Shown: positions 1 to 64,000 of the stretch, piece after piece
Numbering within the stretch: position 1 is the first letter of the stretch
How the letters are laid out: each line of letters starts with the position of its first letter
Source of the DNA: Flavobacteriales bacterium
GTDB taxonomy: Bacteria; Bacteroidota; Bacteroidia; Flavobacteriales_F; PHOS-HE28
Reading direction: 5' to 3'
DNA: 64,000 nt
Assembly: GCA_020852835.1 (NCBI GenBank)
Contig: JADZAC010000036.1
Location: 22,948 to 86,947 of the forward strand
Position numbers and translations under genes: made by a program
Notes under the pieces: generated by a model
Databases searched by the model: none
Seen by the model: the letters and a program-made list of their open reading frames with translations, nothing else
Told to the model about the DNA's origin: nothing

Positions 1-542
1 ATCGGCAGGGATATGCTGTTGACGATGTGCAGCATGGCCACCGTGACCCAAGTGCCGATGTAGAACCAGATGGCCACGTACAGGTGGCGCTCGCGCCGCT
101 TGAGGATGGTGCCGAACATGTTGATGCCGAACACGATCCACACAAAGGCGATGGCGATGTCGATGGGCCACTCCAGCTCGGCGTACTCCTTGCCCTGCGT
201 CATGCCCAGTGGCAGGGTGATGGCGGCGGCGACGATGATCAGTTGCCAACCCCAGAAGTGGATGTTGCTCAGCGCGTCGCTGAACATCCGCGTCTTCAGC
301 AGGCGCTGCAGGCTGTAGTAGGCCCCGGCGAAGATGGCGTTGCCCACAAAGGCGAAGATCACTGCGTTGGTGTGCAACGGCCGGATCCGGCCGAAGCTGA
401 AATACTTGGCCAGGTTCAGCGCGGGGTCCACCAGTTGCAGGGCGGCGATCAGCCCCACAAGCATGCCCACCACCCCCCAGAGGATGGTGATGAACACGAA
501 GTTCTTTACGATGCGGTTGTCGTACTGGAAACGCTCGATCAT
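1..542 (-). CDS. ccoN: cbb3-type cytochrome c oxidase subunit I (N-terminal part, truncated by window edge)
   Basis: Reverse translation MIERFQYDNRIVKNFVFITILWGVVGMLVGLIAALQLVDPALNLAKYFSFGRIRPLHTNAVIFAFVGNAIFAGAYYSLQRLLKTR; typical CcoN N-terminus directly downstream of ccoS. Confidence 0.93.
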   Translation of the reverse strand, partial: MIERFQYDNRIVKNFVFITILWGVVGMLVGLIAALQLVDPALNLAKYFSFGRIRPLHTNAVIFAFVGNAIFAGAYYSLQRLLKTRMFSDALSNIHFWGWQLIIVAAAITLPLGMTQGKEYAELEWPIDIAIAFVWIVFGINMFGTILKRRERHLYVAIWFYIGTWVTVAMLHIVNSISLP

Positions 543-545
543 GGA

Positions 546-746
546 TCAGGTTGGTTCGTTGGCGATCGGGTGGGTGATTGGCACGTGGGCAGGGCCCGCT
601 GCCGGGGCCGGATCATCCAGCAGGATGCGCACGGCGGGCGAACGGTCGTCGTCATATTGCCCCTTGCGCACCGAACGGATGAAGGCCAGCAGGAAGATCC
701 CGGCCATCAGGGTGCTGATCGTGAGCAGGAGGAAAATGACGCTCAT
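546..746 (-). CDS. ccoS: cbb3-type cytochrome oxidase assembly protein CcoS
   Basis: 66 aa, MSVIFLLLTISTLMAGIFLLAFIRSVRKGQYDD; CcoS signature, between ccoI and ccoN. Confidence 0.93.
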   Translation of the reverse strand: MSVIFLLLTISTLMAGIFLLAFIRSVRKGQYDDDRSPAVRILLDDPAPAAGPAHVPITHPIANEPT

Positions 747-816
747 CTGACAATTGAAGCAGGCAGCGAAAATGAACTGACCAATGTTACCTCATGTTGA
801 TGGTAGTTATGGAAAT

Positions 817-834
817 AACTGACATTTGTCAGTT
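817..834. promoter_or_regulatory. Candidate Crp/Fnr-family operator upstream of ccoS-ccoN
   Basis: AACTGACA-TT-TGTCAGTT, perfect 8-bp inverted repeat in the ccoI/ccoS intergenic gap; a degenerate TAnnTTTG-like box (TAACATTG, minus strand 782-789) lies downstream. Confidence 0.5.
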
Positions 835-872
835 GAAATGGCCTTGCTTTGGCAGGTCGCACCGCAGCAGCC

Positions 873-3281
873 TTAACCCAGGGTGCGCCGGGCGGCCCAC
901 CAGGTCGAGAGGGTAACGAAGCCCACCACGCTCACGCTGCTCAGGGGCATGAGGATGGCCGCGATCAGCGGGGTCATGTGGCCGGCCACGGCCAGGGCCA
1001 CGCCGGTGATGTTGTAGCACAGCGAAATGGCCAGGCTGGCGATAACGATGCGATGGGCCTTGCGGGAAAGCGCCAAAAAGCCCGGCAGGCGGTGCAGGGC
1101 GGCGGCATCCATGATGGCATCGCTGGAGGGGGTGAGGGCGGCGCTGGTCTCGGTGACCGTTACGCCCACATCTGCTTGGGCCAACGCCCCGGCATCGTTC
1201 AGGCCGTCGCCCACCATCAGCACCCGGGCGCCCTGTTGCTGCTGCTGGCGCACAGCTTCCTGCTTGTCCAGGGGTGAGCATCCCGTACGGATGGTTTCGG
1301 CGGCAAACAGCCCGGCCAGTTCGGGGTCCACTTGCACATCCCCGGTGAGCAGGCCGGTGCGGTAGTAGCCTTGCAGGGCCTGTACCGCACGGGCGATCCC
1401 GCTGCGGGGCTGCTTGCGGATGCTGAAGTAGCCGCGGGGTGCGCCATTGATGGCCAGGTGCACCTGGGCTTCACCCTTGCTGCGGGGCCGGTCCACCGCG
1501 CGGCAAAAGGCGGCCGAGCCCACCCGCACCGTGGTGCGGTCCACGGTGGCGAGGATGCCCTGGCCCGCGTGTTCATGCGCCCCGTATACCCGGCATGCCG
1601 GATCGGCGGCCTGCTTGAGCTCCTGGGCCAGCACGCTGCTCAGCGGGTGGGTGCTGTTGCGCGCCACCGCATGGGCCAACGCTTGCTCGCGGATGTCCAA
1701 GGGCGTGCCTACCCACTGCACCCGGTGGGCTTCACGCGCGGTGAGCGTGCCGGTTTTGTCGAACACCACGGTGCTGATCTGCGCCATGCGCTCCACCACC
1801 TCCGTGCTGCGCAGGAACAGCCCGCGCCGGCCCATCAGCCGCACGGTGTGGCCGTAGGCAAAGGGCATGCTCAGCGCCAGGGCGCACGGGCAGGCCACAA
1901 TGAGCACTGCTGTCACCACCGGCCACACCTGGGCCGGGTCGCGGCCCCACCAATACAATCCGGCCCCAACGGAGATCAGCAGTACGGCCAAGGTGAAACG
2001 CCGCGCCAACGCATCGATCAGCCGCGGCATGGCGGGGCGGCCATGCGCGGTTTCCTGCTCGGCCCACAGCTGCTTCAAGCGGCTGTCGGCAAAGGTGCGC
2101 AGCACCTCCAGTTCAATGGCGGCACCGCGCTGGCGGCCCCCGGCCTTGATCGTGCCGCCCACGGCTTTGCGCACCGGCAACGGCTCCCCGGTGATGAAGC
2201 TGTTGTCGATGTGGGCGGTGCCTTCCCGCAGGATGGCATCCACCGGCACCAGCTCTTGGTCGCGCACCAAAATGCGGTCGCCCGGCTGCAGGGCGGCCAC
2301 CTTCACCGCTTCTTCGCCCTGGTCCGTGCGCCGCAGCACCACCAAGGGCAGAAAGTCCTCCAGGGCCCGGTCGAAACGCAAGGCGCGGTAGGTGTAGGCC
2401 TGGTACCAGCGGCCGATCAGCAGGAAGAAGAGCAGCCCGGCGAGGGAATCAAAATAGCCGGGGCCGGTACCGCTGAGCACGTCGTACAGGCTGCGGGTCC
2501 ACAGTGCCACGATGCCCAAGGCGATAGGCTGGTCGATGTTGGCCGTACGGCTGCGGATGCCCGCCCAGGCGCTGCGGAAGAAATCGGTGCTCAGAAAGAA
2601 GACCACCGGGATGGAGAACAGCACGGTGAGCCATTGGAAACCGGTTTTCAGGCCGGCCTCGCCATCGGCACCCAGGTATTCCGGGATGGCGAACAGCATG
2701 GTGTTGCCGAAGATGAATCCCGCCACCCCCACGCGGATCAGCAGCAGGTGCGGCAGCTCGCGGCGCTTGCCCCCACCGCCGGTGACCTGGGGGCCATATC
2801 CGATGCGCCGCAGCAATTGCACCAATTGCGGCAGGGAAAGCGTTCCCTCGCGGAAGGTGACCGTGAGCTCCTTGTCGCTGAAGGATACGCGCGAGCGGAT
2901 GATGTCCGGGTTTATCCGGCTGAGGTTCTCCAACAGCCAAATGCATGAGCTGCAGTGCATCTGCGGCACATGCAAGCGCACCCGTGTGATGCCCTCCTCG
3001 CTGAACTCCACCAGTTTGGAGCGCACCTCTTCGAGGGCGAACAGCTCGGCGCGCTGCTCGTCCACGCTCGCGGCCTGTTTCACTCCGGGTTGCCGCTCCA
3101 GCTCGTAGTAGTTGCACAAGCCCGCCTCATTCAGCAGGTCGAACACCACCGTGCATCCCTGGCAACAGAAATCTTTGCCTTGGTGCACGCGGTGCTCCCC
3201 GCCGCAGGGGTCGCCGCAGTGGTAGCAGGTGGAGGTATCGGCAGGAGACTGGCTGGCCACGGGTGCAAAGAGCGGGAACAA
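873..3281 (-). CDS. ccoI: Heavy-metal translocating P-type ATPase (cbb3 oxidase copper delivery)
   Basis: 802 aa; DKTGTLT, CPCALALS, GDGLNDAGAL, N-terminal CYHCGDPC and CSSCIWLLE motifs; next to ccoS. Confidence 0.95.
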   Translation of the reverse strand: MFPLFAPVASQSPADTSTCYHCGDPCGGEHRVHQGKDFCCQGCTVVFDLLNEAGLCNYYELERQPGVKQAASVDEQRAELFALEEVRSKLVEFSEEGITRVRLHVPQMHCSSCIWLLENLSRINPDIIRSRVSFSDKELTVTFREGTLSLPQLVQLLRRIGYGPQVTGGGGKRRELPHLLLIRVGVAGFIFGNTMLFAIPEYLGADGEAGLKTGFQWLTVLFSIPVVFFLSTDFFRSAWAGIRSRTANIDQPIALGIVALWTRSLYDVLSGTGPGYFDSLAGLLFFLLIGRWYQAYTYRALRFDRALEDFLPLVVLRRTDQGEEAVKVAALQPGDRILVRDQELVPVDAILREGTAHIDNSFITGEPLPVRKAVGGTIKAGGRQRGAAIELEVLRTFADSRLKQLWAEQETAHGRPAMPRLIDALARRFTLAVLLISVGAGLYWWGRDPAQVWPVVTAVLIVACPCALALSMPFAYGHTVRLMGRRGLFLRSTEVVERMAQISTVVFDKTGTLTAREAHRVQWVGTPLDIREQALAHAVARNSTHPLSSVLAQELKQAADPACRVYGAHEHAGQGILATVDRTTVRVGSAAFCRAVDRPRSKGEAQVHLAINGAPRGYFSIRKQPRSGIARAVQALQGYYRTGLLTGDVQVDPELAGLFAAETIRTGCSPLDKQEAVRQQQQQGARVLMVGDGLNDAGALAQADVGVTVTETSAALTPSSDAIMDAAALHRLPGFLALSRKAHRIVIASLAISLCYNITGVALAVAGHMTPLIAAILMPLSSVSVVGFVTLSTWWAARRTLG

Positions 3282-3328
3282 TGCGTGACAGGTGCCTGAC
3301 GGAAATCAGCTGTACGGCCCGGCTGCGG

Positions 3329-3859
3329 TCAGTAGTACGGTGCGCAGAACAGGTACACCAGCACGCCGGTGATGCTCACGTAGAGCCAGAGCGGAAGGGT
3401 CCAGCGGGCCATGCGCCGGTGCTGATCGAAGCGCTTGCCCAAGGCGTGCACCAGGGTGATCAGCACCATGGGCACCAGCACCACGGAGAGCAGGATGTGC
3501 GAAATGAGCACCGGGAAGTAGAGCCACCCCAGCGTGCCGCCGTACTGCACCGAGGGAAAACTGCTGTGCTGCACCACGTAGCTGATCAGGAAAAGCACGC
3601 TGATGCCCACGGCCGCCACCATCATCCGGCGGTGCAGGTCCACGCGCTTGCGCCTGATGGCCGCCCACGCGCCCAGCAGCATCACCACGGCACAGGCGTT
3701 GAGCGTGGCGTTCACCTTGGGCAGGGTTGCCGGCGCCAGGCCGGTAACCTGGATGAATTGGGGGCCCAGGTACGTCAGGGACACCACGCCGAGCAGCGCA
3801 AGGCTGGCCGTCCATGCCAACGTGGTGCCCAAGCGGCCGCTGAAGATGGTCATGGTCAA
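3329..3859 (-). CDS. DUF420 family membrane protein
   Basis: 176 aa multi-TM protein next to SCO and caa3 oxidase genes; H-rich pattern typical of DUF420. Confidence 0.8.
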   Translation of the reverse strand: MTMTIFSGRLGTTLAWTASLALLGVVSLTYLGPQFIQVTGLAPATLPKVNATLNACAVVMLLGAWAAIRRKRVDLHRRMMVAAVGISVLFLISYVVQHSSFPSVQYGGTLGWLYFPVLISHILLSVVLVPMVLITLVHALGKRFDQHRRMARWTLPLWLYVSITGVLVYLFCAPYY

Positions 3860-4554
3860 TGGGCTCCCGCCCCGCGTGCCCGTTCGTTCTCCTCGTAGAG
3901 CAGCATTTTCAGGTCGGTCACCAGGTCGCGCATGGCATCGGTGCTGGTGCCGTCGTACATGCCGCGGATGTGGCGCTGCTTGTCCACCAGTACAAACTGG
4001 GGGGAGTGCACGAACAGCTCGGCCGAGGCGCTATCGGTGCCGGCGCTCAGCAGGTAGCCCAAGTTTCCTTGGCGGTAGATGTCGGCGGCGTTGCCCGTGA
4101 GGAATTTCCAGCGCGCTGGATCGGCCTGCAGCCGTTTGGCATAGGCCTTCAGTACCTGGGGCGTATCGTGCCCGGGGTCCACCGTGTGGCTCAGGAACAG
4201 CACGTCCTTGTACTGCGGCCCGTCCAGTTCCAGTTGCAGCTGCTGCATTTGCACGCTCATTTTCGGGCAGATGCTGGTGCAGCGGGTGAAGATGAAGTCG
4301 GCGATCAGCACCTTGCCTTCGGCGTCCTGGTCGCTGAAGGGTTGCCCGTTCTCGTCGATGAACCGGAAAGGAGGCACAGTGAAGTACGCTGTGTCGCCGG
4401 GGGCGTTCACCTCGTGGCGGCCCAAGTAAGGAAGGTTGGTATAGTGGCTCTTGCCGCCCCGGCCCAAGAGGATGGCACCGGGCACCAGCACCAGCAGGAT
4501 GATCAACAGGATGATCTTCCTGGGCTTGCTGGCCACGGCCGGTTCGCGGTTCAC
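3856..4554 (-). CDS. SCO1/SenC family copper chaperone
   Basis: 232 aa; FTRCTSICPKMSVQMQQLQ, SHTVDPGHDTPQVLKAYAKRL. Confidence 0.93.
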   Translation of the reverse strand: MNREPAVASKPRKIILLIILLVLVPGAILLGRGGKSHYTNLPYLGRHEVNAPGDTAYFTVPPFRFIDENGQPFSDQDAEGKVLIADFIFTRCTSICPKMSVQMQQLQLELDGPQYKDVLFLSHTVDPGHDTPQVLKAYAKRLQADPARWKFLTGNAADIYRQGNLGYLLSAGTDSASAELFVHSPQFVLVDKQRHIRGMYDGTSTDAMRDLVTDLKMLLYEENERARGAGAH

Positions 4555-4919
4555 AGGAATAACTTCAGGACGTTGTGCACGTACGTCGCTTCCCAGATCA
4601 GGATGAAAACGGCATACATCAGGAACAGCCCGTAAGGTATCAGGATCAGCCCGCGGATGTTGCGCCGCTCATCGCCCAGGTGCATGAAGGTCATCACGAT
4701 GTAGGATGCCTTCACCAAGGTGAGCATGATGAAGACCCACTTCACCCAGTGCCAGGCGTTGGGGAAGAGGTTGGTCCAGAACACCCCCAGCAGCACCTCC
4801 ACGGTGGTGACCACCGAGAGCAGGATGGTGACGAAGTAGATCTTCTTGCGGATGGCACGGCCCTGCTCCTCGCTGTGGCCTGCCCCAAGGCTGTATTCAA
4901 TGATGTCGTCGCGTTCCAT
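4551..4919 (-). CDS. Cytochrome c oxidase subunit IV family protein
   Basis: Internal start MERDDIIEYSLGAGHSEEQGRAIRKKIYFVT in the 160 aa ORF; 3-TM Bacteroidota COX4 type. Confidence 0.85.
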   Translation of the reverse strand: MERDDIIEYSLGAGHSEEQGRAIRKKIYFVTILLSVVTTVEVLLGVFWTNLFPNAWHWVKWVFIMLTLVKASYIVMTFMHLGDERRNIRGLILIPYGLFLMYAVFILIWEATYVHNVLKLFL

Positions 4920-4983
4920 TGCTGTGCGCCGTAGCCCGGCGGTGGCGGTTAGGAGTTCCTCGGTGGAAGTTGGGCGGTTGGGA

Positions 4984-5832
4984 TCAGACCAGGTAGAAGA
5001 AGGTGAACACGAACACCCACACCAGGTCCACAAAGTGCCAGTACAGGCCGGCCTTCTCCACCATTTCGTAATGGCCGCGGCGGTGGAACACGCCTTTTAC
5101 GGCTTGGGCCAGCACCACCAGGTTGAGGATCACCCCGGTGGTGACGTGGAAGCCGTGGAAGCCGGTAATGAAGAAGAAGAAGTTGGCGTACGCGGGCGGG
5201 CCGTACTCGTTCTCGGTCATGTTCGCCCCGCTGGTCACATGCACCGCATTTTGGTACAGCTTGTAGGCTTCGGGGCCGCTGACCACCTCGGAAGAGCGCG
5301 GGCTGCCGATGGACATGGCAAAGGTGGCCGGGTCCATGGCCTCCCCGTGGTGCGGGTTGTCCGCCAGGTAGGCCGTGCGCCCGTCGGCCAAGCTTACCCG
5401 GGCGTGGCTGCCGTGGATGAAGTGCGACCATTCGAAAGCCTGGGAGCCCAGGAAGAAAAGGCCGCCCAGCACCGTGAGGAAAAGCCACTTCACCACGCCC
5501 TTCTTGTCCATGCGGTGGCCGGCCTCCACGGCCAACACCATGGTCACCGAGCTGATGATCAGGATGAAGGTCATCAAGGCCACGTACATCAATGGATAGC
5601 TGCCGTGCAGCCCCGGGAAGGAGTTGAACACCTCCTCGCCCACGGGCCAGCTCATGCCGGGCCCCAGCGAGTGCCGGGCAAAGCCGTAGGCGCAGAGCAG
5701 GCCGGTGAAGGTGAGGGCGTCGGAGACCAGGAAGAACCAGATCATCAACTTCCCGTAGCTCATGCTGAACGGGGAACGCACGCCGCCCCACAGGGCAGCA
5801 CCGCTAAGGTTTTTGGAGGCTTCGCCGGACAT
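4984..5832 (-). CDS. Cytochrome c oxidase subunit III (caa3-type)
   Basis: 282 aa; MSYGKLMIWFFLVSDALTFTGLL, ITGFHGFHVTTGVILN, WHFVDLVWVFVFTFFYLV. Confidence 0.95.
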   Translation of the reverse strand: MSGEASKNLSGAALWGGVRSPFSMSYGKLMIWFFLVSDALTFTGLLCAYGFARHSLGPGMSWPVGEEVFNSFPGLHGSYPLMYVALMTFILIISSVTMVLAVEAGHRMDKKGVVKWLFLTVLGGLFFLGSQAFEWSHFIHGSHARVSLADGRTAYLADNPHHGEAMDPATFAMSIGSPRSSEVVSGPEAYKLYQNAVHVTSGANMTENEYGPPAYANFFFFITGFHGFHVTTGVILNLVVLAQAVKGVFHRRGHYEMVEKAGLYWHFVDLVWVFVFTFFYLV

Positions 5833-5856
5833 GGGTCGGTTTTCGTGTGGGCAATG

Positions 5857-6582
5857 TTAATGCACGTAGACCAAGAACAAAAGCAGGTACACCCAAAGAC
5901 CGGCCAAAAAGTGCCAGTACCAGGTGCCCGCCCACAGTCCTTGGTGGGAGGCTTGGCCGTATCGGCCCAAGGAGGCTTTCACCGACATCACCACCAGCGC
6001 GATCAGGCCGCCGATGACGTGGGCGAAGTGTGCGTAGGTGATGACGTAGAAATAGGAACTGGAGGTGTTGAGCGACTCCTCCATTTCCGCGTTCAGCGGG
6101 TGCTCGAAGGCGGCATCTTCGGGCAGAAAGAACTGCTCGCCGTTCTTCACCAAGGTGATGCCCCGGCGCTCGATGGTGTACTCCGTGCCGTACTCGCCGT
6201 GCAGGCTTTTCAGGCGTGAAACCAGGGCATAACCGTCGTGCAGCAGCTCATTCCAGCCCTTGAACTGGCTGAAGGCGAAGCAGGCGCCCAGCGCCAAGGT
6301 GGCCAGCACCCAAGGTGCCACCGTGCGCTTGTTGTTGCGGCGGGCGCTGCTGAGGGCCATGTGCATGGTGGCGCTGCTGGCGGCGATGAAGGCCGTGCTC
6401 CACCAGAAAGGCGCGGGCAACCGGAAATGCACCCAATAGTTCGCCCCGCCCATGCTCACCAGGTAGGCACTGGTAAGCCCGGCGAAGAACATGATCACGG
6501 AGAAAAAGAAGAAGTACGCGATGTTCTTCTTCGCCTTGTTCTTGCGGGCCTCCAGGTCGGGTCCCTGCTCTTGCTCGGTCAT
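5857..6582 (-). CDS. Heme-copper oxidase subunit III family protein
   Basis: 241 aa; AHFAHVIGGLIALVVM, GTWYWHFLAGLWVYLLLFLVYVH. Confidence 0.9.
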   Translation of the reverse strand: MTEQEQGPDLEARKNKAKKNIAYFFFFSVIMFFAGLTSAYLVSMGGANYWVHFRLPAPFWWSTAFIAASSATMHMALSSARRNNKRTVAPWVLATLALGACFAFSQFKGWNELLHDGYALVSRLKSLHGEYGTEYTIERRGITLVKNGEQFFLPEDAAFEHPLNAEMEESLNTSSSYFYVITYAHFAHVIGGLIALVVMSVKASLGRYGQASHQGLWAGTWYWHFLAGLWVYLLLFLVYVH

Positions 6583-7475
6583 AGCTTGTCCAATACATAG
6601 GCCAGTTGCACCACCGGCAGGTAGAGAAAGCTGGCGAACATCAGGCGCCGCGCGTCCGTTTTGTCCAACGAACGCATCAGGCGCAGGGCGTGCAGCAGCA
6701 TGTACAGGCCCAGCAGTACCGCCACCAGCGCGGACCAGGGACCGGTGAGGCCGAAGACCCAGGGAAGCAGGCCGGCCAGCAGGGCAAAGAAGGTGTAGAG
6801 GGCGATGAGGAAGCCGCTGAAATGGTCACGCCCGCCGCGGGAAGGCAGCAGGTGGTAACCGGCCTTGGCGTAGTCGTCATGAAGCACCCAGGAGATGCTC
6901 CAGAAATGGGGGAATTGCCACATGAACTGCATGGCGAAGAGCAGGCCCGCCCCCAGGCTGAAGGTGCCCGTGGCGGCCACATAGCCGAGCATGGGGGGGA
7001 AGGCCCCCGGGAAGGCCCCCACGAACACGGCCCAGGAGCTCAGGCGCTTCATGGGGGTGTAGAGCGCCACGTACATGAACAGGGAAAGCAGGCCCAGGAT
7101 GCCCGTGAGGGGCCCGAAGGTGCTCCACAACAGCAGGGTACCTGCGGCGCCGGCCACGGCGGCAATGGCTATGGCCTCGGCCACGCCCATGCTGCCGCGC
7201 ACCAAGGGGCGCTGGCTGGTGCGGGCCATGCGCCCGTCCTGCTCCACTTCGATCACTTGGTTCAGGGCGTCCGAGGCCCCGGTCACCAACAAACCGCCCA
7301 AGGCCAGCAGCAGGGCTTCGGCCATGCTGAAGCTGCCGGCAGGCACGGCAATGGCGTAGCCCAGCACGGCGCTCACCACCACCAGCGAGGCCAAGCGCAG
7401 CTTGAAGAGCGTGGCCACGTCCTTGAGTTTGGCCACCACGCCCGTGCGTGCGGCGTATGCTTCCCGCGTTTCCAT
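6579..7475 (-). CDS. cyoE: Heme O synthase (protoheme IX farnesyltransferase)
   Basis: DALNQVIEVEQDGRMARTSQRPL and YTPMKRLSSWAVFVGAFPGAFPPMLGY motifs; start METREAYAARTG chosen over the ORF start at 7541. Confidence 0.93.
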   Translation of the reverse strand: METREAYAARTGVVAKLKDVATLFKLRLASLVVVSAVLGYAIAVPAGSFSMAEALLLALGGLLVTGASDALNQVIEVEQDGRMARTSQRPLVRGSMGVAEAIAIAAVAGAAGTLLLWSTFGPLTGILGLLSLFMYVALYTPMKRLSSWAVFVGAFPGAFPPMLGYVAATGTFSLGAGLLFAMQFMWQFPHFWSISWVLHDDYAKAGYHLLPSRGGRDHFSGFLIALYTFFALLAGLLPWVFGLTGPWSALVAVLLGLYMLLHALRLMRSLDKTDARRLMFASFLYLPVVQLAYVLDKL

Positions 7476-7515
7476 TTGCGGCGGCGAAAGTAAGCCATGG
7501 GTGCCAGCCCGCAGC

Positions 7516-7556
7516 CCGCAGCCCAACGCCTTGTGCGGCAAGGCGTTGGGCTGCGG
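7516..7556. terminator. Strong GC-rich hairpin downstream of the Wzi-like gene (putative terminator)
   Basis: CCGCAGCCCAACGCCTTG-tgcgg-CAAGGCGTTGGGCTGCGG, 18-bp perfect stem; no clear U-tract. Confidence 0.55.
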
Positions 7557-7562
7557 CCCCGC

Positions 7563-9143
7563 TCACCGCACCGTTTGGAACGGGTGCCGTTCGTGCAGGT
7601 TGGCCGAGAGCCCCAGCCGGAGGTAGTTCGTCAGGTGGGCATTGCCGTGGGCCATGGTTTCGGCCCGCAAGGTCCAGGCTGCTTCCAGCATCAGCCCGCT
7701 GCGCGGCTCCACCAAGCGGCCGCCACGCAGTTCGTTGTGCACCACGGTGGCCTGCAGCGGGGCGCCGAGGTAGTAGCCCAGGTCGGCCTGCTGGCTGTTG
7801 GGTTGCATGGGGCGGTTATTGTCGGGCAGGAAGATGTTGTTGCCGTAGCTGGCGCCGCCGGCGGTATCCTGGCCCATCAGGCTCCAGCTCAATACGTTCT
7901 CCAACAGCCATGGGCCCTTGCGCCACTCGCCCTGCAGCAAGACCTCCACGAACCCCGCACCGTCCGGGTGCGCCAGGGCCTGCCCTTGGTGGGCGTAGTT
8001 CTGGCGGGGATCGTTGTGGATGTACATGAAGGGGCGGGCATAGTTCACCTCGGCGCGCAGTGAAAGTCCGCCCACCCCCAGCACCTCGTGGCCCAGCACC
8101 CCGGCCTGCACCCCCTGCTTGTTCCCGTACCAGCCATCGCCCGCACGCACATGGCTCAGCAGGAATTCATCCAAGATGACCTGCGCATACAACAGGGTGC
8201 CGCGCCCGGCTTTCACGTTCAAGGCAGCACCCATCAAGGCGTTGTCCGGCGAGCCCAGGCCGTATTCCACCGGCCGCAGGAAGATCACCGGGTTGATGTA
8301 GGAAATGTCGAAGCCGCGCGGATAGTCCGGGTCGCTGTCCTGCCAAATGATGGCCTCGAAAAAGCCGGCGTTCACCCGCTTGGAGATGTTCCACGACAGG
8401 TAGTGGATGCTGGCGAATTTTTTCCCCGGGCCCCGGTAGTCGATGCCGGTCACGGGCGTGTTGCGCATCAGGGTAAAGAGGTTCACGTAGCGGAAGTGCC
8501 ACGCCGTGGTGGTGATCCGCAGGTAGGGATGGCCGGTGGCCTCATCGCTGAGCAAGAGCGAGCGGTAGCCTTCGCCGATGAATTGGCGGCCTTTGCCCAA
8601 GGTCAGGTGGAAGTAGTCTCCCGCCTTGTAGTCGGCATAGCCGTTCCAGTCCCAGTGCGTAACGGGGTTGTCGCCGCAGGCGGTCCCTTCCCCCGGCACC
8701 ACCTGCTGCGCGAAGGCATAGCGGGCCAGGTAGTCGGGCAGGTATTCGCGCCAGCCCCGGATATCGCCCTGCAGGGTCCAGCGGGGGGAAGCGTTCCATT
8801 CCAGCCAGGCCCCGCCGCCCAAGCGGTATTTCAGCACGTCGCGCTCGCCGAAGGAAGTGCCGGCGATGGCGTCGATCAGGGGCCCTCCGTGCCAACGCCG
8901 CCCCGGGTCGGTGAGGTTTTGCAACCAGGGCCACGCGCCGGGCGTTTCGCCGGCACCGGTGTCCGGCAGGGTGCGCAGGTCTTCGCGGAAGTAGGGCCGT
9001 ATGGCGCTGTGCGCGGCGATGGTGCTGCGGTGCATGCGCGCGGTGAATGGCGCGTCCACCGTGCGCGACAAGGGGACCAGCCCCTGTTGCGCCAGCGCCG
9101 GAGATGCGCCCAGGAGCAAGCACAGGCCCAAGCCCCTGCTCAT
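7563..9143 (-). CDS. Capsule assembly Wzi-like outer membrane protein
   Basis: MSRGLGLCLLLGASPALAQQ signal peptide; LGKGRQFIGEGYRSLLLSDEATGHPYLRI matches the second Wzi-like protein at 10275-11801. The 830 aa ORF start is out of the true gene. Confidence 0.75.
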   Translation of the reverse strand: MSRGLGLCLLLGASPALAQQGLVPLSRTVDAPFTARMHRSTIAAHSAIRPYFREDLRTLPDTGAGETPGAWPWLQNLTDPGRRWHGGPLIDAIAGTSFGERDVLKYRLGGGAWLEWNASPRWTLQGDIRGWREYLPDYLARYAFAQQVVPGEGTACGDNPVTHWDWNGYADYKAGDYFHLTLGKGRQFIGEGYRSLLLSDEATGHPYLRITTTAWHFRYVNLFTLMRNTPVTGIDYRGPGKKFASIHYLSWNISKRVNAGFFEAIIWQDSDPDYPRGFDISYINPVIFLRPVEYGLGSPDNALMGAALNVKAGRGTLLYAQVILDEFLLSHVRAGDGWYGNKQGVQAGVLGHEVLGVGGLSLRAEVNYARPFMYIHNDPRQNYAHQGQALAHPDGAGFVEVLLQGEWRKGPWLLENVLSWSLMGQDTAGGASYGNNIFLPDNNRPMQPNSQQADLGYYLGAPLQATVVHNELRGGRLVEPRSGLMLEAAWTLRAETMAHGNAHLTNYLRLGLSANLHERHPFQTVR

Positions 9144-10258
9144 GCCTTGGTTTTTTTCCTGAATGCGAATGGCAGCATGGCCAGTGCGAAGGCGGCCGCA
9201 CCCAGCACCAGCAGGCCTTTTGTGGGGCGCACTTCGCGGGTGGTGAGGCTCAGCAGGATGATGGTGATGGCAAAGATGTACAGCACCAGCACGGTGCCCC
9301 GGTGGCCCAGGCCCAGGTCCAGCAGGCGGTGGTGAATGTGGTTGCGGTCGGCCTGCAGGGGGGATCGGCCGCGGGCGGTGCGCACCACGAACACGCGGAA
9401 GGTGTCCACCAAGGGATAGGCGATGGCGGCCATGGCAAAGAGCGGGGTGGGCACCGTGCGCAGCCAGTAGGGCAGGCGGGCGGTGTCGTGGTCCACGATG
9501 CGCATGGCCAGCACGCTGAGGATGGCGCCGATCATCAGCGAGCCGCTGTCGCCCATGAAGATCCGCGCCGGATGGGTGTTGAACACCAGGAAGCCCACCA
9601 AGGCCCCGGCCAAGGTGAAGGCCAGCAGGGCCAAGGCCACATCTCCGGCCCAATAGAGCCAAAAGCCGTAGGTCACCGCGCTGATCAGCCCGATGCCACC
9701 GGCCAGCCCGTCCACCCCGTCGATCAGGTTGAAGCCGTTGACCAGCACGATGTAGGTGAAGAAGGAGAAGGCGATGCTCACCGCATGGGGCAGTTCGTAC
9801 AGCCCGAGCATGCCGTGCATGTCGTGGATGCGCACGTCGCCGATGATCACCAGGATGTAGGCCACCACCATGTGGCCCACCAGCTTCTTCACGGGGGAGA
9901 AGCCGATGATGTCGTCCTTCACGCCGATGAAGAAGAGCAGCACCATGGCGGCGATCATCACCTTGAAATCCGCGTAGGCCGTGCTCATTTCGCCATAGAG
10001 CAGCTTGAAGTCGGCGCCGGGGCTGCTGAAGGCGGACAGGCCCGAGGGGAACCACAGGCTATAGCTGAAGATGATGGCCGCGAAGATGATGATGCCGCCG
10101 ATGGTGGGGATGCTGCGGTGGTGCAGCTTGCGCTCTTCGCTGGGCTCGTCCACCAAGTGCTTCATGCGGGCCACTTTGATCAGGCTGGGCATGGTGAACA
10201 GCACCACGAAGAACGCGGTGAGGAAACCCATCAGCAATATGTAGTCGTGGTCTTTCAC
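9140..10258 (-). CDS. MraY/WecA-like undecaprenyl-phosphate glycosyl-1-phosphate transferase
   Basis: 372 aa; NGFNLIDGVDGLAGGIG, GDSGSLMIGAIL, DRNHIHHRLLDLGLGHR. Confidence 0.92.
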   Translation of the reverse strand: MKDHDYILLMGFLTAFFVVLFTMPSLIKVARMKHLVDEPSEERKLHHRSIPTIGGIIIFAAIIFSYSLWFPSGLSAFSSPGADFKLLYGEMSTAYADFKVMIAAMVLLFFIGVKDDIIGFSPVKKLVGHMVVAYILVIIGDVRIHDMHGMLGLYELPHAVSIAFSFFTYIVLVNGFNLIDGVDGLAGGIGLISAVTYGFWLYWAGDVALALLAFTLAGALVGFLVFNTHPARIFMGDSGSLMIGAILSVLAMRIVDHDTARLPYWLRTVPTPLFAMAAIAYPLVDTFRVFVVRTARGRSPLQADRNHIHHRLLDLGLGHRGTVLVLYIFAITIILLSLTTREVRPTKGLLVLGAAAFALAMLPFAFRKKTKA

Positions 10259-10274
10259 GGGGAAGGCTTCAGGG

Positions 10275-11801
10275 TCAAAGATCGTAGTAGCGGTTGAACA
10301 GGCCCGTGTGGTACGACAAGAAGAGGTAGCCGCTGCCTTGCCCTGCCGGGGCGGGCTGCAGGTCGCGCATCTGGTAGCCCAGGGTGAGCTGCATGTTGCT
10401 CATCTGGTTGATCCGCCAGGAGGCATTCGCCCCGGCGTACAGGCGTTGCGGCTCCCAGCCCGGGCCGTGGCCGGAGGCGTACTGCACCAGGCTGATCTCA
10501 CCTTGGAACCAGTAGCGCTGCCGTATGCCGTAGTCCGTGCGCACCACCAGTTCGCTGCTGCCCGGGCCGATCGGCGAGGCCAGGGGTTGCCCGGCATGGG
10601 TCCAGTTCATGCGCGCATCCGCGTTGGTGTATGCGAAGGGCGTGGCCTGGTTGTACTCGGCCAGCAGGTGCAGGTCGCGGCGCAGCAGGTTGAACCATTG
10701 CACGCCCGTTTGCCAGGCGTAGCGGCTGCGCCCGGGGTCGGTGAGGGCGTATTGGCCGTAGGCGATGAGCTGGTCGGTGATGCGCAGCTTGGCGTCCAAG
10801 CCCAGCAACTGGGCGTGGCGCCCGTCGAAGCCGTTGACGGCGGTGTTCAGCCCGATCAGCGGGTTGAGCTGCAGGGCATCGAAGGCCCGCACGCCCCCGG
10901 GGCCGATGGTCTTCCAAAGGGTGCCTTCGAACAAGGCCAGTTGCAGCGGGCCCAGGCGGGTGCTGACGTGCAGCCAGGTGGCGCGCTTCCACCAGAAGAG
11001 CGATTCGCCCGCCGCGCCCGTTGGCAGCCGGTTTGCCGAACCTAGCTCTTCCAGCTTGGCATAGATGGCGGTGTACTGGAAGCGCCGGTTGTTGGTCAGC
11101 ACGCTGAACTTCACATAGGGGTATGGTGAGGCATTGTCGCTGAGCAGCATGCTGCGGTAGCCGTTGCCCACGGAATGCCGCCCTTGACCCAGTTGTGCGT
11201 TCAGCCACGGGCGCGGGCTCCAGCTCACGTTGCCCGTGGCCCAGGCAAAGTCCAGCCCGCGGGTGTTGAAGGCCTTGATGCGGCCCTGCCCCGGCATCAC
11301 CCCTGCCGTTTGGGCAAAGTTGTAGAGGTAGCCGGGCGGGGTGGCCTGGTTTTCCATGAACATGGTTTGGAACGACACCGTGGGCCCCAGGTCCGCCGCG
11401 ATGCGGAAGCCCCGGCTGTTCTGGTCCATCTGCCGCCGTTCGGAGAAGTCGCTGCCCTCGAGGAAATCCTTGCCCACCTCAAAGCGGAAGATCGGGTCGG
11501 CGGTGAGCCGGAAACCGCCCTCGCGCACCTGCACCAGGTGCTCCTTGAAAAGTTTCTGCGTGATCCAGTAGTAGTGGCGGGAACTGTCCGCCCGATGGCC
11601 CATCACGTTGTGTAGGTCCGCGCGGCTTTCAATGATCGGCCGCAGGCCCGTGTGCATGGTGCTGCCGCGCTTGGCCCCGTTGCGGTCAATGTCGTAATAA
11701 ATGTCGCGATCAAGCGGAACGTCGTTCTGCTGCGCGAGCGCGGTGATCGCGCACAGGCAGCCTGGCAACCAATGGATGATGCGGGATGGACGGGCTGCCA
11801 T
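10275..11801 (-). CDS. Capsule assembly Wzi-like outer membrane protein
   Basis: 508 aa; LGQGRHSVGNGYRSMLLSDNASPYPYVKFSV, signal peptide, beta-barrel-like. Confidence 0.75.
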   Translation of the reverse strand: MAARPSRIIHWLPGCLCAITALAQQNDVPLDRDIYYDIDRNGAKRGSTMHTGLRPIIESRADLHNVMGHRADSSRHYYWITQKLFKEHLVQVREGGFRLTADPIFRFEVGKDFLEGSDFSERRQMDQNSRGFRIAADLGPTVSFQTMFMENQATPPGYLYNFAQTAGVMPGQGRIKAFNTRGLDFAWATGNVSWSPRPWLNAQLGQGRHSVGNGYRSMLLSDNASPYPYVKFSVLTNNRRFQYTAIYAKLEELGSANRLPTGAAGESLFWWKRATWLHVSTRLGPLQLALFEGTLWKTIGPGGVRAFDALQLNPLIGLNTAVNGFDGRHAQLLGLDAKLRITDQLIAYGQYALTDPGRSRYAWQTGVQWFNLLRRDLHLLAEYNQATPFAYTNADARMNWTHAGQPLASPIGPGSSELVVRTDYGIRQRYWFQGEISLVQYASGHGPGWEPQRLYAGANASWRINQMSNMQLTLGYQMRDLQPAPAGQGSGYLFLSYHTGLFNRYYDL

Positions 11802-11846
11802 TTACCTTCGGCGGGCCGAAGGTAGCCGGGGACGGCCCGGCGCGGT

Positions 11847-12785
11847 TCACACCTTCGCCCCCTCGTACTTCTTGAAAGCCTCGTACACCTGCGCAATGCC
11901 GTCGCGCAGTTCGATCTTGTGCCTCCAGCCCATGCCGTGCAAGCGCGAAACATCCATGAGCTTGCGTGGGGTGCCGTCGGGTTTGGAGGTGTTCCACTCC
12001 AGCCGGCCTTGGAAGCCGACGATCTCCTGGATCAGCTCCGCCAGCGCCTTGATGGTGAGGTCTTCACCGGTGCCGATGTTCACGAAGAGCTCCTGGTGGT
12101 AGTTCTTCAGCAGGTACACGCAGGCGTCGGCCAGGTCGTCCACGTGGAGGAACTCGCGCAGCGGCGAGCCCGTGCCCCATACTTCCACCGTGGCCGCACC
12201 TTCTTTTTTTGCCGTGTGGAACTTGCGGATCAGCGCGGGCATCACGTGGCTGTTGGCCAGGTCGTAGTTGTCGTTGGGGCCGTAGAGGTTGGTGGGCATG
12301 GCGCTGATGTAGTCGCAGCCGTACTGCCGGCGGTAGCTCTCCACCATTTTGATGCCCGCGATCTTGGCGATGGCGTAAGGTTCATTGGTTTCCTCCAGCA
12401 GGCCGGTGAGCAGGCTTTCCTCCTTGAGCGGCTGCGGTGCCAGTTTGGGGTAGATGCACGATGAACCGAGGAACAGCAATCGTTTCACGCCGTTTTCGTA
12501 CGCCTGATGGATCACGTTGTTCTGGATCATCAGGTTCTCGTAAATGAACTGCGCGCGGTAGGTGTTGTTGGCCTGGATGCCGCCCACCTTGGCCGCCGCC
12601 AGCACCACGTGGTCCGGCTTTTCCCGGCGGAAAAAGTCGCGCACGGCGGCCTGGTCCTTCAGGTCCAGTTCGCTGCTGGTGCGCCCGATGATGTTGGTGC
12701 AGCCTTCCTTTTCAAGGCGGCGCTTGATGGCGCTGCCCACCATGCCGCGGTGGCCTGCGATGTAGATCTTGTCTTGCTTTTCCAT
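11847..12785 (-). CDS. fcl: GDP-L-fucose synthase
   Basis: [62 protein letters not shown]. Confidence 0.95.
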
Positions 12786-12792
12786 GTTCTGG

Positions 12793-12857
12793 GTTGCCGG
12801 TTGTGCGTTGCCAGTGTGGTTCCTGACAACTAACAACTACGAACTACGAACTACGAA

Positions 12858-12861
<4 letters not shown>
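12793..12861. repeat. GTTGT...ACAACTACGAACTACGAAC hairpin repeat (family A), intergenic, overlapping the gmd stop codon
   Basis: gttgccggttgtgcgttg...gacaactaacaactacgaactacgaactacgaacta; same word pattern as the inserts in dnaE at 43781-43866 and 44326-44415. Confidence 0.7.
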
Positions 12862-14063
<1,202 letters not shown>

Positions 14064-14087
14064 GGGTGTTGTCGCCTTGCGCTGATG

Positions 14088-14918
14088 TTAGTGGACGATG
14101 AACCACTGGTTCAACAGATCGTGCTTGTTGTAGCGCATGGGTGCGCCGGTGCTTACGTCAATGAGCTTTTTGCCGGCGGCCTCTGCAATGGCATGGCCGG
14201 CTGCGGTATCCCATTCCATGGTGGGGGCGTAGCGCGGATAGGCGTCTGCGGCGCCTTCGGCCACCAGGCAGATCTTCAGGGCGCTGCCCATGCTCACGGT
14301 TTCCACTTGCCCGTGTTCCTGTTCCATGCGGGCGATGTATGCCTCGGTGTCCGGCGTGGAGTGCGAGCGGCTGGCCACGATGGTGAAGGCCTTGCGCTGG
14401 TGTGCCATGGGCAGGCGCACGGCGTGGGCCGCAAAGTCGGCAGCGCTTTTGCCTTCCATGGAGGTGGCTTTCTCCGCGCGGTAGGAGCCGCCTTCCTTCC
14501 AGGCCAGGTAGAGCACGTCCTTTACGGGAACGTAGAGTACGCCGCCCACGGGCCGGTGCGAGCCCAACGCGCCGGCAGGCTCGTTGTCGCGGGCCATCAG
14601 GGCGATGTTCACGGTGAACTCGCCGTTGCGCTTGATGAATTCCTTGGTGCCGTCCAGCGGGTCCACCAGCCAGTACATCTCCCACGCTTGCCGCTGGCCC
14701 GGTTCCAGTGCCTTGCCTTCTTCACTGAGCACGGGCAGGCCCGTCTTGGCCAGTTCCTTGGCAATGGCGGCGTGCGCTCGCTTGTCGGCCTCGGTCAGCG
14801 GGCTTTTGTCGTCCTTCAGCTCCACGTTGATCGGGCGCGAATAGACGTCGATGATCTCCCGGCCGGCAGCAAAGGCGGCGGTAAGTGCGTGGCTCAAGTG
14901 TTGGGGCAGTGTGCTCAT
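14088..14918 (-). CDS. cysQ: 3'(2'),5'-bisphosphate nucleotidase CysQ
   Basis: SEEGK, WLVDPLDGTKEFIKRNGEFTVNIAL, MEWDTAAGHAIAEAAG; internal start MSTLPQHLSHAL preceded by TACCTTCG box. Confidence 0.93.
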   Translation of the reverse strand: MSTLPQHLSHALTAAFAAGREIIDVYSRPINVELKDDKSPLTEADKRAHAAIAKELAKTGLPVLSEEGKALEPGQRQAWEMYWLVDPLDGTKEFIKRNGEFTVNIALMARDNEPAGALGSHRPVGGVLYVPVKDVLYLAWKEGGSYRAEKATSMEGKSAADFAAHAVRLPMAHQRKAFTIVASRSHSTPDTEAYIARMEQEHGQVETVSMGSALKICLVAEGAADAYPRYAPTMEWDTAAGHAIAEAAGKKLIDVSTGAPMRYNKHDLLNQWFIVH

Positions 14919-15034
14919 GGCGGCGAAGGTACAGGGGTGTGCAGGTTGATCAATAAGGAATGCCCGAAGGCGCGGTACCGGCGGGCAGGTAGGAACGCGA
15001 ATGGCAGGGCGGGCGGACCGGTTCGATGGGCGGG

Positions 15035-16330
15035 CTATTTGGCGGGCCGTGATACGTATTGCTTCCAAAGTTGTTCCTGCTGGCTGCCCGGCACCAGGTG
15101 GCGCCCGTCGATGAAGGCATGCACGAGGTGGTTGGTGCGCATGTCCAAGGCATCCCCGGAGGATATGAACAAGGTGGCCGACTTGCCGGGTTCGAGGCTG
15201 CCGTACCGCTGGTCCACACCAAGAATGGCGGCGGCATCCAGGGTGATGGCCCGCAGGGCATCGGGTGCTGAGAGCCCGTAGGCGCTGGCGGTGCCGGCCA
15301 GGAAAGGCAGGTTGCGGGAGCCCATGCGCTCCATGTCGCCGCTGTAGCCCAGGCAGAAGCGCAGGCCCGCCTCCTTGAGCAGGGCGGGCAGGCGGTAGGG
15401 GAGGTCGGGGTCTTCATCCTCGCGCTGCGGCAGGCTGTGCAGTCGTTGGAGGATCACGTCCACCTGTTTGTCGCGCAGCAAGGGGGCCACGCGCCAGGCA
15501 TCATGGCCGCCCACGAGCACCAAGCGCCTCACGCCCATTTCCCGCGCGAAGAGCACGGCTTCCTGGATCTCCCGTGCAGCATTTGCATGGATGTACAGCG
15601 TTTTTCTTCCGGTGAAGAGGTCCCGCATGGCCTCCAGCCTCAGGTCAACCATGTTCGGATCGCTTGCTGCATAGGCCCTGGCCCGTTCGAAAAAGGTGCG
15701 GACCTGGCCAAGCGTGCGGGAGCGCCGCTCTTCCTGTTCCTTTTCCGTGCTGCCCGGTTCCGCCCACCAACCGGTGTGCCGGAAGGCACCGGGCCAGTTG
15801 AGGTGGATGCCTTCATCGGCCTTCACCACGGCATCGTTGTTGTTCCAGGCATCGAGCTGCATGATGCTGCTGGTGCCGCTGATCAGGTTGCCCCGCGGCG
15901 TGACCTGGGCCAGCAGCACCCCGTTGCTGCGCACCGTGGGAATGATCCGCGAATCGGCCTTGTATGCGGCGGCGCTCCGCACCTCGGGTCCAAAGTCGCC
16001 CGGTTCCTCTTCATCGAGGGTGGCGCGCACGGCGTCGATCTCTCCCAGGCCCAGCGTGGCATCGGGCAGGATGAAGCCCGGGTACACCTGCATGCCCCGA
16101 GCCTCGATCACCGTGTCGTAGCCTGTTTTTACGGCGTAGGCATAGCCAACAAAATCGATGGTGCCGTTGCGGAAGCCCACGGCGCCCTCATCGTAGGTTT
16201 TACCGGTGCCCGTGTGCACCGTGCCGCCGGTGATCAGGATGGACCCGGTTTGCGGCGGGGCGGGCGTGGGCCGCTGGGCCGCCAGTGTTGCTGCCAGTCC
16301 GGCGCAGAGGAGGAAGTGTGCTGTCCTCAT
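15035..16330 (-). CDS. Amidohydrolase-family protein (apparently degenerate metal site)
   Basis: 431 aa; LITGGTVHTGTGKTYDEGAVGFRNG...VYPGFILPDATLGLGEI; amidohydrolase fold but HxH replaced. Confidence 0.8.
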   Translation of the reverse strand: MRTAHFLLCAGLAATLAAQRPTPAPPQTGSILITGGTVHTGTGKTYDEGAVGFRNGTIDFVGYAYAVKTGYDTVIEARGMQVYPGFILPDATLGLGEIDAVRATLDEEEPGDFGPEVRSAAAYKADSRIIPTVRSNGVLLAQVTPRGNLISGTSSIMQLDAWNNNDAVVKADEGIHLNWPGAFRHTGWWAEPGSTEKEQEERRSRTLGQVRTFFERARAYAASDPNMVDLRLEAMRDLFTGRKTLYIHANAAREIQEAVLFAREMGVRRLVLVGGHDAWRVAPLLRDKQVDVILQRLHSLPQREDEDPDLPYRLPALLKEAGLRFCLGYSGDMERMGSRNLPFLAGTASAYGLSAPDALRAITLDAAAILGVDQRYGSLEPGKSATLFISSGDALDMRTNHLVHAFIDGRHLVPGSQQEQLWKQYVSRPAK

Positions 16331-19300
16331 GGTTGTTCGCCGAGGGTTTCACAGTGCCACTGCCCGGGTTCCTGGCGTTGCGCCCTGCGCACGGCGGCCC
16401 CGGCCCGCTTGGCGGCCAGCATGCGGGCGATGAGGCGTGCGCGTTCCGCTGCGGCCAGCGTTTGCTGGTCCAGTTCCCGGCGGCGGTCGTAGTAGCGCAC
16501 CCCGTCCACGAAGGTCATCAGGGCCTTGGCGCGGATGTCCAACGGGTTGCTGCTCCAAAGCACCAGGTCGGCATCCTTGCCCGCCTCCACGCTGCCCATG
16601 CGGTGGTCCAGGTGCAGGGCTTTCGCGGGGTTGAGCGTTACCATCTTCCAGGCTTCCTCCGGCGCCACGCCGCCGTATTTCACGGTCTTGGCGGCTTCCT
16701 GGTTCAGGCGGCGGCCCATTTCTGCATCATCGCTGTTGAGGCACACGTTCACGCCTTTTTCGTGCATGATGGCCGCATTGTACGGTATGGCGTCCATCAC
16801 CTCGGCCTTATAGGCCCACCAATCGCTGAAGGTGCTGGCATGGCACCCGTGCCGGGCCAGTTCCTGTGCCACCTTGTAGCCCTCCAGCACATGGGTGAAG
16901 GTGTTCACCTGGAAGCCCATGCTGTCGGCCACGTGCAGCAGCATCAGGATCTCGCTTTGCACATAGCTGTGGCAGGTGATGTGCCGGGCGCCGGTCAATA
17001 TTTCCGCCAGGGCCTCCAGCTCAAGGTCGCGGCGCGGCGGCATGGTGGCCTCTTTGTCTTTGGGCTTCAGGCCGGCGTAATGGGCTTGCCGTGCGGCGTA
17101 GTCGCGTGCGCGGTGGAAGGCGTCGTAGAACACCTGCTCCACGCCCATGCGGGTTTGCGGATACCGGTCGTGCCGGTTCCAATTGCTCTGTTTTACGTTT
17201 TCGCCCAGGGCGAACTTGATGAAGCCCGGCGCTCCGTCGATCTTCATTTCCTCGGCGTTCCGCCCCCAGCGCAGCTTGATCAGCGAACTCTGCCCGCCGA
17301 TGGGGTTGGCCGAGCCGTGCAGCTGCTGCACCACCGTTACGCCGCCCGCCAGCGCGTTGTGGAGGTTGATGTCGTCCGGGTTGATCACGTCGCCGATGCG
17401 CACTTCGGCGGTCACCGCCTGCGTGCCCTCGTTCACGCCCCGGTCTATGCCGATGTGCGAATGTTCATCGATGATCCCGCTGGTGAGGTGCAGGCCCGTG
17501 GCGTCGATCTCGGCCACCTTCACCTTGCTCTTGGGGAAGAGCGCAGCGGTATTGAGCTGCTGCCCCACGGCGGCGATCCGGCCCTGGTGGATGCACACAT
17601 CGGCGTTGCGCATCAGGCCTTGCTCCCCGTTGGTCCATACCGTGGCGTTGCGGAACACCACCGTTTCCGTATCCGGGAACTGCGTGGTGCCGTAAGCGTT
17701 CATCGGGTACCACACCTGGCCCGTGGGCAGCGACCAGATGCTGTCCAGTGCAGCATGGGCCTTTTTCTCCTGTTGTTTTCCGCCGTTGCTGCCGCGCTGG
17801 CGTATGGCGCTCCATGCGAACCATTCCCCCGAAGGTCCTTGGGCCTGGCCGTCCCATATGGTGCCCTGGTCGTGCACCACCCCGTTTAGCCGCACCGGGC
17901 CCGCAAAGCCCAGGGCGGCCCCTTCGAACCACAGCGATACCACCGGCCCTTGGATGCTGAGCACGGCCTTGGTCCAGGCGGTGTCGCCTTCGGGGCGGCG
18001 CACCTCGGCCTCGGGTTTTCCCGGGGGGCCTTTCACGCGCAATTTCAGAATGGCGGTGCGCAAGTTGAGGTCGAAGAGGCCGCGCGGATCATCCGCTATA
18101 CGGGGCTGGTGCACCTGGCGTCGGCCTGCGGCCCAGGTTTCATGGATCACGTTGTCCGCATCGAACAAGTGCTTGGAGGTGATCACCAGGTCGGCTTGTT
18201 TGCCGGCCTCCAGCGTGCCCACCAGGTCCGTGGCGTGGAACAGGGTTGCAGGCACCGTGGTGAGCGCGGCCAGGGCGGTGGCGCTGTCCAGCCCGCAGCG
18301 CACCATGCGGCGCAAGGCGGGCCACAGGTCGGCAGGGTCCTCCAGGCCATGGGTGGTGAAGGCGAAGACCCCTCCGGCTTCGGCGATGCGTGCCGGATCC
18401 GTGGGCGCCAGCTCCCATTCCTTCAGTTGGCCCAGGCTTACCTCCAAGGCATCAAACGGGTCTTCCACGTCATAGGCCTCGGGCAGCTTCAACGGGATGA
18501 TCAAGGGCGAGCCCGTGGCCAGGATGTCGGCCAGTCGAAGGTACGCGTCACCATTGCTGCGCAGAATGAACTTCAAGCCGAACTCCTTGCCTACTTGCGC
18601 CGCGCGCAACACGTTCTGTGCGCTGCCTGCATCAAACACCAGGGGCAGGTCTTGCAGGTGCGAAAGGGCTTCGAGGTCGGCATCGCGTTGCTCCTGCTTG
18701 CCGCCGGCGGTATACCACCGGGCGTCGTAGAAGGCTTGCCGCAGCAGGGCGATGCTGCCCATGAGCGAGGAGGGGTAACGGTCCGGAGAGGTGCCCTTGC
18801 TGAAGGAGAAGTGGGCGGATGCCTCCGGCAAGAGGATGTCTTCGGACGGTGTGCGGCCGGCCAAGGAAACCAGACAGCCGGTGCCGCGTGCAATACCGTC
18901 CATGCGGTGCGCCAGCACCGTGGTGATGCCTTGGGCGCGCAACGCTTGGGTGCGCTTCTCTTCGGGGGAATACAGCGCGGCCGCCGCCGTGGATGCCGCG
19001 ATGGCCCGGTTCCAGTAGCGCGCGCCCGCTGGCCGCTCATAACCGGCCGGGCTGCGATCGGGGAGGCCCAGGTTGCTGAAGGGGTCGATCAGGCCCGGCC
19101 ACAGGTGCAGCCCGGTGAGGTCGTGCACCACGGCACCGGCCGGGACCCGCACACGCTTGCCCACTTCCAGGATCCGGCTGCCTTGAATGAGCACCGTGGC
19201 ATCGGTCAAGGTCTTCTCCGGAGAAACGTGTACCGTGGCGTGGATGAAGGCCACGGGAACTTCCGCACGATCATGCGGGCCGTTCACCGGTACGTTCTGC

Positions 19301-19440
19301 TGGGCATGCACCCACGTGGCCGCAAGGCAGGCCCCGATCAGCAGGGAGCGAAAGGTTCGGGTGGGCACGGGCTGGAATTGGCTGGTGCAAGGTAGAGGGC
19401 CTGCGGCCCTTGCTGCGCCCCCGGGGAAGATCTTCTCCAC
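16327..19440 (-). CDS. Tandem-domain amidohydrolase-family protein
   Basis: 1037 aa with two amidohydrolase-like halves (HLWPGLIDPFSNLGL and HLTSGIIDEHSHIGI); secreted (LLIGACLAATWVHAQ). Confidence 0.85.
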   Translation of the reverse strand: MEKIFPGGAARAAGPLPCTSQFQPVPTRTFRSLLIGACLAATWVHAQQNVPVNGPHDRAEVPVAFIHATVHVSPEKTLTDATVLIQGSRILEVGKRVRVPAGAVVHDLTGLHLWPGLIDPFSNLGLPDRSPAGYERPAGARYWNRAIAASTAAAALYSPEEKRTQALRAQGITTVLAHRMDGIARGTGCLVSLAGRTPSEDILLPEASAHFSFSKGTSPDRYPSSLMGSIALLRQAFYDARWYTAGGKQEQRDADLEALSHLQDLPLVFDAGSAQNVLRAAQVGKEFGLKFILRSNGDAYLRLADILATGSPLIIPLKLPEAYDVEDPFDALEVSLGQLKEWELAPTDPARIAEAGGVFAFTTHGLEDPADLWPALRRMVRCGLDSATALAALTTVPATLFHATDLVGTLEAGKQADLVITSKHLFDADNVIHETWAAGRRQVHQPRIADDPRGLFDLNLRTAILKLRVKGPPGKPEAEVRRPEGDTAWTKAVLSIQGPVVSLWFEGAALGFAGPVRLNGVVHDQGTIWDGQAQGPSGEWFAWSAIRQRGSNGGKQQEKKAHAALDSIWSLPTGQVWYPMNAYGTTQFPDTETVVFRNATVWTNGEQGLMRNADVCIHQGRIAAVGQQLNTAALFPKSKVKVAEIDATGLHLTSGIIDEHSHIGIDRGVNEGTQAVTAEVRIGDVINPDDINLHNALAGGVTVVQQLHGSANPIGGQSSLIKLRWGRNAEEMKIDGAPGFIKFALGENVKQSNWNRHDRYPQTRMGVEQVFYDAFHRARDYAARQAHYAGLKPKDKEATMPPRRDLELEALAEILTGARHITCHSYVQSEILMLLHVADSMGFQVNTFTHVLEGYKVAQELARHGCHASTFSDWWAYKAEVMDAIPYNAAIMHEKGVNVCLNSDDAEMGRRLNQEAAKTVKYGGVAPEEAWKMVTLNPAKALHLDHRMGSVEAGKDADLVLWSSNPLDIRAKALMTFVDGVRYYDRRRELDQQTLAAAERARLIARMLAAKRAGAAVRRAQRQEPGQWHCETLGEQP

Positions 19441-19468
19441 AGGCTACTTTTGACGCGCGCCTTGCGCT

Positions 19469-19945
19469 GTGCCCATGCCCGAAGCGACCGCCGCCGTTGA
19501 GAGTTCCCACCTCCTGTTGTTCTTCCACAGCGTGCTGCGCTGGGTCTTGGTGGCCATGGTGGCGGTGGCGGGCTTTGCGGCGTTGGCCGGGGCCGTGCGG
19601 AAAAGCCCGCTGATGAACTGGCACCGTGGTGCCGCCATCTGGGCCATGGTGCTCTGCCATGTGCAATTGGCCTTGGGCATGCTGCTCTACGGCACGGACA
19701 TCGCATCGGGAACCTTCCGCCGGATGACCCCGGATGCGGCGCGTTACTGGGAGCTCGAACATGCCGGCCTGATGCTCTTGGCGATCGCCCTGGTCACTGC
19801 GGGCCGAATGGCCAGCAAGCGGGCCCGGACCGAAGAAGGAAAGCAACTCCGCGTGGCCATCTTCTACCTGGCTGCACTGGTGCTGCTCTTGTTGAAGACG
19901 CCTTGGTGGTTCACCGCCATGGGCGAAGGACGTGGTTGGATATGA
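19469..19945 (+). CDS. Small multi-TM membrane protein
   Basis: 158 aa, about 4 hydrophobic helices with conserved-looking His residues (FFHSVLRW, NWHRGAA, LCHVQLALG). Confidence 0.65.
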   Translation: MPMPEATAAVESSHLLLFFHSVLRWVLVAMVAVAGFAALAGAVRKSPLMNWHRGAAIWAMVLCHVQLALGMLLYGTDIASGTFRRMTPDAARYWELEHAGLMLLAIALVTAGRMASKRARTEEGKQLRVAIFYLAALVLLLLKTPWWFTAMGEGRGWI

Positions 19946-20048
19946 ACCACCTGGCATCGCCTGCCCCGGTCCGCTGCATGGGGCGCCATGCGCCACGGCA
20001 CACCATGGTGCCCGCCGCACTCGCAGCCGGAAAGCCGTTCACCCGATC

Positions 20049-21275
20049 ATGATCGAACCCAAGGACAACCGTTTATCTGCTGAGAGCGCCGTGCTCGTCG
20101 GCCTGGCCACCGAACGCCAATCCGCGGCACAGGTGGAGGAATACTTGGATGAACTCGCTTTCCTCGCCCACACTGCCGGCATCGCCACGGTGAAGCGCTT
20201 CATGCAGAAATTGCAGCGCCCCGACGGCAAGTTCCACATCGGCTCAGGCAAGCTCGCCGAGGTGAAGGCCTGGATGGAGGAACATGCGCCCAAGGCCTGT
20301 GTGATCTTCGATGATGAACTGACGCCCGCCCAGCAGCGAAACGTGGAGAAGGAACTGGGGCGCCCCGTGCTCGACCGCCCGCGCCTGATCCTGGACATCT
20401 TCGCAGGCCGTGCACGGACTGCCCACGCCAAGACCCAGGTGGAGCTGGCCCAGTACGAGTACATGCTGCCGCGCCTCACCAAGCTGTGGACCCACCTGGA
20501 ACGCCAGCGCGGCGGCACGGGCACACGCGGCGGTGCCGGTGAAAAGGAAATTGAGACCGACCGCCGTTTGGTCCGCGACCGCATCAGCCTCCTTAAGGCG
20601 CAACTGCGCGACATCGACAAGCAGAAAGCCACCCAGCGCGGCAACCGCGGCAAATTGGTGCGCGTGGCCTTGGTGGGCTACACCAACGTGGGCAAAAGCA
20701 CGCTGATGAATTTGCTGAGCAAGAGCGACGTCTTCGCCGAGAACAAGCTCTTCGCCACGCTGGACACCACGGTGCGCAAAGTGGTCTTAGGCAACCTGCC
20801 CTTTCTGCTCAGCGATACCGTGGGCTTCATCCGCAAGCTGCCGCACCAGCTCATCGAAAGCTTCAAGAGCACCCTGGATGAAACCCGCGAGGCCGACCTG
20901 CTGATGCACGTGGTGGACATCAGCCACCCGCAGTTCGAGAGCCAGTACCACACCGTGCGCCAAACCCTGGAGGAGATCGGCGCCGGCGGAAAGCCCACGA
21001 TCGTGGTCTTCAACAAGATCGACGCTTACCGGCCCGCCCCGCACGACCCGCACGACCTGGCGCCCAAGCGTGAGGACCAATTTTCATTGGCGGAATTGCA
21101 ACAAACGTGGATGGCCCGTATCGCCGGGGATGAGGAGGCCATCTTCATCTCCGCCGTCCGCAAGGACAACATCGACGGGCTGCGCAAGCTGATGTATGAC
21201 CGTGTAAAAGAGATCCACCTGGCGCGCTATCCCTACGAGAAGGACCTGTTGTGGCAGGAATGGACGGTGGAGTAG
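20049..21275 (+). CDS. hflX: GTPase HflX
   Basis: GGAGEKEIETDRRLVRDRISLLK, VALVGYTNVGKSTLMN, LFATLDTTVRK, VFNKIDAY; start MIEPKDNRLSAES. Confidence 0.95.
   Translation: MIEPKDNRLSAESAVLVGLATERQSAAQVEEYLDELAFLAHTAGIATVKRFMQKLQRPDGKFHIGSGKLAEVKAWMEEHAPKACVIFDDELTPAQQRNVEKELGRPVLDRPRLILDIFAGRARTAHAKTQVELAQYEYMLPRLTKLWTHLERQRGGTGTRGGAGEKEIETDRRLVRDRISLLKAQLRDIDKQKATQRGNRGKLVRVALVGYTNVGKSTLMNLLSKSDVFAENKLFATLDTTVRKVVLGNLPFLLSDTVGFIRKLPHQLIESFKSTLDETREADLLMHVVDISHPQFESQYHTVRQTLEEIGAGGKPTIVVFNKIDAYRPAPHDPHDLAPKREDQFSLAELQQTWMARIAGDEEAIFISAVRKDNIDGLRKLMYDRVKEIHLARYPYEKDLLWQEWTVE
21181..21275 (+). repeat. hflX 3'-end, copy 1 (in intact gene)
   Basis: Aligns without gaps to 21836-21930 (offset 655), roughly 87% identity by eye; separated by hicBA. 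Confidence 0.85.
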
Positions 21276-21297
21276 GAACCCTTCCGAAGTGGAACGG

Positions 21298-21528
21298 CTA
21301 TTCTTCCAAGGCGGAAACGAATGTTTCCTGGGTGACTTGGATCTCGTTCAAGATCTTGCGGATCAACGGACGGCTGATGTCTTGGCCCTTGTGGTGCGAC
21401 AACGTGGTATAGCGCCCATCGGGATGGCGGTAAAACACGTGGCTGCCTTTCTGTCTGATCACTTGAAAACCCCATTTCAGCAGAACACGCTCGAAGGTCC
21501 GCGCATCCACAATGGGGAGCTTGCTCAT
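21298..21528 (-). CDS. hicA: HicA-family mRNA interferase toxin
   Basis: 76 aa; LLKWGFQVIRQKGSHVFYRHPDGRYTTLSHHKGQDISRPLIRKIL, dsRBD-like HicA motif. Confidence 0.9.
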   Translation of the reverse strand: MSKLPIVDARTFERVLLKWGFQVIRQKGSHVFYRHPDGRYTTLSHHKGQDISRPLIRKILNEIQVTQETFVSALEE

Positions 21529-21752
21529 ACTGCCACGGACAAAGTTTGCAAGCCCACAAATTCGGGAAGTGCCTTGATGTCGGCTGCGTTCATCTCCTCC
21601 AAGCAGAGTTCCAATACCTCCTTCAAGTTGGCCTGCAGTTCATCCAGCCCTTTGGCCTGGGTATGTGCGCCGGGGATGCTGGGGACCATGCCGATGTACA
21701 GGCCTGTCTCAGGGTCACGTTCAATATGGGCGGTGAACTGCAGATGGCGCAT
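21525..21752 (-). CDS. hicB: HicB-family antitoxin
   Basis: MRHLQFTAHIERDPETGLYIGMVPSIPGAHTQAKGLDELQANLKEVLELCLEE; overlaps hicA by 4 nt. Confidence 0.9.
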   Translation of the reverse strand: MRHLQFTAHIERDPETGLYIGMVPSIPGAHTQAKGLDELQANLKEVLELCLEEMNAADIKALPEFVGLQTLSVAV

Positions 21753-21835
21753 GTGCTGCACTTTTTTCAAAGATAGGCCATTCCGGGCCAACAAACCCGG
21801 CGATCCTGCCGCTCGCAGTGATGGCTTCGACCAGC

Positions 21836-21930
21836 TGCGCAAGCTGATGTACGAGCACGTGAAGGCCATCCACCTGGCGCGCTATCCTTACGAGAAGGAC
21901 CTGTTGTGGCAGGAATGGGCGGTGGAGTGA
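21836..21930 (+). pseudogene. Duplicated hflX 3'-end remnant
   Basis: Encodes LRKLMYEHVKAIHLARYPYEKDLLWQEWAVE* versus LRKLMYDRVKEIHLARYPYEKDLLWQEWTVE* in hflX. Confidence 0.85.
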
Positions 21931-21945
21931 AGGTGACCATGGACT

Positions 21946-22926
21946 TCACTCACCTTCATCCAGCCATTGGAATACTTTCATGAGCACTTCATGCCAATGG
22001 TTCTCCCGTTGCTCGTCGAAGTAGTTGTGGTCATAGCCTGTAAATGCCATGACCGAGAGGCATGGTACATACGGTTGCAGCAAAGGCCAAGCGTAACAGT
22101 TGGGGCAGCTCGTGTCAGCATTTCCGTACACGACCAATGTTGGAACAGTTGCTTGCGAGATGCTGATGACCGCAGGCTTTGAGAAGCTTTGGAAGGAGCT
22201 GTAATAGTCGCCCATGTACGTGCTGTCCGCTTGGGCAGGATCCAGCAATGCCTGGGCCAACTTGACCCCATCGTGGTCCATGTTCCCTGCACAGGCATAG
22301 TCGCGGTCCACCAATGCGGCCATACGCCCTAACGGATCGGCGCTCATGAACACAACCTTGTCTATGCCGGGCGCGCCCGTGAGTTCCGCCGCGATGCGCG
22401 CACCTTGGGAATGGCCAACTACGTAAATGCGCCCGATTCCTGGGCTTTCCCTCAAAGCCGCGATCAATTCTTCATAAGCATTAACGTAGAAGCCAAGGTT
22501 GTTGTGGGCCTTGTATGCGGCGGGCGGCATCCCTGTGGCCGGATCCAGATAGTAGTACTTCTCATCAAGTTCAGAGGTATCCGCGATAGCCGGTATCCCG
22601 GGCTTGGACAAGAGGAGGAAGTTGTAATGGGCTTGATCGAAGAGCTGCCTTGGAACCAGCGGGTAGAACACGCCGCCCATGCGTGTGTACAACGGAACCG
22701 GTTCCGATCCGGGAATGAAGATGAGCAGCGGTTTTCCATTGCCCGCCTGGCCGATGAACAGACCTTCCAGTACCATGTCCGGCGTGGACAGATGGAACGT
22801 GGCACCAAGGTCCGGATGTTGCGTGAGATGGATGCTTCCGAGCGTCTGGACCTGTGCGGTGAGCCGTGCAGGAATGGCCAATTGCAGGGCGACAAGAAAA
22901 TGGGAAGCGAAGGAAGTGAGTTTCAT
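21946..22926 (-). CDS. Alpha/beta hydrolase (DUF3089-like), secreted
   Basis: YVVGHSQGARIAAELTG nucleophile elbow; VVYGNADTSCPNC; GYDHNYFDEQ; signal peptide MKLTSFASHFLVALQLAIPARLTAQ. Confidence 0.7.
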   Translation of the reverse strand: MKLTSFASHFLVALQLAIPARLTAQVQTLGSIHLTQHPDLGATFHLSTPDMVLEGLFIGQAGNGKPLLIFIPGSEPVPLYTRMGGVFYPLVPRQLFDQAHYNFLLLSKPGIPAIADTSELDEKYYYLDPATGMPPAAYKAHNNLGFYVNAYEELIAALRESPGIGRIYVVGHSQGARIAAELTGAPGIDKVVFMSADPLGRMAALVDRDYACAGNMDHDGVKLAQALLDPAQADSTYMGDYYSSFQSFSKPAVISISQATVPTLVVYGNADTSCPNCYAWPLLQPYVPCLSVMAFTGYDHNYFDEQRENHWHEVLMKVFQWLDEGE

Positions 22927-23145
22927 TCCTTGGATGAACCGCGAATATCCGCCATTCAAGCCAGATCCGGATGCAGTGATCCGTTGAATGCATGGTCCAT
23001 CGGGCTACGGTATATGGGCACATCCTTTGGGCCGCTTTGCTTCTCGATGATCAATGCCGGGAGGATACCAATGCGAAGGCAATCCGGTTCCATCAGACCG
23101 GTGCCCCACAACAGACATACTTTCGTGCCCGGTTTCCTGTTGGAC

Positions 23146-25428
23146 ATGGCGAAGGGCAAGAAGAGCGGGCGGGGCAAGGCAGGAAAGTCGTCCGGAGGGG
23201 CGAAGGTGCTCTGGAAAGTGTTGTTCCTGCTGCTCGCAGCGGCGTTCATCGGTGTGTTCACCTTGATCACCCTGGTGCGCAAGGACGTCTTCGGCAAGCT
23301 GCCTTCCACAGAAGAACTTGCGGCGGTGCGCAATGAGGAGGCCAGCTTGATCCTGGCTTCCAATGGGGCAGTGATCGGCAAGGTCTTCGCCGAGGAGCGC
23401 ACCAACGTGCGCTGGAAGGACCTGCCCACACATGTGGTGGACGCGCTGGTCTCCACCGAGGACCAGCGCTTCTTCGAGCACAGTGGCGTGGACGCCTTCA
23501 GCTATGTGCGCGTGTTCTTCCGCACGTTGTTGGCCCGCGACCGCAGTGGGGGCGGCGGAAGCACTATCTCGCAGCAACTGATCAAGAACCTCTATGGCCG
23601 CGATAGGCACGGACTGCTCACCGTGCCGGTGAACAAGATCAAGGAAGCATTGGTGGCGCAACGCTTGGAGCAGGTGTACAACAAGGAGGACATCATCACC
23701 CTCTACCTCAACTCGGTGCCCTTCGGCGAGAATGTGTACGGCATTGAATCCGCCGCGGAACGCTTCTTCAGCAAACCTGCATCGCAATTGAAGGTGGAGG
23801 AGGGCGCGGTGCTCATCGGCATGCTCAAGGCCAACACCGGCTACAACCCGCGCCTGCACCCCGAAGCGTCCAAAGGCAGGCGCAACCAGGTGCTGGCGCT
23901 GATGGCCGGCAATGGGAAGCTCACCAATGCCGAGCGCGACAGCCTGCAGGCCTTGCCGCTGGGGCTGCGCTACGCCGGGGCAGGGAAGTTCGACGACTAC
24001 GGTTACTTCAATGCACGCGTGGAGCAGCAGGCGCGGGCGGCGCTGGCCAAGCTCAAGAAGAAGGACGGTTCAGCCTACGACCTTGAGAAGGACGGACTGC
24101 GCATCCACACCACGCTGGACACGGCGCTGCAGCAAGCGGCATTGCGCGCAGTCGCCAAACAGCTTTCCATCATGCAACCCAAGCTGGACCGCGAGCTGAA
24201 GGCGCGCGGAACCCGGAAGGAATGGGAGAAAGCCAAAGGGAAGAAGGCCGATCTGGCGTGGAAGCGGAACGAACGGGCCGTGCGCGATGTGTTCACCTGG
24301 GATGATGCACCGCCGGACAGCATCAGCTACCGCGACAGCCTGTGGCACTACCACCGCATGCTGCAAGGCGCTTTCCTGATGGTCGATCCCTCCACCGGAA
24401 AGGTACGTGCCTACAGCGGCGGCAATGATTTCCGGACGCTGCCCTACGATCAGGTGCAAGGCCGAAGGCCCGTGGCCTCCACCATCAAGCCGCTGATCTA
24501 CGCCGCCGCGCTGCGCAAGGGCTTTGAACCATGCACCTACCTCAACAACGAGGTGAAGAGCTATCCCGAGTACGAGGGTTGGACCCCGCAGAACTTCGAG
24601 AAGGACACCACCGGCGGCCAAGTAGCCTTGTGGTATGCGCTTGCACATTCCATGAACGTGCCCACCGTGGACCTGTATTTCCGCACCGGTGCCGATACGA
24701 TACGCGATACGTTCAAGGCGCTTGGCCTGCCTACGGGCGGTGTGGACAAACCCGCGTTGGCCTTGGGTGCAGCCGACTTGTCGTTGCAGGAACTGGTGCA
24801 GGCGTACAGCGCCTTTGCCAACAACGGACTTACGCGCGGGCTGCAGCTTATTGAGAAGATCACCGATGCACAGGGCCGCGTGATCTACACGGGGAAAATG
24901 GCGCCCGCGCGCCGTGCCTTTGATGAGGAGGTGGCCACTACCATCACCGCCATGCTGCGCCGCGCGGTGGACAGCGGCACGGGGACGGCCATGCGCTCCC
25001 GCTTTGGCGTTCGCACGGCATTGGCGGGCAAGACGGGCACCTCGCAGGATTATGCCGATGCCTGGTTCGTGGCCTATACGCCCGGCATCGTGGCGGCCAC
25101 CTGGGTGGGCGCGCGCGACCCCTCCGTACACTTTGGCAGCAGCTTGGGCACAGGCTCGCAACTGGCACTGCCCATCATCGGCGGCACGCTGGCGGAGGTG
25201 GAGCGCTCCGATGCCCTGCGCCGGAAATACTTCAGGACATTTGATGCAGCGGTAGATCCGGTGGCCATGGATTGCGATCCCAGGCGCAAGGGGACATTGC
25301 TGGAGCGGGCTTTGGACGTGTTCTTCCGCCCGGATGGTGGGCCAGAGGGCAAGGACAAGGAGATCAGCAGGCCGGAGCAGGAAAAGCAGGACGGCTTTTT
25401 CCGCAAACTGTTCCCCAAGAGGCGGTGA
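23146..25428 (+). CDS. Penicillin-binding protein 1A (bifunctional transglycosylase/transpeptidase)
   Basis: ALVSTEDQRFFEHSGVD, GGGGSTISQQLIKNLYG, RRPVASTIKPLIY, LAGKTGTSQDYADAWF. Confidence 0.95.
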   Translation: MAKGKKSGRGKAGKSSGGAKVLWKVLFLLLAAAFIGVFTLITLVRKDVFGKLPSTEELAAVRNEEASLILASNGAVIGKVFAEERTNVRWKDLPTHVVDALVSTEDQRFFEHSGVDAFSYVRVFFRTLLARDRSGGGGSTISQQLIKNLYGRDRHGLLTVPVNKIKEALVAQRLEQVYNKEDIITLYLNSVPFGENVYGIESAAERFFSKPASQLKVEEGAVLIGMLKANTGYNPRLHPEASKGRRNQVLALMAGNGKLTNAERDSLQALPLGLRYAGAGKFDDYGYFNARVEQQARAALAKLKKKDGSAYDLEKDGLRIHTTLDTALQQAALRAVAKQLSIMQPKLDRELKARGTRKEWEKAKGKKADLAWKRNERAVRDVFTWDDAPPDSISYRDSLWHYHRMLQGAFLMVDPSTGKVRAYSGGNDFRTLPYDQVQGRRPVASTIKPLIYAAALRKGFEPCTYLNNEVKSYPEYEGWTPQNFEKDTTGGQVALWYALAHSMNVPTVDLYFRTGADTIRDTFKALGLPTGGVDKPALALGAADLSLQELVQAYSAFANNGLTRGLQLIEKITDAQGRVIYTGKMAPARRAFDEEVATTITAMLRRAVDSGTGTAMRSRFGVRTALAGKTGTSQDYADAWFVAYTPGIVAATWVGARDPSVHFGSSLGTGSQLALPIIGGTLAEVERSDALRRKYFRTFDAAVDPVAMDCDPRRKGTLLERALDVFFRPDGGPEGKDKEISRPEQEKQDGFFRKLFPKRR

Positions 25429-25431
25429 TGC

Positions 25432-26553
25432 TCATACCGGGACCGCGTGCCGGCCCATCCGTTGCACCAGCCATCGGCCCAACGGGTCGCGAAGCCGCAT
25501 GAAGCGCAGTTCCCATCCGTAGTACACCGCTGCTGAAAGCCCCTGCACCAGTCCGAGGTAACCGATGTACCGGAGGGCGCAAACCCAGGCCACGGGATGC
25601 GGTACCCAATCACGCATCAGGTACAGCAGGGGCATGTGCACCAAGTATTGTGCGTAGGTGATCAGGCTCAACCGGCGGAACGTGCCGTTCAGGGGGCCGC
25701 CGCTCCGCCAGGAAGCGAACAACGGCAGGAACAGGGCCAAGCCCAGGGCCTCCACGCTCTTCAGGGCATACACGGCGAAAACCGGCGAGCTGCCGTAGGT
25801 GTTGCCCAACGTGGCCCACAACAACAGTGCTGCAATGGGAACCAGGGGCCACCGCATGCGAAACCAGGTCCGGGGCCACTGCCGTGCGGCCCAAGCGGCG
25901 AGCATGCCGTAACCCGGAGCATCCAAACGCGTGAGCACCAATTTGTGCACCCACAGGTCCCACGAGGCCCGGTCCGATACGTGGTGCGCCACGCCGGACC
26001 GGGCAAGCACCGGCAGGCCAATGAACAGCAGACAGGCCAACAGGAATGCCTTCGGTCCTTGCGTGGCCAGCAAGCCGATGAGGCCATACATGATCAAGGG
26101 GAAAAGCAGGTAGAACCATTCCTCCACCGCCAGCGACCAGGATTCCCAGAAGAAGAGGTCCAGCGGCAGGTGGAAATTTTGCATGAACACGGCATAAGCT
26201 ACGGTGGCCTTGCTGAGCATGCCGGGAGCCAAACCGCGGTACACGAGCACGATGTTGAGCAGCAGGAACAGGAAGTAGTTGGGCAGAGTACGCAGCCAGC
26301 GCCGCTGCATGAAGTCGGCAAATGCGGTCAGGGGCGCGCGCGGCCGGGCCAGCTGGTCCAACAGGATGCCCCCGATAAGAAAACCGCTGAGCACGAAGAA
26401 GAGCGCCACCCAGTCTATGGCCGGCACCATGGGGAAGCGGGGCCAGTGATGGCCCACCAGGAAGCTGGAGTGCGCCAGCACCACGATCGTGCCGCCCGTG
26501 GCGCGCATTACGTCCAAGCCGAAGATGCGCCCGCCGGGATACTGGCTGCCCAT
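25432..26553 (-). CDS. Acyltransferase 3 family membrane protein
   Basis: 373 aa; GLDVMRATGGTIVVLAHSSFLV, FFVLSGFLIGGIL. Confidence 0.88.
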   Translation of the reverse strand: MGSQYPGGRIFGLDVMRATGGTIVVLAHSSFLVGHHWPRFPMVPAIDWVALFFVLSGFLIGGILLDQLARPRAPLTAFADFMQRRWLRTLPNYFLFLLLNIVLVYRGLAPGMLSKATVAYAVFMQNFHLPLDLFFWESWSLAVEEWFYLLFPLIMYGLIGLLATQGPKAFLLACLLFIGLPVLARSGVAHHVSDRASWDLWVHKLVLTRLDAPGYGMLAAWAARQWPRTWFRMRWPLVPIAALLLWATLGNTYGSSPVFAVYALKSVEALGLALFLPLFASWRSGGPLNGTFRRLSLITYAQYLVHMPLLYLMRDWVPHPVAWVCALRYIGYLGLVQGLSAAVYYGWELRFMRLRDPLGRWLVQRMGRHAVPV

Positions 26554-26556
26554 GGC

Positions 26557-28377
26557 TCAAGCAAATGCCTGCAGGTCGCACAACTTCCGGTACTGGCCGT
26601 TGGCGGCGAAGAGCTGCGCATGTGTGCCCCGCTCGATGATCTTCCCTTGGTCCAGCACGATGATCTCATCGCAGTGCTGGATGGTGCTCAGGCGGTGCGC
26701 GATCACCAGCGAGGTGCGGTCCTTCATCAATTTGAAGAGTGCGTCCTGCACCAGCTTTTCGCTCTCGGTGTCCAGCGCGCTGGTGGCCTCGTCCAGGATC
26801 AGGATCGATGGGTTGCCCAGTACGGCGCGGGCGATGGCGATGCGCTGTTTCTGTCCGCCGCTGAGCCTGTTGCCGCCATCGCCGATGCCGGTCTGATAGC
26901 CCTGCGGCAGGCGTTCGATGAACTCGTGCGCATTGGCGATCTCCGCTGCGCGCCGGATGTCGGCCTCGCTGATGCCCGTGCGCCCGAAGACGATGTTGGC
27001 CGCCACCGTGTCATTGAACAGCAGGCTGTCTTGCGTCACGATGCCCATCAACGCCCGCAGGTCATGGACCTTCAGGTCGCGGATGTCCGTGCCATCAATG
27101 GTGACGGCACCCGCCGTGACATCGAAGAAGCGCGGGAGCAGCCCGGCCAGCGTGGTCTTGCCGCCGCCACTGGTGCCCACCAGCGCCACGCTTTTGCCCT
27201 TGGGCACAGCGAGGTTGATGCCTTGCAGCACGGGTTTCTCTCCGTAGGCAAAGGCCACGTCCTTGAATTCCACGCGATCGTTGAACGCCTTCACCGGCTC
27301 GGCATCCGGCTTTTCCGTGATGGTGTTGGGCACCGCCAGCAGGTCGAACACGCGCTGGGCACTGGAGGAGCCGCGCACGATGCCCGAGTAACCCTGGGAA
27401 AAGCCCTTGATGGGCGTGAGCAACTGGGAGAAGATGATGATGAAGCCCAGGAAGCTGTCGCCGCTCAGGCTGGCGTCCGGACCGAGCACCAGTGTGCCGC
27501 CGAGGAAGGCGATGGCGGCCATCACCATGGTGCCCAGGGTTTCGCTCAGCGGCGAGGCGATGTCCTGCCGGTACATCATGTGGATGCCGGAGCGCATCAG
27601 CATGTCGTTCTCCCGCTGGAAACGGTGACGCATGGCCTCTTCCGCATTGAAGGCCTTCACCACGCGCATGCCCGTGAGCGTTTCCTCCACGCGCGCCAGC
27701 AACCCGGCGCTGCGCTCCTGCACGCGCGTGCTCCTGCGCTTGAGGCTGCGGCTGATGCGGCCGATGAGCAGCCCGCTGATCGGCAGCAGCAGCAAAGACC
27801 ACAAGGTGAGCGCCGGCGACAGGGTGATCATGGTGGCCAGGAAGAGGATCACCGCGATCGGCTCGCGCACCACCATCTCAATGGAGTACATCACCGAGAA
27901 TTCCAGCACCTGCATGTCGTTGGTGATCAACGACAGCAGGTGGCCCTTGCGCTCCTCGTTGTGGTAGCGCAGCGGCAGCTCCAGCATCTTGTCGTAGATG
28001 CGCGAGCGCAGGTCGCGGATGATGTGGTGCCGAAAGTTGCTGATGGCTCGCACCGCCAGGTAGCGGAACACGTTCTTCAGCAGGAACAAGGCCACTACGG
28101 CCATGCAGATGATGCCCAAGGCGCCCAGCTGGCCATGCACCTCGATCAACTGCGTAAGCGACCAGTTGAAGCCCTGTTCCAGCGCCGCCTTGTCCCAAGT
28201 GAAGGCGGGCCGTTCCTGCACGGCCTGCGTTTGCCCCAGCAGCAACCGCAGGAACGGGATGAACAACAGCATGCTGGCCAGGTGGAAAATGGTGGCCAGC
28301 AGGTTGTATACGCCGTTCAGCACCGCATACCGGGCATAGGGCCGCCCGAAGCGCAGGATGCGGAGGAAGTTCTTCAT
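26557..28377 (-). CDS. MsbA-like ABC transporter, permease/ATPase fusion
   Basis: ALVGTSGGGKTTLAGLLPRFFD, LSGGQKQRIAIARAVLGNPSILILDEATSALDTESE. Confidence 0.93.
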   Translation of the reverse strand: MKNFLRILRFGRPYARYAVLNGVYNLLATIFHLASMLLFIPFLRLLLGQTQAVQERPAFTWDKAALEQGFNWSLTQLIEVHGQLGALGIICMAVVALFLLKNVFRYLAVRAISNFRHHIIRDLRSRIYDKMLELPLRYHNEERKGHLLSLITNDMQVLEFSVMYSIEMVVREPIAVILFLATMITLSPALTLWSLLLLPISGLLIGRISRSLKRRSTRVQERSAGLLARVEETLTGMRVVKAFNAEEAMRHRFQRENDMLMRSGIHMMYRQDIASPLSETLGTMVMAAIAFLGGTLVLGPDASLSGDSFLGFIIIFSQLLTPIKGFSQGYSGIVRGSSSAQRVFDLLAVPNTITEKPDAEPVKAFNDRVEFKDVAFAYGEKPVLQGINLAVPKGKSVALVGTSGGGKTTLAGLLPRFFDVTAGAVTIDGTDIRDLKVHDLRALMGIVTQDSLLFNDTVAANIVFGRTGISEADIRRAAEIANAHEFIERLPQGYQTGIGDGGNRLSGGQKQRIAIARAVLGNPSILILDEATSALDTESEKLVQDALFKLMKDRTSLVIAHRLSTIQHCDEIIVLDQGKIIERGTHAQLFAANGQYRKLCDLQAFA

Positions 28378-28427
28378 GCAAAGCGCCAAAGGTATTTGGA
28401 CGGGGAATGAAATGGGGTAAACGCCCA

Positions 28428-28493
28428 TTTCGCCAATGGCCTGCGCCGGTTTTGGCGGATTGGTGAACTGGCGAATTGAACAATTGGCCGGCC
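28428..28493. repeat. TTCGCCAAT/ATTGGCGAA word-repeat intergenic element, copy 1
   Basis: tttcgccaatggcctgcgccggttttggcggattggtgaactggcgaattgaacaattgg; shares words with 37048-37101. Confidence 0.35.
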
Positions 28494-28523
28494 CACACGC
28501 CCCGCCCCATCTATCTTCGCGCC

Positions 28524-28865
28524 ATGGACAGCGTGCGCCAGAACAAGGTGAACAGTTTGCTCCAGCAGGAGATGGCCGCAGTAATGCAAGGCCACGGCAG
28601 GCAGTTGCTGCCCGGCGGACTGATCACGGTCACCGCAGTGAAGATCTCTCCTGACCTTGGTTTGGCCAAGGTATACCTGAGCCTGTTTCCGGTGAAGAAC
28701 AAACAGGCCGTGCTGCAGCAGGTGCGCGACATGGGCCCGCGCCTGCGCGGCGAACTGGGCCACCGGGTGGGCAAGCAGCTGCGCATTGTGCCTGAACTGA
28801 ACTTTTACATCGACGATTCGCTCGATAAAACCGAGGAGATCGAGAAGCTGCTGAAGGGGCAATGA
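28524..28865 (+). CDS. rbfA: 30S ribosome-binding factor RbfA
   Basis: MDSVRQNKVNSLLQQEMAAVMQ...VTAVKISPDLGLAKVYLSLFP...RIVPELNFYIDDSLDKTEEIEKLL. Confidence 0.92.
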   Translation: MDSVRQNKVNSLLQQEMAAVMQGHGRQLLPGGLITVTAVKISPDLGLAKVYLSLFPVKNKQAVLQQVRDMGPRLRGELGHRVGKQLRIVPELNFYIDDSLDKTEEIEKLLKGQ

Positions 28866-28932
28866 GAGGCCGATCCGGTGCCTGCCCATCGCTCTTGCCG
28901 CACCCGCCCATCCAACTCCCTTCCCCCGCCGC

Positions 28933-29742
28933 ATGCAGTACGACCCGGTGAAGCGCCGCCTCGGCACCGTCTTCAACAGTACCCCCGCCCTCCGCAAGCT
29001 CTTTTACCGCCTGCTGGACCTGCTGTTGCTGCGTGCCTGGCACATCCACAAAGAGCTGCGCATCTGGGCGCGGGACAAGCGTGGCCGCGAATTGGCCATA
29101 TACGATGCAGGCGCAGGGTTCGGCCAATACAGCTACTGGCTCAGCGGGCTTTCGCCCAAGTGGAGCATCACCGCCATTGATGTGAAAGAAGAGCAGGTGG
29201 CCGATTGCAATGCCTTCTTCCAAAAGATCGGCCGGCCGCAGGTGAAATTCGAGGTGGGCGACGTGACGAAATTCCAGCGCCCGGAGGCTTTTGAGCTGGT
29301 GGTGTGCGTGGACGTGATGGAGCACATCCTTGAGGATGAAGCGGCACTGCGTTGTTACAGCACCTCGTTGAAGCCCGGCGGCATGCTCATCATCAGCACG
29401 CCCAGCGACCAGGGCGGCAGTGACGTACACGGCGAGGATGAAGGTTCGTTCATCGAGGAGCATGTGCGCGATGGCTACAACATCGACGACATCCGCGCCA
29501 AGGCCCTGCGCAACGGCTTCAGCAAGGTGGAAGCCCGCTACAGTTACGGTGCCCCGGGCAAGATCAGTTGGAAACTCAGCATGAAGTGGCCGCTGCTGAT
29601 GCTCAATGCCACCAAGCTCTTCTTCATCGTGCTTCCGTTCTACTACCTCGTCGCCTATCCAATCGCCTTCGTGCTCAACTGGTTCGACGTGAATGGCAAG
29701 CACCCCACCGGCACGGGGCTGATCGTGAAGGCGTGGAAGTAG
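28933..29742 (+). CDS. Class I SAM-dependent methyltransferase
   Basis: AIYDAGAGFGQYSYWLSGL, VVCVDVMEHILEDEAALRCYSTSLKPGGMLIISTPSD. Confidence 0.88.
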   Translation: MQYDPVKRRLGTVFNSTPALRKLFYRLLDLLLLRAWHIHKELRIWARDKRGRELAIYDAGAGFGQYSYWLSGLSPKWSITAIDVKEEQVADCNAFFQKIGRPQVKFEVGDVTKFQRPEAFELVVCVDVMEHILEDEAALRCYSTSLKPGGMLIISTPSDQGGSDVHGEDEGSFIEEHVRDGYNIDDIRAKALRNGFSKVEARYSYGAPGKISWKLSMKWPLLMLNATKLFFIVLPFYYLVAYPIAFVLNWFDVNGKHPTGTGLIVKAWK

Positions 29743-29745
29743 ATG

Positions 29746-30459
29746 CTACCGTGGTGCCGGTGAAGCAGGAACAGGAACCTCCGGTTTCGCGGGTTTTGCC
29801 ATCGGAAGCAGGCCATAGCTGACCACCAGGACGAATTGCTCCGGGTACAATGGGGCCATCAATCCGTCTGAATGGTCCTTGATGTCGCTTAAACCCCGGT
29901 AGTAGCGCAATCCCACACCGAACTTCTTTCCAAGGTCATAGCCCGCTTCCGCCACTATTCCCGCATCGGCGCGCAGCAGGTCCAGCCGGTGCGTGGAAGA
30001 GCGCTGATCAGGCATGCCCATCCATGCATTGTGATCGGTGAAGGTGATGGAACTTGCTACCGGAATGCCCAGTTGGTAGCCAGCACCCGCACGCGCACCT
30101 TGCCAACGGAAATGGACCATCAATGGCAAGTACAAGTATTGTAGTTGCCACTGCTGCTCTTGGGCCAGGTTGCCTCGGACCCACAGTTCATTGTTGCCGT
30201 TGAAGGCGGACCAGCACAAGCCGCTGCTGAACGCCAGCTTGTCCGTGATGGAATGTGCGGCAGTGGCCCCCAGCAACCACGAAAAGCGGTGCTGCACGGC
30301 CTGGGTTTCATCACGGCCGTGGGCCAGGTGCATGTCCGTATTGAACCGGCTGAGCCCTGCGCCCGCCAAGGCGCGAACCTCCCACTGGCCATTTGCTGAT
30401 AAAGTTGAAAGCAGCAAGGCGGTGGTCAAGATCGTTGTCCGGGCCCAGACACCCCTCAT
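29746..30459 (-). CDS. Outer membrane beta-barrel (PorT-like) protein
   Basis: 237 aa, signal peptide, alternating beta-strand pattern, FGVGLRYYRGLSDI. Confidence 0.7.
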   Translation of the reverse strand: MRGVWARTTILTTALLLSTLSANGQWEVRALAGAGLSRFNTDMHLAHGRDETQAVQHRFSWLLGATAAHSITDKLAFSSGLCWSAFNGNNELWVRGNLAQEQQWQLQYLYLPLMVHFRWQGARAGAGYQLGIPVASSITFTDHNAWMGMPDQRSSTHRLDLLRADAGIVAEAGYDLGKKFGVGLRYYRGLSDIKDHSDGLMAPLYPEQFVLVVSYGLLPMAKPAKPEVPVPASPAPR

Positions 30460-30513
30460 GCAACAAAGACAATGTGATTAGCGAATATAGCGCACCGCTG
30501 CGATCTTCACCCC

Positions 30514-31734
30514 GTGAACCTCCCCCTCCTCTTCGCCCGCCGCTACCTGCTTGCCAAACGCAAGCAGAACGCCGTGAACATCATCACGCTGATCAGCATC
30601 GTGGTGGTGGCGGTGGTCACGGCGGCCATGGTGGTGGTGCTCAGCACGCTCAACGGCATCTCGCAGTTGGTGGACACCTTGTACAGCCCGTTCGACCAGG
30701 ACATCACCATCACGCCCGCCGCTGGCAAGACTTTCCCGCGCGACAGCTTGGACCTTGAGGCGATCAAGGCCTTGCCCGGCGTGGAGCGCACCAGCTGGGT
30801 GATCGAGGAGAACGTGCTGCTGCGCGCTGGCGATCGGCAGGCCGTGGCCACCATGAAGGGGGTGGAGCCCCAGTACATGCACATGAGCCGCTTGGATGAG
30901 CACATGTATGCCGGTACCGCCGAAATGGCCAATGTCCACGGCCCCGTTGTGATCCTGGGGGCCGCACTGAAGGATGCCCTGGCCGTGCCCAAGGACGATG
31001 GCGTTACCGCTCCGCTGCAGATCGGCGCGCTTATCCGCGGCAGAAAGATCCGCCAGCTCTCCCCCTCCGCCTTTGAGCAGCGCAACGTGCCGGTGGCCGG
31101 GGCATTCACCATCAACATGGAGTTTGACGGGCAGTACCTGCTGGCGCCGATCGCCTTCGCTGCGGAACTGCTGCACTATGGGGGCGAGGTCAACGCCTTG
31201 GAACTGCAAGCGGTGCCGGGTACGCGCCCGGAAGAGCTGAAGGCCGCCGTGGAGCGCATTGCGGGCCCCGCTTTCACGGTGAGGACACGCTACCAAAAGA
31301 ATGCGCTCATGTATGCCACCAACGCCAACGAGAAGTGGTTCACCTTCGCGGTGCTGGCCTTCATCGGCCTCATCGGCGCCTTCAACATCATCGCCTCGCT
31401 CACCTTGATGATGATCGAGAAGCGGCAGGACATGCGTACGCTCCGCGGCATGGGCGTTACCGACGGCTTCATCCGCCGGGTGTTCTTCCTGGAGGGCCTG
31501 TTGATCGTGGTGGTGGGGGCCTTTGTCGGCCTGGTGAGCGGGTTGGCCATTTGCGGCATACAGCTATGGACCGGCGTGGTTTCCCTGGAAGGTTCCGTGG
31601 TGGAGGCCTATCCCGTGCAAGTGATCTGGACCGACCTGGTGATGATATTCATCGCCGTAATGGCCATCGGCACCTTGGCGGCGTGGGTGCCCTTGCGCAG
31701 CCTGAGCCGGAGGTATTTGGTTGCGGGGGGATAG
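30514..31734 (+). CDS. LolC/LolE-like FtsX-family ABC transporter permease
   Basis: 406 aa; FARRYLLAKRKQNAVNIITLIS, FNIIASLTLMMIEKRQDMRTLRGMGVTDGFIRRVFFLEG. Confidence 0.9.
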   Translation: MNLPLLFARRYLLAKRKQNAVNIITLISIVVVAVVTAAMVVVLSTLNGISQLVDTLYSPFDQDITITPAAGKTFPRDSLDLEAIKALPGVERTSWVIEENVLLRAGDRQAVATMKGVEPQYMHMSRLDEHMYAGTAEMANVHGPVVILGAALKDALAVPKDDGVTAPLQIGALIRGRKIRQLSPSAFEQRNVPVAGAFTINMEFDGQYLLAPIAFAAELLHYGGEVNALELQAVPGTRPEELKAAVERIAGPAFTVRTRYQKNALMYATNANEKWFTFAVLAFIGLIGAFNIIASLTLMMIEKRQDMRTLRGMGVTDGFIRRVFFLEGLLIVVVGAFVGLVSGLAICGIQLWTGVVSLEGSVVEAYPVQVIWTDLVMIFIAVMAIGTLAAWVPLRSLSRRYLVAGG

Positions 31735-31862
31735 GGCGTGGCCCATGGTTCGTAGGGATCGGGGCATGAACCGGTTGCGCCCTGCGGACCATTCACCACG
31801 AAATACGACCTGCGAATGGTGCTTTCCTACAGAACTTAATGCCGCGCGGTCCGGGCAATATC

Positions 31863-32210
31863 CTAGCGGATCACCATCAGCCCGGCCTCACCATCATCCG
31901 CGAATTCCTTGATCCGTTTGGAGTTGGCTTGAATGATGCGCAACCATTCCCGGGTGGTGCGGTTGCCTGATGCCAAATGGACCACCTTGGGCGGATGCCC
32001 GAGCAGCATGCTCATTTCCGTGAAATCATCATCCTGGGTGAGGATGGCAAACCCTTCTCCCTTGGCACGTGACCACAACACCGCGTCCGGCTTATGCACG
32101 AGTTCAAGTTGCTTAACGTGCCGGGTACCCGGAAACTCGTGGTTCAAGCCTGTAACCAGCTTGTCCGATAGGTTCTCATCGATCAAGAACTTCACGCTGC
32201 TGATGGTATG
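31863..32210 (-). CDS. DUF5615 PIN-like protein (putative toxin), approximate start
   Basis: VKFLIDENLSDKLV...AILTQDDDFTEMSMLLGHPPKVVHLASGN; paired with DUF433. Confidence 0.8.
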   Translation of the reverse strand, partial: HTISSVKFLIDENLSDKLVTGLNHEFPGTRHVKQLELVHKPDAVLWSRAKGEGFAILTQDDDFTEMSMLLGHPPKVVHLASGNRTTREWLRIIQANSKRIKEFADDGEAGLMVIR

Positions 32211-32422
32211 ATCGTCGTGAAGCGTTCGCGATCTGCTGCATAGGCGAGGCAGGCAAGTATATCTTCTTCGGTCAATTCGTCGAAGTCCGACAGGATCTCC
32301 GAACGGGACATGCCCGATGCGAGATAGCCGAGTACATCGCCCACGGTGATGCGAAGACCACGAATGCACGGCTTGCCGCTCCGTTTGCCGGGTTCAATGG
32401 TGATGAGCTTACGGTAGTCCAT
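32192..32422 (-). CDS. DUF433 domain protein (putative antitoxin)
   Basis: MDYRKLITIEPGKRSGKPCIRGLRITVGDVLGYLASGMSRSEILSDFDELTEEDILACLAYAADRE. Confidence 0.88.
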   Translation of the reverse strand: MDYRKLITIEPGKRSGKPCIRGLRITVGDVLGYLASGMSRSEILSDFDELTEEDILACLAYAADRERFTTIIPSAA

Positions 32423-32495
32423 GCTTGGCAAGTGCTTTTGCGAAGTTATGTAAAACAACATCGCTGTTTCATCAACCATGGGCGCAGAATGACAG

Positions 32496-32960
32496 CTACC
32501 TCCCCAGTGTCCGTTTCTTCCGGAAGAACGCCTTCATCAGATCGGCGCAGGCCGGCTCCAGCACACCGCCGGTGATCTGCGTTTTGGGGTGAAGCAGCAT
32601 GCTGCCCACCCGGCGGTAGCCTGCTTTTTCATCGAAGGCACCAAAGACGATGCGGCCGATATGGCTCCAGTTCAATGCGCCGGCACACATCACACAGGGT
32701 TCCAGCGTGACATAAAGGGTGCAGTCCTGCAAATACTTGCCGCCAATGTGCTCCGCAGCGGCGGTGATGGCCTGCATCTCCGCATGCGCGGTCACGTCGT
32801 TGAGGCGCTCGGTGAGGTTGTGGCCACGTGCAATGATCCGGTCCCCGGCCACGATCACCGCTCCGATGGGCACCTCGTCCGCAGCGAACGCCAGCTCGGC
32901 TTCCCGAAGGGCGTGGCGCATCCAATGCTCATCATCGGGCGGGGGCAGCAACGTGGGCAT
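32496..32960 (-). CDS. tadA: tRNA-specific adenosine deaminase TadA-like
   Basis: HAEMQAITAAAEHIGGKYLQDCTLYVTLEPCVMCAGAL. Confidence 0.9.
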   Translation of the reverse strand: MPTLLPPPDDEHWMRHALREAELAFAADEVPIGAVIVAGDRIIARGHNLTERLNDVTAHAEMQAITAAAEHIGGKYLQDCTLYVTLEPCVMCAGALNWSHIGRIVFGAFDEKAGYRRVGSMLLHPKTQITGGVLEPACADLMKAFFRKKRTLGR

Positions 32961-34723
32961 CAGGCTCGGGCAGTTTCAACGCGGTCGGTTTCGGGCACAT
33001 GCTCCGTGCCCGCTTTCATGTCTTTCACGTTCAACTGAAGCGACACGCGGTCGTTGAAATGGTTGAGCTCAATGTTGTACAGCAAGCTGAACGGCTCCCC
33101 GGCCCTGACCATCTCCAGCTGTCCGGCTTGGCGGAATGCGATCGCTTCGAGCGGTGGTCCCGGGTGCTTCGGGTCGATCACGCGGAACTTGAGGTGTTCG
33201 CCGGTACTGCCGATGGTGCGCGCCTCGCTGGCCACCACGCCCCGTGTCAGGAACACGGGTTTCATGTTGGCCGGACCGAACGGCGCCATGGCCTCAATGC
33301 CGCGCACGAATGGCATCCGGATGTCCGCCAAGCTGATCTCCAGGTCCACCTCTTCTTCCGGGACCCGCAGTTCCGGAGGCATGGTTTCTCGCACCACGGC
33401 TTCGAACTGCAAGCGGAACGCCTCCACGTTCTCCGGCTTCATGGTGAGGCCCGCCGCATACATGTGCCCGCCGTACTGCTCCAGCAGCTCCGCGCAGGAG
33501 GCGATGGCCTCGTACACGTTGAAGCCTTTCACGCTGCGCGCGCTGCCGGCCACTTTGCCGTTGCTTTCCGTGAGCACGATGGTGGGCCGGTAGTGCTGCT
33601 CGATGAGGCGCGAAGCCACGATGCCCACCACGCCCTTGTGCCATTTGGGATTGAACACCACCGAACTCCAGGAATCCTTCAGGAAAGCATCCGTTTCAAA
33701 CATCCCCAATGCTTCCGACGTGATCGCCTTGTCCAAGCCTTGGCGCGTAGCGTTGTTGCCGTCCACGCGCTTGGCGATGTTCTCCGCCTCGAAACTGGTT
33801 TTTGCGAGCAGCAGTTCCACGGCCTGCTGCCCGTGCTCGATGCGCCCCGCAGCGTTGATGCGCGGCCCCAACACGAACACCAGGTCCATGACGGTGAGTG
33901 GTTTCCTGATGTTGGAAAGATCGAGCAAGGCCTGTATCCCGGGCCGCTTTTTGCCGTTGTTCAACTGCCTCAATCCGAAGTGGGCCAGCGTCCGGTTCTC
34001 TCCGTCAAGCGGAACAATGTCGCAGCCGATGCTGATGGCCACCAGGTCCAGCATTTCCTCCAGGTCCTTGAAGGCAATGTCGTTGTGCTGTGCAAAGGCC
34101 TGCATCAGCTTGAAGCCGATGCCGCAGCCGCTCAGTTCCTTGTACGGGTATGGGCAGTCTGCGCGCTTGGGGTCCAGCACGGCGAAGGCATCGGGGAGTT
34201 GTTCGCCCGGCAAGTGGTGGTCGCAAATGATGAAGTCGATGCCCTTTTCCTTGGCGTATGCAACCTTGTCCACGGCCTTTACGCCGCAGTCCAGCGCGAT
34301 GATGAGCTTCACGCCGCGTTCCGCCGCACGATCGATGCCCAGGAGGGATACGCCATAGCCTTCCGCATAGCGGTCCGGTATGTAGTGCATGATGGCCCCG
34401 GTAAGCCGCGACAGCACGCCGTATACCAACGCCACGGAGGTGGTCCCGTCCACGTCATAGTCGCCGTACACCATGATCGGCTCCTTCTCGCGCAGCGCCT
34501 GCTCGATGCGTTCCACGGCCCGGTCCATGTCCTTCATCCGGAACGGGTCGTGCAGGTGGTTCAGGGAAGGGCGGTAGAATTCGCGTGCTTCCTCCGGGGT
34601 GCGGATGCCCCGCTGGGCCAGCAAGGTGGCCAGTTCAGGCGAACAGCGCGCGTGGGTAAGGGCCGCCACGATGGCCGGGTCCACAGGCGGTTTCAGGCGC
34701 CAACGTTTGGGCAGTGCGGACAT
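32960..34723 (-). CDS. recJ: Single-stranded-DNA-specific exonuclease RecJ
   Basis: YGDYDVDGTTSVAL, CDHHLPGEQLPDAFAVLDPKR, GPRINAAGRIEHG, YGGHMYAAGL; start MSALPKRWRLKPP. Confidence 0.94.
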   Translation of the reverse strand: MSALPKRWRLKPPVDPAIVAALTHARCSPELATLLAQRGIRTPEEAREFYRPSLNHLHDPFRMKDMDRAVERIEQALREKEPIMVYGDYDVDGTTSVALVYGVLSRLTGAIMHYIPDRYAEGYGVSLLGIDRAAERGVKLIIALDCGVKAVDKVAYAKEKGIDFIICDHHLPGEQLPDAFAVLDPKRADCPYPYKELSGCGIGFKLMQAFAQHNDIAFKDLEEMLDLVAISIGCDIVPLDGENRTLAHFGLRQLNNGKKRPGIQALLDLSNIRKPLTVMDLVFVLGPRINAAGRIEHGQQAVELLLAKTSFEAENIAKRVDGNNATRQGLDKAITSEALGMFETDAFLKDSWSSVVFNPKWHKGVVGIVASRLIEQHYRPTIVLTESNGKVAGSARSVKGFNVYEAIASCAELLEQYGGHMYAAGLTMKPENVEAFRLQFEAVVRETMPPELRVPEEEVDLEISLADIRMPFVRGIEAMAPFGPANMKPVFLTRGVVASEARTIGSTGEHLKFRVIDPKHPGPPLEAIAFRQAGQLEMVRAGEPFSLLYNIELNHFNDRVSLQLNVKDMKAGTEHVPETDRVETARA

Positions 34724-34856
34724 GCGTGCAAGATACCACCGGTGCCCGCAGTCCTGCCATTTTACCGCAGTGGCACCATCGCCACCGCCATGGGCGAGGA
34801 CGGAAAGTGCGCGGAGTACAGGTTCCGGTCTACCTGATCCGTCGATATTTGCCACC

Positions 34857-36377
34857 ATGCGATCCTCTCATTTCATGGTCCTATGCCTTTTGGGCACGTT
34901 GGTCATCCTGCCGGGTTGTGCCTCCTTGCTCAACAAAGGGAACCAAGGCCTATCGATCACCAGCGAGCCATCCGGGGCCAAGGTGTACATCAACGGCGCG
35001 GAGGTGGGCTCAACGCCGTATGCGTACAACCTGGACAAGCCCACGGGAGATGCGGCGACCTTGGAGCTCCGCATGGACGGACGGCAACCGGTGACCGTGC
35101 AACTGCGGCCGAAACGCAAGAACACGGTGCTGCTGGCCGATGCGATGCTGCTGGGCATTCCCTATATCGCCGATGCCGGCAGCAGTTCCTTGTATGGTTT
35201 CCACGCACCGGAGTTGAAGCTGAACATGTACAAGGCCTGGCCCGAGGAACGGCAGCGGCTGGACCTCCCGGTAATGGTATTGGAGCACGCGTTGGCCCCT
35301 GGATCCGAACTGGGCCACGTTGGCGGGCAGGAACTAACCTTGGACAGCAAGGAGTTCGGCGACCTGCGCTACCCCGCCACGGCCACTTCCGCCATGGTGA
35401 AGGCCATGGACGGCACGTACCTGGAGGCGCACCAGGTGCGGCCGGGAACCACCAAGGGCAACGAGGAGATCCAACGGGCGAAGGTGTTGGTGAAGCCCCT
35501 GCTCAAGGGCGTGGCCATGCAACTTGAAGAGAAGGACCATGTGGTGTTCGGCCACGTGCACGTCGAACTGGACTGGCGGTTCTACAACGGCATGGACAAT
35601 GACAGTGTGCTTTTCACCATCAGCAAGGCTACGGACTGGCCTGTTCATTCCGGGTACCGGAGGGAAGTGTTCTCCGCGGCAATGCAGGATGCCGCCCGGC
35701 AGCTGTTGGATGAGGAGGGCCTTTATGATCGGATCGCGGCGGCCACCATCACCGGAAGGGAGCGCTCCAAGGGGGAGGTCATCCAACTGGCCCGGCCGTC
35801 CACGATCAGCTTCACCGACCGCAATGCCATGATCCCCGCCTTGGTGAAGGGCGTGGTGACCGTGGAGATGAAGGACGGCCACGGCAGCGGCTTCCTGATC
35901 ACCAATGATGGCCATATCATCACCAATGCGCACGTGGTGGGCACCGGCGCCACGGCCAAGGTGCGCTTTGAACAGGGCTTCAGCCTGGATGGCCAGGTGG
36001 TGAAGGTGAACCGTGATTTCGATCTGGCCTTGATCAAGGTGCCCGGCAATGACCTGCCCGCGCTGGCTTTGGGCAATGATGCGGACCTGCAGCTCGGCCA
36101 GGAGCTCTATGCCATAGGTACCCCATTGGACAAGTCGCTGGGGCAAACGGTAACGCGCGGGATCTTGAGCGGCAGGCGCGAGATCGAAGGCTGCAAGTAC
36201 CTGCAAACGGATGTGCCCATCAACCCGGGAAACAGCGGCGGGCCGTTGATCGGTGCCGACGGTAAGGTGATGGGCGTGGCCACCCTGAAGATCAAGGCCG
36301 CGGGCGTGGAAGGCATCGGTTTCGGCGTGCCCATCACCACCGCCTTGGAAATGTTGAACATCGAATTCCTGAAGTGA
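34857..36377 (+). CDS. Lipoprotein with PEGA domain fused to trypsin-like (S1C) serine protease
   Basis: Lipobox VILPGC; SITSEPSGAKVYINGAEVGSTPY (PEGA); ITNAHVVG, DFDLALIKV, INPGNSGGPLIG catalytic motifs; no PDZ seen. Confidence 0.85.
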   Translation: MRSSHFMVLCLLGTLVILPGCASLLNKGNQGLSITSEPSGAKVYINGAEVGSTPYAYNLDKPTGDAATLELRMDGRQPVTVQLRPKRKNTVLLADAMLLGIPYIADAGSSSLYGFHAPELKLNMYKAWPEERQRLDLPVMVLEHALAPGSELGHVGGQELTLDSKEFGDLRYPATATSAMVKAMDGTYLEAHQVRPGTTKGNEEIQRAKVLVKPLLKGVAMQLEEKDHVVFGHVHVELDWRFYNGMDNDSVLFTISKATDWPVHSGYRREVFSAAMQDAARQLLDEEGLYDRIAAATITGRERSKGEVIQLARPSTISFTDRNAMIPALVKGVVTVEMKDGHGSGFLITNDGHIITNAHVVGTGATAKVRFEQGFSLDGQVVKVNRDFDLALIKVPGNDLPALALGNDADLQLGQELYAIGTPLDKSLGQTVTRGILSGRREIEGCKYLQTDVPINPGNSGGPLIGADGKVMGVATLKIKAAGVEGIGFGVPITTALEMLNIEFLK

Positions 36378-37045
36378 TGCGGAAGCTGTTGCACGCCTTT
36401 CTCCTCGTTGTTGTTTCCGGCACCGCCGCTTCCGCGCAGTCCACCGCCATAAGGTTCATCCTGGGTGAAGGCCACGGGGTGTACGAATTGCCGCGTTTCG
36501 GGAACTACTGCATGGGCTTGGGAATGGACCGGTCCTTCAACGACAAGCTCACCGCAGGGCTGGACGTGACCTTCGATGTGGCCCATGCGCTGAAGACCGG
36601 TCCGGAGTATGTCTACCTCGATGTCTCCGGCAGTGCCATCGGCTACACCATGGAACCTTCCTTGTTCAGCATCAACTACCACACCGAATATGCGTTGGGC
36701 GAAGATGATGGCACACATGGATACATCGGCACGTACATCGGCATACGGCGCTTGAAGCAGGAATGGGCAAGCGATGGCACACTGTACTATAGCAGCAATG
36801 GGGACCTGATCGCCGTTCCTGCCCCGCCCCGTGAGGTTTCGAAGGTACTGGTGCCCCTGGGCATCCGGATGGGGGTGCGCGGCACCACGGACGGTGGTTT
36901 CATGGACCTGTACGGTGCCGTGGGTTACCAGATCGGTGGTGGAAAGAACCTCCTGACCGGGAATTTCGCACAGGCCGGAATGGAGTATGCGGAGACCTCG
37001 GCCCTGGCCTTCACCATCGGCTGGGCCTACGGGTTCGGCTGGTAG
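36374..37045 (+). CDS. Hypothetical secreted/outer membrane protein
   Basis: 223 aa, N-terminal signal peptide (LLHAFLLVVVSGTAASAQ), Gly/aromatic beta-barrel pattern. Confidence 0.65.
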   Translation: MMRKLLHAFLLVVVSGTAASAQSTAIRFILGEGHGVYELPRFGNYCMGLGMDRSFNDKLTAGLDVTFDVAHALKTGPEYVYLDVSGSAIGYTMEPSLFSINYHTEYALGEDDGTHGYIGTYIGIRRLKQEWASDGTLYYSSNGDLIAVPAPPREVSKVLVPLGIRMGVRGTTDGGFMDLYGAVGYQIGGGKNLLTGNFAQAGMEYAETSALAFTIGWAYGFGW

Positions 37046-37047
37046 GA

Positions 37048-37101
37048 GCAATTCGCCGTTCTGCCAATCGATCGATCGGCAAATTGATGCGTTGGCGAAT
37101 G
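37048..37101. repeat. Intergenic hairpin, TTCGCC/GGCGAA word-repeat element, copy 2
   Basis: aattcgccgttctgccaatcgatcgatcggcaaattgatgcgttggcgaatgg: ATTCGCC/GGCGAAT and TGCC/GGCA arms. Confidence 0.4.
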
Positions 37102-37102
37102 G

Positions 37103-38104
37103 TCAGCGCTCCGTCCACACCAGCTGGGCCACCGTGGCGCCTACGGCTTGCAAGCTTTCCTTGTCGATGTTGGCCAGGTTGTCATCATGGGTGTGCCAAG
37201 TGGGCGGGAAGCCTTGCGTGGCGGCGTCGTACGCGATGATGTCGATGCTGGGGATGCCGTATTCGTTCACGAACACATGGTCGTCCACGCCCACGTACTG
37301 GCGCGTTTCGCTGAGGAAACGGTTGCCGTGGCCCGCTGTGGCAGCCGCCTTCCACACTTTGTTCACGATGCCGGCGGCGTAGTGCATGCTGTAGGCTTCC
37401 TTCGGGAATACCGCATCCCTGCTGCCTACCATGTCCAGCAGGATCCCGAAGCGTGCCTTGTAGTTGGGCACATGCGGGTTCTTGGCCCAGTACTGCGTGC
37501 CCAGGCACCAGGTCTTCAAGCTCTCCTGCCCCAGGCCCATGGCGCCGTGCGGTTCGCCCATGTCCTCCACATCGGTAAAGAAGAGGTCCACGCCCACTTG
37601 CGGTGCTTGCTGGGCCAGGTGGCGGGCGATCTCCAGCAGAACGCCTACGCCGCTGCCACCGTCATTGGCACCATCAATGGGTTCGTTTTTCCGCGCAGGA
37701 TCCTGGTCGGCCATGGGGCGCGTGTCCCAGTGGGCAAAGAGCAGGATGCGGTCCGTCTTCTCCGGTTGCCAACTGGCGATGATGTTGCGCATGGGCACCT
37801 TCTGCCCGCTGTAAATGGTGACCTCCGCATTTTGCTCGATGACCGTGGCCCCGTAGCTTTTCAGCTTGGCCACCATCCAATCGCCGCAGGCCTTGTGCGC
37901 GGCGCTGCCCGGCACGCGCGGCCCGAAGGCCACCTGCTTGGCCACGAAGGCATACGCGCTGTCGCCGTTGAAGTGCGGGGGCGGGGGGAGGGCGGGGGCG
38001 GTTGCCTCAGGCTTGGTTACCACGGGCGTGGTTTCCGTTTGACAGGCGGCGAGCAATACAAGCACCAGGCCGAAGCCAAGAATGCGGTGGAGAATGGAGG
38101 GCAT
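37103..38104 (-). CDS. M28 family peptidase (glutaminyl cyclase-like)
   Basis: LFAHWDTRPMADQDP, GANDGGSGVGVLLEIARHL, FFTDVEDMGEP; lipobox VLLAAC after start MPSILHRILG; the ORF's extra N-terminus is repeat-derived. Confidence 0.9.
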   Translation of the reverse strand: MPSILHRILGFGLVLVLLAACQTETTPVVTKPEATAPALPPPPHFNGDSAYAFVAKQVAFGPRVPGSAAHKACGDWMVAKLKSYGATVIEQNAEVTIYSGQKVPMRNIIASWQPEKTDRILLFAHWDTRPMADQDPARKNEPIDGANDGGSGVGVLLEIARHLAQQAPQVGVDLFFTDVEDMGEPHGAMGLGQESLKTWCLGTQYWAKNPHVPNYKARFGILLDMVGSRDAVFPKEAYSMHYAAGIVNKVWKAAATAGHGNRFLSETRQYVGVDDHVFVNEYGIPSIDIIAYDAATQGFPPTWHTHDDNLANIDKESLQAVGATVAQLVWTER

Positions 38105-38151
38105 CGGGGTCAAAGTTCGTACGGGAATTTTATTGCGGGGAAATGCAGTTA

Positions 38152-38263
38152 CCGCCAAGACTCCAAGAGCGCCAAGGGTATGGAGTTGCAATTTCCGCCA
38201 AGACGCCAAGAGCGCCAAGGTTATGGAGTTGCGGTTACCGCCAAAACGCCAAGAGTGCCAAGG
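38152..38263. repeat. Tandem array (3 units, 43-bp period) of CCGCCAAGACGCCAAGAGCGCCAAG repeat (family B)
   Basis: Units begin at 38152, 38195 and 38238; unit ccgccaagacgccaagagcgccaaggttatggagttgcggtta. Confidence 0.9.
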
Positions 38264-38303
38264 ATACAACAGCTACGCTACCAAGAGCTCCTAGAGCAAT
38301 ACG

Positions 38304-38687
38304 CTATTCCTTGAGCCTGTTGGCAACCCGGCGGATCCCTTGGGTGACGAGTTTTTCGTTGAAGTTCACCAACAGACCAAGGCGGGTGTCGGAGAGCTTA
38401 AGGTAAGTGATCACCTGCGCCATGTGCACGGGCAGCAATGTTTCCACGGACTTGATCTCGATGATGAGCTTGCACTCCAGCCACAGGTCGATCCGATAGC
38501 CTATCTCCAAGTTCACACCCTTGTATTGCAATGGCAATGGCACTGGCCTTTCCACCTGCAGCCCGCGATCAACCAACTCGTACAACAGGCAATGCTCATA
38601 ACTGCTTTCCAACTACCCTGGCCCCAGCTCGCGGTGCACTTCGATCATGGCATCCACCGCATTAGCGGCAAGTTCATCTTCTGTCAT
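38304..38687 (-). pseudogene. GxxExxY-family (PD-(D/E)XK nuclease-fold) protein interrupted by an in-frame amber codon
   Basis: MTEDELAANAVDAMIEVHRELGPG*LESSYEHCLLYELVDRGLQVERPVPLPLQYKGVNLEIGYRIDLWLECKLIIEIKSVETLLPVHMAQVITYLKLSD...; TAG at 38613-38615. Confidence 0.88.
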
Positions 38688-38722
38688 GGCGGACTGAAAG
38701 TAGCCTATCCCGGGTTACCACT

Positions 38723-38858
38723 TATGCGCACTTTGCGCCTTGGCGGTGAAAGAATTCCAGAAGCCCTGTTCTCCTTGGCGCACTTTGCGCCTTGGCGGTG
38801 AAAGAATTCCAGAAGCCCTGTTCTTCTTGGCGCTCTTGGCGCCTTGGCGGTGAAAGAT
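38723..38858. repeat. Tandem array (about 2.6 units, 52-bp period) of the family B repeat in the opposite orientation
   Basis: Units begin near 38723, 38775 and 38827; cttggcgctcttggcgccttggcggtgaaag is the reverse complement of the array at 38152. Confidence 0.9.
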
Positions 38859-40360
38859 CATGATCTCTCCCACACCACGCCCTCCTTCGTGTCCTTCACC
38901 GTGATGCCCAGCGCCGCCAACTTGTCGCGGATCAGGTCGCTCGTGGCGAAATCCTTGCGGTTCTTCGCATCGGCGCGCAGGCCCAGCAGCACGTCCATTA
39001 AACCGGCGTCCAGGCCCTCATCCTGCTTGGTTCCTGCTTCTTCCCGCAGGCCCAGCACCGCAAAGAGCATGGCGTCGTACAGCTTGCGCAAGGTGTCGAT
39101 GTCCGCCTGCGACAGCGCCACCGTGCCCGCCTTGGCTCCGTTGATCGCCCGTACGCCCTCGAAGAGCTGCGCGATCATCACCGGCGTGTTCAGGTCGTCA
39201 TTCATCGCCGCATGGCACGCATTCGCCAGGGCCTCCACATCGAAGCCTTCCGCCGCACTGCTTGGCGCGCTTGGCGTCTTGGCGGTGAATCCTTTCAGCA
39301 CCTCGTTCGCCGCCATCAGGCGCTGCAGGCCCTTTTCCGCCGCCTGCATGGCCGCATTGCTGAAATCCAGCGTGCTGGCGTAGTGGCACTGCAGCATGAA
39401 GAAGCGCACCGTCATGGCGGAGTAGCCGCGCTCCAACAATTTGTGGTTGCCGCTGATCAGCTCTTCCGGCGTGAAGCCGTTGCCCTCGCTCTTGGCCATT
39501 TTCCGGCCGTTCACCGTGAGCATGTTGCCGTGCATCCAGTAGCGCACTGGCGCGTGCCCGTCGGCGGCCACGCTCTGCGCGATCTCGCACTCGTGGTGCG
39601 GGAATTTCAGGTCCATGCCTCCGCCGTGGATGTCGAACGTTTGCCCCAGGTACTTGGTGCTCATCGCGCTGCACTCCAGGTGCCAGCCCGGAAAGCCTTC
39701 GCCCCAAGGGGAAGGCCAGTGCATCAGGTGGCCCTTTTCCGCTTTCTTCCACAGCGCAAAATCCAGCGGGCTGCGCTTCTCGTCCTGCCCCTCGGTGCCG
39801 CGCGTATTGGCCACCAGCTCGTCGATCTTCCGGCCGCTCAGCTCGCCGTAGGCATGCTTCTCCGCGTACTTCGGCACGTCGAAATACACCGAGCCGTTCA
39901 CCTCGTACGCATAACCGTTGGCCATGATGCGTTCGATCATGTCGATCTGCTCGATCAGGTGCCCGGTGGCGGTGGGCTCAATGCTCGGCGGCAGGATGTT
40001 GAACAGCCGCATCACGTCGTGGAAGCCGTTCGTGTACTTCTGCACGATCTCCATCGGTTCCAGCTGCTCCAGCCGGGCCCGCTTGGCGATCTTGTCCTCG
40101 CCCGCGTCCTCGTCGCCCACCAGGTGCCCCACGTCGGTGATGTTGCGCACGTAGCGCACCGTGTAGCCGATGTGGCGCAGCCAGCGCACCAGCACATCGA
40201 AGGTGAGGAAGCTGCGCACGTTGCCCAAATGCACGTCGCTGTACACCGTGGGGCCGCACACGTACAGGCCCACGTGCGGCGGGTTCAGCGGGATGAAGGG
40301 CTCCTTCTTCCGCGAAAGCGTGTTGGTGAGCTGGAAGGGATGGTCTTGCGCGTTGGCCAT
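38858..40360 (-). CDS. cysS: Cysteinyl-tRNA synthetase
   Basis: [54 protein letters not shown]; start MANAQDHPF at 40360. Confidence 0.95.
39261..39286 (-). repeat. Family B repeat inserted in-frame in cysS
   Basis: accgccaagacgccaagcgcgccaag on the coding strand, translated TAKTPSAPS. Confidence 0.8.
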
Positions 40361-40418
40361 GGCTGCAAAGTAACGGGGCGCGGGCTTGGGAAAACCGGAA
40401 CCAAGAAGCAAGGGAGTG

Positions 40419-40605
40419 CGGAGCTTTGCTTTTGGCCGCCCGGGCGGGCTGTCCGCTGTAGTCCCGCGCGCCCGGGCCTGCGGGGGCGGCGCTCCGGGGT
40501 GCCCTCGTTCCTCGGGTCCTCCTCGCTGCACGCCTCCGCAGGGCCCGTCCGCGCGGGAGCTGCCGCTGCCATCCCTGGCGGAAACTGCGCCGTGGCTCCG
40601 CTGCC
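40419..40605. repeat. GC-rich structured intergenic element, copy 1
   Basis: tccgctgtagtcccgcgcgcccgggcctgcgggggcggcgct...cctcctcgctgc...gggagctgccgctgcc; shares ordered words with the reverse complement of 46890-47060; contains palindrome CCGCCCGGGCGG (40436-40447). Confidence 0.55.
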
Positions 40606-40630
40606 TGCCGATGGCTAACTTTGGCAAACC

Positions 40631-40831
40631 ATGAGCACCAAGGAACTCAAGCAGTTGATGCTGGACCGCATCAAGGACATTCCGGACCAGGCCCCGGCAA
40701 GCATGGTGCAGCGCGTGTTGGACGCCATTGAAGAATTGGCCAAGGGTGAGCAAGCTTCCATGGAGCGCATGGCCAGGTTCTTCAAGAACATCGAGGAGGA
40801 TAAGGTCCTGCTCCAGCGCTTGGCCCAATGA
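40631..40831 (+). CDS. Putative antitoxin upstream of Doc
   Basis: 66 aa helical ORF (MSTKELKQLMLDRIKDIPDQAPASMVQRVLDAIEELAKGE), 4-nt overlap with doc, TAACTTTG box 7 nt upstream. Confidence 0.75.
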   Translation: MSTKELKQLMLDRIKDIPDQAPASMVQRVLDAIEELAKGEQASMERMARFFKNIEEDKVLLQRLAQ

Positions 40832-41208
40832 TCGGCCGGGGGGAAGCCCTGTTTTACCATGATGAGCTTATTCGCCGGTTCGGCGGTTCGCATGGGGTGC
40901 GCGACGAGGGCATTTTGGACGCATCATTGAACCGGCCTTTTGCGACGTTTGACGGCGTTGACCTCTTCCTTACCGCCATGGAAAAGGCTGCGGCCATGAT
41001 GCATGGCATCATCACCGGGCACCCGTTCATCGATGGGAACAAGCGCACCGACTTCGCGCTGGCACGGTTGATCCTTCAGGATGGAGACCTTGATATCCAT
41101 GCAGGGCGCGACGAAGAATACGACCTGGTCATCCGCGTGGCCACCGGCCAACTGGAGGTGGAGGAGGTCCACGTATGGATGAAGCCGCGGACCAAGCCGT
41201 TGAAGTAG
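40828..41208 (+). CDS. doc: Death-on-curing (Doc)/Fic family toxin
   Basis: GGSHGVRDEGILDASLNRP, HGIITGHPFIDGNKRTDFALARLIL (Fic motif). Confidence 0.92.
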   Translation: MIGRGEALFYHDELIRRFGGSHGVRDEGILDASLNRPFATFDGVDLFLTAMEKAAAMMHGIITGHPFIDGNKRTDFALARLILQDGDLDIHAGRDEEYDLVIRVATGQLEVEEVHVWMKPRTKPLK

Positions 41209-41367
41209 TCGGTAGCTCATCTTCGGCCTTGCGCACCAAGGTTCCCGGCGCGTGACCTTGATGGGACGCTTCTTGCCATCGGTCTCCCGCAGGGGACCCT
41301 GAGGTCGTTGCGTGGTTCAAAACACGCTATCTTATCCGTCGGCGGATCGCCATAATAGCCGTCGATC

Positions 41368-44300
41368 ATGTTCCTCAACGCACACAGTTGGTTCAGCTTC
41401 AAGTACGGCGTGATGTCGCCCGAAGCGCTGCTGGAAGAGGCCGCCAAGGCCGGCGTGCGCACCCTTGCCCTCACCGACATCCACAACACCGCCGGCATCC
41501 CCGACTTTGTGCGCCTGGCTGGCAAGTATGGCATCCGCCCGGTGGCCGGCATCGAGTTCCGCCCCCTTCGACTTCGCTCAGGGGGGCCGAGGCTGCTCTA
41601 CATCGGCTTGGCGAAGAACAACAACGGCTACCAACAACTGAACGAACTGCTCAGCCCGCATTTATTGGATGGTGAGCCATTGCCCTGTCCTGAGCGGAGT
41701 CGAAGGACGGCAATGGCTCCCGACGCCTTCATCATCCTGCCCTTCAGCACGCCGCCGCGCACCCTGCACCCCAACGAGCGCATCGGCATCCGGCCCTGCG
41801 AGCTCACGCGCCTGCCCTTCAGTCCGTGGGCCAAACGGCTGAACGAGCTGGTGGCCTTGCTGCCCGTCACCTTCCGCAGCAACCCCGGAGCAAGCCCGGG
41901 GGACTTCAACACCCACCGCCTGCTGCGCACCATGGACCGCAACACGCTGATCAGCCTGTTGCCTGCCGAAGAACTCGCGAGCCCTGACGAAACCTTCCGC
42001 AGTGAAGCGGAGGTGCGCCGCCTCTACCGCGATTTTCCCGAGCTGCTGTGCAACACCGAAGAACTGCTGGAGCAATGCAGCATCACCTTCGACGACAGCG
42101 ACAAAACGCGCAAGGTGTTTGGTGAGGGCATCGCGCATGACCGCGAGCAACTGCATCGCCTCGCGCTGGAGGGCGTGCATCGCCGCTACCCGCAGCCCAC
42201 GGAGAAGGTGCTGGCGCGCCTGCAGCACGAGCTGGACGTGATCGAACGCATGGGCTTCATCAGCTACTTCCTCATCAACCACGACATCGTGCGCCATGCG
42301 CACAGCCGTGGCTTCTTCCACGTGGGGCGCGGCAGTGGCGCCAACAGCTTAGTGGCCTATTGCCTCGGCATCACCGACGTGGACCCCATCGAGCTCAACC
42401 TCTACTTCGAGCGCTTCATCAGCACCGCCCGCAAAAAGCCGCCCGACTTCGACATCGACTTCAGCTGGAAGGACAGGGACGAAGTGTACCGGTATGTGTT
42501 CGCGAAGTACAACGGTGCCGCTGATATCCACGCCGCGCAGGTGGCCACCTACACCACCTTCCAGTGGCGCGGCGCCGTGCGTGAGCTGGGCAAGGCCGTG
42601 GGCCTGCCGCCGGAGGAGATCGATGCGCTTTCCGAAGGCAGAAGCCGCTACGGCGGCGGACGCCCCAGCGCGCAGGCCAACAGCGGCAGCCTGGACAAGG
42701 TGGCGCAGGCCGTGGTGCGCTACGCACAGAAGCTCATCGGCATGCCGCACCAGTTCGGCATCCACGTGGGCGGCATCGTCATCACCGACAAGCCCGTAAC
42801 GCACTATGGTGCACTCTTCCGCCCGCCCAAGGGCTTCCCCGTGGTGCAGCTCAGCTTGCTGGAATGCGAAGACCTCGGCCTGCACAAATTCGACCTGCTG
42901 AGCCAGCGCGGCCTGGGGCACATACGGGATGCGGTGGAGATGGTAAATGCGGGATCAGACGATCAGATGATCAGACGATCAGACAATGGGACATCCACCC
43001 ACTGCACCGTCGATCCAGATCGCTGTACCGTCGATCCAATGGATCGACCCAACATCCATGATATCCCCCGCTTCAAGCAGGATCCCGCCATCAAACAGCT
43101 GCTGCGCACCGGCGACACCGTGGGCTGCTTCTACGTGGAAAGCCCCGCCATGCGCATGCTGCTGAAGAAGCTGCGCGTGGAGGACTACCTCACGCTGGTG
43201 GCCGCCAGCAGCATCATCCGCCCGGGCGTGGCCGAGAGCGGCATGATGCGCGAGTACATCCTGCGCCACAACGATCCCGAGCGGGTGAAGCGCGCGCCCA
43301 AGGAGCTGCTGGAGATCATGCCCGACACCTACGGCGTGATGGTGTACCAGGAGGACGTGCTGAAGGTGGCCCATCTCTACGCGGGCCTCAGCCTGGAGGA
43401 GGCCGACCTGCTGCGGCGCGGCATGACGGCGCGCTTCCGCGAGCGGCCCGAGTTCAAGGCCGTGCAGGAGAAGTTCTTCGCCAACTGCAAAGCAAAAGGC
43501 CATCCGCCGGGGCAAGCCGAAGAGGTGTGGCGGCAGATCGAGAGCTTCGCCAGCTTCAGCTTCGCCAAGGGCCACAGCGCCAGCTACGCCGTGGAGAGCT
43601 ACCAGAGCCTCTGGCTCAAGGCCCACCACCCGCTGGAATTCATGGTGGCCGTGGCCAACAACTTCGGCGGCTTTTACAGCCTGGAATTCTACCTGCACGA
43701 GGCGCGCCGCCACGGCGCGGTGATCGAGGCGCCTTGCGTGAATGTGAGTGATGAGTTCTGTGTGCTGGCGAAGGGGCCGGGTTGTCAGTTGTTAGTTGAT
43801 AGTTGTCCGGGAGGGCCTAACAACCAACAACGAACAACCAACAACTACACACTACGAACCACGAACTCCCCCCGCATCTACCTCGGCCTCGCCAACCTCA
43901 AAAGCCTCACCGCCGAAACCGTGCAACTGATCCTGCACGAACGCCGCCGCCACGGCTCCTTCCACGACCTGGAAGACCTGCTGCACCGCGTGCCGCTGCC
44001 GCTGGAGCAGGCGCGCATCCTCATCCGTGCGGGTGCGCTGCGCTTCACCGGCAAAAGCAAGCCGCAGCTGCTGTGGGACCTTACCCTGCTGCACAGCCCT
44101 GTGGCCGTCACCGCTGATGGCGACCTGTTCATCACCAAGGTGGAGGAGCCGCGCCTGCCCGAGCTGCACCACTATCCCCTGGCCGATGCCTACGACGAGC
44201 TGGAGCTGCTGGGCTTTCCGTTGTGCGATCCGTTCGGGCTGGTGGAAAGCGGGGAAGAGAACCGCCAAGACGCCAAGAGCGCCAAGGAGCTCACGCGAAG

Positions 44301-44730
44301 GCGCGAAGACGCGAAGGTGCGGGTGGTTGATAGTTGTGAGTTGTCGGTTGTCAGGGCTGCCTCCGACCATTCCCGACGGACAACGGACAACTACGAACGA
44401 CGAACTACGAACTACCCCCCAACCATCCTCAAACAAGACATGCCCGCCCACATCGGCAAGCGCGTAACCATGCTGGGCTACATGGTGCATGTGAAGCCCG
44501 CCAGCACGCGCACCGGCGAGTGGATGAGCTTCGGCTCGTTCATCGATACCGCCGGCGAGCTGTGGGACAGCACGCAGTTCCCTGCGGTGGCGGCGCGCTA
44601 TCCGTTCCGTGGCCGCGGCGTGTACCGCCTCACCGGCGTGGTGGAGGAGGAGTTCGGGCACCATTCGCTGCGCACGCAAAGCGTGGAGAAACTGCCATGG
44701 AAGGCGGATCCGAGGTATGGGGGGAAGTGA
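41368..44730 (+). CDS. dnaE: DNA polymerase III alpha subunit-type polymerase (Bacteroidota short/error-prone-like DnaE) carrying repeat-derived inserts
   Basis: MFLNAHSWFSFKYGVMSPEALLEEAAKAGVRTLALTDIHNTAGIPDF (PHP), GRGSGANSLVAYCLGITDVDPIELNLYFERFI, PDFDIDFSWKDRDEV, FAKGHSASYAVESYQSLWLKAHHPLEF. Confidence 0.93.
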   Translation: MFLNAHSWFSFKYGVMSPEALLEEAAKAGVRTLALTDIHNTAGIPDFVRLAGKYGIRPVAGIEFRPLRLRSGGPRLLYIGLAKNNNGYQQLNELLSPHLLDGEPLPCPERSRRTAMAPDAFIILPFSTPPRTLHPNERIGIRPCELTRLPFSPWAKRLNELVALLPVTFRSNPGASPGDFNTHRLLRTMDRNTLISLLPAEELASPDETFRSEAEVRRLYRDFPELLCNTEELLEQCSITFDDSDKTRKVFGEGIAHDREQLHRLALEGVHRRYPQPTEKVLARLQHELDVIERMGFISYFLINHDIVRHAHSRGFFHVGRGSGANSLVAYCLGITDVDPIELNLYFERFISTARKKPPDFDIDFSWKDRDEVYRYVFAKYNGAADIHAAQVATYTTFQWRGAVRELGKAVGLPPEEIDALSEGRSRYGGGRPSAQANSGSLDKVAQAVVRYAQKLIGMPHQFGIHVGGIVITDKPVTHYGALFRPPKGFPVVQLSLLECEDLGLHKFDLLSQRGLGHIRDAVEMVNAGSDDQMIRRSDNGTSTHCTVDPDRCTVDPMDRPNIHDIPRFKQDPAIKQLLRTGDTVGCFYVESPAMRMLLKKLRVEDYLTLVAASSIIRPGVAESGMMREYILRHNDPERVKRAPKELLEIMPDTYGVMVYQEDVLKVAHLYAGLSLEEADLLRRGMTARFRERPEFKAVQEKFFANCKAKGHPPGQAEEVWRQIESFASFSFAKGHSASYAVESYQSLWLKAHHPLEFMVAVANNFGGFYSLEFYLHEARRHGAVIEAPCVNVSDEFCVLAKGPGCQLLVDSCPGGPNNQQRTTNNYTLRTTNSPRIYLGLANLKSLTAETVQLILHERRRHGSFHDLEDLLHRVPLPLEQARILIRAGALRFTGKSKPQLLWDLTLLHSPVAVTADGDLFITKVEEPRLPELHHYPLADAYDELELLGFPLCDPFGLVESGEENRQDAKSAKELTRRREDAKVRVVDSCELSVVRAASDHSRRTTDNYERRTTNYPPTILKQDMPAHIGKRVTMLGYMVHVKPASTRTGEWMSFGSFIDTAGELWDSTQFPAVAARYPFRGRGVYRLTGVVEEEFGHHSLRTQSVEKLPWKADPRYGGK
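41562..41588 (+). repeat. TTCGRCTYCGCTCAGG palindromic repeat (family C) in dnaE, copy 1
   Basis: cccccttcgacttcgctcaggggggcc, translated PLRLRSGG. Confidence 0.75.
41674..41719 (+). repeat. Family C repeat inside a 46-nt hairpin in dnaE, copy 2 (opposite orientation)
   Basis: GAGCCATTGCC-ctGTCCT-gagcggagtcga-AGGACGGCAATGGCTC; translated EPLPCPERSRRTAMAP. Confidence 0.8.
42953..43048 (+). repeat. Composite repeat insert in dnaE: (GATCAGAY)x4 plus ACCGTCGATCCA direct repeats and palindrome
   Basis: GATCAGAC GATCAGAT GATCAGAC GATCAGAC (42953-42984); ACCGTCGATCCA at 43006 and 43027; GTCGATCC-AAT-GGATCGAC (43030-43048). Confidence 0.8.
43781..43866 (+). repeat. Family A repeat inserted in-frame in dnaE
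   Basis: gttgtcagttgttagttgatagttgt...acaaccaacaacgaacaaccaacaactacacactacgaaccacgaac. Confidence 0.8.
44261..44318 (+). repeat. Family B repeat inserted in-frame in dnaE
   Basis: accgccaagacgccaagagcgccaaggagctcacgcgaaggcgcgaagacgcgaaggt, translated NRQDAKSAKELTRRREDAKV. Confidence 0.85.
44326..44415 (+). repeat. Family A repeat inserted in-frame in dnaE, immediately after the family B copy
   Basis: gttgatagttgtgagttgtcggttgt...acaacggacaactacgaacgacgaactacgaactac. Confidence 0.8.
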
Positions 44731-44754
44731 GGGGAGCTTGGCGGCCCCGGCAAG

Positions 44755-45096
44755 TCACACGCTTTTCCCGATCTCAATGAATGCTTCGCCATCATCCAGC
44801 AAGCGCAGGGCATCGGGAAGTGTGATGGCCAGCACACGTTGAAGATTTTCGTTGGACGTGTTGCCCATGGTGAGGCGAATGACCTTGGGAGGCGGGCCGA
44901 GGCGCTGGACCAGATCCACAAAGTCCTTGTCCTTGGTGATGATGGTCGCCTCCGCCTCACGCGCTCGCTGGAAAATGTCCACATCCGCCATGCGTTGCAT
45001 GCCTTGGTCCCGCATGGCGATCGCCTTCAGGTTGAAGCGGGTCGCAAGCCATGGTATCAAGGCTGGCGGCAAGTGTATGTCGATCCACAGGATCAC
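44755..45096 (-). CDS. DUF5615 PIN-like protein (putative toxin)
   Basis: MILWIDIHLPPALIPWLATRFNLKAIAMRDQGMQRMADVDIFQRAREAEATIITKDKDFVDLVQRLGPPPKVIRLTMGN. Confidence 0.85.
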   Translation of the reverse strand: MILWIDIHLPPALIPWLATRFNLKAIAMRDQGMQRMADVDIFQRAREAEATIITKDKDFVDLVQRLGPPPKVIRLTMGNTSNENLQRVLAITLPDALRLLDDGEAFIEIGKSV

Positions 45097-45317
45097 GCGG
45101 CAAGGATGGGATGGTCCAAGCGGGTGCTTGCGAAGCGCAGCACCGCATCAATGTCCTCCCGTTCCAGGTCGGGCAGCTCCGCCAGCACTTGCTCCGCGCT
45201 CAACCCCGAGGCCAGCAGGTCCAGCACATCGCTCACGCGGATGCGCATGCCGCGCACGCAGGGCCGCCCTCCGCACACGGAGGGGTCAACGGTAATGCGT
45301 TCGAATACTTGGGCCAT
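45093..45317 (-). CDS. DUF433 domain protein (putative antitoxin)
   Basis: MAQVFERITVDPSVCGGRPCVRGMRIRVSDVLDLLASGLSAEQVLAELPDLEREDIDAVLRFAS. Confidence 0.88.
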   Translation of the reverse strand: MAQVFERITVDPSVCGGRPCVRGMRIRVSDVLDLLASGLSAEQVLAELPDLEREDIDAVLRFASTRLDHPILAA

Positions 45318-45391
45318 GGTTCTTCAAAGATAGGACAAGGATGATGTATGGATGGTGCATTGCCGCCCGTACACGAGCCTTACCTTTGGGC

Positions 45392-45628
45392 ATGTCCACG
45401 CCTGAATTGCGCAAGAAGCTCATCGCCCGCATCCATGCCACCACGGACGTGAAATTGTTGCGTGAAGTGGAGCGCATGCTGAAAGATGCCGGTCGTGAAA
45501 TTGCACCGTTCATCACCACCCCCGGGCAAAAGAAGGCCATCGCCAAGAGCAGGGCCGCCTTGAAGCGTGGACGCATACGCGACGCGAAGGAGGGGGACGA
45601 AGCCGTCCGGGAATGGCTCGGCAAATAG
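45392..45628 (+). CDS. Putative ParD-like/addiction antitoxin
   Basis: MSTPELRKKLIARIHATTDVKLLREVERMLKD; directly precedes ParE, TACCTTTG box 3 nt upstream. Confidence 0.75.
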   Translation: MSTPELRKKLIARIHATTDVKLLREVERMLKDAGREIAPFITTPGQKKAIAKSRAALKRGRIRDAKEGDEAVREWLGK

Positions 45629-45906
45629 TTTGGACGGCGCCAGCGGAACGGGACCGCAAGGAAATCCTTGCCTATTGGCTTGAACGGAACGGTTCGCCGA
45701 GCTACAGCCTCAAACTCTTCGAACGCTTACGCACCGCCACGCATACCATCCTATCCCACCCGTTCATCGGAAGGCCCACGGACATTCCGGGTATCCGGGT
45801 GCTGTCCGTGGGGGAGTATCTGCTGTTCTACGAGGTGTTTGCCGATTCCATCGTCGTACACCACGTGTGGGATGCACGGCGCGACCTGAAGAAATTGAAG
45901 TTCTGA
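45613..45906 (+). CDS. ParE/RelE-family toxin
   Basis: MARQIVWTAPAERDRKEILAYWLERNGSPSYSLKLFERLRTATHTILSHPFIGRPTDIPGIRVLSVGEYLLFYEV. Confidence 0.9.
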   Translation: MARQIVWTAPAERDRKEILAYWLERNGSPSYSLKLFERLRTATHTILSHPFIGRPTDIPGIRVLSVGEYLLFYEVFADSIVVHHVWDARRDLKKLKF

Positions 45907-45927
45907 TGTGGCCGCATTGCACGCTTC

Positions 45928-46845
45928 CTATTCCTCCCCGAAGAAATCGCTGTCGATGCGCTTGACGGTGTAGGAGCGCTGCGGGGTGACGCCGAGGTCG
46001 TGGTCGATCATCAGGCGGGTGAGTTCATCGCCATCGATCAGCACGATCTTGGTTTCGTTGCGCGGGGTGTAGTCGCGGGCCTCTTTGGAGAAGGACGAGG
46101 TGGTAATGAAAATGCCCTTCTTGGCGCCTTGCCCGGCGAGCGCCCCAACGAACTTGTGGATCTCCGGCCTGCCCACGGTGTTGCCGGTCTGCCACTTTTT
46201 CGCCTGGATGTAGATGGTGTCCAATCCGAGCCGGTCTTCCTTGATGGTGCCGTCGATGCCTTCATCGCCGCTCTTCGCCAGCGCGCGGCCGGCATCCTTC
46301 ACGGAGCCGCCATAGCCCATGCGCACCAGCAGTTGCACCACTAAGCGCTCGAAGTCCATCCAGGTGAGTGCATGCACTTTGGCCAACACCTCACGGGCAA
46401 GTGTGGAGTGGATCTGCTCAAATGCCTCGTCGAGGACCTCTTCCGGTGTTTGGGAGTTGTCCGTCATAGAAGGTTCCTCGGCGGTATTGTCGGCACTCCG
46501 CTTGGTGGAATGGAATTCCATGAACTCGGGGAACTGCTTCAGGAACCGGACATCGATGCGTTCCGGCTTTTTCTTCAAGACATCAAGCCCGCGTTGAGTG
46601 ATCTGGGCCGTACCACGCTTGGACGTGTCCAATAGGCCGGCCTTCTTCATGTAGGTACGGGCCCAACCCACGCGGTTGGCGAATGTGAACTGTGCACCGC
46701 TGGGGAGCATTTCCCGTTTTTCCTCCTCGCTCAGTTTGAAGAAGGAAGCCAAGGTTTCAGTGAGGTCGCGAAGCGTGTGGACCTTGCCATCGGCCACATG
46801 TTGCAACAGCGGTAACATGATCGATTGATAATCCGGAACGGCCAT
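45928..46845 (-). CDS. mrr: Mrr-family restriction endonuclease
   Basis: MAVPDYQSIMLPLLQHVADGKVHTLRDL; DFERLVVQLLVRMGYGG...GDEGIDGTIKEDRLGLDTIYIQAKKW; KKGIFITTSSFSKEA. Confidence 0.93.
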   Translation of the reverse strand: MAVPDYQSIMLPLLQHVADGKVHTLRDLTETLASFFKLSEEEKREMLPSGAQFTFANRVGWARTYMKKAGLLDTSKRGTAQITQRGLDVLKKKPERIDVRFLKQFPEFMEFHSTKRSADNTAEEPSMTDNSQTPEEVLDEAFEQIHSTLAREVLAKVHALTWMDFERLVVQLLVRMGYGGSVKDAGRALAKSGDEGIDGTIKEDRLGLDTIYIQAKKWQTGNTVGRPEIHKFVGALAGQGAKKGIFITTSSFSKEARDYTPRNETKIVLIDGDELTRLMIDHDLGVTPQRSYTVKRIDSDFFGEE

Positions 46846-46889
46846 GGGTGGAATGTTATGGCCGGCAAGTTCGTTGATCCCCCGCGAAC

Positions 46890-47060
46890 CCGCGTGAGGG
46901 GGCGCAGCGGCAGCTCCCGGCCAAGAAGGCCATTGCGGATGCCGCAACGAGGAGGCGCCCTTCGAGGGCCTCAGGGCGAGGAAGCCCCCGCAGCGCCGTG
47001 GATGCAGGCCGGGCTGAAGCAGCTATAGCGGAGCACCCGGCCCGTGCGTGGAGCCGAGGG
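46890..47060. repeat. GC-rich structured intergenic element, copy 2 (inverted relative to 40419-40605)
   Basis: Reverse complement has tgctccgctatag...agcccggcctgc...ggcgctgcgggggc...cctcctcgttgcgg...gggagctgccgctgcg. Confidence 0.55.
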
Positions 47061-47085
47061 AGGGAAGGGGACACGCCCAACACCG

Positions 47086-47739
47086 CTAATTCAGATCCTT
47101 CTTCGCTTTCGCCTCGCTGCGCATTTTGTACAGCCGCTCGCTGAAGCCGCCTTCCTTCTCGAATTTGCGTGCTTGGCTGTCCACCTGCTTGTCCAAGAGG
47201 TGAATGGCGATCTTGCAAAGTGTTTGCCCCACGTTGGCGCTGATCTCGGCGTAGGCGCGATCATGCACGGTGGTGGGCGTGCGTGCGGTGCGCGGCCCTT
47301 CCGGCGCGGCCATGCGCGCTTCTTTTTCGCGCTCCCACAGGGCTTTGATCCATAGTGCCACTTCATCGGCGCTCTTGCAGCGCGCGTTGCTCAGTTCCTT
47401 GCGGCGCGGGTCCATGGGTTCCCACAGGGGCAGTTTGCGCTGCTCCAGGAAGGCTTCGTAGTCCTTGCGGAGCTCATCGATGCTGGCGCGCGCCACGTTG
47501 GTGAGGTTCATCTCCAACTTCCTGGTGGTGGCGCTGAGCTTGCTGCCTTCACCGATGTTGCGCTCGCCGCTGCGGGCTGCTTGCTCCATTTGGTCGTGGG
47601 TGCGGCTGCCCCGGGGGATGTAGCGGTCCACGAAGCGCACAGTAACGGCATAGAGGAGTTTGGCCACCTGGTAGCTCACCAGCTTTTCGTAACCGCCGCT
47701 GGGTTGGAGGAGGTGGGGCTTTTCGGGGTTGGAGGGCAT
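47086..47739 (-). CDS. Four helix bundle (23S rRNA intervening-sequence/IVP-like) suffix-domain protein
   Basis: YEKLVSYQVAKLLYAVTVRFVDRYIPRGSRTHDQMEQAARSGERNIGEGSKLSATTRKLEMNLTNVARASIDELRKDYEAFL; start MPSNPEKPHLL. Confidence 0.85.
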   Translation of the reverse strand: MPSNPEKPHLLQPSGGYEKLVSYQVAKLLYAVTVRFVDRYIPRGSRTHDQMEQAARSGERNIGEGSKLSATTRKLEMNLTNVARASIDELRKDYEAFLEQRKLPLWEPMDPRRKELSNARCKSADEVALWIKALWEREKEARMAAPEGPRTARTPTTVHDRAYAEISANVGQTLCKIAIHLLDKQVDSQARKFEKEGGFSERLYKMRSEAKAKKDLN

Positions 47740-47767
47740 GGCTCTGCAAGTTAGTTGGGGTGGTTCA

Positions 47768-47845
47768 AATGGACGCAAATGGACAAAAATGGACAAGGCG
47801 CCCCGCCAGAGCGGGTGCGTCAATTTCTGTCCATTTGCGTCCATT
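47768..47845. repeat. 18-bp perfect inverted repeat upstream of the IVP-like gene
   Basis: AATGGACGCAAATGGACA (47768-47785) and TGTCCATTTGCGTCCATT (47828-47845); extra ATGGACA copy in the left arm. Confidence 0.95.
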
Positions 47846-47858
47846 ACATTCATTAGCC

Positions 47859-49076
47859 CTAACTCCGCCTGTTCGCCAGCAGCACCGGGGCCTGTCCGTC
47901 GAAGGGGTTGTCCATGCGGCCGATGCTTTTGGCCTCCAGGCTGGTGGCGCGCATCACCACGCGGTCGCCGAAGCGCTTGCGCATCTTGTCCATGGCCTGG
48001 TAGAGGTTCATGGCCTCCTCGGTGTCGGTGAAGGCGTCCATCTGGTGGCCGCCGCCCACGAGGTGGCTGAAGCGGATGCCCACCAGGCGGATGCGCTGGC
48101 GGCGGTCGTACAGCGCGCGGAAGAGCTCGTGCACCACGGGCAGGATGAGGTGGTCGGCGGCGGTGTAGCCGATGCGCTGCTGGCGCGTGTGCGTGTTCAT
48201 GTCGGCGTAGCGGATCTTCACGGCGATGCAGCTGGTGAGCTTTTGGCCCTTGCGCAGCTGGAAGGCGAGGTTCTCGGCCATGGCGGTGAGCAGGCCGCGC
48301 AGCTTCACCAGGTCGATGGTGTCGCGCTCGAAGGTGCGCTCGGTGCTGATGCTCTTGCGCTCGTGCCAGGCCACCACGGGGCTGTTGTCGATGCCGTTGG
48401 CCTTGCGCCACAGCACGGGGCCGTGCTCGCCCAGCAGCCGCTGCATCAGCTCCACGGGCAGCTCCTGCAGGGTGTGGATCTTGGCCACGCCCATGCTGCG
48501 CAGCAGGTGCGCCGTCTTCTCGCCCACGCCGGGGATGGCCTCGATGGACATCGGTGCCAGGAAGGGCTTCTCGGTGCCGCGCTCCACCTCGCGCTGGCCG
48601 TTGGGCTTGGCGGTGTTGGTGGCCACCTTGCTCACCGTTTTGTTGATGCTGAGGCCGAAGCTGTTGGGCAGCCCCGTTTCCCTGGTGATGGTCTGCCGCA
48701 GCTCGCTGGCCAGCTTCAGTGCGCCGAAGAACTTCTCGGTGCCGCTGAGGTCCACATAGAATTCGTCCACGCTGGTCTTCTCGAAGAGCGGCACCCGCGC
48801 CCGGATGATCTCGGTGACCTCGTCGCTCTTTTTCATGTACGCCCCGCTGTCGCCGCGCAGGATGACGGCCTCCGGGCAGAGCTGCTTGGCGGTGCGCATG
48901 GGCATGGCGCTGCGCACGCCGAAGGCCCGCGCCTCGTAGCTGCAACTGGCCACCACGCCGCGGTCGCTGTCGCTGCCCACCAGCACGGGCTTGCCCTGCA
49001 GCTGCGGGTGCTTCAGGCGTTCCACGCTCACGAAGAAGCTGTCCAAATCCAAGTGGACGATGGTGCGTTCGCTCAT
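47859..49076 (-). CDS. dinB: DNA polymerase IV (Y-family)
   Basis: IVHLDLDSFFVSVERLKHPQLQGKPVLVG, ASCSYEARAFGVRSAMP, SVDEFYVDLSGTEKFFG, IPGVGEKTAHLLRSMG. Confidence 0.95.
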   Translation of the reverse strand: MSERTIVHLDLDSFFVSVERLKHPQLQGKPVLVGSDSDRGVVASCSYEARAFGVRSAMPMRTAKQLCPEAVILRGDSGAYMKKSDEVTEIIRARVPLFEKTSVDEFYVDLSGTEKFFGALKLASELRQTITRETGLPNSFGLSINKTVSKVATNTAKPNGQREVERGTEKPFLAPMSIEAIPGVGEKTAHLLRSMGVAKIHTLQELPVELMQRLLGEHGPVLWRKANGIDNSPVVAWHERKSISTERTFERDTIDLVKLRGLLTAMAENLAFQLRKGQKLTSCIAVKIRYADMNTHTRQQRIGYTAADHLILPVVHELFRALYDRRQRIRLVGIRFSHLVGGGHQMDAFTDTEEAMNLYQAMDKMRKRFGDRVVMRATSLEAKSIGRMDNPFDGQAPVLLANRRS

Positions 49077-49143
49077 TGCAAGGTGCCGCGATCGACGGGG
49101 ATGCCGTCAAGGACGGAGGCCATAAGATAGGCCGTGGGGGAAT

Positions 49144-49272
49144 ATGTATGGAGGTTCCAATGCCGCCGATGCTGCGCGCATGCTGATCGACCTGATGGAG
49201 CAGAACGACTTCGACCCAACTGGCAAATTCACGGTGATCTCCATCGGTGGCATGCGCGAACGGCAGTATTGA
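49144..49272 (+). other. Short ORF of unknown status (possible gene remnant)
   Basis: MYGGSNAADAARMLIDLMEQNDFDPTGKFTVISIGGMRERQY*. Confidence 0.25.
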
Positions 49273-49300
49273 CCACTTGACGCCAGTTACCTTTGATCCA

Positions 49301-49531
49301 ATGGCAACGAAGAAAAAATCGATCGACTGGCAACTCGCCCCCGCCCCCGAAAGCAAGGACCATTTCAAGCTGAACGAGCAATACGAGCTCTTCATCAATG
49401 GCAAGTGGCAGAAGCCGAAGGGCGGGACCCGTTCGGCTCCGCTCAGGAATCCCTGCTTCGACACCATCAACCCCGCCAATGAACATCTCTCAATTGATCC
49501 CTTTCATGTGATCGGCAACCAGCATCGATGA
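49301..49531 (+). pseudogene. 5' fragment of aldehyde dehydrogenase (homology ends near 49480)
   Basis: MATKKKSIDWQLAPAPESKDHFKLNEQYELFINGKWQKPKGG...FDTINPANE matches the N-terminus of the intact ALDH at 52496 (DWKLVPAPESKDHVRIDAEYKLFIGGKWVAPKSGKYLDTINPSSE). Confidence 0.85.
49428..49456 (+). repeat. Family C repeat inside the ALDH fragment
   Basis: acccgttcggctccgctcaggaatccc; translated TRSAPLRNP, absent from the intact paralogue. Confidence 0.7.
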
Positions 49532-50382
49532 GTTTGACCGGCTGCCCATATTGCTGCAAAGCTGGAGCATCGGTACATAGGATGCTAGGGCTCCTATTAG
49601 CAATCGGCGTTATTGGCGGCGGTGAACTTCGGGCGCAAGCCGATGGTACCCGATCAACGAGATCCGATTCCATAGCGCCCGAGAGTTTTCCTATACAGAC
49701 CGATAGGCAGTGCCTTTGGGGTTTCGGGGTCGGTCGTCTTGGGCTTAGTACAATGAACGCGTATCAGAAGCCCGCAACCGATCCCCCGATGATGGCCGCT
49801 TTCGTTGGCAATCCAGAGTACTCCCCTGGCTTCTTCACGCTCAGCCTTGTAGCGGAAAAGAATCATCGAAGCCTTAGCACATTGACCTTCGCGTATCGGG
49901 ATCAAACCCTTCACTTCGAGCATGAGTATGGCGAGTTCTCAAGTGGCTCTTCCAAGGACTGTCTCGCTCGACTTTCATGGGCCTATTGTTTGATCTCGCC
50001 TGATGTGTTTGACAAGCCCTCCTTCCTGCTTTCGGCTGGTCCCTCGGTCTACTACTTGCACCGTGATTACCTGAAGCAATACTCTGATACCCTATTCGGG
50101 TTCCGTTCCGCCCAGGAAGTGCAAGCCCAGATCCTGTTCTTGCAAGTTGGTCCACACTTTTCGATCAGGAAGAATAACTTGTTGGTGTCAGCAGCAGCCC
50201 ACTTCAACTTGTTCGGCTGGATATCCGGGAGCTCAAGCTACGACGTCATTGAACATCCTGGGCCCATCGTACCCTATAGAGTAGAAGCACAGTTCAGTGA
50301 AGCCGTTGGACCTGGTTTCATCAGCGGTAATACGCTGCTGTTGAACGACCTTGAGTTAAGCATGACCCTGCTCTTCAGATAA
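49528..50382 (+). CDS. Hypothetical exported protein
   Basis: 284 aa ORF with LGLLLAIGVIGGGELRAQA signal-like segment; visibly AT-richer than flanking genes. Confidence 0.65.
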   Translation: MSLTGCPYCCKAGASVHRMLGLLLAIGVIGGGELRAQADGTRSTRSDSIAPESFPIQTDRQCLWGFGVGRLGLSTMNAYQKPATDPPMMAAFVGNPEYSPGFFTLSLVAEKNHRSLSTLTFAYRDQTLHFEHEYGEFSSGSSKDCLARLSWAYCLISPDVFDKPSFLLSAGPSVYYLHRDYLKQYSDTLFGFRSAQEVQAQILFLQVGPHFSIRKNNLLVSAAAHFNLFGWISGSSSYDVIEHPGPIVPYRVEAQFSEAVGPGFISGNTLLLNDLELSMTLLFR

Positions 50383-50416
50383 TCCCTGAAATACGGCCCA
50401 TTGAGCGTAGTATAGG

Positions 50417-52474
50417 ATGAGGACACACGCAAACAGGATCCCCATGATGAACTCCGCAGGAGTTTCCTGCCGGAATGCCTGGCTTTCGTTCGTGGTCCTT
50501 CCGCTTGCACTTGGTTGGTATGGAGCCGTTGTAGCGCAAGATCGAAGTCAGTACCCTGTGAAGGAGCAGTACGATCGCTATGAAAAGGACTATGTGGAAA
50601 CGGTACTGCATCCATGTACAATGAGCTCGACCAGTCCCATCGCACTGGCCGATGAGATCGAAGGCACCTTCGGCAACGGGTTGGCGCCGGTCATGGAATC
50701 CTACATCAATATGTACCAGACCACTGGCGACCTGGCCTATCTGTTCAGATTCGTTGACCGCGCGATCTGCATGCAGGAGCTTCGCTGGGATCGGCTCGGC
50801 ATCAGTGACCCTGGGTTGCTATGGCTCCTGGCTTTACAGGGATATGACTTCACGCAGCCTCGCTGGTCGTTGGATACCGGGGGAGATGGCACCATAACAG
50901 CTGCGCTAGGGCATTTCGTACACTACATCCTGCTCGAACGACCGGACCTGATGGGTGTGCAGATCCCCCAGTTTCCCAGTACCCACATCGCCGATAGTGA
51001 TCTGGGGCCTTGGACCACGCTTGGTGACTTTGCCGAATGGCTCCGGGCCGAAGTCGCATTGACCCTGGATGTCTATGTAGGTTGGCCGGGCTATTGGATC
51101 AGTGATGTCTACTGCTTCTCTTCGACTGAAGGACCTGATAATGACGCGGAGCTAACTACGTACCTGAATCTGCAAGGACCGATCGGCGCTGCGTTGTATT
51201 ACATCGGAGAGGTGAACCCTTCACCTTGGTACTTGCAGCATTCAGCAGCCATCGCGGATGCTTACACAAGCATTGTTAATGATGAACAGGACTGTGTTCA
51301 CTGGCCGTGGGGTTGGGATGGGACACCTGACGCGGAGCGCTATGTCCTCGAATATGACAACGGCGCCTATCGATGGACCTATTTCGGTTGGGCGCCGGAA
51401 TCATGCGAGAGCCGGCATGGTGATGTACCCAACGACTATGAGGACATCAGCCACGGCATATTGGACCTTATTCTACCCCGTGCGGTCGTTGAACAACAGA
51501 TCAGTACCGCGGCAATCATGTTCAACACCACGGACATGTTGCGCTTCCGTAATACGTTCACGCAGAACATCTATGCGGGTCTGGACATCGACGGATATCC
51601 GACTTTCCATCCGAGTGTTGCCGGTGATGACGAGATCAAGTACAGGCACGAATGGGATGGGCTCGGAACCTTGAACCGTCGTAGCCGTGCATACATGTGG
51701 CTGCAACAGTGGGATGCACTGGGTAATCCACCGAACGTGTATGACATCGTCATGGACTACTATGCGGGCAGGGTAAAGGACGATCCCAACGGTATTCAAG
51801 GCAGCCTTGAACAGTACGGCCTTGCCGATGTGGTAGCCGCTCAATGGCAGCGCGAATGCTTCGATCTCACCTTGTTCAACCGTGATGTGGTCTACGACCA
51901 GAACTTTGCCGCCAAGCGCCACTTGATCATAGATCCTACGGCTGGGCCAGGTACTTCCTTCGCCGACCCTGTACTAGGCGATGAACGCTTCACGGTGAAC
52001 CCTGGCGTGCATGCGGAGATGCGGGCGGGCTCATCCATTGAGCTAAAGCCAGGTTTCCATGCGGCGTACGGTTGCGAATTTCACGCGTCCATCGATCCAC
52101 TGGGATGCGATATGCAGGTGAAGACCATGACCACCGGAGGAGTCGCGGCTGAAATATTCGCTCAGCGAGGACTAGGGCTGGCCACAGAAAAGCCGATGCA
52201 TCACGACAGTAAAAAGCTCGTTCGCGTGGTGACGACGCAAGATCCGGCCTCGTCGAAGCTGGGCGCGGGCATCATTGTCGAAGAGAATGGGACTTGTTCG
52301 TGGCGGCTTTTCAATAATCTGGGGCAACTGGTCGCATCCGCTAACTCCGTGAACCTGAACCCCGGCTTGAACGACTTGCAAATCGATCTTCACGACCACC
52401 CGACCGGTGCCTACATTCTGGACTTGTCGGGCGCTGGTCTGAATGTGCGTGGGCCTGTGTTCATTGGGCAGTGA
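50417..52474 (+). CDS. Large secreted protein with probable T9SS-type C-terminal sorting domain
   Basis: 685 aa; ends SWRLFNNLGQLVASANSVNLNPGLNDLQIDLHDHPTGAYILDLSGAGLNVRGPVFIGQ; GSSIELKPGFHAAYGCEFHASIDPLGC repeat-like module. Confidence 0.75.
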   Translation: MRTHANRIPMMNSAGVSCRNAWLSFVVLPLALGWYGAVVAQDRSQYPVKEQYDRYEKDYVETVLHPCTMSSTSPIALADEIEGTFGNGLAPVMESYINMYQTTGDLAYLFRFVDRAICMQELRWDRLGISDPGLLWLLALQGYDFTQPRWSLDTGGDGTITAALGHFVHYILLERPDLMGVQIPQFPSTHIADSDLGPWTTLGDFAEWLRAEVALTLDVYVGWPGYWISDVYCFSSTEGPDNDAELTTYLNLQGPIGAALYYIGEVNPSPWYLQHSAAIADAYTSIVNDEQDCVHWPWGWDGTPDAERYVLEYDNGAYRWTYFGWAPESCESRHGDVPNDYEDISHGILDLILPRAVVEQQISTAAIMFNTTDMLRFRNTFTQNIYAGLDIDGYPTFHPSVAGDDEIKYRHEWDGLGTLNRRSRAYMWLQQWDALGNPPNVYDIVMDYYAGRVKDDPNGIQGSLEQYGLADVVAAQWQRECFDLTLFNRDVVYDQNFAAKRHLIIDPTAGPGTSFADPVLGDERFTVNPGVHAEMRAGSSIELKPGFHAAYGCEFHASIDPLGCDMQVKTMTTGGVAAEIFAQRGLGLATEKPMHHDSKKLVRVVTTQDPASSKLGAGIIVEENGTCSWRLFNNLGQLVASANSVNLNPGLNDLQIDLHDHPTGAYILDLSGAGLNVRGPVFIGQ

Positions 52475-52495
52475 TCGGCAAAAACATAAAGAACA

Positions 52496-53953
52496 ATGGC
52501 AAAGAGGATCAAGGACAACGACTGGAAGCTTGTTCCGGCACCAGAATCGAAGGATCACGTTCGCATTGATGCTGAGTACAAGCTGTTCATCGGAGGCAAA
52601 TGGGTCGCTCCAAAGTCAGGCAAGTATCTCGATACGATAAACCCGAGCAGCGAACAACGACTTGCTCGAGTTGCCGAGGCCGACGCGGCCGATGTGGACG
52701 CCGCCGTAAAAGCCGCCCGCAAGGCCTACGACACCGTGTGGAGCAAGATGCCCGCCCCCGAGCGTGGCAAGTACATCTACCGCATCGCACGCTTGCTGCA
52801 AGAGAAAGCCCGCGAGTTCGCCGTGGTGGAAAGCATGGACGGCGGCAAGCCCATCCGCGAAAGCCGCGATTTTGACATTCCCGTGGCCGCGGCCCATTTC
52901 TTCTACTACGCCGGCTGGGCCGACAAGCTGCAGTACGCCTTCCCCGCGCGCAACGTATCGCCGCTCGGCGTGGCCGGGCAGATCATCCCGTGGAACTTCC
53001 CCTTGCTGATGGCCGCTTGGAAGATCGCGCCCGCACTGGCCTGCGGCAACACCGTGGTGCTGAAGCCCGCCGAGACCACCCCGCTCACCGCACTGCTGCT
53101 CGCCGAGCTGATCCAGGAAGCCGAACTGCCCGACGGCGTGGTGAACATCGTCACCGGCGCGGGGGCCACCGGCGCGGCCTTGGTGAACCACCCGGACATC
53201 AACAAGATCGCCTTCACCGGCAGCACCGCCGTGGGCAAGCTCATCCAGCGCTCCGTGGCAGGCACCGGCAAGAAGCTCACCCTGGAGCTCGGCGGCAAGG
53301 CCCCCAACATCATCTTCGCCGACGCCACCATCGACCAGGCCGTGGAGGGCATCATCAACGGCATCTACTTCAACCAGGGCCACGTGTGCTGCGCCGGCAG
53401 CCGCCTCTACGTGGAGGAAAGCGTGCATGACGAGGTGGTGCGCAAGCTGAAGCACCGCATGAAGAGCTTAGTGGTGGGCGACCCGCTGGACAAGAACACC
53501 GACATCGGCGCCATCAACAGCCGCGAGCAGCTCGGCACCATCAACAAATACATCAAGCTGGGCCAGCAGGAAGGCGCCGACATGTACCAGAGCAGCTGCG
53601 ACCTGCCCGGCAAGGGCTTCTGGTGCCGCCCCACGCTCTTCACCAACGTTGCCCAAAGCGCGCGCATCACCCAGGAGGAGATCTTCGGCCCCGTGCTCGC
53701 CATCCAGACCTTCCGCACCGTGGACGAGGTGATCCAAAAGGCCAACAACACGCCCTACGGCCTCAGCGCCGGCGTGTGGACGGACAAGGGCAGCAAGATC
53801 TTCAACCTCACCAGCAAGCTCCGCGCGGGCGTGATCTGGGCCAACACCTTCAACAAGTTCGATCCCACCTCACCCTTCGGCGGCTACAAGGAAAGCGGGT
53901 ATGGACGGGAAGGCGGGGTGCATGGGTTGGGGGCGTATTTGAATTTGAGTTGA
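52496..53953 (+). CDS. Aldehyde dehydrogenase family protein
   Basis: 485 aa; PWNFPLLMAAWKIAPALACGNTVVLKPAE, FTGSTAVGKLIQ, LELGGKAPNIIFADA, QGHVCCAGSRLYVEE. Confidence 0.95.
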   Translation: MAKRIKDNDWKLVPAPESKDHVRIDAEYKLFIGGKWVAPKSGKYLDTINPSSEQRLARVAEADAADVDAAVKAARKAYDTVWSKMPAPERGKYIYRIARLLQEKAREFAVVESMDGGKPIRESRDFDIPVAAAHFFYYAGWADKLQYAFPARNVSPLGVAGQIIPWNFPLLMAAWKIAPALACGNTVVLKPAETTPLTALLLAELIQEAELPDGVVNIVTGAGATGAALVNHPDINKIAFTGSTAVGKLIQRSVAGTGKKLTLELGGKAPNIIFADATIDQAVEGIINGIYFNQGHVCCAGSRLYVEESVHDEVVRKLKHRMKSLVVGDPLDKNTDIGAINSREQLGTINKYIKLGQQEGADMYQSSCDLPGKGFWCRPTLFTNVAQSARITQEEIFGPVLAIQTFRTVDEVIQKANNTPYGLSAGVWTDKGSKIFNLTSKLRAGVIWANTFNKFDPTSPFGGYKESGYGREGGVHGLGAYLNLS

Positions 53954-54125
53954 TGGTTCGGATCCCCTCGCCATGAACTACCTCCGAGCATCCCGAAGGG
54001 TTGGTTGAGGGCCGGAGGCTCAAGCCCAACATGGGCGGTCGGTCGTTTTTTCAGCGGGCCGCATGTGCGTAGCTTTGGTGGGGATCGGCGAACCCCGCCG
54101 GGCCAGTTGAGTGAATACGCGAATG

Positions 54126-55082
54126 AGCAAGACACTGTCCAGATCGATCATCAAGGCCGACCTGAACGGCCACGGCACCAATGGTGCTGCCAAGAACGCC
54201 GACCGCCTCCCCGTGATGAAGACCTACAAGATCTACATCGGCGGCAAGTTCCCGCGCACCGAGAGCGGTAGGTACTACCAGCCCACGGGTACTGATGGCA
54301 AGCCCTTGGCCAACGTTTGCCGCGGCAGCCGCAAGGACGTACGCGATGCCGTGGTGGCCGCGCGCGGTGCTGTGGGTGGTTGGGCTTCGCGCAGTGCATT
54401 CAATCGGGGGCAGATCCTTTACCGCATCGGCGAGATGCTGGAGGGCCGCAGCGCGCAGTTCGTGCATGAGCTGGTGCTGCATGGGGCCACGCAGAAGCAG
54501 GCCGAGGCCGAGGTGGCCCTGGCGATCGACCGCTGGATCCACTACGCCGGCTGGTGCGACAAGTATCAGGCGCTCTTCAGCAGCGTGAACCCGGTGAACA
54601 CCTCGCACTTCAACTTCAGTGTGCTGGAGCCCACCGGCGTGGTGGGCATCATGAGCGGCGGGAGCAATGGCCTGTTGGAACTGGTCTCACTGATCGCCCC
54701 GGTGATCGCGGGCGGCAACACCTGTGTGGTGGTGGCCAGCGAGAAGCATCCACTGCCCGCAGTGACCTTCACGGAAGTGCTCGCCACCAGCGACCTGCCC
54801 GGCGGCGTGGTGAACCTGCTCACCGGCTTCCGCAGCGAACTGCTCAAGCCGCTGGTGTCGCACATGGACATCAACGCCGTGGTGTGCGCACAACCCACGA
54901 AGGAGGAGCGGCAGATGCTGGACACCGAGGCCGCCGCGAACATGAAGCGCGTGGTGGTGCCCAAGGTGAAGGACTGGTCCACGACGGAGGGCCAAAGCCC
55001 GTACCTCATCCTGGACACCCAAGAGGTGAAGACCACCTGGCACCCGATCGAACGCGGGCAGGGCGGGGGTGGAGGGTATTGA
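54126..55082 (+). CDS. Aldehyde dehydrogenase family protein (short)
   Basis: YKIYIGGKFPRTESGRYYQP, VLEPTGVVGIMSGGSNGLLELVSLIAPVIAGGNTCVVVASEKHPLPAVTFTEVL. Confidence 0.88.
   Translation, partial: SKTLSRSIIKADLNGHGTNGAAKNADRLPVMKTYKIYIGGKFPRTESGRYYQPTGTDGKPLANVCRGSRKDVRDAVVAARGAVGGWASRSAFNRGQILYRIGEMLEGRSAQFVHELVLHGATQKQAEAEVALAIDRWIHYAGWCDKYQALFSSVNPVNTSHFNFSVLEPTGVVGIMSGGSNGLLELVSLIAPVIAGGNTCVVVASEKHPLPAVTFTEVLATSDLPGGVVNLLTGFRSELLKPLVSHMDINAVVCAQPTKEERQMLDTEAAANMKRVVVPKVKDWSTTEGQSPYLILDTQEVKTTWHPIERGQGGGGGY
55015..55082 (+). repeat. ALDH 3'-end, copy 1 (in gene)
   Basis: Gap-free match to 55667-55734 (offset 652); 58 of 60 nt identical over 55023-55082. Confidence 0.92.
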
Positions 55083-55106
55083 ACGTTATCTTTGAGATAC
55101 TCGACC

Positions 55107-55280
55107 ATGACCACGATCGTCAAACGCACGACTACCCGAAAGGAGCTGACCGCCCTTCTGAAAGGGAAGCAGCGAAGGCGCAGGAAGAAGGGTGTGGATG
55201 TGAAGAGCTTTGCGGGCAAGCTCAAGTTGGAGGGCGATCCGCTGGAGATCCAGAAGCGAATGCGCGATGGATGGAAGTAG
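55107..55280 (+). CDS. Putative antitoxin (DUF2281/VapB-like small protein)
   Basis: MTTIVKRTTTRKELTALLKGKQRRRRKKGVDVKSFAGKLKLEGDPLEIQKRMRDGWK; overlaps PIN gene; TATCTTTG box 12 nt upstream. Confidence 0.75.
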   Translation: MTTIVKRTTTRKELTALLKGKQRRRRKKGVDVKSFAGKLKLEGDPLEIQKRMRDGWK

Positions 55281-55640
55281 GCTGTTGGTCGATACCAACA
55301 TCATTCTCTATGCGCTGAAGGTGATAAAGCGCTGACCGATCTTATTGATGGACAAGAACTTTTCATCTCCTTCGTAACCCGTATCGAGTTGCTGAGTTTC
55401 CCGAAGATCGATGCGGCCGGTGTCGAGCTTATCGAGCGTTTCCTGCAACAGGTTCCAGTGGTCGAGAGCAGTCCGGTGATCAACGCGGATGCGATCTACT
55501 TGCGACGCAAGTCGGGACTCGAAGTGCCCGATGCCATCATTGCAGCAAGTGCGCGTTTCCTTGGCGTTCGATTGATGACCGTCGACAAGGATTTCAAGAA
55601 GGTCGAAGAGGAGTTGGATCTTTTGCTGTACACGAAATGA
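55267..55640 (+). pseudogene. PIN-domain (VapC-like) toxin with single-base frameshift
   Basis: MDGSRLLVDTNIILYALK then frameshift (aag|gtgataaag); +1 base restores KGDKALTDLIDGQELFISFVTRIELLSFPKIDAAGVELIERFLQQ...LEVPDAIIAASARFLGVRLMTVDKDFKKVE. Confidence 0.88.
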
Positions 55641-55666
55641 ACCCATGGCTTCGAACCACTGTCAAT

Positions 55667-55734
55667 ACACCCCGGAAGTGAAGACCACCTGGCACCCGAT
55701 CGAACGCGGGCAGGGTGGGGGTGGAGGGTATTGA
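55667..55734 (+). pseudogene. Duplicated ALDH 3'-end remnant
   Basis: Encodes NTPEVKTTWHPIERGQGGGGGY* versus DTQEVKTTWHPIERGQGGGGGY* in the ALDH gene. Confidence 0.92.
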
Positions 55735-55740
55735 CGGACC

Positions 55741-56271
55741 ATGCGGTTCCTCAAGTGGCTCCTGCTTGGTACGATCACATTGCTGGTCGGGGGTTGGATG
55801 TGCCGAGGACCGTTGTTCCGAAGTATCGTTCGCTATCATGTGGTTGGTGAGCGAGCGGCCATCAAGAAGGACGGCGCACCGGGATCGGTGGCCGCGAAGG
55901 TGGATGGCGTCCTCCAAGCGGCACTGGACACCACGGCGGACCGCCTTCATTTCAGCACGGGCCGAGTGACGAGCGATCCACGGGAGCTCGTTCCTGGAAG
56001 TGCGGCGAATTGCATCGGCTATGCGGCACTGTTCGCCGCGCTTGTTGAAGAAGACCTGGCTCGCGCCGAGCTGGCGGATCGGTATGCTGTACAGCAGGTC
56101 GTCAGTAAGCTCCACATCGGTTCATGGAACATGCATTCCCTGTTCGATGACCCGTTCTGGAAGGATCACGACATCGTACGCATCACGGACAAAGCGACCG
56201 GCACGACGATCCTGATCGATCCCGTCCTGTATGATGTGGCCGGGATCGATCGCGTGCAAGGCGGGCCGTGA
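55741..56271 (+). CDS. Hypothetical membrane-anchored, transglutaminase-like protein
   Basis: 176 aa; NCIGYAALFAALVEE, GSWNMHSLFDDPFWKDHDIVRI, TILIDPVLYD suggest Cys/His/Asp arrangement. Confidence 0.6.
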   Translation: MRFLKWLLLGTITLLVGGWMCRGPLFRSIVRYHVVGERAAIKKDGAPGSVAAKVDGVLQAALDTTADRLHFSTGRVTSDPRELVPGSAANCIGYAALFAALVEEDLARAELADRYAVQQVVSKLHIGSWNMHSLFDDPFWKDHDIVRITDKATGTTILIDPVLYDVAGIDRVQGGP

Positions 56272-56316
56272 CCTCGGGGGCAACGGTCCTGCCCATCGCA
56301 TCGCGACCTTTGTTGC

Positions 56317-56829
56317 ATGGGGACGAATGAACGCACCGGTTCCGGACCGGTCCCGCTGCCCGCGTATTTCGGCGCCAGCTCCAAGGCGGATGTTTTCTTG
56401 CATCCGTACACGAACGGCGGTAGGCCCATCCGCACGCAGGTGGTGCTTACGCATCACTTGCTGTGCCTGGTACAGGAAGGAGAGAAAGAAGTGATCGTGG
56501 CTGGCCACCGCGAACTGGATGCCATCAACGAACCCGTGCCAGAAGCGGTCAAACGGTACGAGAAGGGCAACAGCATGGGTGCGACGGTGACGCGTTGCGA
56601 AGCGCTGCGTCCACTGGGCTTCACCCGGAGGGGCGATCCGCAACGCCTCTCCGAAGTGGTGATCGAACTGAATGAACGCGGCAAGGACGTGCTGTTGGTG
56701 TTGATGCATGAACGGCTGCCGGACGGCAACGACCTGCTCGGTGTCTCCGGTGGCTGGCACACGCACCTCGACATCCTGGTGGAGCATTTGAACGGCCGCG
56801 AGCACCGGGATCTCGGAGTTCGCATGTGA
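56317..56829 (+). CDS. SRPBCC/AHSA1-like hypothetical protein
   Basis: 170 aa; LIELNERGKDVLLVLMHERLP...GVSGGWHTHLDILVEHLNGRE C-terminal AHSA1-like motif. Confidence 0.5.
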   Translation: MGTNERTGSGPVPLPAYFGASSKADVFLHPYTNGGRPIRTQVVLTHHLLCLVQEGEKEVIVAGHRELDAINEPVPEAVKRYEKGNSMGATVTRCEALRPLGFTRRGDPQRLSEVVIELNERGKDVLLVLMHERLPDGNDLLGVSGGWHTHLDILVEHLNGREHRDLGVRM

Positions 56830-57072
56830 AGCTGCGCATCGACTACGAATTGCGGCTGAAGGCTGGTGAGCAGGAACATACGGGCCACACCTTCCTTTGT
56901 GCCATTGATCCGATCCAACGGAGCGGCTCCGAGAAGCGTGAGCTCGGCGCGGCCCGGTGCTTGTTGTGATGCGCCTTAGGCTCCGCACTGCGCCTTGGCC
57001 GCCATCAACGAGGCGGTGCTCCACGCTTTTTCCAACTCGTAACGGTATCTTCATGCCCCCAAGTCAACATCC

Positions 57073-57435
57073 ATGGCCACCCACCCACTCCTCATTGGCA
57101 TCCTCACGTGCTGTTCTGCGTGGTTCATCCCCACCTTGGCAGTGGCCCAGACCCGATCTCCTGATGCGATCGAGGTGACCTTCACGCCGAGCACCACCGA
57201 GGCAGAGCTGTTGTTGATCAAGGACCGTGTGAAGGCGAAGGGACTCGACCTGACCTACACCGACCTTCGTTACGACCAGGGACTCTTGCGGTCATTGGCA
57301 TTCAAGTTGGTGACGGACCAGGGCGAAGGGACCGCGAAGGGAGAGATCCGTGCGGAAGAACGCTTCGGGTTCTATTACGACCCCACACCACAGGGAGGGG
57401 TGAAGCTGATCGTGGGGCCACTTCCCACCTGGTGA
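57073..57435 (+). CDS. Hypothetical secreted protein
   Basis: 120 aa with signal peptide; EAELLLIKDRVKAKGLDLTYTDLRYD. Confidence 0.6.
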   Translation: MATHPLLIGILTCCSAWFIPTLAVAQTRSPDAIEVTFTPSTTEAELLLIKDRVKAKGLDLTYTDLRYDQGLLRSLAFKLVTDQGEGTAKGEIRAEERFGFYYDPTPQGGVKLIVGPLPTW

Positions 57436-57488
57436 ATGGAGGCCGAGCCAAGGAGTTCCGACCTCCATCCGGGTTCATTCCGGTTGTT

Positions 57489-57824
57489 ATGGAGCTGATC
57501 ACCTGGCGTGATCTCGAACGAGTGGTACTCTGTGCGGGTACGGTCATCGCCGTGGTCGACCTCCCCAACGCCCGCAAACCGGCCTACGTGCTCACCATCG
57601 ACTTCGGTCTGCATGGTATCAAACGCAGCAGCGCGCAGATCACGAAGCACTACCGGAAAGAGGAACTGCTCGGCAGACAGGTGGTGGCGGTGATCAACCT
57701 GCCCCCCAAACAAGTGGGTCATGTGATGAGCGAGTGCCTGGTGACCGGCTTCGCGGATGCGGACGGCCGGATCGTGCTCACCGCGGTGGAGCGACCCGTA
57801 CCGGACGGAAGCCGCCTGTGCTGA
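57489..57824 (+). CDS. csaA: tRNA-binding domain protein (CsaA-like)
   Basis: AGTVIAVVDLPNARKPAYVLTIDFGLHGIKRSSAQITKHYRKEELLGRQVVAVINLPPKQVGHVMSECLVTGF. Confidence 0.9.
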   Translation: MELITWRDLERVVLCAGTVIAVVDLPNARKPAYVLTIDFGLHGIKRSSAQITKHYRKEELLGRQVVAVINLPPKQVGHVMSECLVTGFADADGRIVLTAVERPVPDGSRLC

Positions 57825-58325
57825 TCACATCGTTCCCAGGATCGCCAGCAAAGCGATCATCGGGATCTCGCCTTGTACTTCGAGCACCGCATCGGCCTTT
57901 TGGCAGAACGGTCCTTCACCGATGTACACGGTGTTGCCGTCCAGGACGAAGGCGCCGTCCGCCTTGGTGCAGAACGGACCTTCTGCATGGAACACGTTCT
58001 GGCCTTCCACGACCAGTACCCCCGCAGCACGCGTGCAGAAGGCCCCCGTACATCGGAATAACTTGTTGCCTTCCATTCGGAACAGGCCGGCTCCGCGTTG
58101 TCCGAAGGCATCCGCGCTGCGGTACACGGCCTCCTCATCGAAGAGGTAGAGGCAGGGACCCTTGGTGCCGAATGGCCCACAAGCCTGATGGATACGTCCC
58201 TTTTCCACCACGAAGGCGGCATCGCCGATGTTCCCGAACGGGCCGTAGGCGAAGCGTACCACGGCCAGTTGGGCGTGAAGCATCCCCAGTGGGAAGAGTG
58301 CGAGTACAACGAGGAGGGTCCTCAT
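57825..58325 (-). CDS. Hypothetical secreted protein with about six approximately 22-residue repeats
   Basis: Repeats GPFGNIGDAAFVVEKGRIHQA / GPFGTKGPCLYLFDEEAVYRS / AFGQRGAGLFRMEGNKLFRC / GAFCTRAAGVLVVEGQNVFHA / GPFCTKADGAFVLDGNTVYIG / GPFCQKADAVLEVQGE. Confidence 0.75.
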   Translation of the reverse strand: MRTLLVVLALFPLGMLHAQLAVVRFAYGPFGNIGDAAFVVEKGRIHQACGPFGTKGPCLYLFDEEAVYRSADAFGQRGAGLFRMEGNKLFRCTGAFCTRAAGVLVVEGQNVFHAEGPFCTKADGAFVLDGNTVYIGEGPFCQKADAVLEVQGEIPMIALLAILGTM

Positions 58326-59217
58326 CGGCGTTCGGTGGTGAAGCGCACCACGTGGATCACCCCGGTCAGCAGGTCCTTCGTGAGCCGTGCGGTCAGTTCC
58401 ATGGTGTTCGCATCGTACAGGTACTCTTCCCGTTCCATGGCACGGTCATCGTGCCAAAGCCGGCTTTCCACCACATTGCCCGCTTCATCGTAACCCCATG
58501 TCCGTTTGGTGGTCTCCGTGCGGTCCAGGTCGGGCTGGTCGATGCGTTCCACGATGCGGCCCTTCTCATCATACCGGAAGCTCACACGAGCACGGCGGTT
58601 GCTGATGAGGTAGCGGTCCTCGATGCGTTGCACATAACCCAGTTCGTTGGAGGTGGTGATCCGTTCGCGGAATGGCAGGCCGTGGTTGTTGGTGAAGAGC
58701 ATGCGGGAGCAGCTATCGTTCACGGCTTCGTAGCGGAAATGCTCGTCGCTGATCTCCGTGACCAGTCCGGGAATGAGCTGGTACCGGTCGGTGCCCAGGT
58801 TCTCGATGCGCGTATAGGTCTCGCGTATGCTTCGGCCTTGATCGTCCAATTCGATGTCATAGGCGAAATAGCCGTTCAGGTCGTTACGCAGTCTGCGGCG
58901 CACCCTCCCGGCCGTATCATAAGTGTAAGTGGTGCTCGCCGTATCATGTCCCGATCCCGGTCGGCCATAGCTGTTGTTGGTGTACAGGGGCAGTCCGTTC
59001 AGACCGAAGCGGTAGAGGTATCGTTCATTCTGTTCGCGCATCGGCTCTCCATCGCGTTTCACCATGCGCTGGCCGGTGATGGTGGCGATATGGTTGCGTT
59101 GAATGAAGAGCGGATTGAAATGGAGGTCGTGTGCTGGACCGGTCTCCGCCAGGATGAGCAGGGCCTGGGCGTTGGCGTCCAGGAAGCAGGTGAGCGATAG
59201 GAGGAGGAAGAGGCGTG

Positions 59218-59221
<4 letters not shown>
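58322..59221 (-). CDS. RHS-repeat-like secreted hypothetical protein
   Basis: 299 aa; [59 protein letters not shown] repeats. Confidence 0.7.
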
Positions 59222-61230
<2,009 letters not shown>

Positions 61231-61297
61231 TGATCAGCGCCGTGAGCCGGGATCCTGCTCCGGATGGCGTTCCTTGCACTCCGAAGGGATCACCCCA

Positions 61298-61891
61298 ATG
61301 GCTCATCAAAGCAACGACCTCCCACAGCGCTACCGGCCACCGGATGGGCGCAGGCATCAACAAGGCACCGTGGAAGCCCGTGTGCGGGAGCAGTCCTGGC
61401 CCGGTACGCTCATGGCATTGGGGATCTTCGTGCTCATCATCTCCTTTTGGGCGGCGGCCGGGCGCACCTTGGTGAGTTATGTGGTGCTCGCACGTTGGTT
61501 CGCGCTCTTCGCCTTCGCGGGGAACCTGCTGCCGTACAGCCGTGTGGGGCTCCGTTCCGGCATGGAACGGTTGGAATGGTTCCTCTTCAATCTGCTCGCC
61601 GTGGGTCCATTCGTATTCAGCCTGCTGCTTTGGCTGAACCTGTTGGTGCATGGTCCGGAACGTTTCTCGATCACCGGATACAACGGCGACATCATTCAGG
61701 TGCGGAGCTATTGGATGGTGCATGGTAGGCTCCCACCGGGCGAACCGTTCAGTTCCAACACGGGGTCGATCGCGGATCATCCGGGTCCGGTGGGCGGTCA
61801 CTTCATCGGCACGGCGACCGGCCTGCTCGGCTACGAAGTGATCACCACCTACACGCAGTATGCCACACCGGCCGGGGCGAGCGATCAGTAG
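61298..61891 (+). CDS. Hypothetical membrane protein
   Basis: About 197 aa with 3-4 TM segments. Confidence 0.55.
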   Translation: MAHQSNDLPQRYRPPDGRRHQQGTVEARVREQSWPGTLMALGIFVLIISFWAAAGRTLVSYVVLARWFALFAFAGNLLPYSRVGLRSGMERLEWFLFNLLAVGPFVFSLLLWLNLLVHGPERFSITGYNGDIIQVRSYWMVHGRLPPGEPFSSNTGSIADHPGPVGGHFIGTATGLLGYEVITTYTQYATPAGASDQ

Positions 61892-62376
61892 CTGATCCGC
61901 TCCTCGAACTCGAAGGGGAAGCGTTTCCGGAAAAGACCCACACGTCCCACCACGGTGCCTTTCGCAGCCAGCTTCACCTCACCACCGAGGGCGCCGGAAA
62001 GCAGCACCATCAACAGGGATCCGCCCTGCAGGTCGGCATGCATGGGGATCGAGTACACCTGGGTGGACCTGGGTTGCAGTGTGATCGTCGAATCGAGCAC
62101 CCCCTTGCCCACGAACTTGTCGTTCACGAACAGGTCCACATCGGGTTCCTGGGCATGGATGCGGTAATTGTTGGGGTTGTTCACCAGTGCGTCCACCCGC
62201 ACGGCGATACCCTTGGCATCCAGCCGTTCCACCTGGATGCCGGTCACATCGACCAATTCCACCGGCTTGTAGCTGAGGCAGGCCGAAAGGGTGAAGCCAA
62301 GGAACAGGGCCAGGAGCAGGCGTGGGAACGCCGTGAGGGCCTTTTTGAAAGGTGTGCTACCTGCCCGATGCGGCAT
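61885..62376 (-). CDS. LEA type 2 family lipoprotein
   Basis: Lipobox FTLSAC; VDALVNNPNNYRIHAQEPDVDLFVNDKFVGKGVLDSTITLQPRSTQVYSIPMHADL. Confidence 0.82.
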   Translation of the reverse strand: MPHRAGSTPFKKALTAFPRLLLALFLGFTLSACLSYKPVELVDVTGIQVERLDAKGIAVRVDALVNNPNNYRIHAQEPDVDLFVNDKFVGKGVLDSTITLQPRSTQVYSIPMHADLQGGSLLMVLLSGALGGEVKLAAKGTVVGRVGLFRKRFPFEFEERISY

Positions 62377-63727
62377 AGTGGTGGAAGAACCGTGGAATGG
62401 TGCGGATGCCCTGCATGTAGTTGAACACGCCGTATTTCTCGTTGGGACTATGGATGTTGTCGCTGTCCAGTCCGAAGCCGAAAAGCACGGTCTTCAATCC
62501 CAGTTCCGCCTCGAAAAGCGCGACGATGGGGATGCTGCCGCCGCCACGTGTGGGGATCGGTTTCTTCCCGAAGGTCTCTTCCATCGCCTTGCTGGCGGCC
62601 TGGTAGGCCGGGCTATCGATCGGGGTCACGGCTGCTTCACCGCCGTGGTGCGGGCGCACCACCACCTGAATACCGGGGGGCGCGATCCGCTCGAAGTGGT
62701 CCTTGAAGAGTTCGGTGATGGCATCGCTTTTCTGATCGGGCACCAGGCGCATGCTGATCTTGGCGAACGCCTTGGAGGGCAGGACGGTCTTGGCGCCCTC
62801 ACCGATGTAACCGCCCCAGATCCCATTCACGTCGAGGGTGGGCCGGATACTACTGCGTTCCTCGCTGGTGTAGCCTTTCTCACCGCGCACCTCGTTGATC
62901 GCAAGGTCTTTTTTGTATTCGGCCTCATTGAAGGGAGCTTCGGCCAATGCATCGCGCTCGGCCCGGGTCAGTTCCTTCACCGCCTCGTAGAAACCGGGTA
63001 CGGTGATCCGCCGGTCCTTGTCATGCAGGCTCGCGATCATCTCACACAAGGCATTGATCGGGTTGGCCACCGCACCTCCGTAAACCCCGCTGTGCAGGTC
63101 GCGGTTCGGGCCGGTCACCTCCACCTCCACATAGCTCAGACCACGCAGGCCCGTGTTGATGCTGGGCACGTCATTGGCGATCATGGCCGTGTCGCTGATC
63201 AGGACCACATCGGCCTTGAGGCGGTCCTTGTTGGCCTTCACGAACACGCCGAGATTGTCGCTGCCAACCTCCTCCTCGCCTTCGATCATCACCTTCACAT
63301 TACAGGGTAGACCACCGTTCTTCATCATGGCCTCTATGGCCTTCACGTGCATGTAGAACTGGCCTTTGTCGTCGGCACTTCCACGGGCGTAGATCATGCC
63401 GTCCTTGATCACCGGATCGAAGGGGCCGCTATGCCAAAGGTCCAGTGGGTCAGGTGGTTGCACATCGTAGTGGCCGTAAACCAGGACGGTTGGCCGGGTC
63501 GGGTCCACTATGCGCTCCCCGTATACGATGGGGTGCCCGGCGGTGGGGCACACCTCCACCTTCTCCAGGCCGGCCTCCACCATGCGTTGTTTCACGGCTT
63601 CGGCACAGCGGGCCACGTCGGCCTTGTATTTCGGATCGGCACTCACACTGGGGATGCGGAGCAGTCCCAGGAGTTCGTCGATGAAACGGGCTTCGTTGGT
63701 CTTGATGTAGGAGTCTATCGCTTGCAC
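62357..63727 (-). CDS. M20 family dipeptidase
   Basis: VLVYGHYDVQPPDPLDLWHSGPFDPVIKDGMIYARGSADDKGQ, MIEGEEEVGSDNL; GTG start assumed. Confidence 0.92.
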   Translation of the reverse strand: MQAIDSYIKTNEARFIDELLGLLRIPSVSADPKYKADVARCAEAVKQRMVEAGLEKVEVCPTAGHPIVYGERIVDPTRPTVLVYGHYDVQPPDPLDLWHSGPFDPVIKDGMIYARGSADDKGQFYMHVKAIEAMMKNGGLPCNVKVMIEGEEEVGSDNLGVFVKANKDRLKADVVLISDTAMIANDVPSINTGLRGLSYVEVEVTGPNRDLHSGVYGGAVANPINALCEMIASLHDKDRRITVPGFYEAVKELTRAERDALAEAPFNEAEYKKDLAINEVRGEKGYTSEERSSIRPTLDVNGIWGGYIGEGAKTVLPSKAFAKISMRLVPDQKSDAITELFKDHFERIAPPGIQVVVRPHHGGEAAVTPIDSPAYQAASKAMEETFGKKPIPTRGGGSIPIVALFEAELGLKTVLFGFGLDSDNIHSPNEKYGVFNYMQGIRTIPRFFHHYAASGR

Positions 63728-63864
63728 GGCCAGGATGGATTGGAACGGCCAAAGATAGCCGGGGGGGCTGGGCCGGAGAATGCGCTGTGTTCCGGGCAAC
63801 CAAAAGCGGGTGGTCGCGGTCCTTGGTACGGCCGCACCCCCTATCTTCACAGCGGCTTGTTGAA

Positions 63865-64000
63865 ATGCAGCATCTTCTTCGTACGCTCCTTCTGCTGAGC
63901 GCCAGCGTATTCGGACTTGGCGGGTATGCCCAGTTGGTGGTGAACGAGACCATGACCCCGGCCCAGTTGGTGCAGAACGTCCTGCTCGGTGGCGGGGTCA
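63865..64000 (+). CDS. Choice-of-anchor L domain protein (N-terminus, truncated by window edge)
   Basis: MQHLLRTLLLLSASVFGLGGYAQLVVNETMTPAQLVQNVLLGGGV. Confidence 0.8.
   Translation, partial: MQHLLRTLLLLSASVFGLGGYAQLVVNETMTPAQLVQNVLLGGGV

Follow-up and report, generated by a model that had tools for sequence, protein, structure and literature searches.

How does a small toxin-antitoxin (TA) operon come to lie between two copies of the 3′ end of hflX? This question is raised by a stretch of DNA of 64,000 nucleotides, here called the window, which belongs to the 3.44 Mb draft genome of a Flavobacteriales bacterium (G000). The other genomes with which it was compared are likewise drafts.

The double hflX tail and the enclosed HicBA cassette

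The hflX gene (20,049 to 21,275, forward strand) is intact and encodes a protein of 408 aa, in which the Pfam domains GTP-bdg_N, GTP-bdg_M and MMR_HSR1 score above cut-off and which shares 75 to 96% amino acid identity with HflX of relatives across the genus. The end of the gene is repeated further downstream in direct orientation: positions 21,181 to 21,275 and 21,836 to 21,930 align without gaps at an offset of 655 and are identical at 83 of 95 nucleotides (87%), just as the original prediction had estimated. The strongest match between the tails in a BLASTN comparison of the window with itself covers 102 nt at 88% identity (E = 3e-33; proximal side 21,172 to 21,273), and in a repeat search the similarity was found to run further upstream at lower identity (21,153 to 21,273 and 21,808 to 21,928; 121 nt, 83%). 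The proximal copy (21,153 to 21,275, forward strand), recovered by both searches, is part of the intact gene. The distal copy (21,808 to 21,930, forward strand), recovered by repeat search and alignment, is a scar that ends in TGA and is followed by a flank known from the relative G031. Between them lies a cassette of about 530 bp (21,276 to 21,807), which is missing in G031, where a lone tail leads into the flank of the window. Further downstream, an alpha/beta hydrolase gene follows on the reverse strand (21,946 to 22,959, alternative start at about 22,926; Abhydrolase_1), which has a counterpart of 96% identity adjoining the hflX stop in G031. The right edge of the interval, as defined by the spacing of the two genes in genomes of the genus, is a forward-strand gene (23,146 to 25,428) which we take to be pbp1A-like from our own reading of the protein rather than from a family scan. 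The gene upstream of hflX (19,469 to 19,945) shares 58% identity with its counterpart in G031 and 73% with that in G028, and hflX itself is nearest to G031; judged from this differing affinity in sequence, a recombination border upstream of hflX is possible.

Two genes were recognized in the cassette, both on the reverse strand. The toxin gene hicA (21,298 to 21,528) encodes 76 aa and matches PF07927 with 58.9 bits (cut-off 27; E 5e-16). It is overlapped by 4 nt by a hicB-like antitoxin gene of 75 aa (21,525 to 21,752), assigned by its position upstream of hicA and by domain scores just under the cut-offs (UPF0150, 24.6 against 27.3 bits; HicB_lk_antitox, 22.2 against 27 bits). The start of this gene is likely the ATG at 21,752; the longest hicB frame (114 aa, 21,525 to 21,869) begins within the distal hflX tail, in antisense to it. 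The module shares with HicAB type II TA systems the HicA domain above cut-off, the two overlapping genes and the upstream antitoxin gene, and differs from them in the HicB partner falling under the family cut-offs; it is a putative TA module. A candidate promoter of the Bacteroidota type, with the pattern TTTG-N16-TATCTTTG, is located within the cassette (21,768 to 21,795, reverse strand) and is the sole match in the 64 kb, with 0.23 matches expected by chance. The element TATCTTTG is likewise present upstream of TA genes in G018, G023 and G028. Homology to hicBA of other loci spans about 21,300 to 21,779, and the borders of the cassette vary among hicBA loci.

Besides hicA and hicB, neither a further convincing gene nor a transposase or integrase was seen between the tails by inspection of open reading frames and domain search of the cassette. 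The inverted pairs listed by the repeat search include none with arms at the two ends of the cassette, as a transposon would have, no tRNA gene is present anywhere in the 64-kb window, and a distant BLASTN search of a plasmid collection with the whole region returned zero matches. The original prediction had likened the cassette to integrative elements that act in tRNA genes, a comparison that is not supported here, with an insert of about 530 bp being too small for a recombinase.

The hflX-pbp1A interval across the genus

Comparison of the regions downstream of hflX in sister genomes revealed a one-tail, cassette-free site. In the nearest relative, G031, a single hflX tail is joined, without hicBA, to the downstream flank of the window (AGGTGACCATGGA...) and then to the same hydrolase gene. 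The single tail and shared flank in G031 support the placement of the HicBA cassette at or near the hflX 3′ end in the original prediction, and the cassette sits exactly there. We consider it probable that the insertion at the hflX 3′ end consisted of a naked HicBA operon, about 530 bp long with its own candidate promoter, antitoxin and toxin, and that it was accompanied by duplication of about 100 to 120 bp of the target. The single-tail state of G031 could also be a secondary deletion between tails.

The gap between hflX and pbp1A measures 25 to 200 bp in most of 45 genomes of the genus, and enlarged gaps often house TA modules of unrelated families. A HicA-type module different from that of the window is present in G002, PIN-type modules are present in G004 and G066 (with one more in G029, recognized by eye only), and ParE-type modules in G018, G023 and G028. 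In G018 and G023 a second hflX tail follows immediately after the ParE-type module. The cassettes of the window, G018 and G023 share this scar, and therefore one type of scar encloses two unrelated kinds of cargo in three cassettes. A double tail without hicBA had been named beforehand as the observation that would speak against insertion; it occurs literally in G018 and G023, where the tails enclose a TA module other than HicBA, so that the idea of insertion is extended rather than ended. In G018 (L032, 3180 to 3738) a PIN-type module lies directly past the second hflX tail, which places two TA modules in tandem between hflX and pbp1A. The ParE-type module of G028 has no visible second tail, and the assembly is interrupted at this point between two contigs (end of L044, start of L034) that overlap by 127 bases. 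The overlap consists of hflX tail and flank and points to a branching assembly graph; the break possibly reflects a mix of strains with and without the ParE-type cassette. An assembly artefact was considered as the cause of the double tail of the window and is unlikely because the copies differ by 12% and the layout recurs in two further genomes.

The direct order of the two tails would also be expected if hflX had once been duplicated in tandem and TA modules had later entered the remnant. Neither a cargo-free double tail nor a longer second hflX copy was found in the 45 genomes, and the same scar occurs at two other genes, mfd and nuoF (see below), which makes this explanation hardly credible. 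When the double tail was sought beyond the genus, only the genome of the window and G023 gave two hflX tail matches in a class-level sample of 295 genomes, searched with a 48-residue query of weak sensitivity.

The two tails of the window differ in their affinities. The sequence DRVKE in the proximal tail is shared with G031 and G032; the corresponding residues are EHVKA in the distal tail and ERVKA in many other genomes. The 5′ part of the proximal tail matches G031 and G032; that of the distal tail carries states common in other lineages and most resembles the second tail of G018 (47 of 51 positions), followed by G023 (45 of 51), and the 3′ end of the distal tail and the flank match G031. 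Over 33 codons the tails differ by about 5.5 synonymous and about 6.5 non-synonymous changes, which does not bear out the earlier description of the differences as synonymous in type. One of the changes in the distal tail replaces N by G at a residue that is invariant in 42 of 42 functional tails. The ratio of non-synonymous to synonymous changes is 1.0 for distal tails and 0.92 between species, 33 codons being too short to gauge relaxed constraint.

The original prediction had suggested that one tail came from a diverged donor, and the distal copy is indeed odd in its 5′ part. A history in which cassette and distal tail were acquired together from a species with a double-tail locus, by homologous recombination within the hflX tail, would leave a distal copy that is a mosaic of donor and native sequence, in agreement with its G018-like 5′ part, its G031-like 3′ part and flank, and the agreement of the proximal 5′ part with G031 and G032. 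Only about 50 bases are informative, most of the supposed donor states are at the same time the most frequent ones in the genus, so that they could be ancestral, and the hicBA of the window was not found at hflX in any other genome of the genus; we regard this history as possible but somewhat doubtful. The G031-like 3′ end and flank leave room for an old self-duplication as well: a distal tail in which the ancestral state persisted, together with a later loss of the cassette from G031 by recombination between tails, would suit the sequence too. The two histories are inseparable because about 50 bases are too few and the tests of constraint are uninformative. A donor origin is compatible with target duplication in the donor. 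The resemblance of the distal 5′ part to other lineages is not predicted by simple self-duplication, and it counts against the reading of the locus as a target duplication.

Direct repeats at other TA loci and gene ends

In order to survey TA loci in general, each fetched locus was compared with itself and was scored as flanked when a direct repeat of at least 30 bp, spanning at most 1.6 kb, enclosed the toxin gene. By this definition 24 of 86 TA loci of the genus are flanked (HicA 5/21, ParE/RelE-like 11/30, PIN 7/30, HigB 1/5), a count that includes the three hflX cases from which the survey started and in which the loci are partly non-independent. None of 30 acetyltransferase loci is flanked (Fisher p = 4e-4 against TA loci), and neither is any of 270 random windows, drawn from few contigs, mainly around hflX and from the window (p = 1e-16). 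HicA loci from many phyla were found to be flanked in 16 of 75 cases. The repeats around TA loci have a median length of 85 bp (range 33 to 180) and a median identity of 91%, and the insert between them, with a median length of 678 bp, is about the size of one TA operon. Where a long open reading frame overlaps a repeat, the overlap is often at its 3′ or 5′ end. About 72% of the TA loci are without a repeat under this criterion, which detects fresh duplications only; such loci may be older, decayed, or have arrived by another route.

Scars of the same kind were observed below two further genes, presumably mfd and nuoF, names that were read from the protein sequences rather than obtained by a family scan. 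All 14 tail copies below hflX, mfd and nuoF are in direct orientation. They begin 70 to 324 nt before the stop codon and end between 31 nt before and 23 nt after it, and the duplications at gene tails are 49 to 293 nt long. The starts of the copies are free and their ends are pinned near the stop, which fits target duplication filtered for gene integrity, unlike the action of a recombinase with a fixed core.

In G000 itself an array below mfd (L316, G000:C1:1-9000, about 550 to 5790 from the mfd end, reverse orientation) was resolved by domain scan and tail comparison into a REase_II-like GHKL gene, a C5 cytosine methylase gene, a RhuM-like gene, an mfd tail, a PIN module and another mfd tail. 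Some of the cargo between tail copies is not TA, which counts against insertion with target duplication as a mode of TA cassettes. Three mfd tail copies are present in G025 (L317, G025:C162:1-9343), with an SLFN_AlbA_2 protein and other genes between them, and two partial nuoF tail copies lie 1.3 to 1.7 kb downstream of nuoF in G027 (L321, G027:C120). HigBA is located downstream of mfd in both G023 (L318) and G004 (L328), and a second mfd tail (164 bp, 98% identity) was seen only in G023. The tail match of G023 ends 31 nt before the mfd stop, and the last residues of Mfd therefore seem to be encoded by the insert. The clean one-tail relative is demonstrated at hflX only; when an empty nuoF site was sought with joined flanks, the nuoF half proved conserved in many genomes, and the downstream flank, taken from G031, was adjacent to it nowhere else.

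These copies bear on two other ways of insertion. Site-specific integration, in which an integrase supplied in trans would act on the hflX 3′ end in the style of elements at tRNA genes, would explain that gene 3′ ends are targeted, that the gene is restored and that the same genes are reused, and the 3′-end target left intact is a feature shared with integrative elements at tRNA and other gene 3′ ends. The cassette differs from these in having no integrase and no constant att core, the starts of the tails at the three genes ranging from 70 to 324 nt upstream of the stop. Moreover, the duplications at each gene vary widely in length and start, hicBA loci differ in their cassette edges, and some repeats lie at gene 5′ ends, so that an integrase in trans appears highly improbable.

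Homology-facilitated illegitimate recombination would start from a donor fragment in which gene and TA module are adjacent without a repeat, the fragment recombining homologously within the gene and being joined illegitimately inside the tail of the recipient. Such donor-like adjacencies are known for hflX in G028 and for mfd in G004, the same genes are targeted repeatedly, and the distal copies have varied upstream starts, with the other junction near the stop, all of which would agree with this process. It leaves the first insertion at a locus unexplained, however, and it demands a donor of the same species for the 98%-identical mfd copies of G023; in the window, the foreign-looking tail is the distal one, not the proximal one. 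We consider it rather unlikely.

Proposed route of insertion and relation to known systems

Insertion with target duplication is supported by the double tail, the one-tail relative without the cassette, the reuse of the site by unrelated TA modules, the enrichment of repeats at TA loci, the variable length of the duplication and the recombinase-free cassette. In the proposed course of events, the copy on the gene body would keep hflX whole, and the copy past the cassette would be the scar that leads into the original downstream DNA. No dedicated recombinase would act; the likeliest origin may be break repair by the host, where the patch between the breaks would be duplicated through a pair of separated nicks or by template switching, and alternatively a one-sided homologous crossover may be combined with an illegitimate join at the other side. 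With the coding end restored by the duplication, insertions at gene ends would survive. The TA module would then be maintained through addiction and resist loss, and the repeats could later allow RecA to delete, exchange or stack cassettes.

A comparable mode has been attributed to restriction-modification (RM) systems. Nobusato and coworkers in 2000 (Gene 259:99) and Furuta and coworkers in 2010 (NAR 38:2428) reportedly described the insertion of RM gene complexes with long target duplication. RM systems insert with long and variable target duplication on the order of 100 bp (PMC3874152, PMC3031569), and the passage of PMC3874152 on this mode, which cites Nobusato 2000 and Furuta 2010, concerns RM systems and does not name TA systems. 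The loci analysed here share with it a small addictive operon, the lack of a linked mobile element and a long, variable duplication on the order of 100 bp, the direct target repeats measuring 102 to 121 nt at hflX in the window and 33 to 180 nt around other TA loci. The cargo at hflX differs in being a type II TA module, HicBA, rather than an RM system, and repeated stacking of cassettes at the same gene ends is a further difference. RM-like cargo is found in the same genome, where the REase_II-like gene and the C5 methylase gene lie between mfd and a tail copy. What is novel relative to RM insertion is the TA cargo and the stacking; the mode itself is already described.

Outside RM systems, a mycoplasma AAA-ATPase/subtilisin-like TA pair lies between direct repeats that its authors read as a recombination scar (PMC8562856), a brief mention that comes without a survey or target-gene analysis in that account. 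Transposed genes of Arabidopsis often have flanking repeats, according to the title of PMC2869330; the likeness lies in the repeats at moved genes, and the difference is that these are eukaryotic. A published account or survey of TA insertion with long target duplication was not found in a literature search that covered subscription journals thinly.

Similar repeats at about a quarter of the TA units tested in the genus suggest that these spread by the mode so far described for RM genes. A more far-reaching proposal, which we put forward as speculative and rather doubtful, would place TA, RM and other small operons of defence-like character in one general class of cassettes that need no recombinase. 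They would enter the ends of housekeeping genes by long target duplication and stack in arrays, and the gene tail would act each time as a portable homology arm for RecA exchange between species, resembling integrons without an integrase.

The movement of chromosomal TA modules between genomes without a mobile element has long called for an explanation. Should about a quarter of TA modules retain a long target duplication, the scar would be a direct marker of insertion, target and orientation, and the mechanism could be tested in the laboratory. TA and RM systems would, if this is true, be united under one mode of spread, which would help to explain why unrelated TA modules cluster at the same gene ends.

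Follow-up and report, generated by a model that had tools for sequence, protein, structure and literature searches.

Toxin–antitoxin modules between repeated host-gene tails in a Flavobacteriales genus: candidate cassettes for spread by homologous recombination

Toxin–antitoxin (TA) modules in the genus of the Flavobacteriales genome analysed here are recurrently found between two copies of the end of a conserved neighbouring gene, one completing the gene and the other left as a bare remnant beyond the module. Taking the related genomes into account, we consider it rather probable that these modules are cassettes which carry a borrowed gene end as a homology arm and spread among related species by homologous recombination.

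Results

The window, a stretch of 64 kb from genome G000, contains a gene for an aldehyde dehydrogenase (ALDH) family protein of 323 aa (54111–55082, + strand; Pfam PF00171, E 4.7e-35). Repeat search and tail alignment showed that the functional 3' end of this gene, which extends from 55015 to 55082 (+ strand) and ends at its TGA, is directly repeated at 55667–55734 (+ strand) as a bare 3'-end remnant. The two copies are 68 nt long and 64/68 identical (94%) at an offset of 652. They form one of five direct-repeat families (at least 30 nt, at most 5 kb apart) in the window. A sequence-only reading of this DNA had reported 58 of 60 identical positions between 55023–55082 and 55675–55734 at this offset, ACACCC farther out in both copies and a second copy reduced to a tail. 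Recomputation gave the same values, ACACCC was located at 55015 and 55667, and the second copy ends in the same TGA as the first. A chance origin of the repeat is excluded, because its self-BLAST E value is 5e-20 and gene-tail repeats surrounded only 5 of 600 random 3.2-kb windows.

The near-identity of the two tails is real and partly reflects conservation of the gene itself. ALDH is present in nearly all genomes of the genus (match in 38 of 39 relatives), and in the tail alignment, G042 and G053, which have one tail each, depart from copy 1 at 5/68 and 11/68 positions. Since the ALDH tail is conserved at the nucleotide level across the genus, 58/60 identity alone does not prove a recent duplication. 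This interpretation was dropped, single tails of relatives being almost as similar.

Two genes lie between the tails. The first is an antitoxin-like ORF of 57 aa (55107–55280, + strand), beginning MTTIVKRTTTRKELTALLKG, with homologues at the same place before the PIN gene in G052, G043 and G022. This basic ORF, found upstream of PIN in four genomes, matched no Pfam, NCBIfam or PADLOC model, and PADLOC run on eight TA proteins gave no match. The second is a PIN-domain, VapC-like toxin gene (55270–55640, + strand). The PIN domain expected of a VapBC-like type II TA was recognised in its C-terminal part (55389–55640; PF01850, E 7.8e-8), and the gene is interrupted in the window by a single frameshift near 55320. 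The frame is intact in G052 (131 aa), where the PIN homologue matches the NCBIfam VapC model with E 1.3e-7, below the model cut-off. The sequence-only reading of a PIN TA cassette between ALDH tails stands for the repeats and for a PIN/VapC-like gene next to a candidate antitoxin ORF; the toxin gene of the window is frameshifted. Toxin activity of the pair is predicted from the sequence. Beyond the second tail, the native downstream gene (176 aa; 55741–56271, + strand) directly follows the ALDH tail in the cassette-free genomes G042 and G053.

The PIN gene at ALDH is broken in three of the four genomes, each time in another way: by the frameshift in the window (55270–55640), by another frame break in G043 (L334, 9178–9486) and by truncation in G022 (L041, 5400–5450). 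The antitoxin-like ORF stays open in all three, and such ORFs beside broken PIN genes are possibly solitary antitoxins. In G022, the truncated PIN gene forms a fusion that links this ORF with the middle of the downstream gene.

G000 and G052 are 94.5% identical over 2.4 kb only around the ALDH cassette (window 54123–56518 versus L331 4670–7065), whereas their hflX genes are 77% identical. This difference fits a short cassette-bearing tract crossing between species, and the 2.4-kb segment is likely to represent a recent inter-species recombination tract.

A second locus of the window, hflX/hicBA, was said by the sequence-only reading to be built like the ALDH locus. The comparison holds: the spacings are 655 and 652, and a TA module stands between gene-tail copies in both. 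The hflX gene encodes a GTPase (19932–21275, + strand; Pfam GTP-bdg_N/GTP-bdg_M/MMR_HSR1), and repeat search paired its tail (21153–21273) with 21808–21928 (121 nt, 83% identical, spacing 655). Between them, in the orientation opposite to hflX, are a HicA toxin gene (21298–21528, − strand; PF07927, E 5.2e-16) and a HicB-like antitoxin gene (21525–21752, − strand; PF21748 and PF15919, both below cut-off, E 2.4e-5 and 1.7e-4).

To assign the hflX tails, the sister genome G051 was used as reference; its hflX tail is uninterrupted and its flanks are about 94–96% identical. Copy 1 (21153–21275, + strand) differs from G051 at 1/50 positions and then at 10/73, and has a TAG stop as in G050, the nearest genome for this segment; by this comparison its 5' part is native and its 3' part foreign. 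Copy 2 (21808–21930, + strand) shows the reverse, with 17/60 differences followed by 4/63, a TGA stop and continuing native downstream DNA. This remnant is foreign in its 5' part and native in its 3' part and downstream sequence. Among the genomes compared there is no close source for the foreign 5' part of copy 2, the nearest differing at 11/60 positions. The two copies have separate exchange points, and where both are foreign their sequences differ, which suggests a donor with two unlike tails already in place. At the peptidase site of G043, the in-gene tail matches G042 at 54/69 positions and the remnant at 67/69. Judged by these matches, the in-gene tail is foreign and the remnant native.

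Genomes with an uninterrupted single tail were found for both loci of the window: G042 and G053 for ALDH and G051 for hflX. The sequence-only reading had named a lack of such genomes and of further tail-TA-tail loci as what would speak against it; both kinds exist, and the reading is supported. G042 also provides an empty site at the S9 peptidase gene. The same gene end may hold different modules. The PIN pair stands at the ALDH tail in G000, G052 and G043, and G022 has a truncated version of it there. In G017 this tail is combined with a DUF4160/DUF2442 pair and in G046 with a DUF4160 module; it is single in most other relatives. At the hflX tail, HicBA is found in G000, a RelE-type (RelBE-like) pair in G018 and G042, and nothing in G051. 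A conserved 480-aa gene is followed by DUF4160/DUF2442 in G000, G051, G006 and G004. DUF4160 corresponds to the NCBIfam DhiT toxin model, with a match below cut-off.

Modules are also stacked. In G004, the order at the 480-aa gene is tail-HicAB-tail-DhiTA-tail, in which HicAB and an extra tail separate the gene from the older module. A ParE-type module of G043 likewise lies gene-proximal to an older PIN module. Separately, an integron-like layout was observed in G050 (L355, 1155–4087), with three units (a ParE-type TA, a PIN TA and an ORF6N-like gene) and four copies of a 149–206 nt repeat between them. In G000, an ORF6N-like gene also follows the DhiTA cassette, where it separates the remnant tail from the downstream region (L135, 2180–2848); it is absent from G006.

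The sequence-only reading had called for a search for other tail-TA-tail loci. In 45 genomes of the genus, the 30 top-scoring loci for each of HicA, PIN and DUF4160 were inspected for a direct repeat around the toxin gene that ends at the stop of a neighbouring gene. Such repeats surrounded 24 of the 90 TA loci (HicA 5/30, PIN 6/30, DUF4160/DhiT 13/30). Compared with the 600 random windows, which were drawn from two near-complete genomes, this is an enrichment of about 30-fold (Fisher p = 2e-18), for loci that are not fully independent, a few being the same site in related species, and with gene ends taken from ORF calls. About 60% of the sampled TA loci have no flanking repeat, so other routes exist, and some flanking repeats are non-genic.

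The repeats comprise about 40–220 nt of terminal coding sequence, with the module directly past the stop and occasionally before the start. The hosts are conserved genes, including hflX, uvrD and genes of nucleotide and energy metabolism. By Pfam/NCBIfam they encode NuoF, both methylmalonyl-CoA mutase subunits, SucB, a UvrD-type helicase, SAICAR synthase and acetyl-CoA synthetase, besides ALDH and HflX. Beside the targeted loci, an unbiased survey covered 800 kb of evenly spaced stretches of two near-complete genomes. It yielded an acetyl-CoA synthetase tail-RelBE-tail locus (L165) in G010, whose genome is a single contig; a ParDE module flanked by a repeated 5' gene end (L177); and a repeat around a PIN locus. 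With L133 and L140, L177 represents a head-type arrangement in which the module precedes the gene start, and tail-only targeting as a strict rule was dropped.

Several candidates were rejected. L042 (2513–3171) and L046 (691–1667) are interspersed intergenic repeats of genus genomes with a palindromic GCAGGGTCTCC-type core (REP-like), and L143, L147, L156, L160 and L178 are paralogous or internally repetitive genes. Carriage by plasmids or phages was also discarded: phages gave no match, and plasmids gave only two weak matches, within the ALDH part.

Outside the genus, a collection scan with the DUF4160 profile identified two Verrucomicrobia with modules flanked by gltX tails, and a Cytophagales genome with a repeat. 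The strict tail signature was rare in phylum-wide samples (2/30 HicA, 2/30 DUF4160), which makes this genus unusually rich in tail-flanked modules.

The boundaries and the divergence of the tail copies were then compared with what a duplication of the recipient's own sequence should leave, namely identical starting copies, homology running a random distance past the stop and differences blind to codon position. Homology instead ended at the stop codon: of the 30 nt that follow, 3–17 match, which is mostly close to background. Differences between copies were biased to third codon positions (141/272; p = 2.6e-10 versus 1/3). Neutral decay of a remnant beside a constrained gene would by our rough estimate place roughly 45% of differences at third positions. 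The observed 52% exceeds this only modestly (p = 0.014), so the hybrid-tail comparison is the stronger evidence. Remnants are 76–98% identical to the in-gene tails, which could also come from gene conversion between the two tails. One head-type PIN case stands apart (L110, 1400–2358): its 152-nt repeat is 98% identical and apparently includes about 87 nt upstream of the start, and it looks like a plain long target duplication, not a borrowed gene end.

Discussion

The arrangement that we favour would arise when DNA from a related species, carrying a gene tail and a TA module, with or without a second tail, enters the cell and crosses over inside the tail with the recipient's own copy of the gene. 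The host gene would remain complete, its tail being hybrid or foreign, and what is left of the native tail would persist as a remnant beside the old downstream neighbour. Such an exchange would need a shared conserved gene only, not downstream synteny, and neither integrase nor transposase; passage between species of different gene order would be possible because only the gene itself must be shared. Repeated rounds would stack new modules gene-proximally. Addiction to the TA pair would presumably select against loss by recombination between the repeats, although at ALDH three of the four PIN copies (G000, G043, G022) are in fact broken. That the cassettes move, and that they do so by homologous recombination after natural uptake, is deduced from genome comparison. 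The founding tail-TA-tail unit might have come from homology-facilitated illegitimate recombination or from long target duplication.

We go further with more reserve. That these loci represent an integrase-free class of mobile TA cassettes, for which the tail of a housekeeping gene is a species-portable landing pad, downstream sequence is irrelevant, arrays grow at the gene and hosts repeatedly gain foreign C-terminal ends, appears to us to fall slightly short of an even chance.

Homology-facilitated illegitimate recombination in natural transformation is known mainly from rare laboratory events. In the present case it would act once per site, by pairing at the gene and end-joining inside the recipient's tail, and the tails would be by-products with no role in mobility. 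It resembles our loci in having one homologous anchor in a conserved gene and non-homologous DNA inserted beside it, and it accounts for the foreign in-gene tail with native remnant in G043, for the spared gene boundaries and for the case of G022, where a truncated PIN gene joins the antitoxin to an internal part of the downstream gene. Unlike the laboratory events, the process would have to be recurrent and TA-rich, with ready-made units that then spread. Transfer of a ready-made unit agrees better with the finding of one and the same module at one gene end in G000, G051, G006 and G004, and with the hflX remnant, which is itself foreign in its 5' part. As a full account of the loci we regard this explanation as unlikely, though it is the strongest of the alternatives to homologous transfer of ready-made cassettes.

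A little less likely still is insertion with long target duplication, in which a transposon-like entry through a widely staggered cut would duplicate about 100 nt, so that both tails are the recipient's own and diverged later. Three pairs (L057, L135, L136) are 95–98% identical without codon-position bias, and the head-type repeat of L110 seems to extend about 87 nt upstream of the start. The window does contain addiction modules enclosed by target repeats in the range of 100 bp (68 and 121 nt). Homology that breaks off at the stop codon and does not run on for random lengths, and the concentration of differences at third codon positions, speak against it. So do the native/foreign hybrid tails of hflX and the foreign in-gene tail at the G043 site: both copies should derive from the recipient, but each hflX tail holds a foreign segment. 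The nearest published phenomenon is of this kind. Restriction-modification systems are described as inserting with long, variable target duplication (~100 bp direct repeats), as inferred from related genomes and attributed to Nobusato et al. 2000 and Furuta et al. 2010 (PMC3874152, PMC3031569). They share with our loci addiction-type gene pairs without transposase, direct repeats of ~100 bp and the comparison with uninterrupted sites, and addiction modules as cargo (PMC3031569) favour the analogy. The present loci are unlike them in that the cargo is a type II TA, the repeats end at the stop codon, the copies differ as coding sequences and the tails are hybrid.

Tyrosine-integrase islands enter gene 3' ends and restore the genes, and chromosomal integrons hold TA gene cassettes in arrays. 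A site-specific integration at gene 3' ends, with an integrase acting in trans on a non-autonomous cassette and the tail as attachment site, would place our loci beside these elements. As in the islands, the gene tail is duplicated, the gene is intact and the old tail lies at the far end; as in integrons, small TA units form arrays growing at one end, and both restoration of the host gene by tail repeats and tandem stacking at one site have counterparts there. However, no recombinase ORF was present in the cassettes read, which at ~0.6 kb hold the TA pair only. Unlike the attachment sites of islands, the targets and tails are many and mutually unrelated (ALDH, hflX, acsA, nuoF, sucB, uvrD, purC and others), with repeat lengths that vary from about 45 to 220 nt, and the two hflX exchange points do not coincide. 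From integrons our loci differ in that the adjacent gene's tail serves as separator and that no integron integrase came to light in the cassettes read. We consider this explanation improbable. An artefact of assembly or binning, or a local gene duplication of the usual kind with no link to TA, is very improbable: most genomes are fragmented metagenome assemblies, but the pattern occurs in the one-contig G010 and the four-contig G004 and is strongly enriched at TA genes.

A search of open full-text literature, which takes in few subscription papers, turned up no description of TA modules flanked by the ends of host genes. There is a fair chance that TA cassettes with gene-tail repeats represent a mode of TA mobility in its own right, carried by recombination. 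TA biology has long lacked an explanation for the spread of short chromosomal modules that have no transposon, plasmid or phage to carry them. Should gene tails act as homology arms, landing pads would be predictable as conserved gene ends, donors traceable from hybrid tails and transfer testable. Insertions would then alter the C termini of conserved enzymes, and a bare gene tail in an annotation would be the footprint of a former or present TA insertion.

Other repeats were noted in passing. In L402, L403 and L410, from another family of the phylum, DUF4160 genes are surrounded by two or three repeats of the tail of a 138-aa gene, possibly as an independent array. In G010, the tail of a rhodanese-like gene is repeated around an aspartic-protease-like ORF (L171, 10279–11453), so that this cargo is possibly non-TA. 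The window also contains short tandem repeats at 38139–38267 (43-nt unit, three copies) and 38726–38829 (52-nt unit, two copies).
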